From: Tethya wilhelma
Lineage: Eukaryota; Porifera; Demospongiae; Tethyida; Tethyidae
DNA length: 64,000 bases
Direction: 5' to 3'
Assembly (NCBI GenBank): GCA_964030475.1
Contig: CAXIPT010000006.1
Span: forward strand, 5,188,898-5,252,897
Within the stretch, counting starts at the first letter, position 1. The number at the start of each line of letters is the position of its first letter. Below, one piece after another: positions 1-64,000 of this stretch. Both the position numbers and the translations under genes were made by a program. The notes beneath the pieces were generated by a model. It searched no databases. It worked only from the letters and a program-made list of their open reading frames with translations, and was not told where the DNA came from.

Positions 1-38
1 NNNNNNNNNNNNNNNNNNNNNNNNNNNNNNNNNNNNNN
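1..38. other. assembly gap (N run)
   Basis: Thirty-eight N bases. Gene 1 runs into this gap: its last visible exon (55-198) ends with a normal splice donor, so further exons lie beyond it. Confidence 0.99.
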
Positions 39-54
39 TAGGTTGATTGATTAC

Positions 55-2881
55 TTGTTAGTGAGTCTCCTGAGATCATCACTTCAACAGTCGCCTCAAC
101 TTCAAACTCGACAATATTGATACCCTCTGCACAGATTGAAATAGTCTGTCCATCATTTTCTCTAACGGTCATGTTCCCTGTTATCATCTGTACAGTCACT
201 GCATGATTTTAGAAGATTGTAATACATGGAACATTGTGCATATTAATGATAATTATTATAACACTAACCATCATCATCTGAGATTGTGACACTTGTACTA
301 GCATCAGAGCCACTAATTCCTGAAGGGGTTGATGAGGTCACAGCTACCATGAATGAATGGTTTCCTTCAAAGTTCATATCATCCGTGATGTTGAATGTAA
401 GACAAGGGAATGGCCCAGTGGGAAATGATGAGGAGGATGGGAAAGAATACTCGAGAGGAGGAAGTGGAGAGGTGAAGTCAACACCTTCAACTATAATTTA
501 TATGCATTAGGGGGAAAATGAACCAAAAAAGGAATAATAAATAATACACAAATTGATACATTATTATACTATAAGAATAAGATATAAGGTAGCAATTATT
601 TTAACATGACTGTGTATTATGAACCTGCTGTTCCATCATTGGTGACTTCCACTGTTACAGTCACATCACAATCCAGTGACGCCAGGCTGAATGTTGAGAC
701 AGAGCTACAAACCTCAACTGTATCATCAGTGCCTTCAACAGGGTTGGGAGATACTGTTACAAAACTGAAAATGAAATCAGCCACTGTAGGAAAATGAGAA
801 GAGAACCCAGCAATTTGGGGATAATAGAATTTAATATTCTAATCAGACATATTACTATTATTGTTGTCATGTAGTCATTAATATCTTACAATCTGCTGTA
901 TCCAAGATAATGACTGTTAGCACATCACGATCCGTATCAAGAGTATAGCCTGCAGCTTCAGCATCAGCAGCACTCAAAGTCACAGTGAATGAATGGAAAC
1001 TTTCCAGAGCATTGTCACCAATGATAGATACAATGCTTGATGAAGAGTTTGTACCATTGGAATCACCAACAGCAAATTGAGCAGTGAGAAACTCTTGGTC
1101 AAAGTCATCATTCAGTACTACACAATGTATTGCATACATACAAGTATTCAAATTATATTTGTATTGTGTGGTGACTATTGTATTCTTTGAAACAGAAAAT
1201 GTGATTATAATGCACGTAGCAAAACAGGACTTTTATCAAGATTGAACAATAATTAATAATTTTTGTCATTCACTTAAAATCAGGCATATCACATTGAGGC
1301 ATTACCAGCTTTGCTTCCATTGATTAGAGTTAAAGTGACATCAATCCCAACCTCTAGTACACCAGCTGGACTTCCAGGAGTACTAAGAAGAAGGTCAAAG
1401 GTGACATCAGCTCCTTCTTCCACCTCAATCATGAGATCATCATCAGCAAATCCAACGGTTGCATCTACGGCAACATGGATATAATAAAACAGTTGACTAC
1501 ATGCACATGTGATGAAATTAAGCTTTACAAACTGTACCTTCATCGTCTGTGATTGTCACTGTGATTGGGTTGTTTGTTAGATCAATAACAATTGTGTCAG
1601 GCGATGGATTTACGAGTGATACTGTAAACTGATGATCTCCTTCAAAACAGTCATCATTAACAATTGTGACATTAACACAAGCTTGCATTGCTGGTCCTTC
1701 TGAGAAAGTAGCCGTTGTGGCTCCAGGTGTCACAAAATCATCTATTATTGCTGTAAGAGTGTACAGTAATTATAAATATATGCATGCATGACGTTGATAC
1801 AGATTAAAGGAAACAACATGCATGTATCTAGGTTGATTTATTACTTGTTAGTGAGTCTCCTGAGATCATCACTTCAACAGTTGCCTCAACTTCAAACTCG
1901 ACAATATTAATACCCGCTGCACAGATTGAAATAGTCTGTCCATCATTTTCACTAACAGTCATGTTTCCTGTTATCATCTGTACAGTCACTGCATGATTTT
2001 AGAAGATTGTAATACATGGAACATTGTGCATATTATTGATATTATGACACTAACCATCATCATCTGAAATTGTGACACTTGTACTAGCATTAGAGCCACT
2101 AATTCCTGAAGGGGTTGATGAGGTCACAGCTACTATGAATGAATGGTTCCCTTCAAAGTTCATATCATCCGAGATGTTGAATGTAAGACAAGGGAATGGC
2201 CCAGTGGGAAATGATGAGGAGGATGGGAAAGAATACTCAAGAGGAGGAAGTGGAGAGGTGAAATCAACACCTTCAACTATAATTTATATGCATTAGGGGG
2301 AAAAGTAGCCCATAAAAGAATAAACATTAATACACAAATTGATGCTACATTATAATTATAAGAATATAGGTATAAAGCAACAATTATTTTAACATGACTG
2401 TGTATTATGAACCTGCTATTCCATCATCAGTAACTTCTACAGTTACAGTCACATCACAATCCAGTGACGCTAGGCTGAATGTTGAGACAGAGCTGCAAAC
2501 CTCAAGTGTATCATCAGTGCCTTCAACAGGGTCAGGAAATACATTTACAAAACTGAAAGTGAAATCAGCCACTGTAGGGAAATTAAGAGAACCCATAATT
2601 TTTGATGACAAATAAATAGAAGACATAAAATACACCTATAATAATCTTACAATCTGCTGTATCCAAGATAATCACTGTTAGTACATCACGATCTATATCA
2701 AGAGTATAGCCTGCAGCTTCAGCATCAGCAGCACTCAAAGTCACAGTGAATGAATGGACACCTTCCAGAGCATTGTCAGTAATGATAGATACACTATCTG
2801 TAGTGTAGGAGACCATTCCATTGATATCGTTACGAAGAAACATGACAGTGAGTGTCCTTTGATTAAAGTCCTCATCCAACA
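55..2881. repeat. tandem duplication, period about 1.79 kb
   Basis: The segment 55-1117 (four exons plus introns) is repeated at 1845-2881 with the same exon order. Both exon and intron sequence match closely, including the intron tract beginning ctgcatgattttagaagatt at 199 and 1989. The offset is 1790, 1786, 1788 and 1761 bp at successive exon starts, so only small indels separate the copies. The two exons between the copies (1306-1750) are a more diverged pair. Confidence 0.85.
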
Positions 2882-3254
2882 CTGCAAAGGTAACAAGATT
2901 GAATAAACTATGGTAGTTTGTCCATTTAACTAGTAGATTTTATTTTGGTGGTATGGAGCTTCCGAATTTTACATGTGCATGCATCAATAGTCAAGTGCTT
3001 GATTTGGCAGGTTTAATATCGGCAGTTCTTACCGAAACCACCAATCCGGCAACTTTATATAAATCTGCAAAATCTCCATGCAAATGGGTACTTAAATACT
3101 TTCCCCTCACCTGCTTTGTCTCCATCATTTAGTGTTAAATTGACATCAATTCCAACCTTTAGTGGACCTCCAGTTGTGTTTACACGAAGTCCAAACATGA
3201 CATCCAATCCCTCTTCTACCTCTAGCATAAGGTCATCAAATCCAATTATTGCAT
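55..3254 (-). CDS. gene 1 exons 24-34: Calx-beta domains in a recently duplicated block
   Basis: Exons (5' to 3'): 3111-3254, 2651-2881, 2413-2571, 2055-2276, 1845-1988, 1538-1750, 1306-1464, 890-1117, 625-783, 269-490, 55-198. They alternate N-halves (GFDDLMLEVEEG, ADFTFSFVNV, VTVQMITGNMTV, TVGFADDDLMIEVEEG, ADFIFSFVTV, VTVQMITGNMTV) and C-halves (DEDFNQRTLTV, GVDFTSPLPPLEYSF, DDFVTPGATTATF, NDDFDQEFLTAQF, GVDFTSPL). N-halves with a cysteine (ISICAAG, VEVCSSV) pair with C-halves that carry one (PCLTFNI, QACVNVTI); cysteine-free N-halves pair with cysteine-free C-halves. Confidence 0.82.
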
Positions 3255-6200
3255 CTAAGAAACAAGTATATATAGAAGTCTGAGAAAAAAATTAATAACT
3301 ATTATATTATAAAAAGTTAACAAGAAAGATACAAAACCTGAAAAGCACATCCTTAGATTTTACTGTGTAAACTAACAGAAATAGAGCAATCAGGAGAAAC
3401 CACCATATAAGAAGCTATATAACAAGGCAATCTTGTTTTCTTACTTCCTAACTACCAAACTTAACTGCAATTTTCAAAAGGCATTGAGCTAACTTTGACT
3501 GTACTGTAAAAAGTAATGTCTCCAAAAAAAAAAAAGCCTCTTAGGGGTAAAAAAATTTAACAAGACTTATATTAGTGATAAAAAATTTGTAAAAATGAGC
3601 AGTTTAGGAATGAGCTGTACACTAAAAAGTGAATGATCGAACAAGGCAAGTCTCTGAATTTCGGCACATGTATATATAATTCATATACTTATAAGTTATA
3701 GCTAATTGTAATCTTGAAAAGTGACAAATTGTGAATCTGGTCTTGCTGTTTTATTAGCTTGTTTTGGTTATCAACAGCTAGTCTCTTGCTCTACAAAGTT
3801 TGTATGTTTGCACATTAAGTGCTGCATGTATATATACACCACATGTGAATGTATTTGAACACTATTTGAAATTCAAAAAGTGCCCTTAAAGTACGTATAT
3901 TTTATTAGAATCAGTCAAACAGTTGTAACACAGTACTACACTGAATTTATTTGCTCCTGCATACTATTCAATTTTAGTATCATAATAGTAGTGTCAAGAT
4001 ACAATCTGGAGCAGGTTATATTTATTATATATACGAAGATACCTTCTCTGTCTGTGATAGTCACTATGGCATTATTGTTAGCCCCTATTTCAATCATGTC
4101 TGAAGAACTTGAAAGTCCTACGGTAAACTGGTGATTCCCTTCAAAGCAGTTGTCATTGACAATGTCAATATTTACACACACTTCAGAAGGAACTCCCATT
4201 GGGAAGTCTATAGGAACGCTCGACACAGACTCTCCTTGAGGCAGGATATCATCTGGTATGGCTAAATACACACAGAAAATACAATCTATCAATGATTATC
4301 AACTACATGCAAGTACATTAAAGTTATCATATTAATTATCAATATACTATATATACCTGCAGGAATTTTTCTATGGAAGGAAATAAGTTAAAAAGTTAAC
4401 CTACTTGTCAGAGCGTCTCCCATGAATGTCATATTTAGAAGACCTACTGCATCAATTTCAAAATTATCAATGCCAGAACTCTCTGCACAAACCCGAACAG
4501 GGCCTGGATCGTTTTCAGCAATGGTTGTATCATCAGTTGTTATTTCAACTGTTATAACTGTATTAAATAGAGAACCATACAATGTCAAACATTAATTTAT
4601 GCTGTTTAAAACATTTTTACGGCATAATCACGAAATTCAATCATCCGACAGCAACAGCAAACGCATAAACTTTACAAACAAAAAATTTGGTTGTTATAGT
4701 ATAGTAACTGTATACCTTCATCATTGGTGATAGTCACCGTGACATCATTATTAGAATCAAACACAATCAAATCAAGTGATGGATTTCCAAGAGACACAGT
4801 AAACTGATGATCAGCTTCAAAAGAGTTATCGTCAACAATTGTGACATTAATACACGCTTGATCAGCTACTCCCACTGGAAAAATAGCATTTGTGCCTCCA
4901 GGTGTCATGATGTCATCCATCAGAGCTGTATATGTATTTACATACATACAATGAATTTGATCTACTCTGAACAATTAAGCCAATGCAATAAATTTACATA
5001 TTTGAGAGTCTCCTGTTATCGTCATGTCAACACTTGCTCCAATTTCAAATCTGGTAATATTAATACCCTCTGCACAGATTGGTAAAGTACCAGCAGTACT
5101 CTCATTAACAACCATATCTTCAGTTATCATCTGGACTGTCACTAAATAAATAGTGTGTGTCAGACAAAAACATAAAATAATAATTATTGTTGTAACACAT
5201 AATATTATAAGAAACACGGTTATAACAATTACTATATGCATGCCATTTCGTGCATATTCGTGAGTGTGTATAGCATGACCAGGAATAATGGATATAGGTG
5301 GCTTTTAGAACCAGAGTATTATATGCATGCATGGTGCATGTATCACTAACCATCATCATCTGAGATTGTAACAGTTGTACTTGCATCAGAGCCCCCAATT
5401 CCTGAAGGGGTTGTTGAAATCACAGATACCGAGAAAGAATGGTCCCCTTCAAAGTTGGTATCATCCGTGATGGCAAATGTAAGGCAAGGGAATGGCTCAG
5501 TTGGAAATGATGAGGAGGGGAAAAAGTACACAAGGCGAAATGGAGGAATGAAATCAATATTTTCAGCTGCATGATTTAATGTTTGCAATGAAAAAAATAA
5601 ACTCTAAACATACTGGAGGCATATAGAGGCATAATTAATTTCAAAACTTGATAATGTGCACAAACCTGCTATTAGAGTATCCATGACTTCCACAGTTACA
5701 GTCACATCACACTCCAATGCCGTTAGATTTACTGTTGAAACTGAACTGCAAACATCAATGGTAGCATCAGTACCCTCAACAGGGTTTGGAGACACTGCTA
5801 CAAAACTGAAAATGAAATCAGCCTCTGCAGGGGGGGAGAATACATTAATATTAGTAGTAGTAGTAAATCAATAACACAAATGCATGGATTAACATAAATC
5901 TTACCATCTGCTGTATCCAAGATAATGACTGTTAGCACAGCACAGTCCATACTAAGAGTATAGCCTGCAGCTTCAGCAACAGTAGCACTTAAAGTCACAG
6001 TGAATGAATGGGCACCTTCCAGAACATTGTCAGCAATGATAGATACACTTGACGAGGAACTTTCATCACCATTGTCAGCATTGACATCAAATGTGACAGT
6101 GACAGTGTTTACATCAAAGTCTTGAGTAAGTACTACAACATTTAAACAGTATAATGGTATTGATGGACGGTCGGTAACTATTTATTAAAATACCGTATAG

Positions 6201-9200
6201 ACGGAAACTTTGGCGAGGATTTTTTTTGGCGAAATTGGCGAATTTCGCCAAATCGCCAAAATTAAATACGCCAAAATTTAACCGCAAAACGTAAATATTG
6301 GAATATGCGCCGGTGCGATCACGATAAAACAGTAATAGAGCTATGTTTTCTCCACAGTTCTTCACGAAATAAGCTTGAAACATGCTATCTAAGTGCAGGG
6401 ATACTTAGGCAATAAAATCTATAGCATCGCTTTTGAAAATTTGGTTGCCTGGCTAGAAAAAAGCTTCAGATGCACGGCAATATCACGATCGTCCTGTAGT
6501 TTCTTTTACATGGGAAAAAGCTAATGTAAAAGGCTCTCAGCAGAGTTAGCCTGATTGCTTCTTAGCTTCATTGCAAGAAAAAGCTTTCTCCACTCAAGAA
6601 GGCGTAGCTACTAACCTCGCCGTATTACGTAATGCACTTTCAAAGTTTCACTCGCCAAAATTAATGTTCGCCAATATCGTTTGAGCTCCCTTTTGCCAAA
6701 TTTAATTCTCGCCAAAATAACCGGCCATACGGTACTACTAAAAAATTATTGCCGTGAATGTACATGCATGCATACATAAATTAAATACTAACATGGATTT
6801 GGGGTGGGTGGTGGTGATGTACTATCATCAAAACATCCGATTTCCATGATGTCTGAACAACAATCACCAAGCCTATAGCAGCCCTGGTCACAGTAGCATT
6901 GCCCTTCTGGTACAAAACAGTCTGAGGTACAACACCCTCCACTGAATCCAGCATCTACACACCCTCCTAATCATTGAAGTTATGAAAGTTAGCGACATCA
7001 GACTTTGACATACATTATTGCAAGTGAGTACGCATGCACAATTACTACTAAATATAAGTCTGCATGGACCATGCAGACTTACATTGGTAGTAACTATGTT
7101 TGTAATCAATATACTCAATTTACACAAAGTGGAACAGTAATATTCTGTACCAAGTAATCCTAATCCATCTGATCCTGATCCTGATCCTGATCCTGATCCT
7201 GATCCGAAATCTATAATGACATTAGTATAAGTTGAATTATATGTATTCAAGGTAACTATTGACACAATCTGCATACTATTTTAATCACTCAGTAGAGATG
7301 GAAAAAGACTATAATTATAGCTACTCAAACATTACTGTCAAATTCATGGCGGAAACTTATATACCTCTAACTCTATAGAACTAAATCTGATACCCCTACC
7401 AATTTCCCATTTTTCTGTGCATTATTGTTCTTAACTATATTTATGCTAGCAGTCTTGTGCCCAGATCCTTTTTCTAATTGACAAGCATGCAGCATAGGAA
7501 CGGGAGAGGATAGAAATAAAGTGTTTGAAGATAATAATAATAATAATAAATACAATAATAACCTGCTTTCTCTGCATCATTCAGCATTAAAACGACATCA
7601 ATTGGAATCTGCAGTTGACCAGCTGGATTTCCTGGTGTAGTCAGAAGAAGGTCAAAGGTGACATCAGTTCCTTCTTCCACTGTTACGATGAGGTCATCAT
7701 CAGCAAAACCAACAGTTGCATCTATGTTAGAAAAAAATTCAGTGAATAAAATAAAAACTCAAAAAAAAAAATAAATAAATAAAGAAAATGTATAGCTATC
7801 AAGCAACATTTGTCATGGAGCATCATAGTATATCCTGAGCCATACCTTGTTCATCTGTGATGGTAATATTGACTGAGGAAGGATCTCCAAACGTCAAAGA
7901 AGAAGGACTTTGTGAGTTTGGAACCAAACTCACTTCAAAAGAATGAAATCCTTCAAAGTCATCATCATTCACTATTAACACATTAGCACATGCTTGTAGC
8001 TCAGTACTTGGCCCAGAATGAGTAAAATTAAGTTGTGGAGAAGTTGAAAACTCAACATCATCAGAAGCTGTAGAAATTATTAAAAGTACACATGTGTGTA
8101 TCCAAAAATCAAGAACAAAAAGGATCAATATATAATACTCAGTCGATTGAAATAATATTATAATTATTATGTCAAATAAGTGGCAACTATGAATGATTGC
8201 ACTTTCTTGCATGCACTACTTGTCACAAATCTTTTTGCTTACTTGCCAAACCAAAGCTTCCTATTGCCAAGGTGACTTGTATCGGAGTAGAAACCTCAGC
8301 AGCAGTCACACCACTGATTGTAGCACAAATTTCAATAAGATCTGCTGAATTTTCTTCTGTTTGTGTCACATTAGCCATAATTACTATGTCATTGTCACGT
8401 TCTAAAAAACAACAAAAAAACAAGAATTAAATACTATCTGCATATTTTATTAAACACACTAGTTTAAGATATAATTTTCTTTACCATCATCCATTATCGT
8501 CACTGTACTCTCTGATGGTGGACCAACTGTGATACCATCCGGAGTGGTAGCAGAACCAAAGGAAACTGTAAAGGATTCATCTTCTTCTAGAATGGTGTCA
8601 TCAACAATACTTATATTTGCACAGGCAGTCTGTCCAAGTGAAAACGGTTCATTAAAGACAATAACTGATGGATCGGAAACACTGAAGTCTGTACTTTCCA
8701 TTGCAGAGCCTGAATAAAGTGTATAGACTTACTGTTACAAGTGAAAATTTATAAAATGGACAAAGAAATTAATGCTCATCTCAATGGACTATAGTCACAA
8801 GTATGATCACATACCAGACATGATAGTGAATGGTATTGACACAGTAGTGAAGTTTGAATCCACTGAGTCTGGTAAACCAGTAATCTCTGCACACACACTA
8901 ACTGAGGGACTGGACTCCAGTTGTTGTATATTCTCCTGTTCAACAGCTATTACAAAGTCTTCAGCTGTTCATGACAAAAAGATGTAAATAATTAATCATA
9001 CTACAGATAATCATTAATTAAATTAATTAATTATGTAACATTCCGACACACGAGAACATGAAAAAACAACACAAACATGTGAAAAGCAAACAAATAAAAC
9101 ATAGGAAAGTAATGAGAATATTGAAAAACAATAACTTACCATTGCTTGCCGAAATTGTTATCTCAACTGATGAAAAGGATCCAGTCACAACAAATGTATT

Positions 9201-11597
9201 ACTGTTCATATTTATACTAACTGAAAATGATTCATCAGGCTCCTTTATCTCATCTTCAAGCAATGAAATAGTTAATATTTGATTCAGTGCTCCTCCAGAA
9301 CTAAACAGCACATCTGGTAAAGGGTCAAAATCTTCAAGCTCTATAAAAATTAAGGATATTTGCCTTGATCATTATACAAGAGCAGTTGAGACTATGATGA
9401 AGGCATGAAACACACAATGACCTTACCTGCTGCATCCAAAATGCTAGAGAATGTTACAATTACATTAATGTCAAGATCAGCTATTCCAGATAGAGAAACC
9501 TCAATGGTAACATTTTCACCCTCAATACCAGACAAAGTGGGTGGTCCACCAAAGTTCACAGTTGCCACTATAAATGAATGAAGACTAAGATGAAGTTATG
9601 TTGCAATTAATACTAAAACTTTTACAACTGTACCTTCATCATCCATGATAGTCACTATAACATTATCATTTGAATCAAATACAATCACACTGGGTGATGG
9701 AGTTCCAAGTGTCACAGTAAACAGGTGATCAGCTTCAAAGGAGTTATCTTCAACAATCATGATTTCAATACATGCTGGAACAGCTGCTCCTGTTGAGAAA
9801 CTAGCAGTTATGCCTCCTGGGGTCATAATGTCTTCAGTCAGAGCTGTGTGTAATAATAGTATCCAAAATCAATCCGATTAAAAATGTATAAACTAGTGTA
9901 TGGGGGATCTTACATATTTGAGAGTCTCCAGTGATAATCATTTCAATAGTTGCTCCAACTTCAAACATTGCAATATCTACACCTTCGACACAGATTGAAA
10001 TATTTCCCATGATATCTTCACCAACAATCATATCGTCTGTCATCATCTCGACTGTCACTGTAGGTATACATTAGATGGTATCATAATTATTGTTGGAATA
10101 TATGCATAATATAAGGCTTTTCTTATAGGTAGCACAGCAATGAAACTTTAGAAAACAATGGTATTTTACATTGTGTGATTTACAACTAACCATCATCATC
10201 AGAGATGGTGACAGTTGTACTGGCATCAGAACCAGTGATTCCTGAAGGGCTGGTTGAAATCACATTCACTAAGAAAGAATGGTCACCCTCAAAGTTCATA
10301 TCATCCATGATGTTGAATGTAAGACAAGGGAATGGTTCAGTGGGAAATGATGAGGAGGACGGGAAAGAATACTCAAGCAAAGGTGGAGAGGTGAAATCAG
10401 ATAATTCCTCTGTATATGTTAGCAAGAAAACAAATGAAAAATAAAGTTATTGAAAGCTGATTAACTTGACTTTGGGCATGCATTAACCTGCTATTTCATT
10501 ATCAGTGACTACCACAGTTACAGTCACATCACACTCTAGTGCCACTAAATCGGTGGTTGAAACTGAACTGCAAACCTCAACTGTATCATTAGTGCCTTCA
10601 ATAGGGCTGGGCGACACTGTTACAAAACTGAACATGAAATCAGCCACTGTAAAGAATTAAAAAGGAAACTCAATTTGAAATAACAACAGTTAAATTAACA
10701 GAGGAAAACAAAATACAAAATTATACATTTTTTTTCATAAATGCCTTACAATCTGCTGTATCCAAGATAATGACTGTTAGTACATCACGATCCATATCAA
10801 GAGTATAGCCTGCAGCTTCAGCATCAGCAGCACTCAAAGTCACAGTGAATGAATGGAGACCTTCCAGAACATTGTCAGCAATGATAGATACAATACTTGA
10901 TGTAGAGCTTGTACCATTGGAATTACCAACAGCAAATTGAGCAGTGAGAAACTCTTGGTCAAAGTCAAAATCAAATACTGTAAAGATAGAATAATATTAA
11001 TATTATATTAAAGTAATTTCAATTAGTTGAAGTTTGCAATCAAGATTTGAATTTAACACCTGCTTTATCTCCATTGACAAGTGTTAAAGTGACATCGAGC
11101 CCAATCTGTAATTGGCCAGTTGTAGGATCTCCAGGTGTAGTCAGCAAAAGGTCAAAGGTGACATTAGTTCCTTCTTCCACCATCATCATGAGGTCATCAT
11201 CAGCAAACCCAATAGTTGCATCTAATAAAAAATTAATAAAAATAATAATTCTTCCAATACCAGCCTATCTTTTTGACAATTTGGAACATTTTCTTCCTCA
11301 TGGGTAGTAATTCATGTAGATTATAGTGTCTATACCATGCGCAAATTATGCATACAAATTAATATGTATTATTACCTTGTTCATCTGTGATGGTAATAGT
11401 GACGGAAAAAGGATCTCCAAACGTCAAAGAAGAAGGACTTTGTGAGTCTGGAACCAAACTCACTTCAAAAGAATGAAATCCTTCAAAGTCGTCATCATTC
11501 ACTATTGACACACTAGTACACGCCTGCAGCTCATTACTTGGCCCAGGATTGACAAAATTAAGTCGTGGAGAATTTAATACAACATCTTCAGGAGAAG
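55..11597 (-). CDS. gene 1: large multi-Calx-beta protein with SMB-like insert (partial, both ends missing)
   Basis: Thirty-four exons read on the minus strand from 11597 down to 55, all phase 1 at both ends, with consistent AG acceptors and GT donors. They encode 15 complete two-exon Calx-beta domains, a leading C-half, a trailing N-half, a Gly-Ser linker and a somatomedin-B-like domain. No signal peptide, start or stop is visible; the 5' side runs into a foldback repeat and a 50-N gap, the 3' side into the window-start gap. The exon order matches gene 2 over its first 20 or so exons, and several exons are about 95% identical to it. Repeated acidic DDDG/DDEG ends of the C-halves fit Ca2+ binding. 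The product is probably a secreted or matrix protein; function is inferred from domains only. Exon coordinates are given in the block entries. Confidence 0.82.
3255..4042. other. 788-bp intron of gene 1 with repeat remnants
   Basis: No coding exon was seen. The piece around 3420-3530 matches the inner part of the foldback repeat at 12410-12620 (the tract gagctaactttgactgta). The piece 3576-3668 matches its hairpin arm (the tract ctgaatttcggcacatg). A decayed repeat copy therefore sits in this intron. Confidence 0.6.
4043..6132 (-). CDS. gene 1 exons 17-23: Calx-beta domains downstream of the SMB exon
   Basis: Exons (5' to 3'): 5905-6132, 5666-5824, 5351-5566, 4998-5141, 4716-4925, 4405-4557, 4043-4261. 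The first is the C-half (TQDFDVNTVTVTFDV) of the domain interrupted by the SMB insert. It is followed by ADFIFSFVAVSPNP / NIDFIPPFRLVYFF, VTVQMITEDMVV / DDIMTPGGTNAIF and a divergent pair, VEITTDDTTIAENDPG / PDDILPQGESVSSV. Exon 5666-5824 begins after an unusual ctgcag acceptor in a G-rich tract, where its paralogs start with TGGCTGATTTC; the boundary residue here is Glu rather than Val. Confidence 0.8.
6191..6734. mobile_element. MITE-like element with short terminal inverted repeats
   Basis: About 544 bp lie between the left end taccgtatagacggaa and the right end ggccatacggta, whose reverse complement is taccgtatggcc. Both ends run into a tttggcgag motif, and further ggcgaa/ttcgcc palindromes lie just inside. 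The element sits in the intron between the SMB exon and the next Calx-beta exon. No transposase ORF is present, so it is non-autonomous. Confidence 0.75.
6793..6966 (-). CDS. gene 1 exon 16: somatomedin-B-like domain exon
   Basis: A 174-bp phase 1-1 exon bounded by gattag at the acceptor and gttagt at the donor. The translation is rich in Cys: GCVDAGFSGGCC, TSDCFVPEGQ, CYCDQGCYRLGDCCSDI and EIGCFDDS. The spacing C...C..C......CYCD..C.....DCC.D....C is the signature of the somatomedin-B fold, a small disulfide knot found in vitronectin and ENPP proteins. A Pro/Thr tail (STSPPPTPNP) follows before the donor. No equivalent exon was seen at the matching place in gene 2 (between 17814 and 17897). 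Together with the upstream Gly-Ser exon it separates the two halves of one Calx-beta domain. It could mediate protein binding; that is inference. Confidence 0.78.
7151..7210 (-). CDS. gene 1 exon 15: Gly-Ser repeat linker
   Basis: A 60-bp phase 1-1 exon between tcattatag and gtacag. It encodes FGSGSGSGSGSGSDGLGLLG, six perfect Gly-Ser steps made by a GGATCA hexanucleotide repeat. It lies directly 5' of the SMB exon and probably acts as a flexible spacer. The perfect hexamer is a coding microsatellite and is expected to vary in length between alleles. Confidence 0.72.
7563..8964 (-). CDS. gene 1 exons 10-14: Calx-beta domains upstream of the SMB insert
   Basis: Exons (5' to 3'): 8815-8964, 8485-8709, 8243-8401, 7846-8067, 7563-7721. 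They encode AEDFVIAVEQENIQQLE / MESTDFSVSDPSVIVF, ERDNDIVIMANVTQTEE / SDDVEFSTSPQLNF, and the N-half TVGFADDDLIVTVEEG whose C-half lies beyond the linker and SMB exons at 5905-6132. The order matches gene 2 exons 11-15 one for one. Confidence 0.82.
9140..11597 (-). CDS. gene 1 exons 1-9: first visible Calx-beta domains
   Basis: Exons (5' to 3'): 11376-11597, 11060-11221, 10750-10977, 10488-10646, 10191-10409, 9914-10057, 9634-9843, 9427-9567, 9140-9340. The first is an orphan C-half (SPEDVVLNSPRLNF, ending ITITDEQG). Its acceptor ctacag shows that more exons existed upstream. Next come VGFADDDLMMMVEEG / FDFDQEFLTAQF, ADFMFSFVTVSPSP / LSDFTSPPLLEYSF, VTVEMMTDDMIVGED / TEDIMTPGGITASF and ATVNFGGPPTLSG / LEDFDPLPDVLFSSGG. 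No upstream exon was found between 11598 and the repeat at 11848. Confidence 0.82.
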
Positions 11598-11847
11598 CTG
11601 TAGAAATAGTCAAATACCATTTATTTAAAGCTAGAGCAAAAAATTAATAATTATTAATACACAATAACAAAAGATAGCCATTCAGTAGCAACAAGCAAAG
11701 AATTAACAAACAAAATTAATGTATCAATTAAAATATAACATTGCATTGATGTACTAATAATTCATTACATACACTCATGCGTATCGCTGAGAGAAGGGAG
11801 GCTATAAAGCAAAAGGGGTCTATGTTTAAACATCAATAATATTATGT

Positions 11848-12194
11848 ACAAGTAGTAAAAATTTCAAAAAAATAAGTAGTGTAGGAATGGGCAGTGCGGT
11901 AAAAAGCATTGGAACAAGGCATGTCTCAATTTCGGCACATGCCTACTTCATTTTTGATTTATTCTTGATCCCTATATGGATCCTTTGTGTCATAAATGCA
12001 ATGATCTGGGAAATTCATACTAATCAGTTGGCTAAGCAGTAGAGTAAACCATAACAAGACAGGCAACTTAAACTGGACTGCTGGCCAAGAGTTGGACATA
12101 AAAATGAAGTAGTCATGTGCCGAAATTGAGACATGCCTTGTTCCAATGCTTTTTACCGCACTGCCCATTCCTACACTACTTATTTTTTTCTAAA
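11848..12194. mobile_element. foldback repeat arm pair, copy a (runs into gap)
   Basis: The left arm starts acaagtagtaaaaatttc and contains gtaggaatgggcagtgcggt and caatttcggcacatg. The right arm at about 12103-12194 is its reverse complement. The pair would form a long hairpin of about 110 bp per arm around a 140-bp loop. The right end is cut by the N gap. Related copies lie at 12893, 44056, 44907 and 49424. No coding capacity. Confidence 0.82.
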
Positions 12195-12244
12195 NNNNNN
12201 NNNNNNNNNNNNNNNNNNNNNNNNNNNNNNNNNNNNNNNNNNNN
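12195..12244. other. assembly gap (50 N)
   Basis: Fifty N bases lie inside a repeat cluster. The coding strand flips across this gap: minus to the left, plus to the right. Confidence 0.99.
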
Positions 12245-12892
12245 CAAAATGTTTATGCTTATAAACTTTCAGGGAAAGAAAGCTAAGCCTTCAAATGCAT
12301 TTAATAGCTTCCCACAGACAGTTACCTTACTGTATTAACCAAGAAGACTGGTAAAAAGTTTCTAGAGCACTCTGGAGAGAGCGCTCGCGAGAAGCCACAA
12401 GAGTGCGATTTTGTTTTCTCCTTCCTTCCTTCAGAATACTGATTTCTTACAAGAATCATGCAGGATCTTGCCATTTTGATCTATTTTTAGAAGTAAGATC
12501 TTACATGTCATTTGCAAGAAATTTCTGCCTGGGTACTTACTGCTTCCTAACTGACTTACTTGAACGCGATTTCCAGACAAACAAAAGGTATTGAGCCAAC
12601 TTTGACTACATAGTGAGTCTTCATTTCATCTGTAGTACGTCCTTTTCGACTTGTTTGCCGGCGAAAAGGCAGCAAACAAAATCTAGGCAGCTTTGAAACT
12701 CTTGATATAAAATACTGTACTTTATTTAGCCATTTTAATGTAGGTAAAGGTCGTCAATAGACCACGTGGTTTCTTGCCCAATGCCTATAATGCGCATGCG
12801 CATCAAATGTACACTTCTGTTTTTTGTAGAGACTGACTAGTCTCTGCTGTGTGATTGTCTCCATGCACCTTGGTGTTTAAAAAAGTGAATGA
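12245..12892. repeat. inner ~650-bp segment of the foldback repeat family
   Basis: This stretch matches 44280-44906 in the same orientation and 49818-50418 in the opposite orientation. Shared landmarks include gagccaactttgac, the run agagagcgct, ccacgtgg, gcgcatgcgcat and the final gaatgaacaagtag. No exon or credible ORF is visible. Confidence 0.75.
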
Positions 12893-13235
12893 ACAAGTAG
12901 TAAAAATTTTATAAAAATGAGAAGTGTAGGAATGGGCAGTGCAGTAAAAAGCAAGGAAACAAGACAAGTCTCTGAATTTCGGCACATGACTACTTCATTT
13001 TTGTGCCCAATTCCTTACTGTGCATCTACATTCTACAAGCTTGTTATTTCATCCAAATTAGTCAATTGCTTGCATTGACTCATGAGTCCGACTGTCAAAT
13101 GACCGACATTTATAACTTGACTCATGAAAATGAAGTAGTCATGTGCCGAAATTCAGAGACTTGTCTTGTTTCCTTGCTTTTTACTGCACTGCCCATTCCT
13201 ACACTTCTCATTTTTATAAAATTTTTACTACTTGT
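12893..13235. mobile_element. foldback (hairpin) element, copy b
   Basis: A complete copy running from acaagtagtaaaaatttt to the mirrored aaaatttttactacttgt, with inverted arms of about 110 bp around a loop of about 120 bp. It sits immediately upstream of gene 2 exon 1, inside what is an intron in the paralogous gene 1 copies. This is why the 5' part of gene 2 cannot be followed. Confidence 0.85.
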
Positions 13236-13285
13236 AAATAATGTACACAATGTTCCACGTATTACAATCTTCTAAAATCATACAG

Positions 13286-16200
13286 TGACTGTACAGATGA
13301 TAACAGGGAACATGACTGTTAGTGAAAATGATGGACAGACTATTTCAATCTGTGCAGCGGGTATTAATATTGTCGAGTTTGAAGTTGAGGCAACTGTTGA
13401 AGTGATGATCACAGGAGACTCTCTAACAAGTAATAAATCAACCTAGATACATACATGTCATTACTATTAATCAGTATCAATAACATGCATGCATGTATTT
13501 ATAATTATTGTACACTCTTGTAGCAATAATGGATGATTTTGTGACACCAGGAGGCACAACTGCTACTTTCTCAGAAGGCCCAGCAATGCAAGCTTGTGTT
13601 AATGTCACAATTGTTAATGATGACTGTTTTGAAGGAGATCATCAGTTTACAGTAACTCTTGTAAATCCATCGCCTGACACAATTGTTATTGATCCAACAA
13701 ACAACCCAATCACAGTGACAATCACAGACAATGAAGGTACAGTTGATAAAGCTTAATTTTATCACATGTGTAGTCAACTGTATATATTCATGTTAAATTG
13801 TCGTAGATGCAACCATTGGATTTGCTGATGATGATCTAATGATGGAGGTGGAAGAAGGAACTGATGTCACCTTTGACCTTCTTCTTAGTACACCTGGAGA
13901 TCCAGCTGGTGTACTAAAGGTTGGGATTGATGTCACTTTAACTCTAATCAATGGAAGCAAAGCTGGTATGCCTCAATGTGATATGCCTAAAGACAGAAAT
14001 AATTAATTCTTGATTCAATCTTGATAAAAACAGTCATGTTTTGCTACGTGCAATATAATCACATTTTCTGTTTCAAAGAATATAATTTGAATACTTGTAT
14101 GTATTTGTATGCAATACATTGTGTAGTACTGAATGATGACTTTGACCAAGAGTTCCTCACTGCTCAATTTGCTGTTGGCGATTTCAATGGTACAAACTCT
14201 TCATCAAGCATTGTATCTATCATTGCTGACAATACTCTTGAAAGTGTCCATTCATTCACTGTGGCTTTGAGTGCCGCTGATGCTGAAGGTGCAGGCTATA
14301 CTCTTGATATGGATCGTGATGTGCTAACAGTCATTATCACTGATACAGCAGATTGTAAGATATTAATTACTACAAGACAACAATAATAACATGGCCGATT
14401 AGAATATTTATCATCTCAAAATGGGTTCTGTTTTGATTTCCCTACAGTGGCTGATTTCACTTTCAGCTTTGTAGCAGTATCTCCTAATCCTGTTGAAGGC
14501 ACTGATGATACAGTTGAGGTTTGCAGTTCAGTAACAACCAGCCTTGTGGCACTGGAGTGTGATGTGACTGTAACAGTGGAAGTCATGGATACTCTAATAG
14601 CAAGTTAGTTGTAATACATTGCCACAGTAGTAAATTTAATTGCATTATCTACATGTATCCATTCTTAGTATGAGTACATAGCATCATACTGTTTTCCCTT
14701 CTTATTGATAATAATCATACAGCTAAAGGTGTTGATTTCACCTCTCCACTTTCTCCTCTCGAGTATTCTTTCTCGTCCTCCTCACCATTTCCACCATGGC
14801 CATTCCCTTGTCTTACATTCAACATCATGGATGATATGAACTTTGAAGGGAACCATTCATTCATAGTAGCTGTGACCTCATCAACCCCTTCAGGAATTGG
14901 TGGCTCTAATGCTAGTACAAGTGTCACAATCTCAGATGATGATGGTTAGTTATAAACTATTCAACTGGCATTATACTGTATATATCTTGAAACTTTCATC
15001 TGCTTTTCATACATAAAAAGGAATATTCTTTATAGGAATGCATAAAGTCGCATATTTGCATTTCTACATTTATTGTGTTAGTTTTGTTATTTTTGTCTTT
15101 TCTGCATGACACACTACATATCTGCAGTGACAGTCCAGATGATAACAGAAGATATAATTTTCAGTGAAGATTCTGCAGGCAATATTTCAATCTGTGCAGC
15201 AGGTGTTAATATTAGCATGTTTGAGGTTGAAGCAAGTGTTGACATGTTGATCACAGGAGACTCTCAAATATGTAAGAATATATTCACTCATGGAGTTATA
15301 GTTAATCAGATGTTAGTACATGTGTATATATATATTATATACACAGCTCTGACAGAAGACATTATGACACCAGGAGGCATAACTGCTAGTTTCTCAACAG
15401 GAGCAGCTGGTCAAGCATGTATTGAAATCATGATTGTTGAAGATAACTCCTTTGAAGCTGATCACCTGTTTACTGTGACACTTGGAAATCCATCACCCAG
15501 TGTGATTGTATTTGATTCAAATGATGATGTCACAGTGACTATCATGGATGATGAAGGTATAGTTGTAAAGTTGTGGTATTAATTGCAACATAACTTCATC
15601 TTAGTCTTCATTCATTTATAGTGGCAACTGTGAACTTTGGTGGACCACCTGCTTTGTCTGGTGTTGAAGGTGTAAATGTTACCATTGAAGTTTCTCTCTC
15701 TGGAATAGCTGATCTTGACATTGATGTAACTGTGGCGTTCTCTAGCATTTTGGATGCAGCAGGTAGAGTTTTGAGTTTTACACCTCCATCATAGTCTGTA
15801 CATATTGTACACTTGTATGTACTGATTACTAAAAATCTTCAACATACTTTTGTTTCATAGAGCTTGAAGATTTTGACTCTTTGCCAGATGTGCAGTTTAG
15901 TTCTGGAGGAGCACTGAATCAAACATTAACTATTTCGTTGCTTGAAGATGAGATAAAGGAGCCTGATGAATCATTTTCAGTTAACATAAATATGAATAGT
16001 AATCCAAGTGTTGTCACCGGATCCTTTTCATCAGTTGAAATAACAATTTTGGCAAGCAATAGTAAGTTATTGTTTTTGAATATTTTCATTACATTCATAT
16101 TTTTTTTCACTTGTTTGTGTTGCTTTTTTCATCTCCTCCTTGTGTGCCGGAATGTTACATAATTAAAAATTAATGATTGTCCGTCTATACTATAGTGTGA

Positions 16201-17583
16201 TTATATGTATAATTGTTCACTTCTCCTTGTCTCAGCTGAGGACTTTGTAATCGTTGTTGAACAGGAGAATATACAACAACTGGAGTCCAGTCCCTCAGTT
16301 AGTGTGTGTGCAGAGATTAGTGGTTTACCAGACTCAGTGGATTCAAACTTCACTACTGTGTCAATACCATTCACTATCATGTCTGGTATGTGATCATACT
16401 TGTGTCTATATAGTCCATTTAGATGAGCATTAATTTCTTTGTCTATATTATTATAAATTTTCACTTTTAACAGTAAGTCTATACACTATACTCAGGTTCT
16501 GCAATAGAAAACACAGACTTCAGTGGTTCTGATCTATCAATGGTTGTCTTTAATGAACCGTTTGGACTGGGACAGACTGCTTGTGCAACTATAAGTATTG
16601 TTAATGACACCATTTTGGAAGAAGATGAATCCTTTACAGTTTCCTTTGGTTCTGCAACCACTCCTCCTGGTATCACAATTGGTTCACCATCAGAGATTAC
16701 TGTGATGATAATGGATGATGGTAATTATTATGATGCATTATTTGCTCTATGCATGTTCATGAATTTTGTGTGTTTTTTAGAACGCGACAATGAGATAACA
16801 ATTTCAGCCGATATGACAGAAACAGATGAAAATGCACAAGATACTCTTCAAGTGTGTGCTACAATCAATGGTGTGACTGGTTCTGAGATTTCTTCTGTTA
16901 ATGTTTCCTTGAGTACAATGGATATTGGTTTAGCAAGTAAGTATACAAGTATACATAAATTGTATACATGCATGTTTATACCCATTGATTTAGAATGACT
17001 ATATGTATAGGGATCCCTGGCCCAACGTACAAATTAATGAGAACAATTATTAAATTTCTGTTACCTTATGTAGCCAGAATATTGATGATCAATAAATTTA
17101 ACAGTTTAGTCTGCAAACATAATATTGATGAATTTTTGTATGTGTGTGCTATGCATGGTGACCAAACTGTTGGCAAATTTAAATGTGATGCAATTTAGAC
17201 TTTCAAATTGACCATTGAACAGTCGAATTAACTTGCCATATTATAATATTGCATGGTGTTTCAGTGTGAATGGGTATAGCTCAGTATACATATCATGGTG
17301 TGAGGCTCATGTACTATAGCTTGAATGACTATATAACTATTACATGCATCCTATACAGCACTGTCTGAAGATTTTAGTGCTCCAACTCCTTCAACGCTAA
17401 TTTTTGACAATCCTGGACCTACACTTGAGCTGCAAGCTTGTGCTAATGTGTCAATAGTGAATGATGACAACTTTGAAGGATTTCATTCTTTTGAAGTGAG
17501 TTTGGTCCCAGACTCACAAAGTCCTTCTTCTTTGATGTTTGGAGATCCTTCCTCAGTCACTATTACCATCACAGATGAACAAG
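13286..17583 (+). CDS. gene 2 exons 1-14: Calx-beta domains 1-7
   Basis: Exons: 13286-13429, 13524-13736, 13807-13965, 14127-14354, 14448-14603, 14723-14944, 15128-15271, 15347-15556, 15622-15762, 15861-16061, 16236-16385, 16496-16720, 16781-16936, 17359-17583. Domain pairs are VTVQMITGNM / DDFVTPGGTT; TIGFADDDLMMEVEEG / NDDFDQEFLT; ADFTFSFVAV / GVDFTSPLSP; VTVQMITEDI / TEDIMTPGGI; ATVNFGGPPA / LEDFDSLPDV; AEDFVIVVEQ / NTDFSGSDLS; ERDNEITISAD / SEDFSAPTPS. The same order occurs on the minus strand in gene 1. Intron 16937-17358 (422 bp) holds no exon that I can support. Confidence 0.85.
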
Positions 17584-20500
17584 GTATGTAAAATATATAA
17601 TATGCGTAGCATCACTTAATATCCTTGCAAATATACTTGATTGTCTTTTTTTATTTTATTTTAGATGCAACCATTGGATTTGCTGATACTGACCTTACAG
17701 TAACTGTTGATGAGGGAAATGTCCTCACTTTTGAGCTTCTTTTGAATACACCAGGAGGTCAACTTGAAGTTCCGATTAATGTAACATCAACACTTGTAAA
17801 TGGAGAGAAAGCAGGTAAAGTATACTTGTATGAGTTCAAAAGTTTAGTCATACAGCCAACTATAGTGTATACTTCGATATTGTTATATCTCTTCAGTGTA
17901 TCTGCAAGATTTTGATCAAGCGACCGTCTCTGCTATTTTTATGGTAACCAATACCAATAATAGTAGATCTACATCAGATAATGTGACAATCATTGCTGAC
18001 AATGCTTTGGAAGGAGAGCATTCATTCACTGTGACTTTGAGTGCTGCTGATGCTGAAGCTGCAGGCTATACTCTTGATATGGATCGTGATGTGCTAACAG
18101 TCATTATCCCTGATATGGCAGATTGTATGTGAACTATGATTGCCATTAAAGGTTTGGTTTATCCATCTTCTTTCTACATGTAGTGGAGGATTTCAGATTC
18201 TTCTTTATACCTACTCCTAATCCAACTGAAGATATGGACAATAATATCGTTTCTGTTTGTGGTTTTGCTCTGTTGTCTGGAATTACACTGGAGTGTAATG
18301 TCACTGTATTTGTTGATGTCACAGATAACATGATAGCAGGTATAAAAATATAATATTATGCTCTCAGTCCTAGAGGTGATCATTAATGTTAACAGTGCCA
18401 AGCAACCACTATAATGTAATACTGATCTCTATTTATTTATATTAAAATTAATACACAGATGAAGGTGTGGATTTTGTATCTCCAATGTCAAACACTTCTG
18501 AACTCGCCTATTTCTTTGACACATCGACTGTAACTGGACCATCTAACTGTCTTGATTTTGAGCTCGTTGATGATATGAACTTTGAAGGAAATCATGTCTT
18601 TACAGTATCTGTATCTTCTGTAACTCCTCCTGGAATAAACGTTGCGGCAATTACCACTATTACAATCTTTGATGATGACGGTTTGTTCAATACAAACTTA
18701 ATACGATCATTATTTCGCACAATAATCACTGCATAAACCTAGCAATTTTGAATTATGTTAGTAGTATCATTTCCAGAATATGTTTATGCATGAAAGATCA
18801 TTGGAAAAATTTTTGAAATCTAGCTGGGATTAGAACCCAGGTCTTAATTTTGAACTTTGGTCGAATGCTCTTACCACTAGACTAACTAGAGCTCACAGGC
18901 ATTAGAGCAGGGAATAGCAGTATACACTACTATTTATAGACACTATATAGTCAACTTCCAAACTAGATCTCAAGGCCTACATGTAATAGCATGACCCGTA
19001 TGAATCGTATGATGCATACATTGCCAGTATGTTCTTCCCAACTGGACAAACTTCATCCTTTCTTGTTCTTATGCATTCACCTATAGTGACTGTTAGGATG
19101 GCAACAGAGGACGTAACTATTCGTGAAAATGATGAAGCCACTATTACAATTTGTGCGGAGGGTGTGGACAAGAATATGTTTGAAATTCCAGCAAGTGTTC
19201 AAATGATGATCACAGGAGATGCATGTAAGCACATCTCACTTCATTTCCACCTTGTCTTGTGTACACAAAATGAGCATTCTCTTAATTTATCATCAAGTTT
19301 TATTGTATGATTAATGCACACAGCTATGCCAGATGATATTACAATATCAACATCAGAGGATGTTGATGGTAACTTCCAAGTGAACTTCACTGTCGGACCA
19401 GCAGAGCCAGCTTGTCTAAACATCACTATTGTCGATGATGACTGTTTTGAAGGAGACCATCAGTTTACTGTAACACTTGTGAATCCATCACCATCTCTGA
19501 TCCAACTTGACCCAGATAATTCTGTTACTGTGACCATCACAGATGCAGAAGGTATAGAAAATCAAGCATACACGTACTTAAAGCTACTGTTTAGTATTAC
19601 CTGGCACATACTCTCAGTATTGTTATACTACCTATGCAGATGCTACTATCGGCTTTGCTGATGAGGACCTTACAGTGACAGTGGATGAGGGAAGTACTTT
19701 CCCATTTAACCTTTTCCTGAACACATCAGGAGGTCCACTAAAGATTGAGATTGATGTCACTTTAACACTGAATGATGGAGACAAAGCAGGTGAATTATAG
19801 TGTCTATTTCTTGATTGTCCGACTTATGCAGTATATACCAAGTGTATGCTTTCACTTTGATAGTTTTATTTAACTATGCTACCTCTACAGTTTTGAATCA
19901 GGACTTTGATCAAAGGACCCTCATTGTTATGTTTCTTGTTAATGATGGCAATGGAGTAGAGCAGTCCACTATAGAAAATGTATCTATCATTGCTGACAAT
20001 GCTCTTGAAGGTGTCCATTCATTCACTGTGACTTTGAGTGCTGCTGATGCTGAAGCTGCAGGCTATACTCTTGATATGGATCGTGATGTGCTAACAGTTA
20101 TTATCCCTGATATGGCAGATTGTATGTGAACTATGATTGCCATTATAGGTTTGTTTTTATTCATCTTTTTTGTACATGTAGTGGAGAGATTCAGTTTCTT
20201 CTTTATACCTACTCCTAATCCAACCGAAGATATGGACAATAATATCATTTCTGTTTGTGGTTTTGCTCTGTTGTCTGGAATTACACTGGAGTGTAATGTC
20301 ACTGTATTTGTTGATGTCACAGATAACATGATAGCAGGTATGCACAGTGCTAGTGCTAGAGGTGATCATTAATGATTTATTAACAGTGCAATGCAACCAC
20401 TATGTTGATGCTTTATTATGTGAATCTATTTATTTATATCTAAATACACAGATGAAGGTGTGGATTTCATACCTCCAATGTCAAACACTTCTGAACTCGC

Positions 20501-23500
20501 CTATTTCTTTGACACATCGACTGTAACTGGACCATCTGATTGTCTTGATTTTGAGCTTGTTGACGATATGAACTTTGAAGGAAATCATGTCTTTACAGTA
20601 TCTGTATCTTCTGTAACTCCTCCTGGAATAGATGCTGATGCAAGTACCACTATTACAATCTTTGATGATGATGGTTAGTTTTAAACCTATATAGTAACTT
20701 TATCTTTACAGTAACCTAAGAATTATTCTCTTAATCCTAGTAATACCTCTTTTTTTTGGATTTGTTTTGTGATAGCAAAATCATTAGAAAAATTCTCATG
20801 AATGCTTAAGTGTAATATGATTGTTGTCGTGCCTTGTTCTATACATTCATCTACGTACAGTGACAGTTCGAATGGCGACAGAGGACATGACTATTAGTGA
20901 AAATGATGAAACCACTGTTACAATCTGTGCAGAAGGTGTTAATAAATTTGCATTTGAAATTCCTGCAACTGTTCAGATGATGGTCACTGGAGATGCTCAA
21001 ATATGTAAGCTAGTTATTATGTCATTAATTTTTATTTACAAATAGCATCCCGAAATAATTTTCCATGATCAGTCTCTTCAATGCATATTATGGTCAAATT
21101 GTTATATGCACAACATACACACAGCTATGTCCGATGATATTACAATTATATCAATATCAGAGGATGTTAATGGTAACTTCCCAGTGAACTTCACTGTTGG
21201 TCCAGCAGAGCCAGCTTGTCTAAACATTACTATTGTGGATGATGACAGTTTTGAAGGAGACCATCAGTTTACTGTAACACTTGTGAATCCATCACCATCT
21301 CTGATCCAACTTGACCCAGATGATTCTGTTACTGTGACCATCACAGATGCAGATGGCAAGTTTCTGCATTTACTATTATTCATTTGTTCACTTAATTTTT
21401 ACCTTTGCTCTCTTTTTCATTAAAGATGCTACTGTATTCCTGAGTGATATAGAATTACTAGACTGTGAAGGTACATCAGTTTTGCTCTGTGCTAATCTAT
21501 CTGTATTGAAACCAACTGAAGTACCCTTGTCTGTGAGATTTGATTTGATGGATGGATCTGCAAGTATGTTTTATTCTCAATTTATTTTCAAATAGAAAAA
21601 AATAAATTCATACATGGGAAGCAGATAATGTTTATTCTTTATTTTAATTTAATTTTATAGCTTTAAATGATGATTACAGTAGTATTGGACAGTCTGCTGT
21701 ATTTGGGCCTGGAGCAATTGATGCTCAACAGGCCTGTTTAGAAGTATCTCTCCTCACTGATGATGTATTGGAAGGAGATCAGACCTTTGAAGGCAGCATT
21801 GCTATGACAACACCTAGTGCTACAATAACACAATCTATTGCCAGTTCAACTCTTATCACCATAATTGATAAAAACCCTCAAGGTATGTGTTTGGACCAAT
21901 GTCAAGAGTGTGCAATTATTCAACTGTTTGCTGTGTTAGATGCAACTGTTGGCTTTGTTAATTCATCATTTGCTGGAGCTGAAGGTGATCCACCTGTACA
22001 AGTGTGTGTGGTACTGAGCGCTCTTCCAGCTGGAGGATCTGAAGTGAACATTGTTGTTGACCTGACGACTGCGGATAGAGCTAAAGCTTGTAAGTAATAC
22101 TGAGATGCTCTTTCATTCATTGAAAATAATATTTGATTATTATAGAGTGTGTTCATTACTTGTGTGTGGAATATAATACTATGTTGTCCTTTTGCATAAT
22201 ATTTTTCAGTGAACGGCTCTGATTATAATCTGATTGGACCAAATACTCTGAGTTTTATGCCAGGAGATTTTGATTCTCTCATTGATAGTCTACAGTGTGC
22301 CGATGTGACATTGATTGATGATATGACTATAGAAGGAGAACATTCTTTTACTGTACACTTAGTAGCCGTTGAGCCTAGCATAAGTGTGGATATAATCTAT
22401 GCTAGTGTCACCATTCAAGATGTTAACTGTAAGTACACAAGCACTAAATGCATGCATGCATGTTATGCCTCAAGTGTCATTATAGTCATCGCATAATTCC
22501 TTTCCCTAGCTGCCACTGTTGGGTTTTCAATGCTAACCTACAATGCCCAAGAAGGCCAGTCTGATCCTCTGGAAGTGTGTCTTGTCATCTCAGATGTACC
22601 TACTGGTGGCTTAGAGTGTGATGTCACAGTTACATTAGGTGCTATTGATGAAGCGAAAACTGGTATTGGAGTTAATTACAGTGGCATGTAACAATCAAGA
22701 TATATTTATTTCTTTCCATAATATAGCATTAATTTTACTCAACAATGTTTGTATGTAAATACAGTTCTGATGGATGACTACACTCTTCCAAGTCCTTTCT
22801 CCGTTGTATTCCCCTCTGGTACAACAATGAGTGGTGACTCACTGTGTGCTAGTATCACTATTGTGAATGACCAAGAGCTGGAGGGAGATGAACAGACCTT
22901 TAATGTTGAAATAATGAGTGTCTCACCTGACAATGTTGTTCGTAACATCAGTGCTGATATTGCTACTGTGACTATTGCTGATGATGATGCTGATGGTATG
23001 TGATGAGTAGTATCTCTGCTAGCATGTGTGCTGGTCTTTTACAATGCATATCATACTATAGATGCCACTGTTGGATTTGTCATGCCATCAATTAGTGCAA
23101 TGGAAGGTCAATTAGACAATGCAGAAATTTGTCTCAACATTTCAGTGATACCAACTGGAGGATTGGCTTGTCCTGTGGTTGTGACTCTTTCTATAGAAAA
23201 TGCTATGGACTTAATGGAGGGTAAGCATTAAACTATTGTGTATACATTTGCAATGCCTATACGTCATTATTGTGTATCATATTATTGTAACACAGCAACT
23301 GAAGGATCCGATTTTGAAATTGTTGAGCCATTTGAAGTCACATTTAATGTTAGCAGTACCAATGGTGATCAAGAATGTGCAATGGTGTCTATTCTTGATG
23401 ACAGTGCATTGGAAGACACACAGGGTTTCAGAGTAACAATTGCTAGCACCTCTCCTGACATCAACATTGATCCAGCTGCTACATCTACTGTATTGTCTAT

Positions 23501-26500
23501 TGAAGATGATGATGGTAACTACTGTAGTAATTACTTGCAGTAAAGGTGGTGTTTATTTTGAGCATTTTGATTCAATTTGTAGTGGCAGAGATTGGATTTT
23601 CTGGAACTACAACATTTTCACTTCCTGAAAATGGATCGATTGGTGAAATTATGGTGTGTGTGGCTTTCACCAGCCTGGCAGATGTTGGCTTGGAGCGTGA
23701 CCTCACTGTTCAGTTTGAAACACAAGCCCAGACTGCATGTACGTTGGGTGTGATTACTGTTGTTGCAGTAATGTACTAATATTGAATTTTTTTCCCCCTC
23801 AGTGACACCAGAGGACTTTGCCCCTGGCAGCTTTAATTTGACTGTTCCAGCAGCAACTTTATTAGGGGAGCAAGTCTGTGAAATGTTTCCAGTAGGAGAC
23901 CTTATTTTAGAGGACAGTATTGTTGAAGGCACTCAAAGTTTCTTCCTTGGTCTTACTGGAGCTTCTATAACGGAACGCCTTGATTTAAATCAAGATCCAA
24001 TCATTATCGAAATCATTGACAATGATGGTAGGTAAACACATGAAGGAAACTCTATGACAAAATTTATTTGTAATGTTACAGCCAGCTTTAGTATTGTGAT
24101 TATGTATATAACATTCCTACAGAGGTAACCGTCAGTTTTATTGAACGAGAGTACACAGTTGAAGAGAACAGTACTGTGCATATTTGTGTCGATTTTGGCG
24201 AATACTTGCAACGAGAAGTCAATGTTGACGTTCTTCAGGAAGCTGTGTTTGACATACTACTCGGAGGTATAGACCATGCATGCATGCAAGTTTTGCATAC
24301 TATTTAATATTATAAATCACGTTTTGTTCTTTCAGCTTCACAACAAACTGTCCTCACTACATTACCTGTTGGAGAGGGTGCTACTTTTGAGATTACAGTT
24401 TATGGTGGAATAGCATGCTTTGATTATGTTGCTGACCAAGACAATCTCAAGGAAAATATAGAGCTTTTCTTCCTCTGTCTTGTGTCAAATGATTCAGCAG
24501 CTGTCTTTGGACGTGATTTGGCCTCTGTATCCATACCTAGCAATGGAGGTTTGACAATTATTTGGCAATCAAACCTTACTATTTTAAAATGAGAAATGCA
24601 ATTTGCTGTTGATTTCTGTGTAGTTCTTGAAGCATCTCTCGTGGTTGATGAATCATCAGTCTCTGAAAGTGGTGGTGTTTTCAAAGTGTGTGTGATGGTT
24701 GATCATCTACCGCGGACAGAAGTGATTATAAGAATGTCTACTGTCGAAGGAACTGCTACAGGTATATCAACTCCTTAACTATACAACCTTAATTGTGCTG
24801 CATGTATCTACCATGCATGCACACGAAGATAGTAGATTACTATAATAATATATAATACATACTGCTTTATTCATACTTCAAATAGCATTGGAAGATTACT
24901 ATCCTGTTGAAAATAAAGGCATCGTTTTTGGATTCAATCTCCCTACAACCCAGTGTATTAACATTCATATTTTGAATGATGAGTGCCTTGAAGAGAGTGT
25001 GGAGCAGTTTAGTGTAGTGCTCTCTTCAGATCAAGACTGTGTGATTTTTGCTGAAGGAAAATCTATGACAAATTTGATTATCCTTGATGATGACAGTAAG
25101 TATACAGCTTATTTATGATTGTGTATTGTACATTCAGGTGTGAATTAATGCTGATACACACACCACACACATAAATTATTATATCAATCTATATAGGTGT
25201 TCTTTTGAGCTTTGTGGAGACTCACTACAGTGTTCAAGAGTCCATTGTCACAGTTCAAGCTTGTGTGGAAGTATGTGAAGGTGAACTCAAACGAAATGCT
25301 TCATTTAGTATCAAAGCTATGGATGGTACTGCACAATGTAAGGCACCTTGATCAAATAATCTCTACCAATTATTGATCTTCTTTTTCTTTGATTATATAT
25401 TAGCTCCAGAAGACTATAATGGGACTTCTGTAGTGACAATGGAGTTTACACCTTTCAATTTTAAAACCAACCTTTGTGTTGATATTTCTATTGTGGATGA
25501 CTTGATTCTTGAAAGTGACGAGTTCTTTTCACTGAGTTTGTGTTTAGAAGATGCCTCTGTTTTCTTTAAGGATGATCTTAGTACAGTGTGGATTGAAGAT
25601 GATGATTGTGAGTGTCGTTAGACTGAGAATATAAATGCAATAGTCAAGAGAAATTTGCCATTAATTCTTTGTAGGTGCCTCAATCGCACTAAGTCAAGAG
25701 TCCTATACTGTTATGGAGTCTGAGGGAAATGCTCAAGTTTGTGTGGATCTTTTAAATGCGACTGAGAGGAATGTGGAGGCTGTTGGTTTTACAGTCCCAA
25801 TCACTGCTGAAGGTCATTATATATGATTCTTTGTACATGTACATGGTTTTACTTTATAGACTCTCATAGTAGCTAGCTAAATATAGCTATAAGGTTGGTT
25901 CACAATATTTCCTGTTGTGTCAGATAAAAATTATTCGCGCGCAGATACACAGGAATGCACCGTATCAAACGTACATTAATTTTGGACAACTCTTCTAAAT
26001 CTGTGTCAATGCGTTGCGTTGCGTCGCCAAATGTGAAGTACTATTATGCGATGCAGAAACAGATCTTGTGAACCTGTCTATATATGCTCATGTTAACTTT
26101 CAAGTTTTCAATGATTGAATCACAGATCCTAATGACTATATTGGAGGTCCTCAACAATTTTTGTTTACCCCTTCTGGTGATTCTCAACAATGTACTGATA
26201 TTACGATAATCCTGGATAATAACGATGAGTCTACTGAAAGTTTCCTTCTACTGCTCACCACCATTGATGATGCCATCAAGATTGGAACGAGATATGCCTC
26301 CATCAATATATTTGAAGGTGAAATTCAAAAAAACAATGTTTTGTTAAGACATAATCTAGTAATTAAATTCTATACATTTTTTCTAAAGGTTCCGCTGTGG
26401 TTGAAAAACGAAGTGCTCCTCTCTATAATGTACTTGACACTGAAAGTAAGTGTCTCAGAAATATTGTTTGTATATTTTGACTAAAACTATGCTTGAATCA

Positions 26501-29072
26501 ATTGTTGCTGTCTTACACAGAGATAACTGTTGGATTCACTAAAGTCTCAACTCCTTTGAGTGTGGTTGAGGATGATGGAATGGGTGGTAATTCTGTTATG
26601 ATGGCTTGCATTGGAATTCTTGATGGGGCATTAGACAGGGCTGTTGTGATCACTGTTTCGGCTGATAGTGGTTCTGCAGTAGGTATGATTAACAATACAT
26701 GTGAATGGATGATATAATAATTATACACGTCAATCTATATTTTCAGCTGGTGAAGATTATATGGATTTCACTCAAGCCATTGTACTGTCTAGTATTGGCT
26801 TAACATTTGAAAGCGATGTAGCAATGGCTACTATTGGCAATGAAGAGTGTGTAACTGTTACAATCCTTGCTGATGACTCCTTGGAAAATGATGAATATTT
26901 CTCTCTGAATCTTAAAACTGATGATCCTGCTGTGATCCTATCCCCCAGCGATACTCTTGTGAACATCAAAGACAATGACTGTAAGTTGAATTGAGAGTGA
27001 CTGCACATTTATTCATATAGAAAAGAGTACCTATTAAATGATTCTAAAATTAATAAGCATTTTTGCTCACTTGATTATTTTCATGCAGTGATCAAAGTCG
27101 ATTTTGAAATGAGAAGCTATGAAGTAGCTGAAGGGAACAGTGTTGATGTATGTGTGCAAATAGTGAGTGGGGACCTTCAGCATGATACTAAAGTACTCAT
27201 TGAGTCATTAGCTTTGAAGAATGAAGCAAAAGGTATTATTTTTTTTAAAAAGGCATTCTTGGTTCCTACTTGACATAATGTCTTTGGTTCTTTCTAACAG
27301 GAGGTAGCCAAGACTTCAAGGATTTCTTTGTTATTATTAAACTTGGTGCATCAGTGACTAGAGAATGTGTTACTTTTGAAACACTGGATGACTTCATTTA
27401 TGAGAAAGATGAGATGCTATCATTGCAGCTGTCCTCAGTGGATGGCACAGTCAGTATTAGTAAGCCAGGAGAGGCTTCTGTGACTATAATTGATGATGAT
27501 CCAGGTATGTATCACTGACAGTAATTGGGTCATTTTCCATAATCTGATCGTACTACAACAACATGTTATACTTTTCATTTAATGCTATTTAATTTTATAT
27601 GCAATTGACTGTAGTGATTCTTGAAATTTTTGGACCTCAAGATGTGTGTGAAGGAGAGAGTGAGATCAAGTATGCTCTGACCGTTGTTTCTCCATTTGAG
27701 CATAAGGTTGTAGCCTCAGTCAGAACACACCATGTAACAACAGGTTTGTAAACCAGTGAACCATCAAGTACAATGGAAACATAAAATTTGTCTTGGAATG
27801 TATGTGAATGTTCTGGTTGGTTTTTTTGTTTTTGTTTGGTTACAGATGATTATGACTATATTCCTGTCTTTCGTGAATTTGCCTTTGAAAAAGAAGATAA
27901 AAATGAGGAGAGTTTCATTATCACCGTAATAGATGACGATAATTCTGAGCCTTTGAAGAGATTCAATCTCTTACTTGACTCTTCTAATGAACGTGTGGAG
28001 ATTCAGAATCCTAGAATGAATGTACTCCTTTACGATGACGATGGTGAGTTATTGCAACTATCTTTGATTGAGTTTGTATTTGTTAGGTATCATCTTTACC
28101 ATGCAGCCCTCAGTATAATGTGCTTATAATAATTATTCCTCCCTGTATTATAGTAGTTTATGCATTTCCATTCATATCCACATGCATGTAGCGGTTGAGT
28201 TCAGTTTCACTGGAAATACTCCACACTCTAATGGAAAATCTCTCGAAGTGAATTTTACCATGATAGGATGTGCCAATATCTCATGTTCAACTGATGAGAT
28301 TAAAGAAACATTCAATTGTAAGCTGCACGTGGTCATAATCACAAAATTTAATGGTTCTTTTGTCCATTATAATTCAAAAGACACTTTTGATCATTTTTAC
28401 ATTTCGTAAATTACAGGTTCTCCACCTGAAGGACTTGAAAATAACTTCATTTCCATTGTTGATGCCTCATCTCGTAAGACATCTCAATCTCTCATCATTC
28501 AAGTTGAACCATTTTGCGGACAGGAATCTCAAACTATCACACGTCTCTTTAGATATGGTACTTTTTAAACCACAGATTCTATTGTTTGTTTCATGATTAC
28601 TAGTTATCATCAAACCTGTTACATGTATAATAATAATTATTATACAGACAACAATCAGTGTTCAGCTCATCTCATCAATAAAGGAGTGACTGTGGATGGA
28701 AACAATGCTACTATTGAATGGGAAGGCACTGGACCAGAGGCTGATGGTGGAACTACTGTTGACCAGTTTGGATGTGTACTCGATGGTCACATTAAGCTTG
28801 ATTCATGTGAGTATAATTATGATAAAATAAGTGTAAATTCTGTTTCACTCACAGTTTCTTTTAAATTGTACTTACAAAACTGCTGTTTGGCCATTTTGTT
28901 CTAACTTTTTGATTTCATTTTGTTCTACTAACTAGGTTCTTCTCCTCTGGTACTGACTGGACTATCAGACGGTTCTCATGATGTTCTGATAACTCCTAAT
29001 GCCAAGCCTGGATGCCTACGCCAGAATTTTGGGCGTCGTGTAACCTTTGAAATTGAAGTTACCATACAGTAG
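13286..29072 (+). CDS. gene 2: giant Calx-beta repeat protein with Ig-like C-terminus (5' end missing)
   Basis: Fifty-five exons totalling about 3,250 codons. All internal boundaries are phase 1 and all internal exon lengths are multiples of three. Exons 1-44 encode 22 Calx-beta domains, exon 45 is a 19-codon linker, exons 46-51 encode three more domains, and exons 52-55 encode a Cys-rich C-terminal module ending in a TAG stop at 29070-29072. No transmembrane helix or GPI-type tail follows, so the protein is probably secreted. No start codon or signal peptide is visible; exon 1 begins at an acceptor downstream of a hairpin repeat. The composition is acidic with many N-glycosylation sequons, typical of extracellular Ca2+-dependent matrix or adhesion proteins. 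Sponge aggregation factor genes are the closest architectural match I can name; this is inference, not identity. Confidence 0.85.
17665..21355 (+). CDS. gene 2 exons 15-26: two tandem copies of a six-exon block
   Basis: Exons: 17665-17814, 17897-18124, 18184-18339, 18459-18680, 19087-19224, 19324-19551, then 19640-19789, 19891-20121, 20182-20337, 20452-20673, 20861-21004, 21125-21355. Each block encodes three Calx-beta domains (GFADxDLTVTVDEG / DFDQ; FRFFFIPTPNP or FSFFFIPTPNP / GVDFxxPMSNTSELAYF; VTVRMATED / DDITI). The two copies of the middle pair (18184-18680 and 20182-20673) are nearly identical through exon and intron. Exon 26 ends at a GC donor (gcaagt at 21356) rather than GT. Confidence 0.85.
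17665..21355. repeat. ~2-kb tandem duplication (three Calx-beta domains per copy)
   Basis: Block 17665-19551 and block 19640-21355 have the same six-exon structure and high sequence identity. The best-conserved part runs from exon 16/22 (AADAEAAGYTLDMDRDV) to exon 18/24. Introns are similar as well, except intron 18681-19086, which carries an extra insertion (tRNA-like sequence) lacking in copy 2. Confidence 0.8.
18820..18894 (-). ncRNA. tRNA-derived sequence (SINE-like or tRNA pseudogene)
   Basis: On the minus strand the sequence carries an A-box-like tract, tagtctagtggtaagagc, and a B-box-like tract, gggttctaatccc. The latter forms a good five-pair T stem (ctggg/cccag) with a seven-base loop. 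The acceptor ends do not pair properly and there is no clean anticodon arm, so a functional tRNA is unlikely. It lies in an intron of gene 2 and is absent from the duplicated intron at 20674-20860, consistent with retroposition after the duplication. Confidence 0.6.
21426..23514 (+). CDS. gene 2 exons 27-34: Calx-beta domains 14-17
   Basis: Exons: 21426-21563, 21661-21882, 21940-22089, 22210-22428, 22510-22662, 22765-22995, 23062-23220, 23296-23514. Pairs are TVFLSDIELLDCEG / NDDYSSIGQSAVF; TVGFVNSSFAGAEGD / GSDYNLIGPNTLSF; TVGFSMLTYNAQEGQ / MDDYTLPSPFSVVF; TVGFVMPSISAMEGQ / GSDFEIVEPFEVTF. The third pair is the single gene 2 counterpart of the unit amplified at 39107-43988 and 58228-60293. 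The fourth matches 60412-60875. Confidence 0.85.
23583..26317 (+). CDS. gene 2 exons 35-44: Calx-beta domains 18-22
   Basis: Exons: 23583-23738, 23803-24027, 24123-24266, 24336-24548, 24624-24761, 24886-25095, 25197-25337, 25404-25607, 25675-25812, 26126-26317. Pairs are AEIGFSGTTTFSLPENG / PEDFAPGSFNL; VTVSFIEREYTVEEN / the divergent SQQTVLTTLPVGEG; LEASLVVDESSVSESGG / EDYYPVENKGIVFGF; LLSFVETHYSVQES / PEDYNGTSVVTMEF; SIALSQESYTVMESEG / NDYIGGPQQFLF. The domain at 24123-24548 has a second exon that lacks the usual DF/DY start and IDDDG end, so its fold may be modified. Intron 25813-26125 (313 bp) holds nothing I recognise. Confidence 0.83.
26389..26445 (+). CDS. gene 2 exon 45: 19-codon linker exon
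   Basis: A 57-bp exon between ttctaaag and gtaagt, phase 1 at both ends, encoding SAVVEKRSAPLYNVLDTE. It is too short for a Calx-beta half and lies between two complete domains. It looks like a spacer. Splice signals and frame support it; no homologous exon was seen elsewhere in the window. Confidence 0.6.
26521..28043 (+). CDS. gene 2 exons 46-51: last three Calx-beta domains
   Basis: Exons: 26521-26682, 26747-26980, 27089-27232, 27301-27504, 27615-27743, 27846-28043. Pairs are ITVGFTKVSTPLSVVEDDG / GEDYMDFTQAIVLSS; IKVDFEMRSYEVAEGN / SQDFKDFFVIIKLG; ILEIFGPQDVCEGES / DDYDYIPVFREFAF. They are more diverged from the repeat consensus than the upstream domains and end with IIDDDP and LYDDDG acidic motifs. 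Confidence 0.83.
28192..29072 (+). CDS. gene 2 exons 52-55: Cys-rich Ig-like C-terminal module and stop
   Basis: Exons: 28192-28317, 28417-28557, 28648-28806, 28936-29072. The first two encode a beta-rich stretch (VEFSFTGNTPHSNGK, then SQSLIIQVEPFCGQ) with cysteines at exon ends. The last two encode FGCVLDGHIKLDSC, SPLVLTGLSDGSHDVLI, PGCLRQNFG and TFEIEVTIQ. The pattern C.LDG....C.SPL.L.GL.DGSH matches a common Ig/FN3-like fold seen in bacterial and metazoan surface proteins (my reading of the motif). Translation ends at TAG 29070-29072. This may be the equivalent of the C-terminal domain known as Wreath in sponge aggregation factors, which I cannot verify from memory. Confidence 0.72.
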
Positions 29073-29829
29073 TATGACAATAACAACAGATACAGTATGT
29101 AGAATGTAGTATAGAGAATTAGTGTTTAGTTTGAACAGCCTCTACTGTTTAGTCACTATTAGTCTTTATTATTTTTTATAACAAGACAGTAATTTGTGTA
29201 CATCATGACTAGATATAGAAACGTTCTTTTGTATCCTGCTCTATTTATATAGTCTGTATAGCTCGTTATTAAGTCTTAATAAGTTTAATGTTAGTATAAT
29301 AATTATAGTAAAATACTTGAGCATGCCAAGTGATGCATATACCCTATAATTATCTTCTAGCATAATAATTATAGGCTATAGTCTACTGCATGAACCCAAT
29401 TTGCAATTGTAACAGCTGGAGCTGTTTTGGTAGAAGATGACTTTTTGTCTTAAGTTAAGTTATAACATAAAGACCAGTTTTATCGGAACATGTTATATCA
29501 AGGGAATGCGCTATCCCATTGTTCTATAATTATACGCATGCGCAATTCATTCCCGCGTCCCTTAGGCACATGCATAGGTAGATGAGCACGTGCGCATGAC
29601 CACCAATTAACCCACAAAGTTCAATATTTTGTTGAATTGGGAGCTTATTGCCTTCGATCTGGCAAGGCTTCTGCCGCTGCGAAGTCCATGGAAAGAGAGG
29701 TGCCTAAAGTTATCTTGGACTGTTCCCAGGATAGTTTAAATTTTAAGCCATGTCAACAGTCAAGTCATTGCCTAAAAGCACTGACTGCTGCAGCTTGAGC
29801 GGTAGAAACTCAAGAAACTATACTGTTAT

Positions 29830-31393
29830 ATGGCTGACTTCCATATAAATGTAAGTTTAATGGTAATAAGCATTAATTTTATCAGTATACGCCTAGCCAT
29901 AATATACGTACATGAGTGCTAATTAAGTTTGTCTTATGGGTATTCTAATCTAAATTTGATTAACTGACTCAAATTAATTTGCATAATTATGCAAACTCTC
30001 TCATGGAAATCTGTATGACATTGTAGTCTTTACTGAAATTCATTTCATTTGCCTATTCTTTGGCTGTTGCTGAGAAGTAATAAGTGTACTTATTAGTCAA
30101 GTGTAGTAGGTAAGGGTCATTTGAATTATGTGCTGCCTTGCCATCTTGTAGCATACTAGCATGACATCATGGCATCACATGACATTGTGTATAGATGTCA
30201 GTGTGCAAAACAGGAAAGCATAGGATGGGTGAAAGTGTATCATGGCGGTGTAGTCATGCATGCCCAGTGCAAATTATTCTTGCGTATTAAAGTCCAGCAA
30301 ATAAAGCCTACATGCTAGTCTGCCTTTTTTGTTTGTTTGTTTTGAGAAGAGGTACAGCACACTGTCTGTACCTATCATAACCAAAACATTGCCCTTTCCA
30401 TTGGATTTTTAGACAGTCATGGTATGTTTATAATTCAAATTTTGCCACTGCCTACATACGGCTACTCTTGACTTCTAGAGAAACCACACTGCATGACTGA
30501 GTGTATTGTTGATCTGGGCTACATGTAGCCTCGTACCCAGGCTCCGGGGAGGGAGAAAAAAAGGAGCCTGGTACACACCGTTTGCGCATGCACTTAATTA
30601 TCCCAACTTTCTGGGGACTTGGATATTTTTGTGCACGTTTGCTATACGTTGACGTCATAAGTCATGAATATCGTAAAATCATACGGTAAAATATACTGGC
30701 AAGACTGACCTTGGATGCTCGTCGATTATACAAGACTTTGTCAACTTGATATAGTGTATGAAGATTGTCAGGCTACCTCCTTAGCCTATTTCACAAAAAT
30801 CTGCAGCAAAAAGCAACTTTTTGTGGGTCGTCATTTCCCTGGAACACGTGGATTTTCAAATTTTAATTAGCGCATGCGCAAGCGGTGTGTACCAGGCTCC
30901 TTTTTTTTCCCCCTCCCCGGAGCCTGGGTACGAGGCTAGGCTACATGTAGGTATACATCCAAAGTTATGTTACGATTGACTTTGCATAGTATAGTAGCTT
31001 CAAGTCATGTACCTGATTTTCAGCTATTACAGTTTGTGTTTTGGCATGTATGCATGTATGTTGTTTCTTGTTTACCAAATTATGAAGTTACATAAGGGTG
31101 CAGGCATCATAATATATTATAAACAATAATTATTTTGAAATGACATTCTTTCTAATTAAATTAATGTTTTAAAGATTCTCAAATTGAGATCATTCCTGGG
31201 TCACCATGATACTTAAAACTATTTTCAGGTCATAGAAGGGCTATATTCAGATGGTTTCTATAACAAAGCACACAAGCTGTTTGAGCTTGAATCGTCAGGC
31301 TTATGGCTTGGTTTGCTTGTTGATGTGAGATCAGGAACAAAACAGCACTGGTTCAGGTCATATACTATTCTTATGCAGACCCTTTATAATTAG
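29830..31393 (+). CDS. candidate small two-exon ORF (doubtful)
   Basis: Exon 1 (29830-29850) reads MADFHIN followed by a perfect gtaagt donor. Exon 2 (31229-31393) follows a good attttcag acceptor and continues in frame as VIEGLYSDGFYNKAHKLFE, then SGLWLGLLVDVRSGTKQ, to a TAG, giving about 61 residues. I recognise no family. The intron is 1.4 kb, much longer than is usual here, and the paralogous flank near 48.97 kb does not preserve the frame. It may be chance. Confidence 0.2.
30527..30937. mobile_element. MITE-like element with ~50-bp terminal inverted repeats
   Basis: The left end agcctcgtacccaggctccg and the right end cggagcctgggtacgaggct are exact inverted copies, extending inward about 50 bp to gtacacaccg/cggtgtgtac. 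The flanks carry the direct repeat ggctacatgt at 30517-30526 and 30939-30948, consistent with a target-site duplication. There is no ORF. Confidence 0.88.
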
Positions 31394-31668
31394 TTTATTA
31401 TGGGTACACAAATCTTGTGCCAGCTAGACATAATTATAATTATTAATGGTTTCTTCATCATTTATATCAAGGTACGGTACCCATATACAATGCATATTTT
31501 AGAGTTGCATACATCTCTATGTGACGTCCATGTCTCTATAATATTATAAACTTGATTGTTTCCACTGATCAAATTTATTGTTGAACAACTATTTTATCTA
31601 TAGTTGTCCCCAAGTGACTATAGCTACGTAGTTTATTGCTGTTAGATAGAGTTTAAGCTGCAGTACAG

Positions 31669-31756
31669 ATGAAGGCTTCTCTACCAGTACTGATTGCAGT
31701 AGCTGCTTTGCTTGTTGCTAAAAGCAATATAGTCATCAGTACACAAGATCTGATGG
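31669..31756 (+). CDS. gene 3 exon 1: signal peptide
   Basis: ATG at 31669 begins MKASLPVLIAVAALLVAKSN, followed by IVISTQDLM and a gtaagt donor after the first base of the next codon. A basic N-region (Lys2), a 13-residue hydrophobic core and a small-residue region are textbook secretion-signal features; cleavage after the Ala/Ser-rich stretch is plausible. This is the only start codon with a signal peptide seen among the Calx-beta genes of the window. The splice to 31855 keeps phase 1. Confidence 0.8.
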
Positions 31757-34700
31757 GTAAGTTTTCTTTTTTTGAATGACTTGTATACAGCTATGATTGT
31801 TTTTCTTCATTATATAATGTGTGATGCATGTATATGTATTCACTTTTTTTGTAGATGTTAGCTTCATTATGCCTGTACCATCAGGTGTGTTTGAAGCAGT
31901 GGAGGGTGATACCATTACGTTGATCATACAAATTACTACGATCGGTAATGTAGGCTTGGGTTCACCAGAAAGTTTTGAGATCCGTGTTTTTCCCAGCACT
32001 GCAACACCTTCTGGTATATCTTGCTTTGATGATAATGATTAGTTAAATGTCTAATATAGCTGCATGTAGCCTCATACCCATGCAGGCTCTCTTCTTTGAC
32101 CTTACATTATTATATATAATTTTTATTAATGTGAGCTGCATGTATATATATATATACAACTGCTATCTAATCAAAACAATGCACGAATTAACCGTATCAT
32201 TGTTCTTGTTTCTTAATTATTATACAGCAAGTCTAGATGACATTTCTCCAACAAGTGCGACTATCACTCTTCCAATGGGAACAACTCCAGGTGTTGATTT
32301 CCTAGTCACAGCATTTTCAGTGAATGAAGATGCCGTAGTGGAAGTTGATGAAAGTTTTGTTTTTAGCATTGTTGACATTCAGCAGAGTTTTTCGTCGAAT
32401 ATGCCTCTTGCTACTGTGGTTGTTACAGACAATGATGCTAGTAGGTTAAAATAGCATGGCTGTATAATGTGTATACATGTATTTTACCCTCTCTTTCTCT
32501 CTGTCAATATATCCATTGAGCTTTATTGGTAATAATTATTGAGATTGCATCGTTTATGCCTTAATTCTATTGGCCTGATCCCAAGGATATTTTATAAGGC
32601 ATTGTAAATTTTTCTTAATATGCAGCATTGATCGAATTAAATGAGCCATCTTACACTGTGGATGAAAATAATATGGTGACTGTGTGTGCTGTGTTGAGAG
32701 CTCCAAGCTTAAGGGGTGGAACTTCCACTGCTGGAGTGACATCTATGTTTATGCTATCATCTGATCCATCTGGTATATGATATATCATCTTGACATTGAC
32801 TATAGCCTTATCCCCAAGCTCTCTCCCCATGCTGAAGAATAGGAAGGGAGAGAGCCTGATATGTGAAATCATGTGAATTTGAAGGGCAAAAAATAAAAGC
32901 TGGCATAAGGAAGCTGACAAATCGTTGCATTTCAAGTGCACTATCAGTGCACTTTGTATGAGTAGGCATCTTTTGTGGTTTACAAACACCGAGACAGAAT
33001 TATAGCTAGTCCAGAGCATGAAAGCAGCATGCAGTACCAACCAGACTATGAAGACTATGATACAAAACAAAGAACCGCTGTTTTTGTCACCGTCTGCAGC
33101 TGCTGCTGTTCAAGGATCACTTTGCAAGTTATACTAGGTGTACACATGCATATAAGTGCATGTGCCTCGTGCGTTTGATATCGAGGACCTTAGGTATTAT
33201 GGTATACATATGCGTTAAGCTATGTAGCTAGCTAGCTAGAGAGCTTGAAGCTTGTTGTGACTCATGCATAGTACAGTTGTCTTGTCCCCAGAATGAGTGG
33301 AGTCTTGGGACGAGACTATTATGGCATCTTACAGTACAACTTTGCATGTACAGCAGGTATAGACCTTTTCCACGCGCACGGGAAAGTAGCGCGAAACAAG
33401 TGGAAGTGACATTTTTTGATACGTTATGACACAGGCCAGGCCCATTGGTGGGCAAGCGAATGGAATTTTGTATTGGCTGACATTGGAGGCCAAGTTTAGT
33501 GCAAGCTAAAGAGCCTTCTACTGGAAATAGAAGTAGCAAGCCAGATAAAACATGGAGAAGGGTACATACAAACTTCGAATAGCAACAAATCCGAGAAAAT
33601 AGCACCACATTACGTAAGAAATAGCATGAGTGAACCAACGAGAGTTCTAATGAAGTATGAGTTAGTCTACAATTACCTGAGAAGTTGGCTGAAGCACCCT
33701 TCCTCACAGAAGTGCTCCTTTCAAGCTTAGCAGTATCACTACTGTACAAATTTGCCCACCAAGGGGCATGTCTATCGTCACAATTCGTCATAACATGTCA
33801 TGCATCTCATTAAAAATTGCTATTGTTCCCACGTGGAAAAGGTCTATATATGAGCCAAGCCTGCCAAGGCAAGGGGAGAATCATTAATTCTTGTAGCTCT
33901 TGGCACAATCTACTGTAACTTAATTCTCCCTTGGAAATTTAGTATAGCTAGGCTAATAGTTGGACCAAACATACTGAAAAATTAGAGCTCAGTTTTGCAG
34001 AAGCCGCTACAGAGATCGTAACTTACAAATGCATGCAGTCTTAGCTGACAAACAACAGTCCAAGAGAATATCCAGCACGGCTAAGCGCATACGGTAGGTA
34101 CCTCCACACAAAATTTATCCATCAAAATTTTAGCAATGCATGCATGCATGGTTTCTAAATTGTGATGTCAATTGCATAAGGTCTCTTGTGTATTATAAGG
34201 TTTCTGGTCATGTTTGATATTTTAACAAAGTTCTCTCTACTATGTATAGTCCTTTAACGTTGCTATGCTAGATTTTTTATGGTGATAAACATTTTGTAGG
34301 CTGTATAGGAGTTTGGATGCAAAATTGCATTGCAGATTCAGAGCTTACATACCTGAGTATACTATATGATGATAATTAGTATTTTGATCTGTGCTACAAA
34401 CTATGTTTGCTAGCTTTAGAAACTGGTTGCATGTCCACTTCTCAGAGAGCTTGCATATGTTTGTCACCAAGAGGTTATAATTACTTTAACTGCTGCATTC
34501 CACAAAATTAGACATGTCTCCTCTATGTCTGGTAGCATGAATTCCTGAAATATTATGGACAATTGTGTGCATATGCAGATAAACAATTAAGACCTTTCCT
34601 TACTACAATATTACTGTTTTTGTTCAATCCTGTATGCATGCATGCATGCAGGTGCAACTGCAGGAATGGACTACACTATACCTGGAGATCTCAGTATAGT

Positions 34701-37700
34701 GTTTCCTGTGGGCAGTTCTGATATGGATATGGAGTGTGTCATGATTGCTACCACTGATGATACTTTGTTTGAAGGCAATGAAGTTTTCATGGTCTCTCTT
34801 GCTACTCCTGTGAGTACAGTGACTGTTGATCTTGGATCTCCTTCATCAGCTCCTATTACCATTGTAGATGAAGAAAGTATGTACATGCGTGTGTATGTAT
34901 GTGGATGTATGCATGTGTGTGTGTGTGCAGATGTTTTATACTTAAAGTTGATTTCATTCAATCTATTTCATGATATATATGCACATAATTACCAAGATTG
35001 TGCTGTTTAAATGTGCAGATAGCTCCAAATGGAATATATAAGAATCACAAGTGATTTTTGATCTCATACTAATTCTAGTACATATACATGTAGCTCTTAA
35101 ATACTGCATTATCAGTACTGAAGAATTATGTAATTGCATTGTGTTTCATCTATAGTGATGGCTACCGTACAGATGGTAACGACAAACATGGATGTTATTG
35201 AAGATACTGCAGGCACAATTCAAATCTGCTCAGAAGCCGTGGGCATTTCTGGGTTTGGGGTTGAAGTCACTGTTGATATGATGATCACTGGGGACACTCA
35301 GACAAGTATTATAGATTGACTTTTAAGATGTGCATAATTAATTCACTAGCTGCGTATTTTCTTCAGCAGTTATTGCCATAGGCTAAGTGTATATGCATAC
35401 TATTATAATTATTGAATAGCATAATACCATAATAATTATTGTGTATTGCACATACTATCAGCTCTGACAGATGACTATACAACACCAGGAGGAACAACTG
35501 CTACTTTCCCAGTAGGAGCAGCACAGCAAGCATGTATTGATGTCACGATTGTTAATGATGACTGTTTTGAAGGAGAGCACGGGTTTACTGTAACACTTGG
35601 GAATCCATCTCCTGGTACAATTGTTATTGATTCGACAAACAATGCAGTCACAGTGACCATCACAGATATGGAAGGTACTTAAATTTAGCCTCTTCATGAA
35701 AGCAATTTTTACATCAAAATATTTTGCCAGGCTGTTGCTTACTAGCCATTCACGTGGCATCTTATAGTATAACATTATTGTAACTCTAGGCTAACATAAT
35801 TGATATACAGATGCAACTGTCCAATTTAACGAAAATGATGGTGTGGTAGAAGTGGAAGAAGGAACTGATGTCATGTTTGAACTTCTTCTGAGTACGCCAG
35901 GAATTCCACCTGGTCAACTGAAGATTAACATTGATGCAATATTGTCCCTGGATGGTATAGGCAAAGCAGGTGTGTGTATATGGTATGCCTGTATGCAGTG
36001 AATTGTAAAGTTTATTGTATTCTCAGTCTGATCGCAGCTGGTCAAAACTGTGTGTATGTAACAATTATTATTTTCTTATGCATGCTTATAGAATTTCCAA
36101 ATGACTTCAATGAGATGACCCTCCCTGCATCGTTTGTGGTGGGCAATTCTGATGGTGTAGTCTCTATGTCTGGCAGTGTGTCTATCATTGATGATATGGT
36201 TCTAGAAGGTGCCCACTCATTCACTGTGAGCCTGGTGGATTCTCCTACTCAATCTACTTGCTACACTATTGGGAACCCTAGTGTTCTTACTGTTATTATC
36301 TTGGATACAGCTGACTGTAAGAGCCACTATAATTTTTGTAATTTATAGACAGTTGGATAGAGGCGAGCATGCTAGTACAGTCAGTATGCTATATAGTTAG
36401 CGGATTAATATTAAATTTTATTTATATTTATTCATAGCTCACAAAATTTAATCAATTGAAATGCAATAATTATAGTAGTATGCATGGGTTTTTTCGAACA
36501 CAATGCCTGATTCATTCTGCAAGAGTCAGTGAGTCACTTTTTAGCTTTAAACACTGCCTTAGTTCTCCCTGAGCTGTCATGAGTTCATTTATATAGCTCT
36601 ATGGACATTGTCGGACTGGTTTTGTTACTGTTGTTTAGTTGTTGTTTTGTTTTTCATGCCGTTTACCTATTAATGTCACTTGTATCAGTGTGCATGCTTA
36701 CATAAGCATTGTGCTACTTTCTGTATTGTTACCTGTGTGCAAAATTATTACAAATATATATATTTAGAAATTTTTTTTTTCAAAAAATGCATATATTCAC
36801 CTGCTATATTATAACCATGTTTGTTTGTGTTAATCCCCATTTTAGTGGCTGCCTTTGTCTTCAGTTTCCCAGCAATTCAAAATCCTTCTGAAGATATGGT
36901 AAATAGTATGTTTTCTGTTTGTGGATTAGCTACATTTCCTGGTATTACACTTGGTTGTGACGTGACTGTATCTGCTGTTGTCATAGATACTGTTTTTGCA
37001 GGTATGAGTGCAATAACATACTTTATACAGGCTCAGAATATGCTATAATGATTCATCAATATTTTTCCTACATAGATGAAGGTGTAGATTTCATATCTCC
37101 AATGTCTGGACTGGAATATTTTTTTGACACTACTACAACAACTGATACATCTATTTGTCTTGATTTTCAACTAGTTGATGATATGAACTTTGAAGGCAAT
37201 CACGTCTTTACAGTATCTGTCTCTTCAACAACTCCTACCGGAATTAGCACTGGTGCTAGTACGACAGTTACAATCATTGATGATGATGGTTAGTTGAATG
37301 TAAACGAAGTTATTTTCTATGGAAACTAATGTAAATCTTTTATATTGATTTTTTTTACATAGCATCATGAAAATTGTTTACCTTGTTCCTAACCTGATCT
37401 ATACAGTGACTGTTCAGATGGCAACAGCAGACATGACTGTTAGTGAAAATGATGAAGACACTATATCAATCTGTGCTGAAGGTGTTGATATAGACACGTT
37501 TGAAATTCCAGCAAGTGTTCGAATGATGATCACTGGAGATGCTCAAACATGTAAGCTATTGTCATTTCTGTAACATATTATATACACACAAACTTTCCTT
37601 CTGACTAGCACCCTAACCTACCTTTCTAGTTGATAATACTTTTTGTATGTCTCAAATCAGTTATTTTCCTGCATAGCTTTGCCAGGAGATATTATGACAA

Positions 37701-40700
37701 CAGGAACTCCTATTATGGGCGATAACTTCGATGTAACTTTCAATGTTGGACCAGCAGCTCCAGCCTGTCTGGACATTACCATTGTCAATGATGACTGTTT
37801 TGAAGGAGACCATCAGTTTACTGTAACAATAGGGAATCCATCACCGTCTCTCATCCAAATTGGCCCAGATACTGATGTTACTATAACTATCACAGATACT
37901 GATGGCAAGTTACTACAGTCATGCATGCACTAATGTGTTAGTATATTTATCTACAAGTAGTAAAAATTCTTAAAAATGTGGAGAACATTTTGTATTGTGT
38001 CAATTGGATATACTACCGTACATAATTATGAAATTTTTTTCCTGTTTCATTAAAGATGCAACTGTTTACTTAAGTGAAGCAGAGTTGATGGACTGTGAAG
38101 GTGAATCTGTTATGCTCTGTGCTACCCTCTCGGTGATTAAACCAACTGCAGTACCTTTGTCTGTGATGTTTGATTTGGTGGATGGATCAGCAAGTATGCA
38201 TACATGTTTTTATAAATACCATCATGACATTCGCATTAAAATTATTGATAGCATCCACAATTCTTTTTGTAGCATTTAATGCTGGTGATTTCAGTAGTGT
38301 TGGACAGAATGCTCAATTTGGGCTTGGAGCGAGTGATAGAGATCAGGCTTGTTTAGAAGTGAATCTGCTCACTGATGATGTTATAGAAGGAGTCCAGACG
38401 TTTGAAGGTACCATTGCCATGACAACACCTGGTGCTGCAGTAACTCAACCCGTTGCCAGTTCAACAGTTGTCAGCATTATCGACAAAAACCTTCAAGGTA
38501 TAGCTCTTAAGTTCAAACTTATAATGGCTACTATATTATATAGTTCTGATCGTACATGCATCTACATTATGCTGTTGACTGTATTAGATGCAACCATTGG
38601 TTTTGTTAATCCATCACTCTCTGGAGCTGAAGGTGATCCAGCTGTACAAGTGTGTGTGTTACTGAGTGCTCTTCCAACTGGAGGATCTGAAGTGGACATT
38701 GTTGTATCCGTATCAGCTGTTGATGGAGCCAAAGCTGGTCAGCAGAACCTTGTATTCATTCAATTGAAATCGGTTGTGATGTTTGCCTAAATTACTGAAA
38801 TTTTGTATATCCATATATATATGCAGTTGATGGCTCTGATTTTGATCTGATTGGACCAAACCCTTTGACTTTTATGCCAGGAGATTTTAGTTCTCTCATC
38901 AACAGTCAACAGTGTGCCGACTTGTCATTGTTTGATGATATGGCAATTGAAGGAGAGCATAGTTTCAGTGTACACTTAGCTGTTGAGCCTGTGATCACTC
39001 TGTCTACGATGTATGCGCTTGTCTCCATTCAAGATATTAACTGTGAGTAGAGAACTACCAATGCAGACGTATTGTTCACTAGTAATGAATGATTGATTGG
39101 TTGCAGCTGCCACTGTTGGGTTCTCCCCTCTAACCTACGATGGCCAAGAAGGCCAGTCTGGTCCTGTGGAAGTGTGTGTTGTCATCTCAGATGTACCTGC
39201 TAACGGCTTGGAGTGTGATGTCACAGTTACACTGAATGCTATAAATGGAGCCAAAACATGTATGTATGAGTCTATAAAATTGCTCTAATAGTTTGCTGCA
39301 TGTAGTTTAATTGTTTAATAGATTGTGCATACCATGGTACTTTGCTTAGTTTGTGATAGTAGTGCATGTGTATCATTTTATTGTACACATGCATGCAGTT
39401 ATTGACGAAGACTTCACTCTTCCAAGTCCATTCTCCGTTGTATTCCCCTCTGGTACAACTACAACTGGTGACTCACTGTGTGCTAGTATCACTATTGTGA
39501 ATGACCAAGAGCTAGAGGGAGATGAACAGACCTTCACTGTTGAAATATCGAGTATCTCTCCTGCCAATGTTGTTGCTGATACTAATGCTGATACAGCTAC
39601 TGTGACTATTGCTGATGATATTGATGATGGTAAGTGCCATTCAAATCTTTTAAAATTGGTTGTCATCGTTCGAGATATTAATACATGTATGCATGCAGAG
39701 AAGTGTATCCCGATGCATGCCTATATTGTTCACTAAAATCATCACTGCAGCTGCCACTGTTGGGTTCTCCCCTCTAACCTACGATGCCCAAGAAGGCCAG
39801 TCTGGTCCTGTGGAAGTGTGTGTTGTCATCTCTGATGTACCTGCTAATGGGTTGGGGTGTGATGTCACAGTTACACTGAATGCTATAGATGGAGCTAAAG
39901 CACGTATGTTGGAGATTCTATAAAATTGCTAGTATAATACTTTGCTGCATGTAGTTCAAGTTAGTTCTTTAATAGATTAATTGTGCATTTCATGGTAGTT
40001 TGCTTAGTTTGAGTATTAAATAAAACATTACACCATGATAGTAGTGCATGCATATCATTTTATTACATACATACATACAAGCAGTTATTGATGAAGACTT
40101 CACTCTTCCTAATCCATTCTCTGTTGTATTTCCCTCTGTTGCAACGACAACTGGTGACTCACTGTGTGCTAGTATCACTATTGTGAATGACCAAGAGCTG
40201 GAGGGTGATGAACAGACCTTCACTGTTGAAATATCGAGTATCTCTCCTGCCAATGTTGTTGCTGATATTAATGCTGATACAGCTACTGTGACTATTGCTG
40301 ATGATATTGATGATGGTAAGTGCCATTCAAATCTTTTAAAATTGGTTGTCATCGTTCGAGATATTAATACATGTAAGCATGCAGAGAAGTGTATACCAAT
40401 AACTATATAACTATATTGTTCACTAAAATCATCACTGCAGCTGCCACTGTTGGGTTCTCCCCTCTAACCTATGATGCCCAAGAAGGCCAGTCTGGTCCTG
40501 TGGAAGTGTGTGTTGTCATCTCTGATGTACCTGCTAATGGCTTGGGGTGTGATGTCACAGTTATACTGAATGCTATAGCTGGAACCAAAACATGTATGTA
40601 TAAAAGTCCATTAAACATGCTTTACTACATTGTGCATACCATGGTAGTTTGCTTAGTTGAGTATTAAACAAAACGTTACATCATGATAGTGCATGTGTAT

Positions 40701-43700
40701 CATTTTATTGTATACACATGCATGCAGTTATTGACGAAGACTTCACTCTTCCAAGTCCATTCTCCGTTGTATTCCCCTCTGGTACAACAATGAGTGGTGA
40801 CTCACTGTGTGCTAGTATCACCATTGTGAATGACCAAGAGCTAGAGGGAGATGAACAGACCTTCACCGTTGAAATATTGAGTATCTCTCCTGCCAATGTT
40901 GTTGCTGATACTAATACTAATACTGCTACTGTGACTATTGCTGATGATACTGATGATGGTAGGTGCATTACAAATCTTGTACAATAATATAATTTTATGC
41001 CGAATTGGTCATTGTTCAAGATATTAACTACATGTATACAGAGAAGTATAATATTACCAATGCATACTTATAATATTATTGTTCACTAAAATCATGATTG
41101 CAGCTGCCACTGTTGGGTTCTTCCCTCTAACCTACGATGCCCAAGAAGGTCAGTCTGGTCCTGTGGAAGTGTGTGTTGTCATCTCAGATGTACCTGCTAA
41201 CGGCTTGGAGTGTGATGTCACAGTTACACTGAATGCTATAGATGGAGCTAAAGCATGTATGTGTGAGATTCTATAAATTTGCTAATATAATACTTTAATT
41301 GTCGCATTGTACAAAATACCATTGTAGTTTGTTTGTAGTTTGAGTATTAAACAAAATGTTACACCATGATATGGTATTGTGTGCATGCTTATCATTTTGT
41401 TGTATATATACATGCACACAGTTATTAATGAAGACTTCACTCTTCCAAGTCCATTCTCTATTGTATTCCCTTCTGTTACGACAATGAGTGGTGACCCCCA
41501 GTGTGTTAGTATCACTATTGTGAATGACCAAGAGCTGGAAGGAGATGAACAGACCTTCACTGTTGAAATGTTGAGTATCTCTCCTGCCAATGTTGTTGCT
41601 GATACTAATGCTAATACAGCTACTGTGACTATTGCTGATGATATTGACGATGGTAGGTGCATTACAAGTCTTTTAAAATGTAATTTTATGTCGAAATTGG
41701 TTGTCATCATTCGAGATGTTAATACATGTATGTAGAGAAGTGTATACCTGTGGCGGATTTAGGGTGGTTCCTAGGTTTCCATGGAACCCCTCTTTCAGCT
41801 GAGACCTCGCATAATAATTAACTGTGGGGACTGGAAAAGTCCTAGCTGGAACCCTCCTTTCAACTTAAAAATACCAAAAGCAACTCAAAATCTGACTGAA
41901 TGTCAGTCTTTGGTTTACGATAATATAGTTTCTGACTCTTTCTTGCAGTTTTTTCTCCATTCAGGCCTTGTTGTGGCAAAATCTAGCTGTCCGCAGGCTA
42001 AAGGGGCGGGGCTATACGAATGGAAGTGGGCGCGGCTTAGCTAAAAATTTTCTGCCCGCTTCTGTATACCAATGCATAACTATATTGTTCACTAAAATCA
42101 TCATTGCAGCTGCCACTGTTGGGTTCTCCCCTCTAACCTACACTGCCCAAGAAGGCCAGTCTGGTCCTGTGGAAGTGTGTGTTGTCATCTCAGATGTACC
42201 TGCTAATGGCTTGGAGTGTGATGTCACAGTTACATTGAATGCTATAGATGGAGCCAAAACACGTATGTATGAGATTCTATAAAATTGCTATTTGCTGCAT
42301 GTAGTTCAAGTTAATTTTTTAATAGATTGTGCATTTCATGGTAGTTTGCTTAGTTTGAGTATTAAACAAAACATTACACCATGATAGTAGTGCATGCGTA
42401 TCATTTTGCATACGTACATACATGCAGTTATTGATGAAGACTTCACTCTTTCAAGTCCTTTCTCCGTTGTATTCCCCTCTGGTACAACGACAACTGGTGA
42501 CTCACTGTATGCTAGTATCACTATTGTGAATGACCAAGAGCTAGAGGGAGATGAACAGACCTTTACCGTTGAAATATCGAGTATCTCTCCTGCCAATGTT
42601 ATTGCTGATACTAATGCTGATACTGCTACTGTGACTATTGCTGATGATATTGACGATGGTAAGTGCCATTCAAATCTTGTTGTTATATATACCAAATTGG
42701 ATAGCATTATTCAAGATATTAATTGTATGCAGAGAAATATTACCAATGCATACATATAAAATTATCGTTAACTAAAATTCATGATTGCAGCTGCCACTGT
42801 TGGGTTCTTCCCTCTAACCTATGATGCCCAAGAAGGCCAGTCTGGTCCTGTGGAAGTATGTGTTATCATCTCTGATGTACCTGCTAATGGCTTGGGGTGT
42901 GATGTCGAAGTTATACTGAATGCTATAGCTGGAACCAAAACATGTATGTATAAAAGTCCATAAAATATGCTTGCTACATTGTGCATACCAAGGTAGTTTG
43001 CTTATAGTTGAGCATTAAACAAACCGGTTACATCATGATAGTAGTGCATGTGTATCATTTTATTGTATATACACATGGATACAGTTATTGACGAAGACTT
43101 CACTCTTCCAAGTCCATTCTCCATTGTATTCCCCTCTGGTACAACGGCAAATGGTGACCCACAGTGTGTTAGTATCACTATTGTGAACGACGATGAACTA
43201 GAGGGAGATGAACAGACCTTCACCATTGAAATAATGAGTATCTCTCCTGCCAATGTTGTTGCTGATACTAATACTAATACTGCTACTGTGACTATTGCTG
43301 ATGATACTGATGATGGTAGGTGCATTACAAATCTTGTACAATATAATTTTATATCGAATTGGTTGTCATTGTTCAAGATATTAACTACATGTACACAGAG
43401 AAGTATAATAATAATTATTATTACCAATGTATACCTATATTGTTCACTAAAATTATGATTGCAGCTGCCACTGTTGGGTTTTCCCCTCTAACCTACGATG
43501 GCCAAGAGGGTCAATCTGGTCCTGTGGAAGTGTGTGTTGTCATCTCAGATGTACCTGCTAACGGCTTGGAGTGTGATGTCGCAGTTACACTGAATGCTAT
43601 AAATGGAGCCAAAACATGTATGTATAACTTAATACTTTAATTGCTGCATTGCGCGAAATACCATCATGATGGTAGTTTGTTTAGTTTGAGTATTAAAGAA

Positions 43701-43988
43701 AGCTTTATACCATGATAGTAGTACCTGTGTATCATTTTATTGCATACATGCATACAGTTATTAATGAAGATTTCACTCTTCCAAGTCCATTCTCCGTTGT
43801 ATTCCCCTCTGGTACAACGGCAACTGGTGACTCACTGTGTGCTAGTATCACTATTGTGAATGACCAAGAACTAGAGGGAGATGAACAGACCTTCACTGTT
43901 GAAATAATGAGTATCTCTCCTGCCAATGTTGTTGTTGATACTAATGCTAATACAGCTACTGTGACTATTGCTGATGATATTGATGATG
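31669..43988 (+). CDS. gene 3: secreted Calx-beta protein with signal peptide and homogenised repeat array
   Basis: Thirty-one exons and about 1,900 codons up to 43988. The ATG at 31669 opens a signal peptide; then come eight diverse Calx-beta domains (31855-39042) and seven near-identical ones (39107-43988). All junctions are phase 1. The exon order from 35156 to 39042 matches gene 2 from exon 19 to exon 30, so the genes are paralogs. No stop is found: the gene runs into a foldback repeat with a one-base gap and probably continues at 45422. Expected location is extracellular; likely role is Ca2+-dependent adhesion or matrix, inferred from domain content only. Confidence 0.85.
31855..39042 (+). 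CDS. gene 3 exons 2-17: eight diverse Calx-beta domains
   Basis: Exons: 31855-32013, 32228-32440, 32626-32772, 34652-34876, 35156-35305, 35462-35674, 35811-35969, 36092-36316, 36846-37001, 37076-37288, 37407-37550, 37677-37904, 38056-38193, 38273-38497, 38588-38737, 38827-39042. The first domain (DVSFIMPVPSGVFEAVEGD / LDDISPTSATITLPMG) lacks cysteines, like the third pair of the minus-strand segment at 56465-56972. Exon 37677-37904 uses a GC donor, as its paralog does in gene 2. Intron 32773-34651 is unusually long (1.9 kb) and holds a MITE; intron 36317-36845 (529 bp) shows nothing distinctive. Confidence 0.85.
33358..33848. mobile_element. MITE-like element in a gene 3 intron
   Basis: The ends tatagaccttttccacg and cgtggaaaaggtctata are perfect inverted repeats of 17 bp. 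The outer TATA may be a TA-type target duplication. The interior contains an open minus-strand frame with no recognisable motif, which I do not call a gene. Confidence 0.8.
37953..37980. repeat. solo remnant of the foldback arm end
   Basis: The tract acaagtagtaaaaattctta in a gene 3 intron matches the outermost 20-25 bp of the foldback repeat arms but continues into unrelated sequence. Confidence 0.45.
39107..43988 (+). CDS. gene 3 exons 18-31: seven-copy homogenised Calx-beta array
   Basis: Exon pairs A/B: 39107-39259/39399-39629; 39751-39903/40085-40315; 40441-40593/40728-40958; 41104-41256/41422-41652; 42110-42262/42428-42658; 42791-42943/43085-43315; 43465-43617/43758-43988. Each A exon is exactly 153 bp and each B exon exactly 231 bp, together one 128-residue Calx-beta domain. 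A reads ATVGFSPLTYDAQEGQSGP, then VEVCVVISDVPANGL; B reads DEDFTLPSPFSVVFPSG, then SITIVNDQELEGDEQTF, and ends IADDIDDG. Copies differ at only a few residues. In copy 5 the B-exon cysteine (SLCAS) is Tyr (SLYAS). Confidence 0.88.
39107..43988. repeat. tandem repeat array, unit ~650 bp, seven copies
   Basis: Intron sequence is conserved along with exons. Each B-A intron carries tgttcactaaaat before gattgcag or cactgcag, and each A-B intron ends in a gcatacatgcatacag-like tract. Unit spacing is 640-690 bp, except between copies 4 and 5, where an inserted element adds about 314 bp. Conservation of introns implies recent duplication or ongoing gene conversion. Confidence 0.88.
41749..42062. mobile_element. 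insertion in the array intron with 8-bp target duplication
   Basis: Compared with the other array introns, a 314-bp sequence (starting tgtggcggatttaggg) interrupts the intron between copies 4 and 5. It is flanked by direct repeats tgtatacc at 41741-41748 and 42063-42070. An 8-bp duplication is typical of hAT-type elements. Because it is in one unit only, it inserted after the array formed or escaped homogenisation. Confidence 0.78.
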
Positions 43989-44055
43989 GTAGGTGCATTA
44001 CAAATCTTTTAAAATATAATTTAATTCCGAATTGGTTACAATCATTCAAGATATT

Positions 44056-44250
44056 ACAAGTAGCAAAAATTTCAAAAAAAATAAGTAGTGTAGGAATGGG
44101 CAGTGCGGTAAAAAGTATTGGAACAAGGAATGTCTCAATTTCGGCACATGACTACTTCATTTTTATGCTTAATCCCTCATATGGATCCTCAGTATCATAA
44201 ACACAATGATAATAAATTATTATGTACATAGTATACCATAGCTTATTATN
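44056..44250. mobile_element. foldback repeat arm, copy c (cut by gap)
   Basis: One arm starts acaagtagcaaaaatttc inside what should be the intron following array copy 7, and includes caatttcggcacatgactac. The sequence breaks at the single N at 44250 before the mirrored arm appears. Confidence 0.75.
44250..44250. other. assembly gap (single n)
   Basis: One ambiguous base within the foldback repeat. The array intron to its left does not resume on the right, so continuity across this point is doubtful. Confidence 0.9.
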
Positions 44251-44279
44251 TGATGGTATGCCTTGCTTGCATCATATTT

Positions 44280-44906
44280 ATCATACGTACGGTAGTACGT
44301 ATAGTAGGAATGGGCCGACTGTCCCATAGACACAATACAAAATGTTGGCCACCATAAAAATCTACTCAAACAAAATTAAACTTTCAAAGTTGCTCAGAGG
44401 CTCTAACTGGCAGATTACCAACTGCATGCAAGGCCTAAAGCTCACAAAAACTTTCTGCAGCACTCGTAGAGAGCGCTTGTGGGAAGCCACCATAGTGCCA
44501 TTTTTGTTCTTCTAACTTACGTACTTCCTTACGTACGTACTTCCTAACTGACTTACTTGAAAAGCATTTCCAGAGACCCAGAATGTGTTGAGCCAACTTT
44601 GACAGCACAAAGTAAGTTCTTTTCATGGGTACTACATTCCTTGATACTCGCTTTCATCATAAATAGGCCTAAACAAAAACTAGAAAGCTTTGAAACTTAG
44701 TGTATAAATTCATGTACTACAATGCAGCCATCTTTGTAGATAGAGTTCAAAGGTCATCTATCCACGTGGCATTACTATGCGCATGCGCATGCGCATTAGC
44801 CTCTTCCAGCATAATGTAGTGCATGTATAGCTGCTACTCAAGCTTTTTGTACGGACTAACCAGTCTCTAATAGTTTCCACACTGTAGTGTTGAAAAAATT
44901 GAATGA
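44280..44906. repeat. inner segment of the foldback repeat family
   Basis: It starts at the near-palindrome cgtacggtagtacgta and matches 12245-12892, and 49818-50418 in reverse. It contains gcgcatgcgcatgcgcat and ccacgtgg near the hairpin side. Confidence 0.75.
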
Positions 44907-45314
44907 ACAAGTAGTAAAAATTTCAAAAAAATAAGCAGTGTAGGAATGGGCAGTGCATTAAAAAGTATTGGAACAAGGCAGGGTCTCAATTTCGGCACAT
45001 GACTACTTCATTTTTATGCCCAACTCTTGACCGGCAGTCTAGTGTTATATACCTGTCTCTTATAGTTTACTCTATTGCTTTAGTATAGCCAAGTGATAAG
45101 CTACAGTACTGAGAAATTTGAACCAACACAATGAATAAGCTACGGTACTATATTGTACAGATCATCGCAACACAACACTGAAAATCCATATGAAGGATCA
45201 AGAATAAAAATGAAGTAGTCATGTGCCGAAATTGAGACCCTGCCTTGTTCCAATACTTTTTAATGCACTGCCCATTCCTACACTGCTTATTTTTTTGAAA
45301 TTTTTACTACTTGT
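44907..45314. mobile_element. foldback (hairpin) element, copy d
   Basis: Complete inverted arms: acaagtagtaaaaatttc at the left and gaaatttttactacttgt at the right, with the diagnostic tract caatttcggcacatgactac and its complement. 408 bp; no ORF. Confidence 0.85.
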
Positions 45315-45421
45315 TATAGTAGATGGCCACAGTTTTAAGTACATACAAATTGATCAATTTCTGTTGTAAATATTTTGTATTGCAATGCTTGACTTAAAAC
45401 ACATCCTTTTTATATATGCAG

Positions 45422-47582
45422 AGATCACAATTATGTTCGATCCACAATCTTACACTGTTGAGGAGTCCATTGGAGCTGTTGAAGTTTGTGTGAATCTCTT
45501 GGCCAATGAACAGACGGAGGGGAATGTGGAGGCTAGTGTGGCAACACAACCAGGCACTGCCTTAGGTGAGTTCAAAATGAAGGTATTATAGGTTATTGGT
45601 GCTAGGCCATGTATGGTGGGAAATAAATAGAAGCAACTTCTATATTGTGAATTAACTGAAAGCAATAAAGTAATTGGATTGCTTCAAGTTTTAGCTCATA
45701 ACTATATTTTCTCCAAATTTTATATTTAGCTTTAGTGGACTATCTAACCAAAGAAAAGGATTTGGTATTTGGATTCGATCTGCCTGCAATTCAGTGTGTC
45801 TATATTCCTATTCTCAATGATGAGTGTCTTGAAGTTAAGGAAGAGAACTTTAGTGTAGTGCTCTCTTCACAGCAGGAACGAGTAATTGTTGAGATAGAAA
45901 CAGCAATTGTCACGATTTCTGATGACGATAGTAAGTGAAACTTTACGATGATATTATATTGTATATTGATTGTCATTCACTTTGTCCCTCCATCTGTAGG
46001 TGTTCTCTTGAGCTTTGCTGAAACTCACTACAGTGTTTCAGAGTCTGGTGGTAGTGTTAGCTGCTGTGTGGAAGTCTGCTTTGGTGAACTCAAACGAGAT
46101 GTTTCAGTTATAGTGAAACTTTTGGATAGTACAGCACAAAGTATGAAGTTTAATTGCTGATTCATCATCATGCATGCTATTGTAGAATGTCATATTTTGT
46201 AACATAATTAACACACAGGCCCTGGAGACCTTCTTGGTGAAGCAGAAACTGAGTTTATTTTCACTCCTGACAACTTTGGATCCCCTCAATGTGTTGATGT
46301 CACCATTATTGATGACAATCTTCATGAAAATGATGAATACTTCTTTCTCAGTTTGTGCACAGATGATACCTATGTCGAATTCAAAGATGACGTCAGTACA
46401 GTGTGGATTGAAGATAATGACAGTGAGTGTGTGATAGAGGTGCAATCTCATACACTCATTCACCTGTCACCTTGGTCTATAGGGATTGTCTTGGGCTTTA
46501 TGGAGGATCATGTCACTGTTCAAGAGTCTACCGGTGTCATTCAGTGTTGTGTGGAAGTATGTGAAGGTGGACTGCAACAAGATGCTCTATTTAGTGTCAA
46601 AGTTATGGATGGTACAGCACAAAGTAAGGCTTATAATTAGCATTTCTAATTCATGGATACTTATAAGATTAGTGTTTTGTAAGAACGTATACTATTGTAC
46701 TACATATACACCAATACATGCATTGTAGGACCTGGGGACTATCTAACTGCTCTTCAAACAGAGTTGGAATTCACTCCTGGCACCATTGATGACCCACAAT
46801 GCATTGACATCACTATTGTAGATGACTTGATTTATGAAAATGATGAATACTTCACACTCAGTTTGTGCACAGAGGATCCCTATGTAGTGTTCAAGGAGAA
46901 TCTCGTGATGAAAACAGTATGGATTGAAGACAATGACGGTATGTCTTGCCCATTAAAATTAATTGTAAACAGTGCATAAGTGAGCATTTCTACCAAAAGT
47001 TTTGTGATATAGCTATAATAATATGCTGTATGTACTAACAGTAGAAGATGTAGATTTAAGACATCATACTTTCATATAATTATGCAGAGGTCACAGTAGT
47101 ATTGAGTCCAGTATTGTACACCCCTCTTGAGTCTACCGGAGCTATTAATGTTTGTGTGAATCTTTTGGGGAGTCAGCAGACAGAAAGAATAGTGGAGGCT
47201 CGTGTGGCAACACAGCCAGGCACTGCACTAGGTGATATACACTATAATTTCACGATTGCTTTTATTATTAGTTTGCTAGTACTAATCTATGTATATCTAA
47301 TAGTAGCTTTTCTTTGTAAATGAACTAACTAGCGGCTGTGTATGCATGAGTTGATTTTAATATTTCCAATTTTGTGTTTAGCTTTGGAAGACTACCTACC
47401 CAAAATAAGTGATCTGGTGTTTGAATTTGATCTCCCTGCAACTCGGTGTCTTTACATCCCTATTCTCAATGATGAATGCCTTGAAGAGAGAGAAGAGTTG
47501 TTCACAGTACAGCTCTCTTCAGAACAGGAGCGTGTGAATGTTTTGACAGACACAGGAACCGTCACAATTATTGATGATGATA
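45422..47582 (+). CDS. gene 3 continuation (or separate fragment): four C-terminal-type Calx-beta domains
   Basis: Exons: 45422-45565, 45730-45930, 46000-46140, 46219-46422, 46483-46623, 46729-46938, 47088-47231, 47382-47582. Pairs are ITIMFDPQSYTVEES / VDYLTKEKDLVFGF; LLSFAETHYSVSESGG / PGDLLGEAETEFIF; IVLGFMEDHVTVQESTG / PGDYLTALQTELEF; VTVVLSPVLYTPLESTG / EDYLPKISDLVFEF. They match gene 2 exons 39-42 and the distal part of the last segment (62525-64000). Relative to gene 2, the counterparts of exons 33-38 are missing between 43988 and 45422, so sequence has been lost or misjoined in the repeat. The last exon ends at a gt just before the single N at 47585. Confidence 0.82.
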
Positions 47583-47584
47583 GT

Positions 47585-47585
47585 N
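47585..47585. other. assembly gap (single n)
   Basis: It falls two bases after the last exon of the 45422-47582 block. The sequence to the right shows no Calx-beta exon for 3.3 kb, so the remaining gene 3 exons and its stop are not present. Confidence 0.9.
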
Positions 47586-49423
47586 TTATGTGTCAGTTAT
47601 AATGTCAAAATAGTTTAGACTGGCAAATTGAAAAAATAGGCTGATTCAGGGATCCCTTTCCCAGCATACTCGTATGGGTAGGAAAAAATTGACAGGCAAG
47701 CATGTATAATTATAATATAGGCTTCATTTAGTCGTGGACTATAACAGGCAAGAAATTTCCACTGGGCATGCATAATTATGCCATCATTTAAATTAATATG
47801 AAAAGTTAAATGGTTCATTGCCTCAAAGGGCTTGGCTTTGTCAGTGTTTTTTCTTAAAAGTCTTCTACCGTTTGCCAGAATTGAACCAAATTTGAACTCT
47901 GTACTCCCTGACCTTTCCTTTCCTTTCCTTTAGAGGGTCAGGCATAGTTTTGTCCGATTACTAGGCAAGAACTATATAAACGATGATGTCATGTTTGAAA
48001 ATTGAACTTGCAAGCATGCATGGCGCTTTGAAAAACACTCCTCAGCTGTTTTTGCCTGCTCAGTAGAGTTGTGCTTGCAAACAAGAATTCAGCTTGTAAA
48101 ACCAAATGCATGGTGAGTTTTATCAATTTTTAGCTAGTATTTTATGTCGCTTGTAAAACTTGCACGCTTCATAGTTGACACTTTGTTTTTTTTCTGTACA
48201 CTTGTATGCATGGGCTATTAAAGTAGAGTTTATTGCAGCACTGTATCTCTTACAGTTTCTAAGATACACCTCTAGCAACCCAGACCAAAAAATTGTGTGG
48301 GCGTATGTGCGAGCACCCTTAAACACAATACACTCCGGAGTTACCTTAGTTTATGAAACAGTAGCAAATCTCCAAATAGCTGTTAAATAAAACTTGTACA
48401 TTGAGTATTACACCAATATAACACTAGCCCTTGTGCTTATTCAGTTTGGGGAGATGACCATCCAGGAGTGTTATGCTTACAAGTGCATGTGACCGTACAA
48501 TCCTTGCAGAAACAAGTTGTTGATTTCTTGCCATTAATTATGGGCCACCACAATGCAATGTTGTCAATTCATCATAGTGTCATGTGACGTTTGATTGATT
48601 GTTTGTTGATTAGTGTTCACAAACCAAATTGGCGTGGTGTGCATGATTCTTTGGAGCCGATAGTATTTCATGTGTGGTAGATACCTAGCTGGCTACGTAA
48701 GTCTCGTAACAGTCAATGCCATTCTCTTTGACATTTTCAATGTAATCCTATATGACTCATCGGCAGTCTTCATATTGACTGTTATATGGGGTGTAGTGTT
48801 TAATCACTTGCATGGTTTGTTTTTGTGCATGCAGGTGAGGTGATTCTCATTAATCAAATTATGAGGGTGCGTGTAGGGTATCATATGTAAACAATTTCCA
48901 AAAAATTTTTCAATGATTAATGATGCATAGGGATTCTCAAATTGAGATCATACCTCTGTTGCCATGATTGTATTCAGATACTCGGGATAATATGTGCAGG
49001 CAAATCTCATTTTTACTTGAAGTGCCATGCACAGAACCATAGTTTGCAAGCATTGATCTACTAGATAGCTTGGACAACAGGATCAAAAGGATATTAGAGC
49101 ATTCTTATAGGTAATAAACTGAGATTAGGTGTTTGATAAGAGAAAAGAAAATTATCAGATATGATATAATACAGTAAGAAATGTAGAATCTACAAAATTA
49201 TACCAGCTTTGTAACGTTGTATACTCACGCATCTAATTGTGTTTCAGCAATAACAGGCATGCACATTCACACTTGTCCCATGACAGTAATTGTGCTTTGT
49301 GTTCTGTTTGCTATATATATAGATATGTTGGCCCGGCTTGCTTACACAGAGCCTATGCACACCTGTTTACCCACGTATACCTAAGCACCCCTATTGCTTC
49401 ACTCAATATGGATCCACTAGTAT
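47586..49423. other. intergenic sequence
   Basis: No Calx-beta exon was found on either strand. A tract at 48932-48951 (gattctcaaattgagatcat) matches 31174-31193 upstream of gene 3. A possible terminal exon at 48256-48390 (after ctcttacag, encoding FLRYTSSNPDQKIVWAYV and later residues to a TAA overlapping AATAAA) is noted but not called. Confidence 0.55.
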
Positions 49424-49817
49424 ACAAGTAGTAAAAATTTCAAAAAATAAGCAGTGTAGGAATGGGCAGTGCGGTAAAAAGTATTGGAACAAGGATTGTC
49501 TCAATTTCGGCACATGACTACTTCATTTTCATCTTTGATCCCTCATTGATAATTGTCGTAAATGGTTCACAGAATGATCTGTATACTTGAATAGCTAATC
49601 AGTATGGATCACATACTAATGGTTCAAATTTCTACCAATCTTATCACTTAGCTAATAAGTGGAACAAACTATGGCAGGCAGGATTAAATTACTGGCCAAG
49701 ACTTGGGCACAAAAATGAAGTAGTCATGTGCCGAAATTGAGACCATCCTTGTTCCAATACTTTTTACCGCACTGCCCATTCCTACACTGCTTATTTTTTG
49801 AAATTTTTACTACTTGT
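49424..49817. mobile_element. foldback (hairpin) element, copy e
   Basis: Arms acaagtagtaaaaatttc ... gaaatttttactacttgt with the shared tract caatttcggcacatgactac. 394 bp, non-coding. Confidence 0.85.
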
Positions 49818-50418
49818 TCATTCACTTTTTTCAACACTACAGTGAGGAGACTATCAGAGACTGGTTAGTCCCTACAAAAAGTTATCTGAGTAGAAGCTAT
49901 ATACATTGGCTGCTAGGGTAGCTAATGCGCATGCGCATAATAATGCCACGTGGATAATCAATGACCTTTGAACTCTACAAGAAGATGGCTACATTCAAGT
50001 ACATGAATTTATACTCTCAGTTTCAAAGCTTTCTAGTTTTTGTTTAGGCTTATTTGTGATTAAAACGAGTATCAAGGAATGTAGTACCTATGAAAAGAAC
50101 TTACTTTGTGCTGTCAGAGTTGGCTCAGCGCATTCTGGTTCTCTGGAAATGCTTTTCAAGTAAGTCAGTTAGGAAGTAAGTACGTATGTACGTAAGTTAG
50201 CAGAACAAAAATGGCATTATTGTGGCTTCTCACCAGCTCTCTCTACGAGTGCAGAGAAAAGTTTCTGTGAGTTTTAGGCCGTTGATAATCTGTCAGTGAG
50301 AGCCTCGGAGCAAGTTTGAAGACTCAATTTTGTTTGGTTAAATTTTTATGATCATAAACATTTTGTATTGTGCCTATGGGACATTCGGCCCATTCCTACT
50401 ATACGTACTACCGTACGT
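49818..50418. repeat. inner segment of the foldback repeat family (reverse orientation)
   Basis: This is the reverse complement of 44280-44906, ending at the near-palindrome tacgtactaccgtacgta. It confirms that the inner segment and one hairpin arm travel together as a unit of about 1 kb. Confidence 0.78.
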
Positions 50419-50948
50419 ATGAAACATGATCTGTACTTGTCTAAGGGTTCTGGACTTGGTTTTGTCTGTGTTCTAATTAAGTATGGCATTGCTTGGAGTC
50501 CACTCGTGGCAATTTGTAGTTATGATATAATAATAACTTGTATAATTTATAATAATACTTGTAAAGATGCTTTAAGTATGGTAGACCAAGCACTTTGTGC
50601 TGTATCATTTATCTCAAGCCAATGAATTGAGGCATTATAACTATAGAGTTGTAACTGCTTAACTTGATCCCATGTGAAGATTGCCACTATCAGTGGGATG
50701 CATGCATGCACTGTCAAAGTCATGTACTTAATTTATTCTCATGATTCTTCATTCTGAAACTTTTGCTTGTGGCCCTTAGTAAATTTATGCATGAACATAA
50801 TTATACGTGTGTGCACACAAATGCAGTAAATCGGAAAGTATAGACATTAATATTGGGAGATATGCATGGGAGCAACTGAAGAATGTTTTGTAATGAATAT
50901 TAAGGGTTTCTTCATCTTCACTGCAAGGTACGGTACCCATAATAGTAC
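50419..50948. other. intergenic sequence up to a gap
   Basis: No supported exon. Near the right end, ggtttcttcatc followed by caaggtacggtacccata (50906-50943) matches 31448-31488, which lies about 180 bp upstream of the gene 3 start codon. This suggests that the 5' flank of another paralog lies here. Confidence 0.55.
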
Positions 50949-50949
50949 N
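50949..50949. other. assembly gap (single n)
   Basis: The gap cuts a Calx-beta C-half exon on its right side after the residues TLTSSS. Strand switches here from plus-oriented flank to minus-strand coding. Confidence 0.92.
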
Positions 50950-51664
50950 GGATGAACTTGTGAGTGTCACAGAAAAATCATGATCGCCTTCGTAACAGTT
51001 ATCATTCATAATTATGATGGTTGCACACTGTTGGCCTGGAGGTGTAGCACTGACAGGGAAGGTCAGGTCAGTTGGAGCAGGTGACATCAGATCACCTGGT
51101 GGTAAACAATTTTTCACACATGATAATATTGGTAAATAGAATAAATATTACTCTAACTCAGCTACTAGGTTATACATTACCTGCCACTGTGAATAGGGTG
51201 TCTTCTGAAATCGCCAGACCCACAGTTGCAGTGATTTCAAGTAAATTTGCACCCTCAAACTCAGCACAGATCATTATTTCATCTTCATCATTTTCATTGG
51301 TATCCTGATCCGTAGTCACCATACTTACAGTAACTGTAAGTATGCACATATAATAAGAGTAAAATTCTCACTGTAGGTCTATGGCATAATATTATACTGA
51401 GTTAATGACTGACCAATTTCATTATCAAAGATTGTAACAATGGCAGTTGCAGCCGCAGCAGAGCCACCAGCAGAGCCACCAATTCCAGAAGGAGTTGTTG
51501 AAGACACAGTTACCATAAAGGACTCATCTCCTTCAAAGTTCAGATCATTGACAATACCAAATGTAAGGCAAGGGCCTGGTCCAGTCATCATAGTTGATGA
51601 GGGGAAGGTATATTGAAGAGATGATGGAGAAGAGAAATCAGCTGGATCATCTGTAATAAGCATG

Positions 51665-51711
<47 letters not shown>

Positions 51712-54700
51712 AATTTCAATCATGATAGCCTTATTTCTAGGTTCACTTATACATATCAAAAGGAAGACAGTTAACTGGTGGTAGTGGGTAAAGAGATCAT
51801 CTAAGTAATAGCTGAGTTGCAACATAGATATCTAGCTATAATACGTGTGTTTTTTTCAGTGTATTGTTTTGCTTTAATGACATGCAATGTAAGTAGAAAG
51901 CCGAAAATCACTGGATGCATGGCATATTTCCAAATTAATTAGTAATGAACTCACTCGCTGATAACTGCATAACTTGAACTGTTACAGTGACATCACACTC
52001 CAGTGTTAATGGTGGAGCAGGTGGCATAGGTGAAAAAGTGACAAAACTACAAAGATCAACATCATTATTCATGCCTTCAGTAGGATTTACATGTGGTGAA
52101 AAGTCGAACACAAATTCACCCACTGCAAGAGAGATGTAGACGTACAACTGAACACAATGTCATTAAAATAGTTTAGAACCAACATCTATTAATGCAAGTT
52201 CACATAATATAATATGCTCATTAAGAATACTTGAAGAAGTCAAAGTACTCAATATAATATATGGGACAAATAGTTATTGACTGGTAAAGTTTGGTTAGGT
52301 ACAAATGAAATCTACATGAAACCTGCTAAATGGCACACAACAATGAACTTGATATTGATGTCACATAAGACTTAGTGTAACAAGAGGGGATTCAAAAGAG
52401 TATCCCATTGAACTTGACCAGAAGTAGAAAACCTTAATAATTAAGTCACTCAAGCCATTATATACTTAAAAAAAGTAAAAAGAAATGAATTGAGGCATAG
52501 CAATGGCCAAATTGTAAAAAGAAGCAAACAAGATCGAATGGCTGTTTGAGTGTGTGTGGAATTCTTCCTGTGTGGGCTGCACGTTGAGTCCCTTATGTTG
52601 CCCATAAGAATAATTCTTTACACACTTAAACAGCCATTCCATCTTGTTTGCTTTCATTTTAGGATTTGGCCAGTCCTATGTCTCAATACATTTCCAAGTT
52701 TGTTTTTTTTTTACTTGTTTGTTCTCATTTTTTCATAATTCTATGACTCACATTTGAGTTTGTACTTGTACACTAAAATTATATCAGCATGAATATTATA
52801 CAGCTTATATAATATACCGGTATGCTATCAGTAAAGTGAAGCATCTCAACAATTGATTGGAGGCTGCATGGAGCACTATCTAACAAAATTTCTAGCTTTA
52901 CTCATCTTCTTATAATGACAACTACAAAATAAGTGTAACAAAGTAGTCTAGTCACCTCCTAAATATTGAACAATGAAAGATTACAGAGAGCTCAGCACAA
53001 CCAGAAATCTTCAGGTAAATCAGGTAGGCAGTGAAAATCCGATTCCAAATAACGCACACATGTATCAGGAAAAGGGTCGTCGATTTGAATTTCAAGTAGC
53101 TAATGAATTATGCATATGACCGTAGAAATTATGGCTGCCATATGGAGAAGGCACTTTTCGCCTTGAATCTAGCCATCCAACGAGAGACACGAAAAAACGA
53201 TACTAAAAGTGGGTGAAGACCGTTCAAGAATCAGCTTCTAAAAGTGAATGGCCTTGGAGCCGACATAGAGTAAGAAGAAGAAAAAGATGGAGAAAATTAG
53301 AAGTTTGGCATATTTTAGTTAACTGTTTGGTACTTTTTTGGTGGTTTTAGGCCTTGTTTTTTGGTTTGTTGGAAAGAGAATGAGCTAAATAGTAGCTTTA
53401 GAAGCCTTTTAGTGGCAAGCATTCAGTTTTAACAGAGTTATTCGCATGAATATTTGTATTGCGCTAATGGGCCATCCGTGCCATTCCTATGTACCCAGTA
53501 CTACCGTACTGGGAATACATGTTTATTCTTTGAAGCTCCTATATATTAAAAATATTTCAGACCTCAAACACTTGATAGATGAAGTTTAGAACAGTTTAGT
53601 CTTGCTAGCTTGATCAAGAGCACTCAGGGTTACTGGCAACAATAGTTCAAAGGTCATGAAAACAGAAATCATGTGCACTATAGTTAGCAGGCGTGCATGG
53701 TACTTCAAAATTTCTGCACCAAGTCTTAGCACCTCCTATTTTTAAATCCTCATCCCACCCATAGCTGATTAGTCACTTTATAGCAAGAAAACAACCCCTC
53801 AAAGTGAATGTAAAGAGACATTAGCCTTGTATCTATCTATAAAGTAAATGTATGGCCTGAGTGACAGTGTGGCAAAAATGGACCCAAGCTTTTCAAAATT
53901 ATCTCTATCATCATACCATCTCCATCAGTGATAGTGACAGTTAGTATTGTATTAGTCCCAAGAGTATAGCCCCCAGTTGTGGCATCATTAGGATCCAAAG
54001 ACACAGTGAATGTATGGTCTCCTTCCACAGCATTGTCATCAACGATAGACACACTTGTTGATGTTTGAAACATTCCAGTCATTTCATTAATCATAAACTG
54101 AACGGTGAGGGTGTCTACACTGAAGTCTTGAGTCAAAGCTACAAAACAGTATATAGTGAATTATATTCATTTTATCTTCACTATTACACATGCATGTATA
54201 GAATCATTACATAATAATTTTTGAATAAAATTTAAGGCTCTATATCACACAACATTAAAAAGTGACTTTTTAAAGATACTCACTTGCTTTTCCTTGACCA
54301 GTAAGAGTCAATGGCACATTAAAACCTTGTGATAATTGACCTGATGCTGGTGTAGTCAGCTGAAGGCTGATCATCATATCATCTCCCTCATTCACATTCA
54401 ATGTGGTGCCTGCAAATCCTACGATTGCATCTGTATAACAGCAAAAATTATGATTCACTCTAAAGCAATGTCGTGAAATACAAGCTAGACAAGAATACAC
54501 AATGACACATTTCTCTAAGCGATATAATATAATATATATATATATATATGCAAAAGTGTAAGTATTAACCATATAAGGTAATTGATAAAATAATGTTATG
54601 ATATTAATTATATACCTGTAACTAGGCCTGCGGCTATTATGCTCAAAATTTTACTGATTATTCTATTCCGCACTGCCTACAAAAACGTCCGATTATTCCC

Positions 54701-57700
54701 GTAAATCTCCCTATTATTCTCATGAGCTTTGTCAAAATACAACAAATTCGTCAACTTGAACGGGTCCAACAATAATACAACAGTCCAACTTTCTTGTTTA
54801 CTTGATTCAAGTTCAATATCTTTCTGATTTGAACGGAAAATGAACACGGCTACCTCGTCTAGGTGCAGTGAGTGTAGATTTCTACATGTGGCAATTTACA
54901 AGCTCCTGTTTAATTCTATTTATTCTCAAATTTAACCCCATTATTCCCGAAATTATGCTCGTGCTCCACTTCTCCGATTATTCTCAAAATTATGCCGGCA
55001 TAATCGCCGCACCCCTACCTGTGACGTCAGTGATTGTAACCACGACTTCAGAATCTCCAAACGTTAGTGAATTTGGAACTTGACTACCAGTTACCAAAGA
55101 CACAGTAAAGCTTTCAGCACCTTCCCAGTTAGGATCGTCTACAATTGAAATACTAACACAACCTTCCAGTTCACTACCACCCATATCAGTGAATATGACT
55201 GTCTGTACACCGCCAACAAAGACAACATCAGCTGAATCTGTATTGAAAAATAGAATCTTACATCATTCGGGTATTAACCTAGTTTCTGCATGCATGACTG
55301 GTATAACATTCTGTGCATATGGTATCTGTTGGTATGCAAGCATGTGAAATAATCAGTTTTAATCAGCAAATACATGCATGCAAGGAAACTAAGCACGCAC
55401 AATAATAATGTAAAAAAAACATACCTGCACCAGTACTAAATCCAAATGCCATATCTACAGTAGGATCACCACCAGCTAGGTCACTAGCATCCACATCAGT
55501 AATAGCAGCACATATAGTAGTGGTACCATCACCCTCTGCTATTTCAAAATCAGCAGTGGTGATTCGTATTTGGTTGGAACTATCTGTACATTAAAATCAA
55601 GAATAGCACAATGTTCATTTTTGTCATTACAATGATTAAATCTTCGCATATCTATCTATATAATTTATATTGATATTGGATACAGTAGTATTATGATTAT
55701 TCAAAATGCACAATAAATTATACACATAATTATTATACACAATATCATGCCCAGACAATTGCACAGGCAAAGGCCATACACTATAACTACGTATAACTAT
55801 ATGTATATATATATACATAAAACAAGTATAAGCATATAATATTGCTACATGCAAGCAATAAAAGTATAACGCTGGCCAATCATAACATCATCATACCATC
55901 ATCAGCAATTTCAACATTTCCTGAGAAAGTAGCTGAGCCACCGAACAAATCACCAGGAGGAGTTGCCTGAGATCCATCAGCTCCTACTGCAAACATTTCG
56001 GTATCTTCAATTATCTGGTCATCCACAATCATAATTTCCAATGATTGCATATCATTTGTTCCGGTAGTTACTGGAAAAACAAACTCGAAAGGTGAGTCAG
56101 GAGTGTAGTCGGCAGCTTCAGCTGTGGTTTGTGGAATAAAAGTAAACTTAAGTTATTTTGCAACTTTAGACTTGCATGGTTAAATTTGGCCGTCCATGCA
56201 TCTATGATTGTGTAACAAAAATATCTGTTATTTAAACTAACCATTGGCTGGCATAATAGTCAGTGGTATGGTAATACTAGTCTCCAAACCACCAGTTACA
56301 GTTGCTGTAGCTTCAACTGTCACAACAGCACTGGGTCCCTCCATTATGGAATTAGGTGATATAGCTATGGCAGCACTGAACAGACTTGCTGCATTGAAAA
56401 GTGTTAAGATACATAGGCTCATGTATAGGCATGCATGCACTGAATAATCATCTGTATAACATACCATCAGCAGGATCATCCATGATAGTCACAACATGTG
56501 AATCAGGGGTTCCAATGGAGTACTGATCATCAGTGGGACCTGGCTGCTCCAAAGAGACAGTGAAGATTTGGTCTCCTTCCAATATAGTATCAGATTCTAT
56601 TTGCACAGTGAAAGTGGTCATAAGCATTCCAGCTGGAAACGTTACTTGAGAACTAGATAGGGGGGCAAAGTCAGCTGGAGATACTGCATGTATGAAAAGA
56701 GTGACAAAAAAGGGAGTGAACATGAGCCATCTACGAAGTCCCAATCAGGTTACAGACTTAATTCAATATCAACACAATGTGCATACATTATTTACATAAT
56801 ATACCAGCATTTCCAACTCCTGATCCGTGTGTTGTAGATACAAATACTGTAAATGGATCAGCTATAGTTGCATCACCCACAGTATCCAGCTCAAGACTAA
56901 TGGTAGCATCTGCAGTTCCTGAGTTTGGTTCATTCACAGCACTTGACATCTGAGAGAAGATCACTGTCACATCTGAAACAAAATTTAAAGCTCTAAACAG
57001 CACATAAGCATCATTAAATTAATGACAAATTGATATACTTTCATGCATTCATGACATTTTACAGGCAATAATATTATGATAATTCTGCAGGTTTTGCAAA
57101 CTTACCATCATCAATAATTCCAAACTCAACTTCAGCGTCAGCACCGGTACCAAGCATAATAGCAGGTACAGCACTTCCTGGTTGCAGACCAATTGAAAAA
57201 AACTCAGTTATTTCAGGAGTGGTGTCAGACATGATATTAATGGTTATACAGCCTTGTACAACACCAGAACCATCGTCAACAAATGTTGCATCCAGCGAAT
57301 CAATGGTGAAGTCATTTGCATCGGCTATGTATGCACAGTAAAAGCATAATTATTGATATAATATAAACACACTACAAGCAAGCAATTTACAGATGCATTA
57401 ACAAATCAAACTCAACTCACTGTCAGTGTCAGCACGAGTCATAGTGACTGTTGGAGGTGATGTCAGTTCAAAACCAGTGATGCCATTAATTTGAGCACAA
57501 GCCATGACACTGCCCATTTCATTTATTGTAGCATCAGCAGTTATCATCACAATTTCAGCAGTAGCACGTTCTATAATGTACATAACATAATCATAACTAT
57601 TATGATTATAAAATAATTACTAAAGTGGTCACATAATAATTATTATAACGACTTGCCTACACAGTAATAATGTGCATGCATGGCAGGCAAACAAAACTCT

Positions 57701-58210
57701 ATACAGATAATATTATCACTTGCTATACAGTTGAAACAATAATTACCATCATCCTCTATAGTGACAGTGACTATGGATGGAGGGCCAACGGTTATACCAC
57801 TACTTGAAGGACCAAATGTAACAGTAAAGGATTCATCATCTTCTAGAACCATTTCATCTGTAAAGTCAAAGCTCACACAGGCAGTATCTCCCATCATGTA
57901 TGTAGTAGGATTTGGAGTGAATACAACCTCAGTTCCACTTGGAGTGGTTTGTGTATAGTCACCAGATGATGTAGTGACTATATTATATCAAAAAAAACCC
58001 AAAAAACATGCAGTATTCACAAATGTACAAAAATTGATTGCATTATCTTACCATCATTAAGTGTGAACGATACAGGTATCGATGTAATTGCTGTTGCATC
58101 AACTCCACCAGCTGGTAGGCTTTGGATCATCAAACAAGCTGTAACTAGTGCCGCAGTGTCCTCAGATGCCGATACAGACATTGGGTCAGCAACTACCTCA
58201 AAGTCAACAG
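50950..58210 (-). CDS. gene 4 segment: eight Calx-beta domains (both ends cut by gaps)
   Basis: Sixteen exons on the minus strand (5' to 3'): 58052-58210, 57747-57977, 57421-57570, 57106-57324, 56805-56972, 56465-56683, 56242-56388, 55897-56121, 55425-55583, 55019-55237, 54284-54430, 53917-54138, 51955-52122, 51414-51650, 51181-51333, and 50950-51095 (truncated). All junctions are phase 1. Pairs include VDFEVVADPMSVSASED / SGDYTQTTPSGTEVVF, IVGFAGTTLNVNEGD / TQDFSVDTLTVQF, GEFVFDFSPHVNPTEG / PADFSSPSSLQYTF and VTVSMVTTDQDTNEND / GDLMSPAPTDLTFPV. The order corresponds to gene 2 exons 11-20 with extra pairs inserted. These copies are older and less alike than the other clusters. There is no start or stop. 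Confidence 0.83.
51664..51709. repeat. (TG)n microsatellite
   Basis: About 45 bp of nearly perfect TG dinucleotide repeat with one TTT interruption, in an intron of the minus-strand gene 4 segment. Confidence 0.9.
52123..53916. other. 1.8-kb intron of gene 4 segment with repeats
   Basis: It contains the hairpin element at 52490-52686. Around 53450-53512 there is sequence resembling the end of the foldback family inner segment (ttgtattgcgctaatgggcc, then cagtactaccgtactg). No exon was recognised. Confidence 0.6.
52490..52686. mobile_element. short hairpin MITE-like element
   Basis: The left arm ttgaggcatagcaatggcca is the imperfect reverse complement of the right arm ending tggccagtcctatgtctcaa. 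The arms extend about 65 bp inward (aagcaaacaagatcgaatgg versus ccattccatcttgtttgctt). Whole element 197 bp. Confidence 0.8.
54623..55016. mobile_element. MITE-like element abutting a splice donor
   Basis: The ends taggcctgcggctattatgc and gcataatcgccgcaccccta are inverted repeats of about 20 bp. Flanking near-duplicates acctgtaac (54614) and acctgtgac (55017) look like a target duplication. The right copy contains the 5' splice site of exon 55019-55237 (minus strand), so the intron now begins in duplicated target sequence and continues into the element. Confidence 0.72.
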
Positions 58211-58226
58211 CTGTATATATTATATT

Positions 58227-58227
58227 N
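58227..58227. other. assembly gap (single n)
   Basis: To the left is intron sequence of the minus-strand segment. To the right are the last ten bases of a plus-strand array B exon (attgacgatg), followed directly by its donor. The junction is not biological continuity. Confidence 0.93.
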
Positions 58228-60293
58228 ATTGACGATGGTAGGTGCCATTCAAATCTTGTACAATATTATAATTTTGTACCGAATTGGATAGCATCATTCA
58301 AGATATTAATTGTATGCAAAGAAATAATACCAATGCATACATATAAAATTATCGTTAACAAAAACTCATGATTGCAGCTGCCACTGTTGAGTTCTCCCCT
58401 CTAACCTATAATGCCCAAGAAGGCCAGTCTGGTCCTGTGGAAGTATGTGTTGTCATCTCTGATATACCTGCTAACGGCTTGGGGTGTGATGTCACAGTTA
58501 CACTGAATGCTATAGCTGGAACCAAAACATGTATGTTTGAAAGTCCATAAAATATGTTTTGGTACATTGTGCATACCATGGTAGTTTGCTTATAGTTGAG
58601 CATTAAACAAAGCGTTACATCATGATAGTAGTGCATGTGTATCATTTTATTGTATATACACATGCATACAGTTGTTGATGACGATTTCACTCTTCCAAGT
58701 CCATTCTCCGTTGTATTCCCCTCTGGTACAACAATGAGTGGTGACTCACAGTGTGCTAGTATCACCATTGTGAACGACCAAGAGTTAGAGGGAGATGAAC
58801 AGACCTTCACCGTTGAAATAATGAGTATCTCTCCTGCCAATGTTGTTGCTGATACTAATGCTGATACAGCTACTGTGACTATTACTGATGATATTGACGA
58901 TGGTAGGTGCCATTCAAATCTTGTACAATAATATAATTTTATGCCGAATCGGATGTCATTATTCAAGATATTAACTACATGTATACAGAGAAGTATAATA
59001 ATATTTATATTATTACCAATGCATACTTATATTGTTCACTAAATTCATGATTGCAGCTGCCACTGTTGGGTTCTCCCCTCTAACCTACAATGCCCAAGAA
59101 GGCCAGTCTGGTCCTGTAGAAGTGTGTGTTGTCATCTCAGATGTACCCGCTAATGGCTTGGAGTGTGATGTCACAGTTACACTGAATGCTATAGATGGAG
59201 CTAAAGCATGTATGTGTGAGATTCTATAAATTTGCTAATATAATACTTTAATTGCCGCATTGTGCGATATACCATTGAGGTTTGCTTGTAGTTTGAGTAT
59301 TAAACAAAACGTTACGCCATGATATAGTATTATGTGCATGCGTATCATTTTATTGTATACAGTTATTAATGAAGACTTCACTCTTCCAAGTCCATTCTCC
59401 GTTGTATTCCCCTCTGGTACAACAATTGATGGTGACTCACAGTGTGCTAGTATCACTATTGTGAACGACCAAGAGTTAGAGGGAGATGAACAGACCTTCA
59501 CCGTTGAAATAATGAGTATCTCTCCTGCCAATGTTGTTGCTGATACTAATGCTGATACAGCTGCTGTGACTATTGCTGATGATATTGATGATGGTAGGTG
59601 CCATAAAAATCTTGTAAAATATAATCTAACACCGAATTGGTTGTGATCATTCAAGATATTAACCATATAATATTTATGTATTATATTATAGTATAATTAT
59701 ACCAATGCATACCTATATTGTTCACTAAAAGCATCATTACAGCTGCCACTGTTGGGTTCTCCCCTCTAACCTACACTGGCCAAGAAGGTCAGTCTGGTCC
59801 TGTAGAAGTGTGTGTTGTCATCTCAGATGTACCTGCTAATGGGTTGGAGTGTGATGTCGCAGTTACACTGAATGCTATAGATGGAGCCAAAACACGTATG
59901 TATGAGATTCTATTCCTATGATTTTGTCACAGTTTTGTTCTCGGAAATCTGACTGCAATGATATTCATAGTTCCCGATCTGTAGCTTTATAAGTTTGAAC
60001 AAAAAACTATAAAACTCCATGCGTCATACTTATACATTTGCGCCATTTTATTATTCATGTAGTTGTTGATGAAGATTTTACTCTGCCAGTTCTATTTTCT
60101 GTTACCTTTCCTGCTTCTACAACCGCTGAAGGTGACTCACTGTGTGCCAGTATCACCATTGTGAATGACCAAGAGCTGGAGGGAGATGAACAGACCTTCA
60201 CTGTTGAAATATTGAGTATCTCTCCTGCCAATGTTGTTGCTGATAGTAATGCTGATACAGCTACTGTGACTATTGCTGACGATGATGACGATG
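58228..60293 (+). CDS. gene 5 segment: three array-type Calx-beta units plus exon fragment
   Basis: Fragment 58228-58237, then A/B pairs 58378-58530/58672-58902, 59057-59209/59363-59593 and 59743-59895/60063-60293. A exons are 153 bp and B exons 231 bp, as at 39107-43988, and introns match that array too. In the last unit the A-B intron and the first third of the B exon (TLPVLFSVTFPAS) are diverged, while the rest (SITIVNDQELEGDEQTF onward) is identical to the array. That is a conversion or recombination boundary inside an exon. Confidence 0.86.
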
Positions 60294-63200
60294 GTATGTA
60301 TAATATTGTTTAAGTTAATTGCTAAGTCTCTTTGCAGTACAATTCATTTACCTCTAATGTGTATATAAAATTTTAATACATGTCTCATTGCCATTGTATG
60401 TATATATGTAGATGCCACTGTTGGATTTGTCACCCCATCAATCAATGCAATGGAGGGTCAAGCAGACAATGTGGAAATTTGTGTCACTATTTCGGACATA
60501 CCTGCCGGTGGTGTGTCATGTCCTGTGGTTGTTATGCTGTCAGTTGGTGTCCTTATGGATCCAGACAGGAAGGAAGGTGAGTCTATAAATTATGTCATAC
60601 ACATTGTTTTGTGTGTAGACATTAAGTTCAAATTATTGCTTATTGATCATGTTTAGCAATTGAAGGATCTGATTTTGTGCTCATCACTCCGTTTGAGGTC
60701 ACATTTGCTCCTGGTAGTGTCAATGGTGATCAAGAATGTGCTATGGTGTCTATTATTGATGACGATGTCTTGGAAGACACTCACAATTTCAGAGCATCTA
60801 TTGCCAGCACCTCTCCTAACATCAACATTGATCCCAACGCTGACTCCACTCTTGTAACCATCGAAGACAATGATGGTAAGCCACAGGTGTATGGATCGGC
60901 CTTAATTGTGTGGTTGGATAAGTTAAACAAGCATTAATTTGTGGTTTTTTTGGTTCAATATACACATGCAGTGGCTGTGGTTGAATTTTCCGGTACTACA
61001 TCATTTTCCCTCCCTGAGGATGGATCTGATGGTGATATTATGATATGTGTGGCCTTAACCAGCTTGCCATCTGGAGGCCTGGAGTGTGATTTTGACATTC
61101 ATTTTGAAACACAGCCAGGAACTGCATGTATGTTGATATAATCTCTCTCCTTCTCTCGCAGGAGCTTTAAATACTATTCAGCCATCCAATGCATGCACGT
61201 GAAGTTATAATTTTAAAGAATGCAACCATGGCATGCTGTATGGTACATATAATAGCTCAAGACATTAAAATTTCAGGGACCCCTCAAGACTTTACTCCTT
61301 GCAACTTCTATTTGACTGTTCCTACAAACACTGCTACGTATGCCCAAGTCTGCAGTACATTCTCTGTAGGAGACTGGATAGTGGATGACTACACCGTTGA
61401 AGATACTCAGTCTTTCTTTCTTGTGCTCACTAGTGCCTCTATTGCTGGGGTTACGTTCGGAGACCAGGATGGTGTTACCATTGGAATACTTGACAATGAT
61501 CGTAAGTATTAAAAATTATTAATAAATAAATATTTGCACAGATTAAAATTTTCACGTTATGTGTATGCAAGCCAATAATATTCAAGCATCATGCAGTGTT
61601 TTGCATAATTTTGTTTTATAATGAATAGTTATTATAGTTACTGTAACTTAACTTATCATTCAAACAGAGGTGACTATAAGTTTTGCCAGCCGAGAGTATG
61701 CTGTGGAAGAGGGTAATTCTATTGATGTTTGTGTGGAGTATGGACAATATTTGGAACGGGAAGTCTTTGTTGACATTCTTATGGAACGTGTGTTTGATAT
61801 ACTACTTGGAGGTAAATTACGTTCAATGGTTGAATGCATGGATATAGCAAACAGCCCCATGCAGCTAGGCTTAAAGTATTGTAATATATTACTGTTTACT
61901 CTCTATAGCTGAAATCCCATCATATGTGGTATCCATGTGGTATAGTTGATGTGGCTGTATTACATTGTGCAGGTTCACAACGTTCTCCACTTACAACACT
62001 GACAATCGGAGCTGGTGCCACATTTGAAAATACTGTTCATGGTGGATTGACATGTCATACATTTACTGGCTCCTCTGTAGACAACATCAAGGAAAATGTT
62101 GAGCTGATCTTCCTCTGTCTTGTCTCTAATGACACAGCAGCTGTTTTTGGCCGTGATTTAGCTATTCTGTCTGTACCAAGTAATGGAGGTTAGTAGAATA
62201 AACTCAAATTTAGCCTTCAAACCTGCTCAGAAGCTCTCTTATAGACTGGTTACCAATGCATCTAAGGCCTAAAACTCTCCGAAGCTTTCCTAAGCACTCT
62301 TAGATAGCATTAGGCGGAAGCTACATGCACCCACGCAATTTTGTTTTCACTTACTTTTATACTTGATTACTGATATAATTATGAGCTTTAATTTACTGCA
62401 TGAATTTACTATTAAATCTTATTCAGAAATTTTTGACAACGTTTAGCATGCATATATAGGCATATATAAAATTTATTTATTCTGGCTATACATTACTCTC
62501 ACTTCCCTGGACCCATTGCAATAGAGATTACTGTGTCCATTACCACCACTGTCTTGAGTGTGTCTGAGAGTGCTGGTAGTATTGAAGTGTGTGTTGAGGT
62601 CGATCACATTCCACGGACTGATGTTGTGATAGGTGTCTCAACTGCACAAGGAACTGCTACAGGTATACTGATACTTACGAAGCAAGATTGATTTGCAATT
62701 CATGCATATGTTGATCAGTTCGATAATAATTTTTCCCAATATTCCACTTGTAGCTTCTGAAGACTACTTTCCTTTCCAAAAAGACTTGGTCTTTGATTTT
62801 CAGCTCCCTATCAGTCAGTGTGTACAGATTCCTATTCTCAACGATGAGTGTCTTGAAGAGAGAGAAGAGTTGTTCACAGTACAACTCGAGATCTCTTCAG
62901 ATCAAGACTGTGTGAACTTTGGGACACAATCAGTAACAGTTACAATTGTTGATGATGACAGTAAGTAAAAGCTAACACGTAATCATTCGCTTCACTAACG
63001 TCCTCCGTCATCTGTACTACAGGTGTTCTCTTAAGCTTTAATGAGACTCATCGCAGTGTTCAAGAGTCAGCTGATACTATTATGTGTTGTGTCGAAGTCT
63101 GCAATGGTGAACTCAAACGAAATGCTCTATTTAGTGTCAAAGTTATGGATGGCTCAGCACAAAGTAATAATTTTTACACAATTTATCGAGGTGTAATAAT

Positions 63201-64000
63201 TTTATATCCCCATACATGCGCTCACAGATCCAGAAGACTATGAAACTCTTTCTGAAACTAACTTGATGTTCACTCCTAATAGTTTTGGATCGTCTCAATG
63301 TGTCGAAGTCACCATTAATGATGACAATACTCATGAAAATGATGAATACTTCTCACTCAGTTTGTGCACAGATGATACCTATGTTGAATTTAAGGATGAT
63401 GTCAGTACAGTGTGGATTGAAGATAATGACAGTAAGCATCATGATAGAGGTGCAACGTCATACACTCATTCACCTGTCACCTTGGTCTATAGGGATTCTT
63501 TTGGGCTTTGCTGAGGATCATGTCACTGTTCAAGAGTCTGCTGGTGTTATTCAGTGTTGTGTGGAAGTATGTGAAGGTGAACTGCAACAAGATGCTCCAT
63601 TTAGTGTCAAAGTTATGGATAGCACAGCACAAAGTAAGCTCTTTCATTAGGTGCATATTTTAGTGGCAATATACTGATTCTTATCCAACACCCAGGTCCT
63701 GGAGACTATGAAGCTCCTATGGAAACTCAGTTGACATTCACTCCTAACAACATTGGAGAGCCTCAGTGCATCAGTATCACCATTAATGATGACATGATTT
63801 ATGAGAATAATGAATACTTCTCACTCATTTTGTGCACAGAGGATCCATATGTTTATTTCAAGGAGGACCGCACGATCAAAACAGTGTGGATTGAAGACAA
63901 TGATGGTATGTATTCACTATACAAAATATGAAAACAAGAGAGTAATATTGTACTTTAAATATAAAATGCAGAATGTACAGTCACTATAAATCCAGTGATA
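58228..64000 (+). CDS. gene 5 segment: array units followed by C-terminal-type Calx-beta domains (partial)
   Basis: Twenty exons from a truncated array exon at the left gap to a partial exon at the window end, all phase 1. They encode three complete array-type Calx-beta domains, then six more whose order matches gene 2 exons 33-42, plus an extra pair and the start of another. The part from 62525 parallels the block at 45422-47582. Neither start nor stop is present. It is probably the distal half of a gene whose proximal half may be the minus-strand segment at 50950-58210 placed in the wrong orientation. Confidence 0.84.
60412..62188 (+). CDS. gene 5 segment: three Calx-beta domains matching gene 2 exons 33-38
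   Basis: Exons: 60412-60576, 60657-60875, 60972-61127, 61277-61501, 61668-61811, 61973-62188. Pairs are TVGFVTPSINAMEGQAD / GSDFVLITPFEVTF; AVVEFSGTTSFSLPEDG / PQDFTPCNFYLTV; VTISFASREYAVEEGN / SQRSPLTTLTIGAG. The last exon shares with its gene 2 homolog the loss of the usual DDDG end (it ends SVPSNGG) and a strong match in ENVELIFLCLVSNDTAAVFG. Confidence 0.85.
62189..62524. other. intron with remnant of the foldback repeat family
   Basis: The stretch 62222-62345 (ctgctcagaagctct, aaggcctaaaactc, gcactcttagatagc) matches the inner segment at about 44390-44510. No coding exon. Confidence 0.6.
62525..64000 (+). CDS. gene 5 segment: distal Calx-beta domains, running off the window
   Basis: Exons: 62525-62662, 62754-62960, 63023-63163, 63228-63431, 63493-63633, 63696-63905, and 63972-64000 (partial). 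Pairs are ITVSITTTVLSVSESAG / SEDYFPFQKDLVFDF; LLSFNETHRSVQES / PEDYETLSETNLMF; ILLGFAEDHVTVQESAG / PGDYEAPMETQLTF; then CTVTINPVI. The C-halves share DDTYVEFKDDVSTVWIEDND and close variants, a subfamily ending in a VWIEDND motif instead of VTIxDDDG. This recurs at 46219-46422 and 46729-46938. Confidence 0.84.

Follow-up and report, generated by a model that had tools for sequence, protein, structure and literature searches.

The window, by which we mean the whole 64,000-nucleotide stretch analysed here (positions 5188898-5252897 of contig C6, in a genome of 124.6 Mb and 204 contigs), carries Calx-beta half exons on both strands across its first 26 kb and, by our own reading, Calx-beta-like open frames that go on up to its end. 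Gene 1 (55-11597, minus strand) reads as alternating Calx-beta half exons, 16 N-halves and 16 C-halves, and is truncated by a run of unknown bases (N) at 1-38 and, upstream, by a gap at 12195-12244; positions 39-12194 contain no N. Every detected exon of its Calx-beta array is phase 1-1, with each domain divided by one phase 1 intron. Genes 1 and 2 are head-to-head paralogous arrays flanking the 50-N gap (region 11597-13286), near which there are related open frames in opposite orientation. Single Ns also occur at 44250, 47585, 50949 and 58227 of the window.

The N/C alternation of gene 1 is interrupted at one domain alone, hereafter the host domain, where two further exons lie between the halves. 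Reading along the minus strand, these are the N-half exon (7563-7721), a Gly-Ser (GS) linker exon of 60 nt with six GS repeats (7151-7210), a somatomedin B (SMB)-like exon of 174 nt encoding ten cysteines and a Pro-rich tail (6793-6966), and the C-half exon (5905-6132). All four are phase 1-1 and flanked by AG before and GT after, at the coordinates given in the initial annotation. The GS and SMB-like exons amount to 78 codons and would add 78 residues to the host domain. Profiles detect 33 exons in gene 1, namely 16 N-halves, 16 C-halves and the SMB-like exon between an N-half and its own C-half; the GS exon, for which there is no profile, falls outside this count. Borders of the two host halves were taken from sibling exons, an automatic exon caller that rewarded splice score too having favoured 7757-7554 and 6177-5905. 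Most of the 660-bp intron that separates the SMB-like exon from the C-half is taken up by a dispersed repeat (6191-6734, minus strand) whose inverted ends are short and imperfect. With 40 of 335 candidates scored, at least 54 genomic matches were counted for this repeat; at least nine other copies are near full length, with 91-92% identity.

Elsewhere in the window the host domain type occurs six more times, always uninterrupted, with N-halves starting (lower coordinate) at 11060, 3111 and 1306 in gene 1 and at 13807, 17665 and 19640 in gene 2. Their mid-domain introns measure 68-229 bp as called, or 82-229 bp if homology is used to set the starts of two overextended C-halves. The gene 1 alternation being otherwise unbroken, the claim that N- and C-halves are adjacent exons elsewhere holds for gene 1 and for these copies; at the matching position of gene 2 (17665-18124, plus strand; N-half 17665-17814, C-half 17897-18124) the short, insert-free intron had also been recognised correctly, although its length is 82 bp (17815-17896) and not 83 bp. 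The seven C-half copies (5905-6132, 10750-10977, 2651-2881 and 890-1117 on the minus strand; 14127-14354, 17897-18124 and 19894-20121 on the plus strand) are highly variable in the first part of the exon and near-identical in the last, and dN approaches dS when the full exon is counted, a pattern which diversification or gene conversion would explain.

The host domain and the position of the insert

When joined, the host halves score 21.2 bits against Pfam Calx-beta, and 18.2 bits with the insert included, so that the expected match falls below the cut-off of 27 bits. The profile homology to NCX1 and CALX nonetheless holds: all ten joined N+C domains match Pfam Calx-beta at E up to 1 (best 4.3e-19), and a profile made from these ten domains, host first, matches NCX1 (3us9; E 1.5e-14) and CALX (3rb5; E 8.4e-13). 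Compared with its six siblings, the host N-half shows dN/dS values of 0.38-0.59 (sibling pairs 0.25-0.99) and the host C-half values of 0.68-1.48 (sibling pairs 0.57-1.43). No purifying selection on the host C-half was detected by dN/dS in this comparison with six siblings; as a group the C-halves change their protein sequence about as fast as silent sites, and hence no constraint on the host fold is evident.

In the alignment with NCX1, EDGTANA precedes and SDYEFTEG follows the exon junction; the intron interrupts a codon that lies four codons before an Asp invariant in all ten domains. From its spacing to the DDD motif, this Asp would be the equivalent of NCX1 Asp421, a residue described as coordinating Ca2 in isolated CBD1 (PMC3386913). 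The CD and EF loops of CBD1 are reported to adjoin the FG loop of the next domain (PMC9820601). By alignment, the insert is predicted to sit in the C-D loop, just before the Asp421 equivalent, and the module would emerge from that end of the sandwich which binds Ca2+; alignment to NCX1 and CALX is consistent with the earlier suggestion of an insertion at a domain loop. By our reading, the host keeps equivalents of the Ca2+ ligands Asp421, Asp447 and Glu451 and has Ala in place of Asp446, while a Glu385 equivalent is assigned by analogy alone. On this reading, the Asp and Glu residues of the Ca2+ sites of NCX1 and CALX CBD1 and CBD2 are partly retained, but the domains here form a tandem array and one C-D loop would be interrupted by 78 residues, whereas the splice variation described for NCX/CALX affects another loop, the FG loop of CBD2 (PMC9820601).

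The SMB-like module and its relatives

SMB domains share the eight-cysteine order C-x3-C-x6-C-x-C-x3-C-x5-CC-x6-C, and this order can be read directly in the Cys-rich exon. Against Pfam Somatomedin_B, the exon alone gives E = 0.019 (15.7 bits; cut-off 23.1), for which reason we call it SMB-like and regard it as a divergent relative. Because the joined peptide yielded only sub-threshold Pfam matches for both SMB and Calx-beta, family profiles were used instead. A search of the genome with the SMB-like exon returned 21 places with E no higher than 10, one of them the exon itself; five of the 21 (the window exon and four relatives elsewhere) reached 1e-12 or better; the Pfam search, the window exon and three further queries together gave 38 distinct places, a count that leaves out one fold-back copy. 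A family profile of 24 exons from fetched loci matches a uridylate-specific endoribonuclease (9ftw; E 5.3e-5) and SUSD2 (2cqw; E 8.1e-4) and, weakly, ENPP1 and ENPP2 (4b56 and 5dlt; E 0.035-0.093). PF01033 recognises 22 of these 24 exons with E values of 1 or less (best 7.8e-5), and eight of the nine invariant columns in their alignment are Cys. A single-sequence structure model of the window exon alone has a mean pLDDT of 47.4, too low for a fold to be read from it. The proposed SMB homology draws more on the family profile than on the window exon alone, and the SMB label of the initial annotation, for which a match exists but below the Pfam cut-off, is carried by that profile. Besides the profile match and the cysteine order that it has in common with the SMB domains of SUSD2, the endoribonuclease and ENPP1/ENPP2, the window exon differs from known SMB domains in having two further N-terminal cysteines, in scoring below the Pfam cut-off on its own and in lying inside another domain.

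The SMB-like exon is under strong purifying selection. Its reading frame and all ten cysteines are intact, and compared with its relatives at four other places (L027a, L027b, L029 and L031) it shows dN of 0.10-0.14 and dS of 0.90-1.28 (NG86); against L037, dN is 0.24 and dS is saturated. On the window branch, dN/dS is 0.064 (bootstrap limits 0.011-0.26) or 0.049 (0.007-0.19) depending on which of two choices of comparison is made, over 45 codons of the window exon. At the DNA level, the window resembles the fetched SMB loci in its SMB exon and GS repeat but not in the introns.

The modules of L027, which lies on the same contig 275 kb from the window, are 73-78% identical to that of the window. 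The order there is a C-half with a GS tail, an SMB exon with a Pro-rich tail, a GS piece, a second SMB exon and a second GS piece. L027 thus resembles the window in its SMB modules, GS exons and one Pro-rich tail, but differs in that both SMB exons follow a complete N-C pair (its N-half being weak, E 0.9) with no evidence of nesting; the next N-half after them was not found in the 10-kb piece. Two of these L027 GS pieces end in GGATTCATTG or GGATTTATTG, followed by GTAGGT, and the window GS exon ends in GGATTACTTG, followed by GTACAG. These ends are likely homologous, with the weaker donor in the window. Seven Gly-Ser runs, by our own rule, were found in 260 kb of fetched sequence, and six of them lie within 800 nt of a same-strand SMB exon, a space that makes up 7.1% of the total. 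At loci which were picked for SMB and not for GS, this corresponds to P = 9e-7 if the runs are independent, or P = 1e-4 when counted as four of five loci. The seventh run (window 51457-51480) has a different setting. No Gly-Ser run lies within 800 nt of 19 of the 24 SMB exons, so the pairing is common for GS runs and is not a rule for SMB exons.

Recurrence of nesting elsewhere in the genome

The surroundings of 24 of the 38 SMB-like places were examined, in 10-kb pieces or in the window itself. Eight of these exons adjoin same-strand Calx-beta halves: two are nested, two follow an N-half for which no C-half was recovered, and four are without evidence of nesting. In the pieces around the other 16, no Calx-beta half was detected. 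The second nested case is L037 (minus strand; N-half 6453-6298, SMB-like exon 5168-5028, C-half 4176-3946), which has no N in its 10 kb. Here the host is the domain type that directly precedes the window's host type, and the copy of the window's host type that L037 itself carries has no insert (called intron, 58 bp). The nested arrangement is not a unique event, having a gapless counterpart in another type of Calx-beta domain. L037 also has a possible further phase 1-1 exon (4380-4517, minus strand), Gln/Ser-rich and charged, which lies between its SMB-like exon and its C-half.

At L030/L029 and at L031, an N-half is followed by an SMB-like exon. No C-half behind the L029 exon turned up in L029, L032 or L046, and L031 stops at a fold-back and a single N, so neither was counted as nested; being 86% alike in the intron, the two represent one event. 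At 7150-7256 of L031 the SMB-like exon runs on into an inverted copy of itself and a single N, likely an assembly fold-back. L036 and L040 have an SMB-like exon in front of an N-half. Introns of both kinds are open to a phase 1-1 exon, and such mixed placement does not establish a preference for mid-domain introns. Clusters of SMB-like exons are present at L038, L039, L042 and L045, where the fetched pieces showed no Calx-beta half, and a further cluster lies at 11.974-11.993 Mb of contig C2.

Probable origin and role of the nested cassette

The reading that we regard as probable for the data as a whole is that an SMB-like module became nested in a Calx-beta domain by phase 1 exon shuffling. 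Gene 1 would code for a long Calx-beta array with a phase 1 intron inside each domain, one of which a symmetric cassette, GS plus SMB-like exon, would have entered by exon shuffling or duplication. Both exons are phase 1-1, the intron that holds them is phase 1 and divides a domain, the domain type has six empty copies, and candidate sources of the cassette exist at L027 and other loci, its relatives occurring in further Calx-beta genes of this genome. The product is expected to retain a Calx-beta-type fold whose C-D loop, at the end that binds Ca2+, presents the SMB-like module with its Gly-Ser stalk and Pro-rich tail; its role would most likely be that of a protein-binding knob set sideways on a Ca2+-stiffened rod.

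How the insert would be spliced bears on two of the alternatives. Splice sites were scored with a home-made matrix for which this window was the training set. The SMB acceptor reaches -0.2, under all 116 training acceptors, and the GS donor scores 1.9 (2nd percentile of 115); the host C-half acceptor scores 3.6 (4th percentile of 116), and the sole nearby same-phase alternative SMB acceptor that was scored, 3 nt on, is worse at -5.2. The two SMB exons of L027, by contrast, have strong acceptors (11.7 and 14.4). As both inserted exons are symmetric, and skipping them would preserve the frame, the weakness of two of their sites suggests that the insert is probably optional and enters only part of the transcripts. 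The stronger form of this idea, that the two are alternative cassette exons, with plain Calx-beta the usual product and the insert used in some tissues, is a serious contender to which we give slightly less than even chances; it refines and overlaps the shuffling explanation, but the scores come from a window-trained matrix and constitutive sites can be weak too. The same weak acceptor, the weakest of the set, and weak donor could instead mark an SMB-like exon that was recently silenced or is an intronic fossil, with 7563 spliced to 6132, and the GS exon, a hexanucleotide repeat, could be a mere microsatellite. We consider this unlikely, given ten intact cysteines in an intact frame, a branch dN/dS near 0.05-0.06 and a GS exon end that resembles the L027 GS pieces, although a very recent loss of the SMB-like exon is possible.

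The remaining alternatives concern what the insert belongs to and whether the locus is real. Finding 16 of the 24 SMB-like exons in pieces with no detected Calx-beta half would fit an SMB-like exon that comes from a separate transcript within the intron, but strand and phase match both neighbours and no open frame with splice-like ends and a profile match accompanies it in 7562-6133, the GS exon aside, which makes this very improbable. Exon order alone cannot fix where a domain starts in an alternating array, and the repeating unit might be a C-half followed by an N-half, placing the module between domains. Against such a unit, single-frame Calx-beta copies in the genome span Pfam positions 5-119 in the order N then C, and the joined N+C profile matches CALX CBD1 at profile positions 5-126; we give it hardly any weight. 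Equally slight is the chance of an assembly chimera, a type of error for which the fold-back at L031 and the gaps in the window offer a precedent, as there is no N at 39-12194 and L037 is nested independently with no N in 10 kb.

Shuffling of extracellular modules as phase 1-1 exons is a classic pattern, and the present case follows it in having symmetric exons in phase 1 introns; it departs from it because the target intron of the window lies inside a domain, so that the product would be nested. In a protein database search with the joined host-domain peptide (209 residues), nothing was matched at E up to 0.001 among 7993 scored candidates, long relatives being outside its reach; a second search, for which 1145 residues were taken from the 2087 of joined gene 1 and residues 815-1018 used for scoring, likewise gave no match at that threshold among 7982 scored candidates. 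A nested SMB-in-Calx-beta architecture was not found among the titles and abstract openings of a literature whose coverage mostly excludes subscription papers, where one paper names both somatomedin B and Calx-beta in a figure legend on sponge receptors (PMC8242945).

Nested domains are mostly known as finished proteins from which the route of origin has been lost. Here, a single genome still displays the exon borders and their phase, copies that lack the insert, sister cassettes, and another insertion in a different domain type, which makes the step from intron to nested domain traceable and testable. If the nested product is expressed, it also shows that a Calx-beta sandwich can accommodate a folded, disulfide-containing module next to an aspartate that binds Ca2+. 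More speculatively, and with rather low probability, the mid-domain intron may serve as an insertion slot from which SMB-like cassettes are optionally spliced into the C-D loops of different domains and gene copies; were that so, one gene family would decorate a Ca2+-dependent adhesion rod with varied side knobs, perhaps as a recognition surface.
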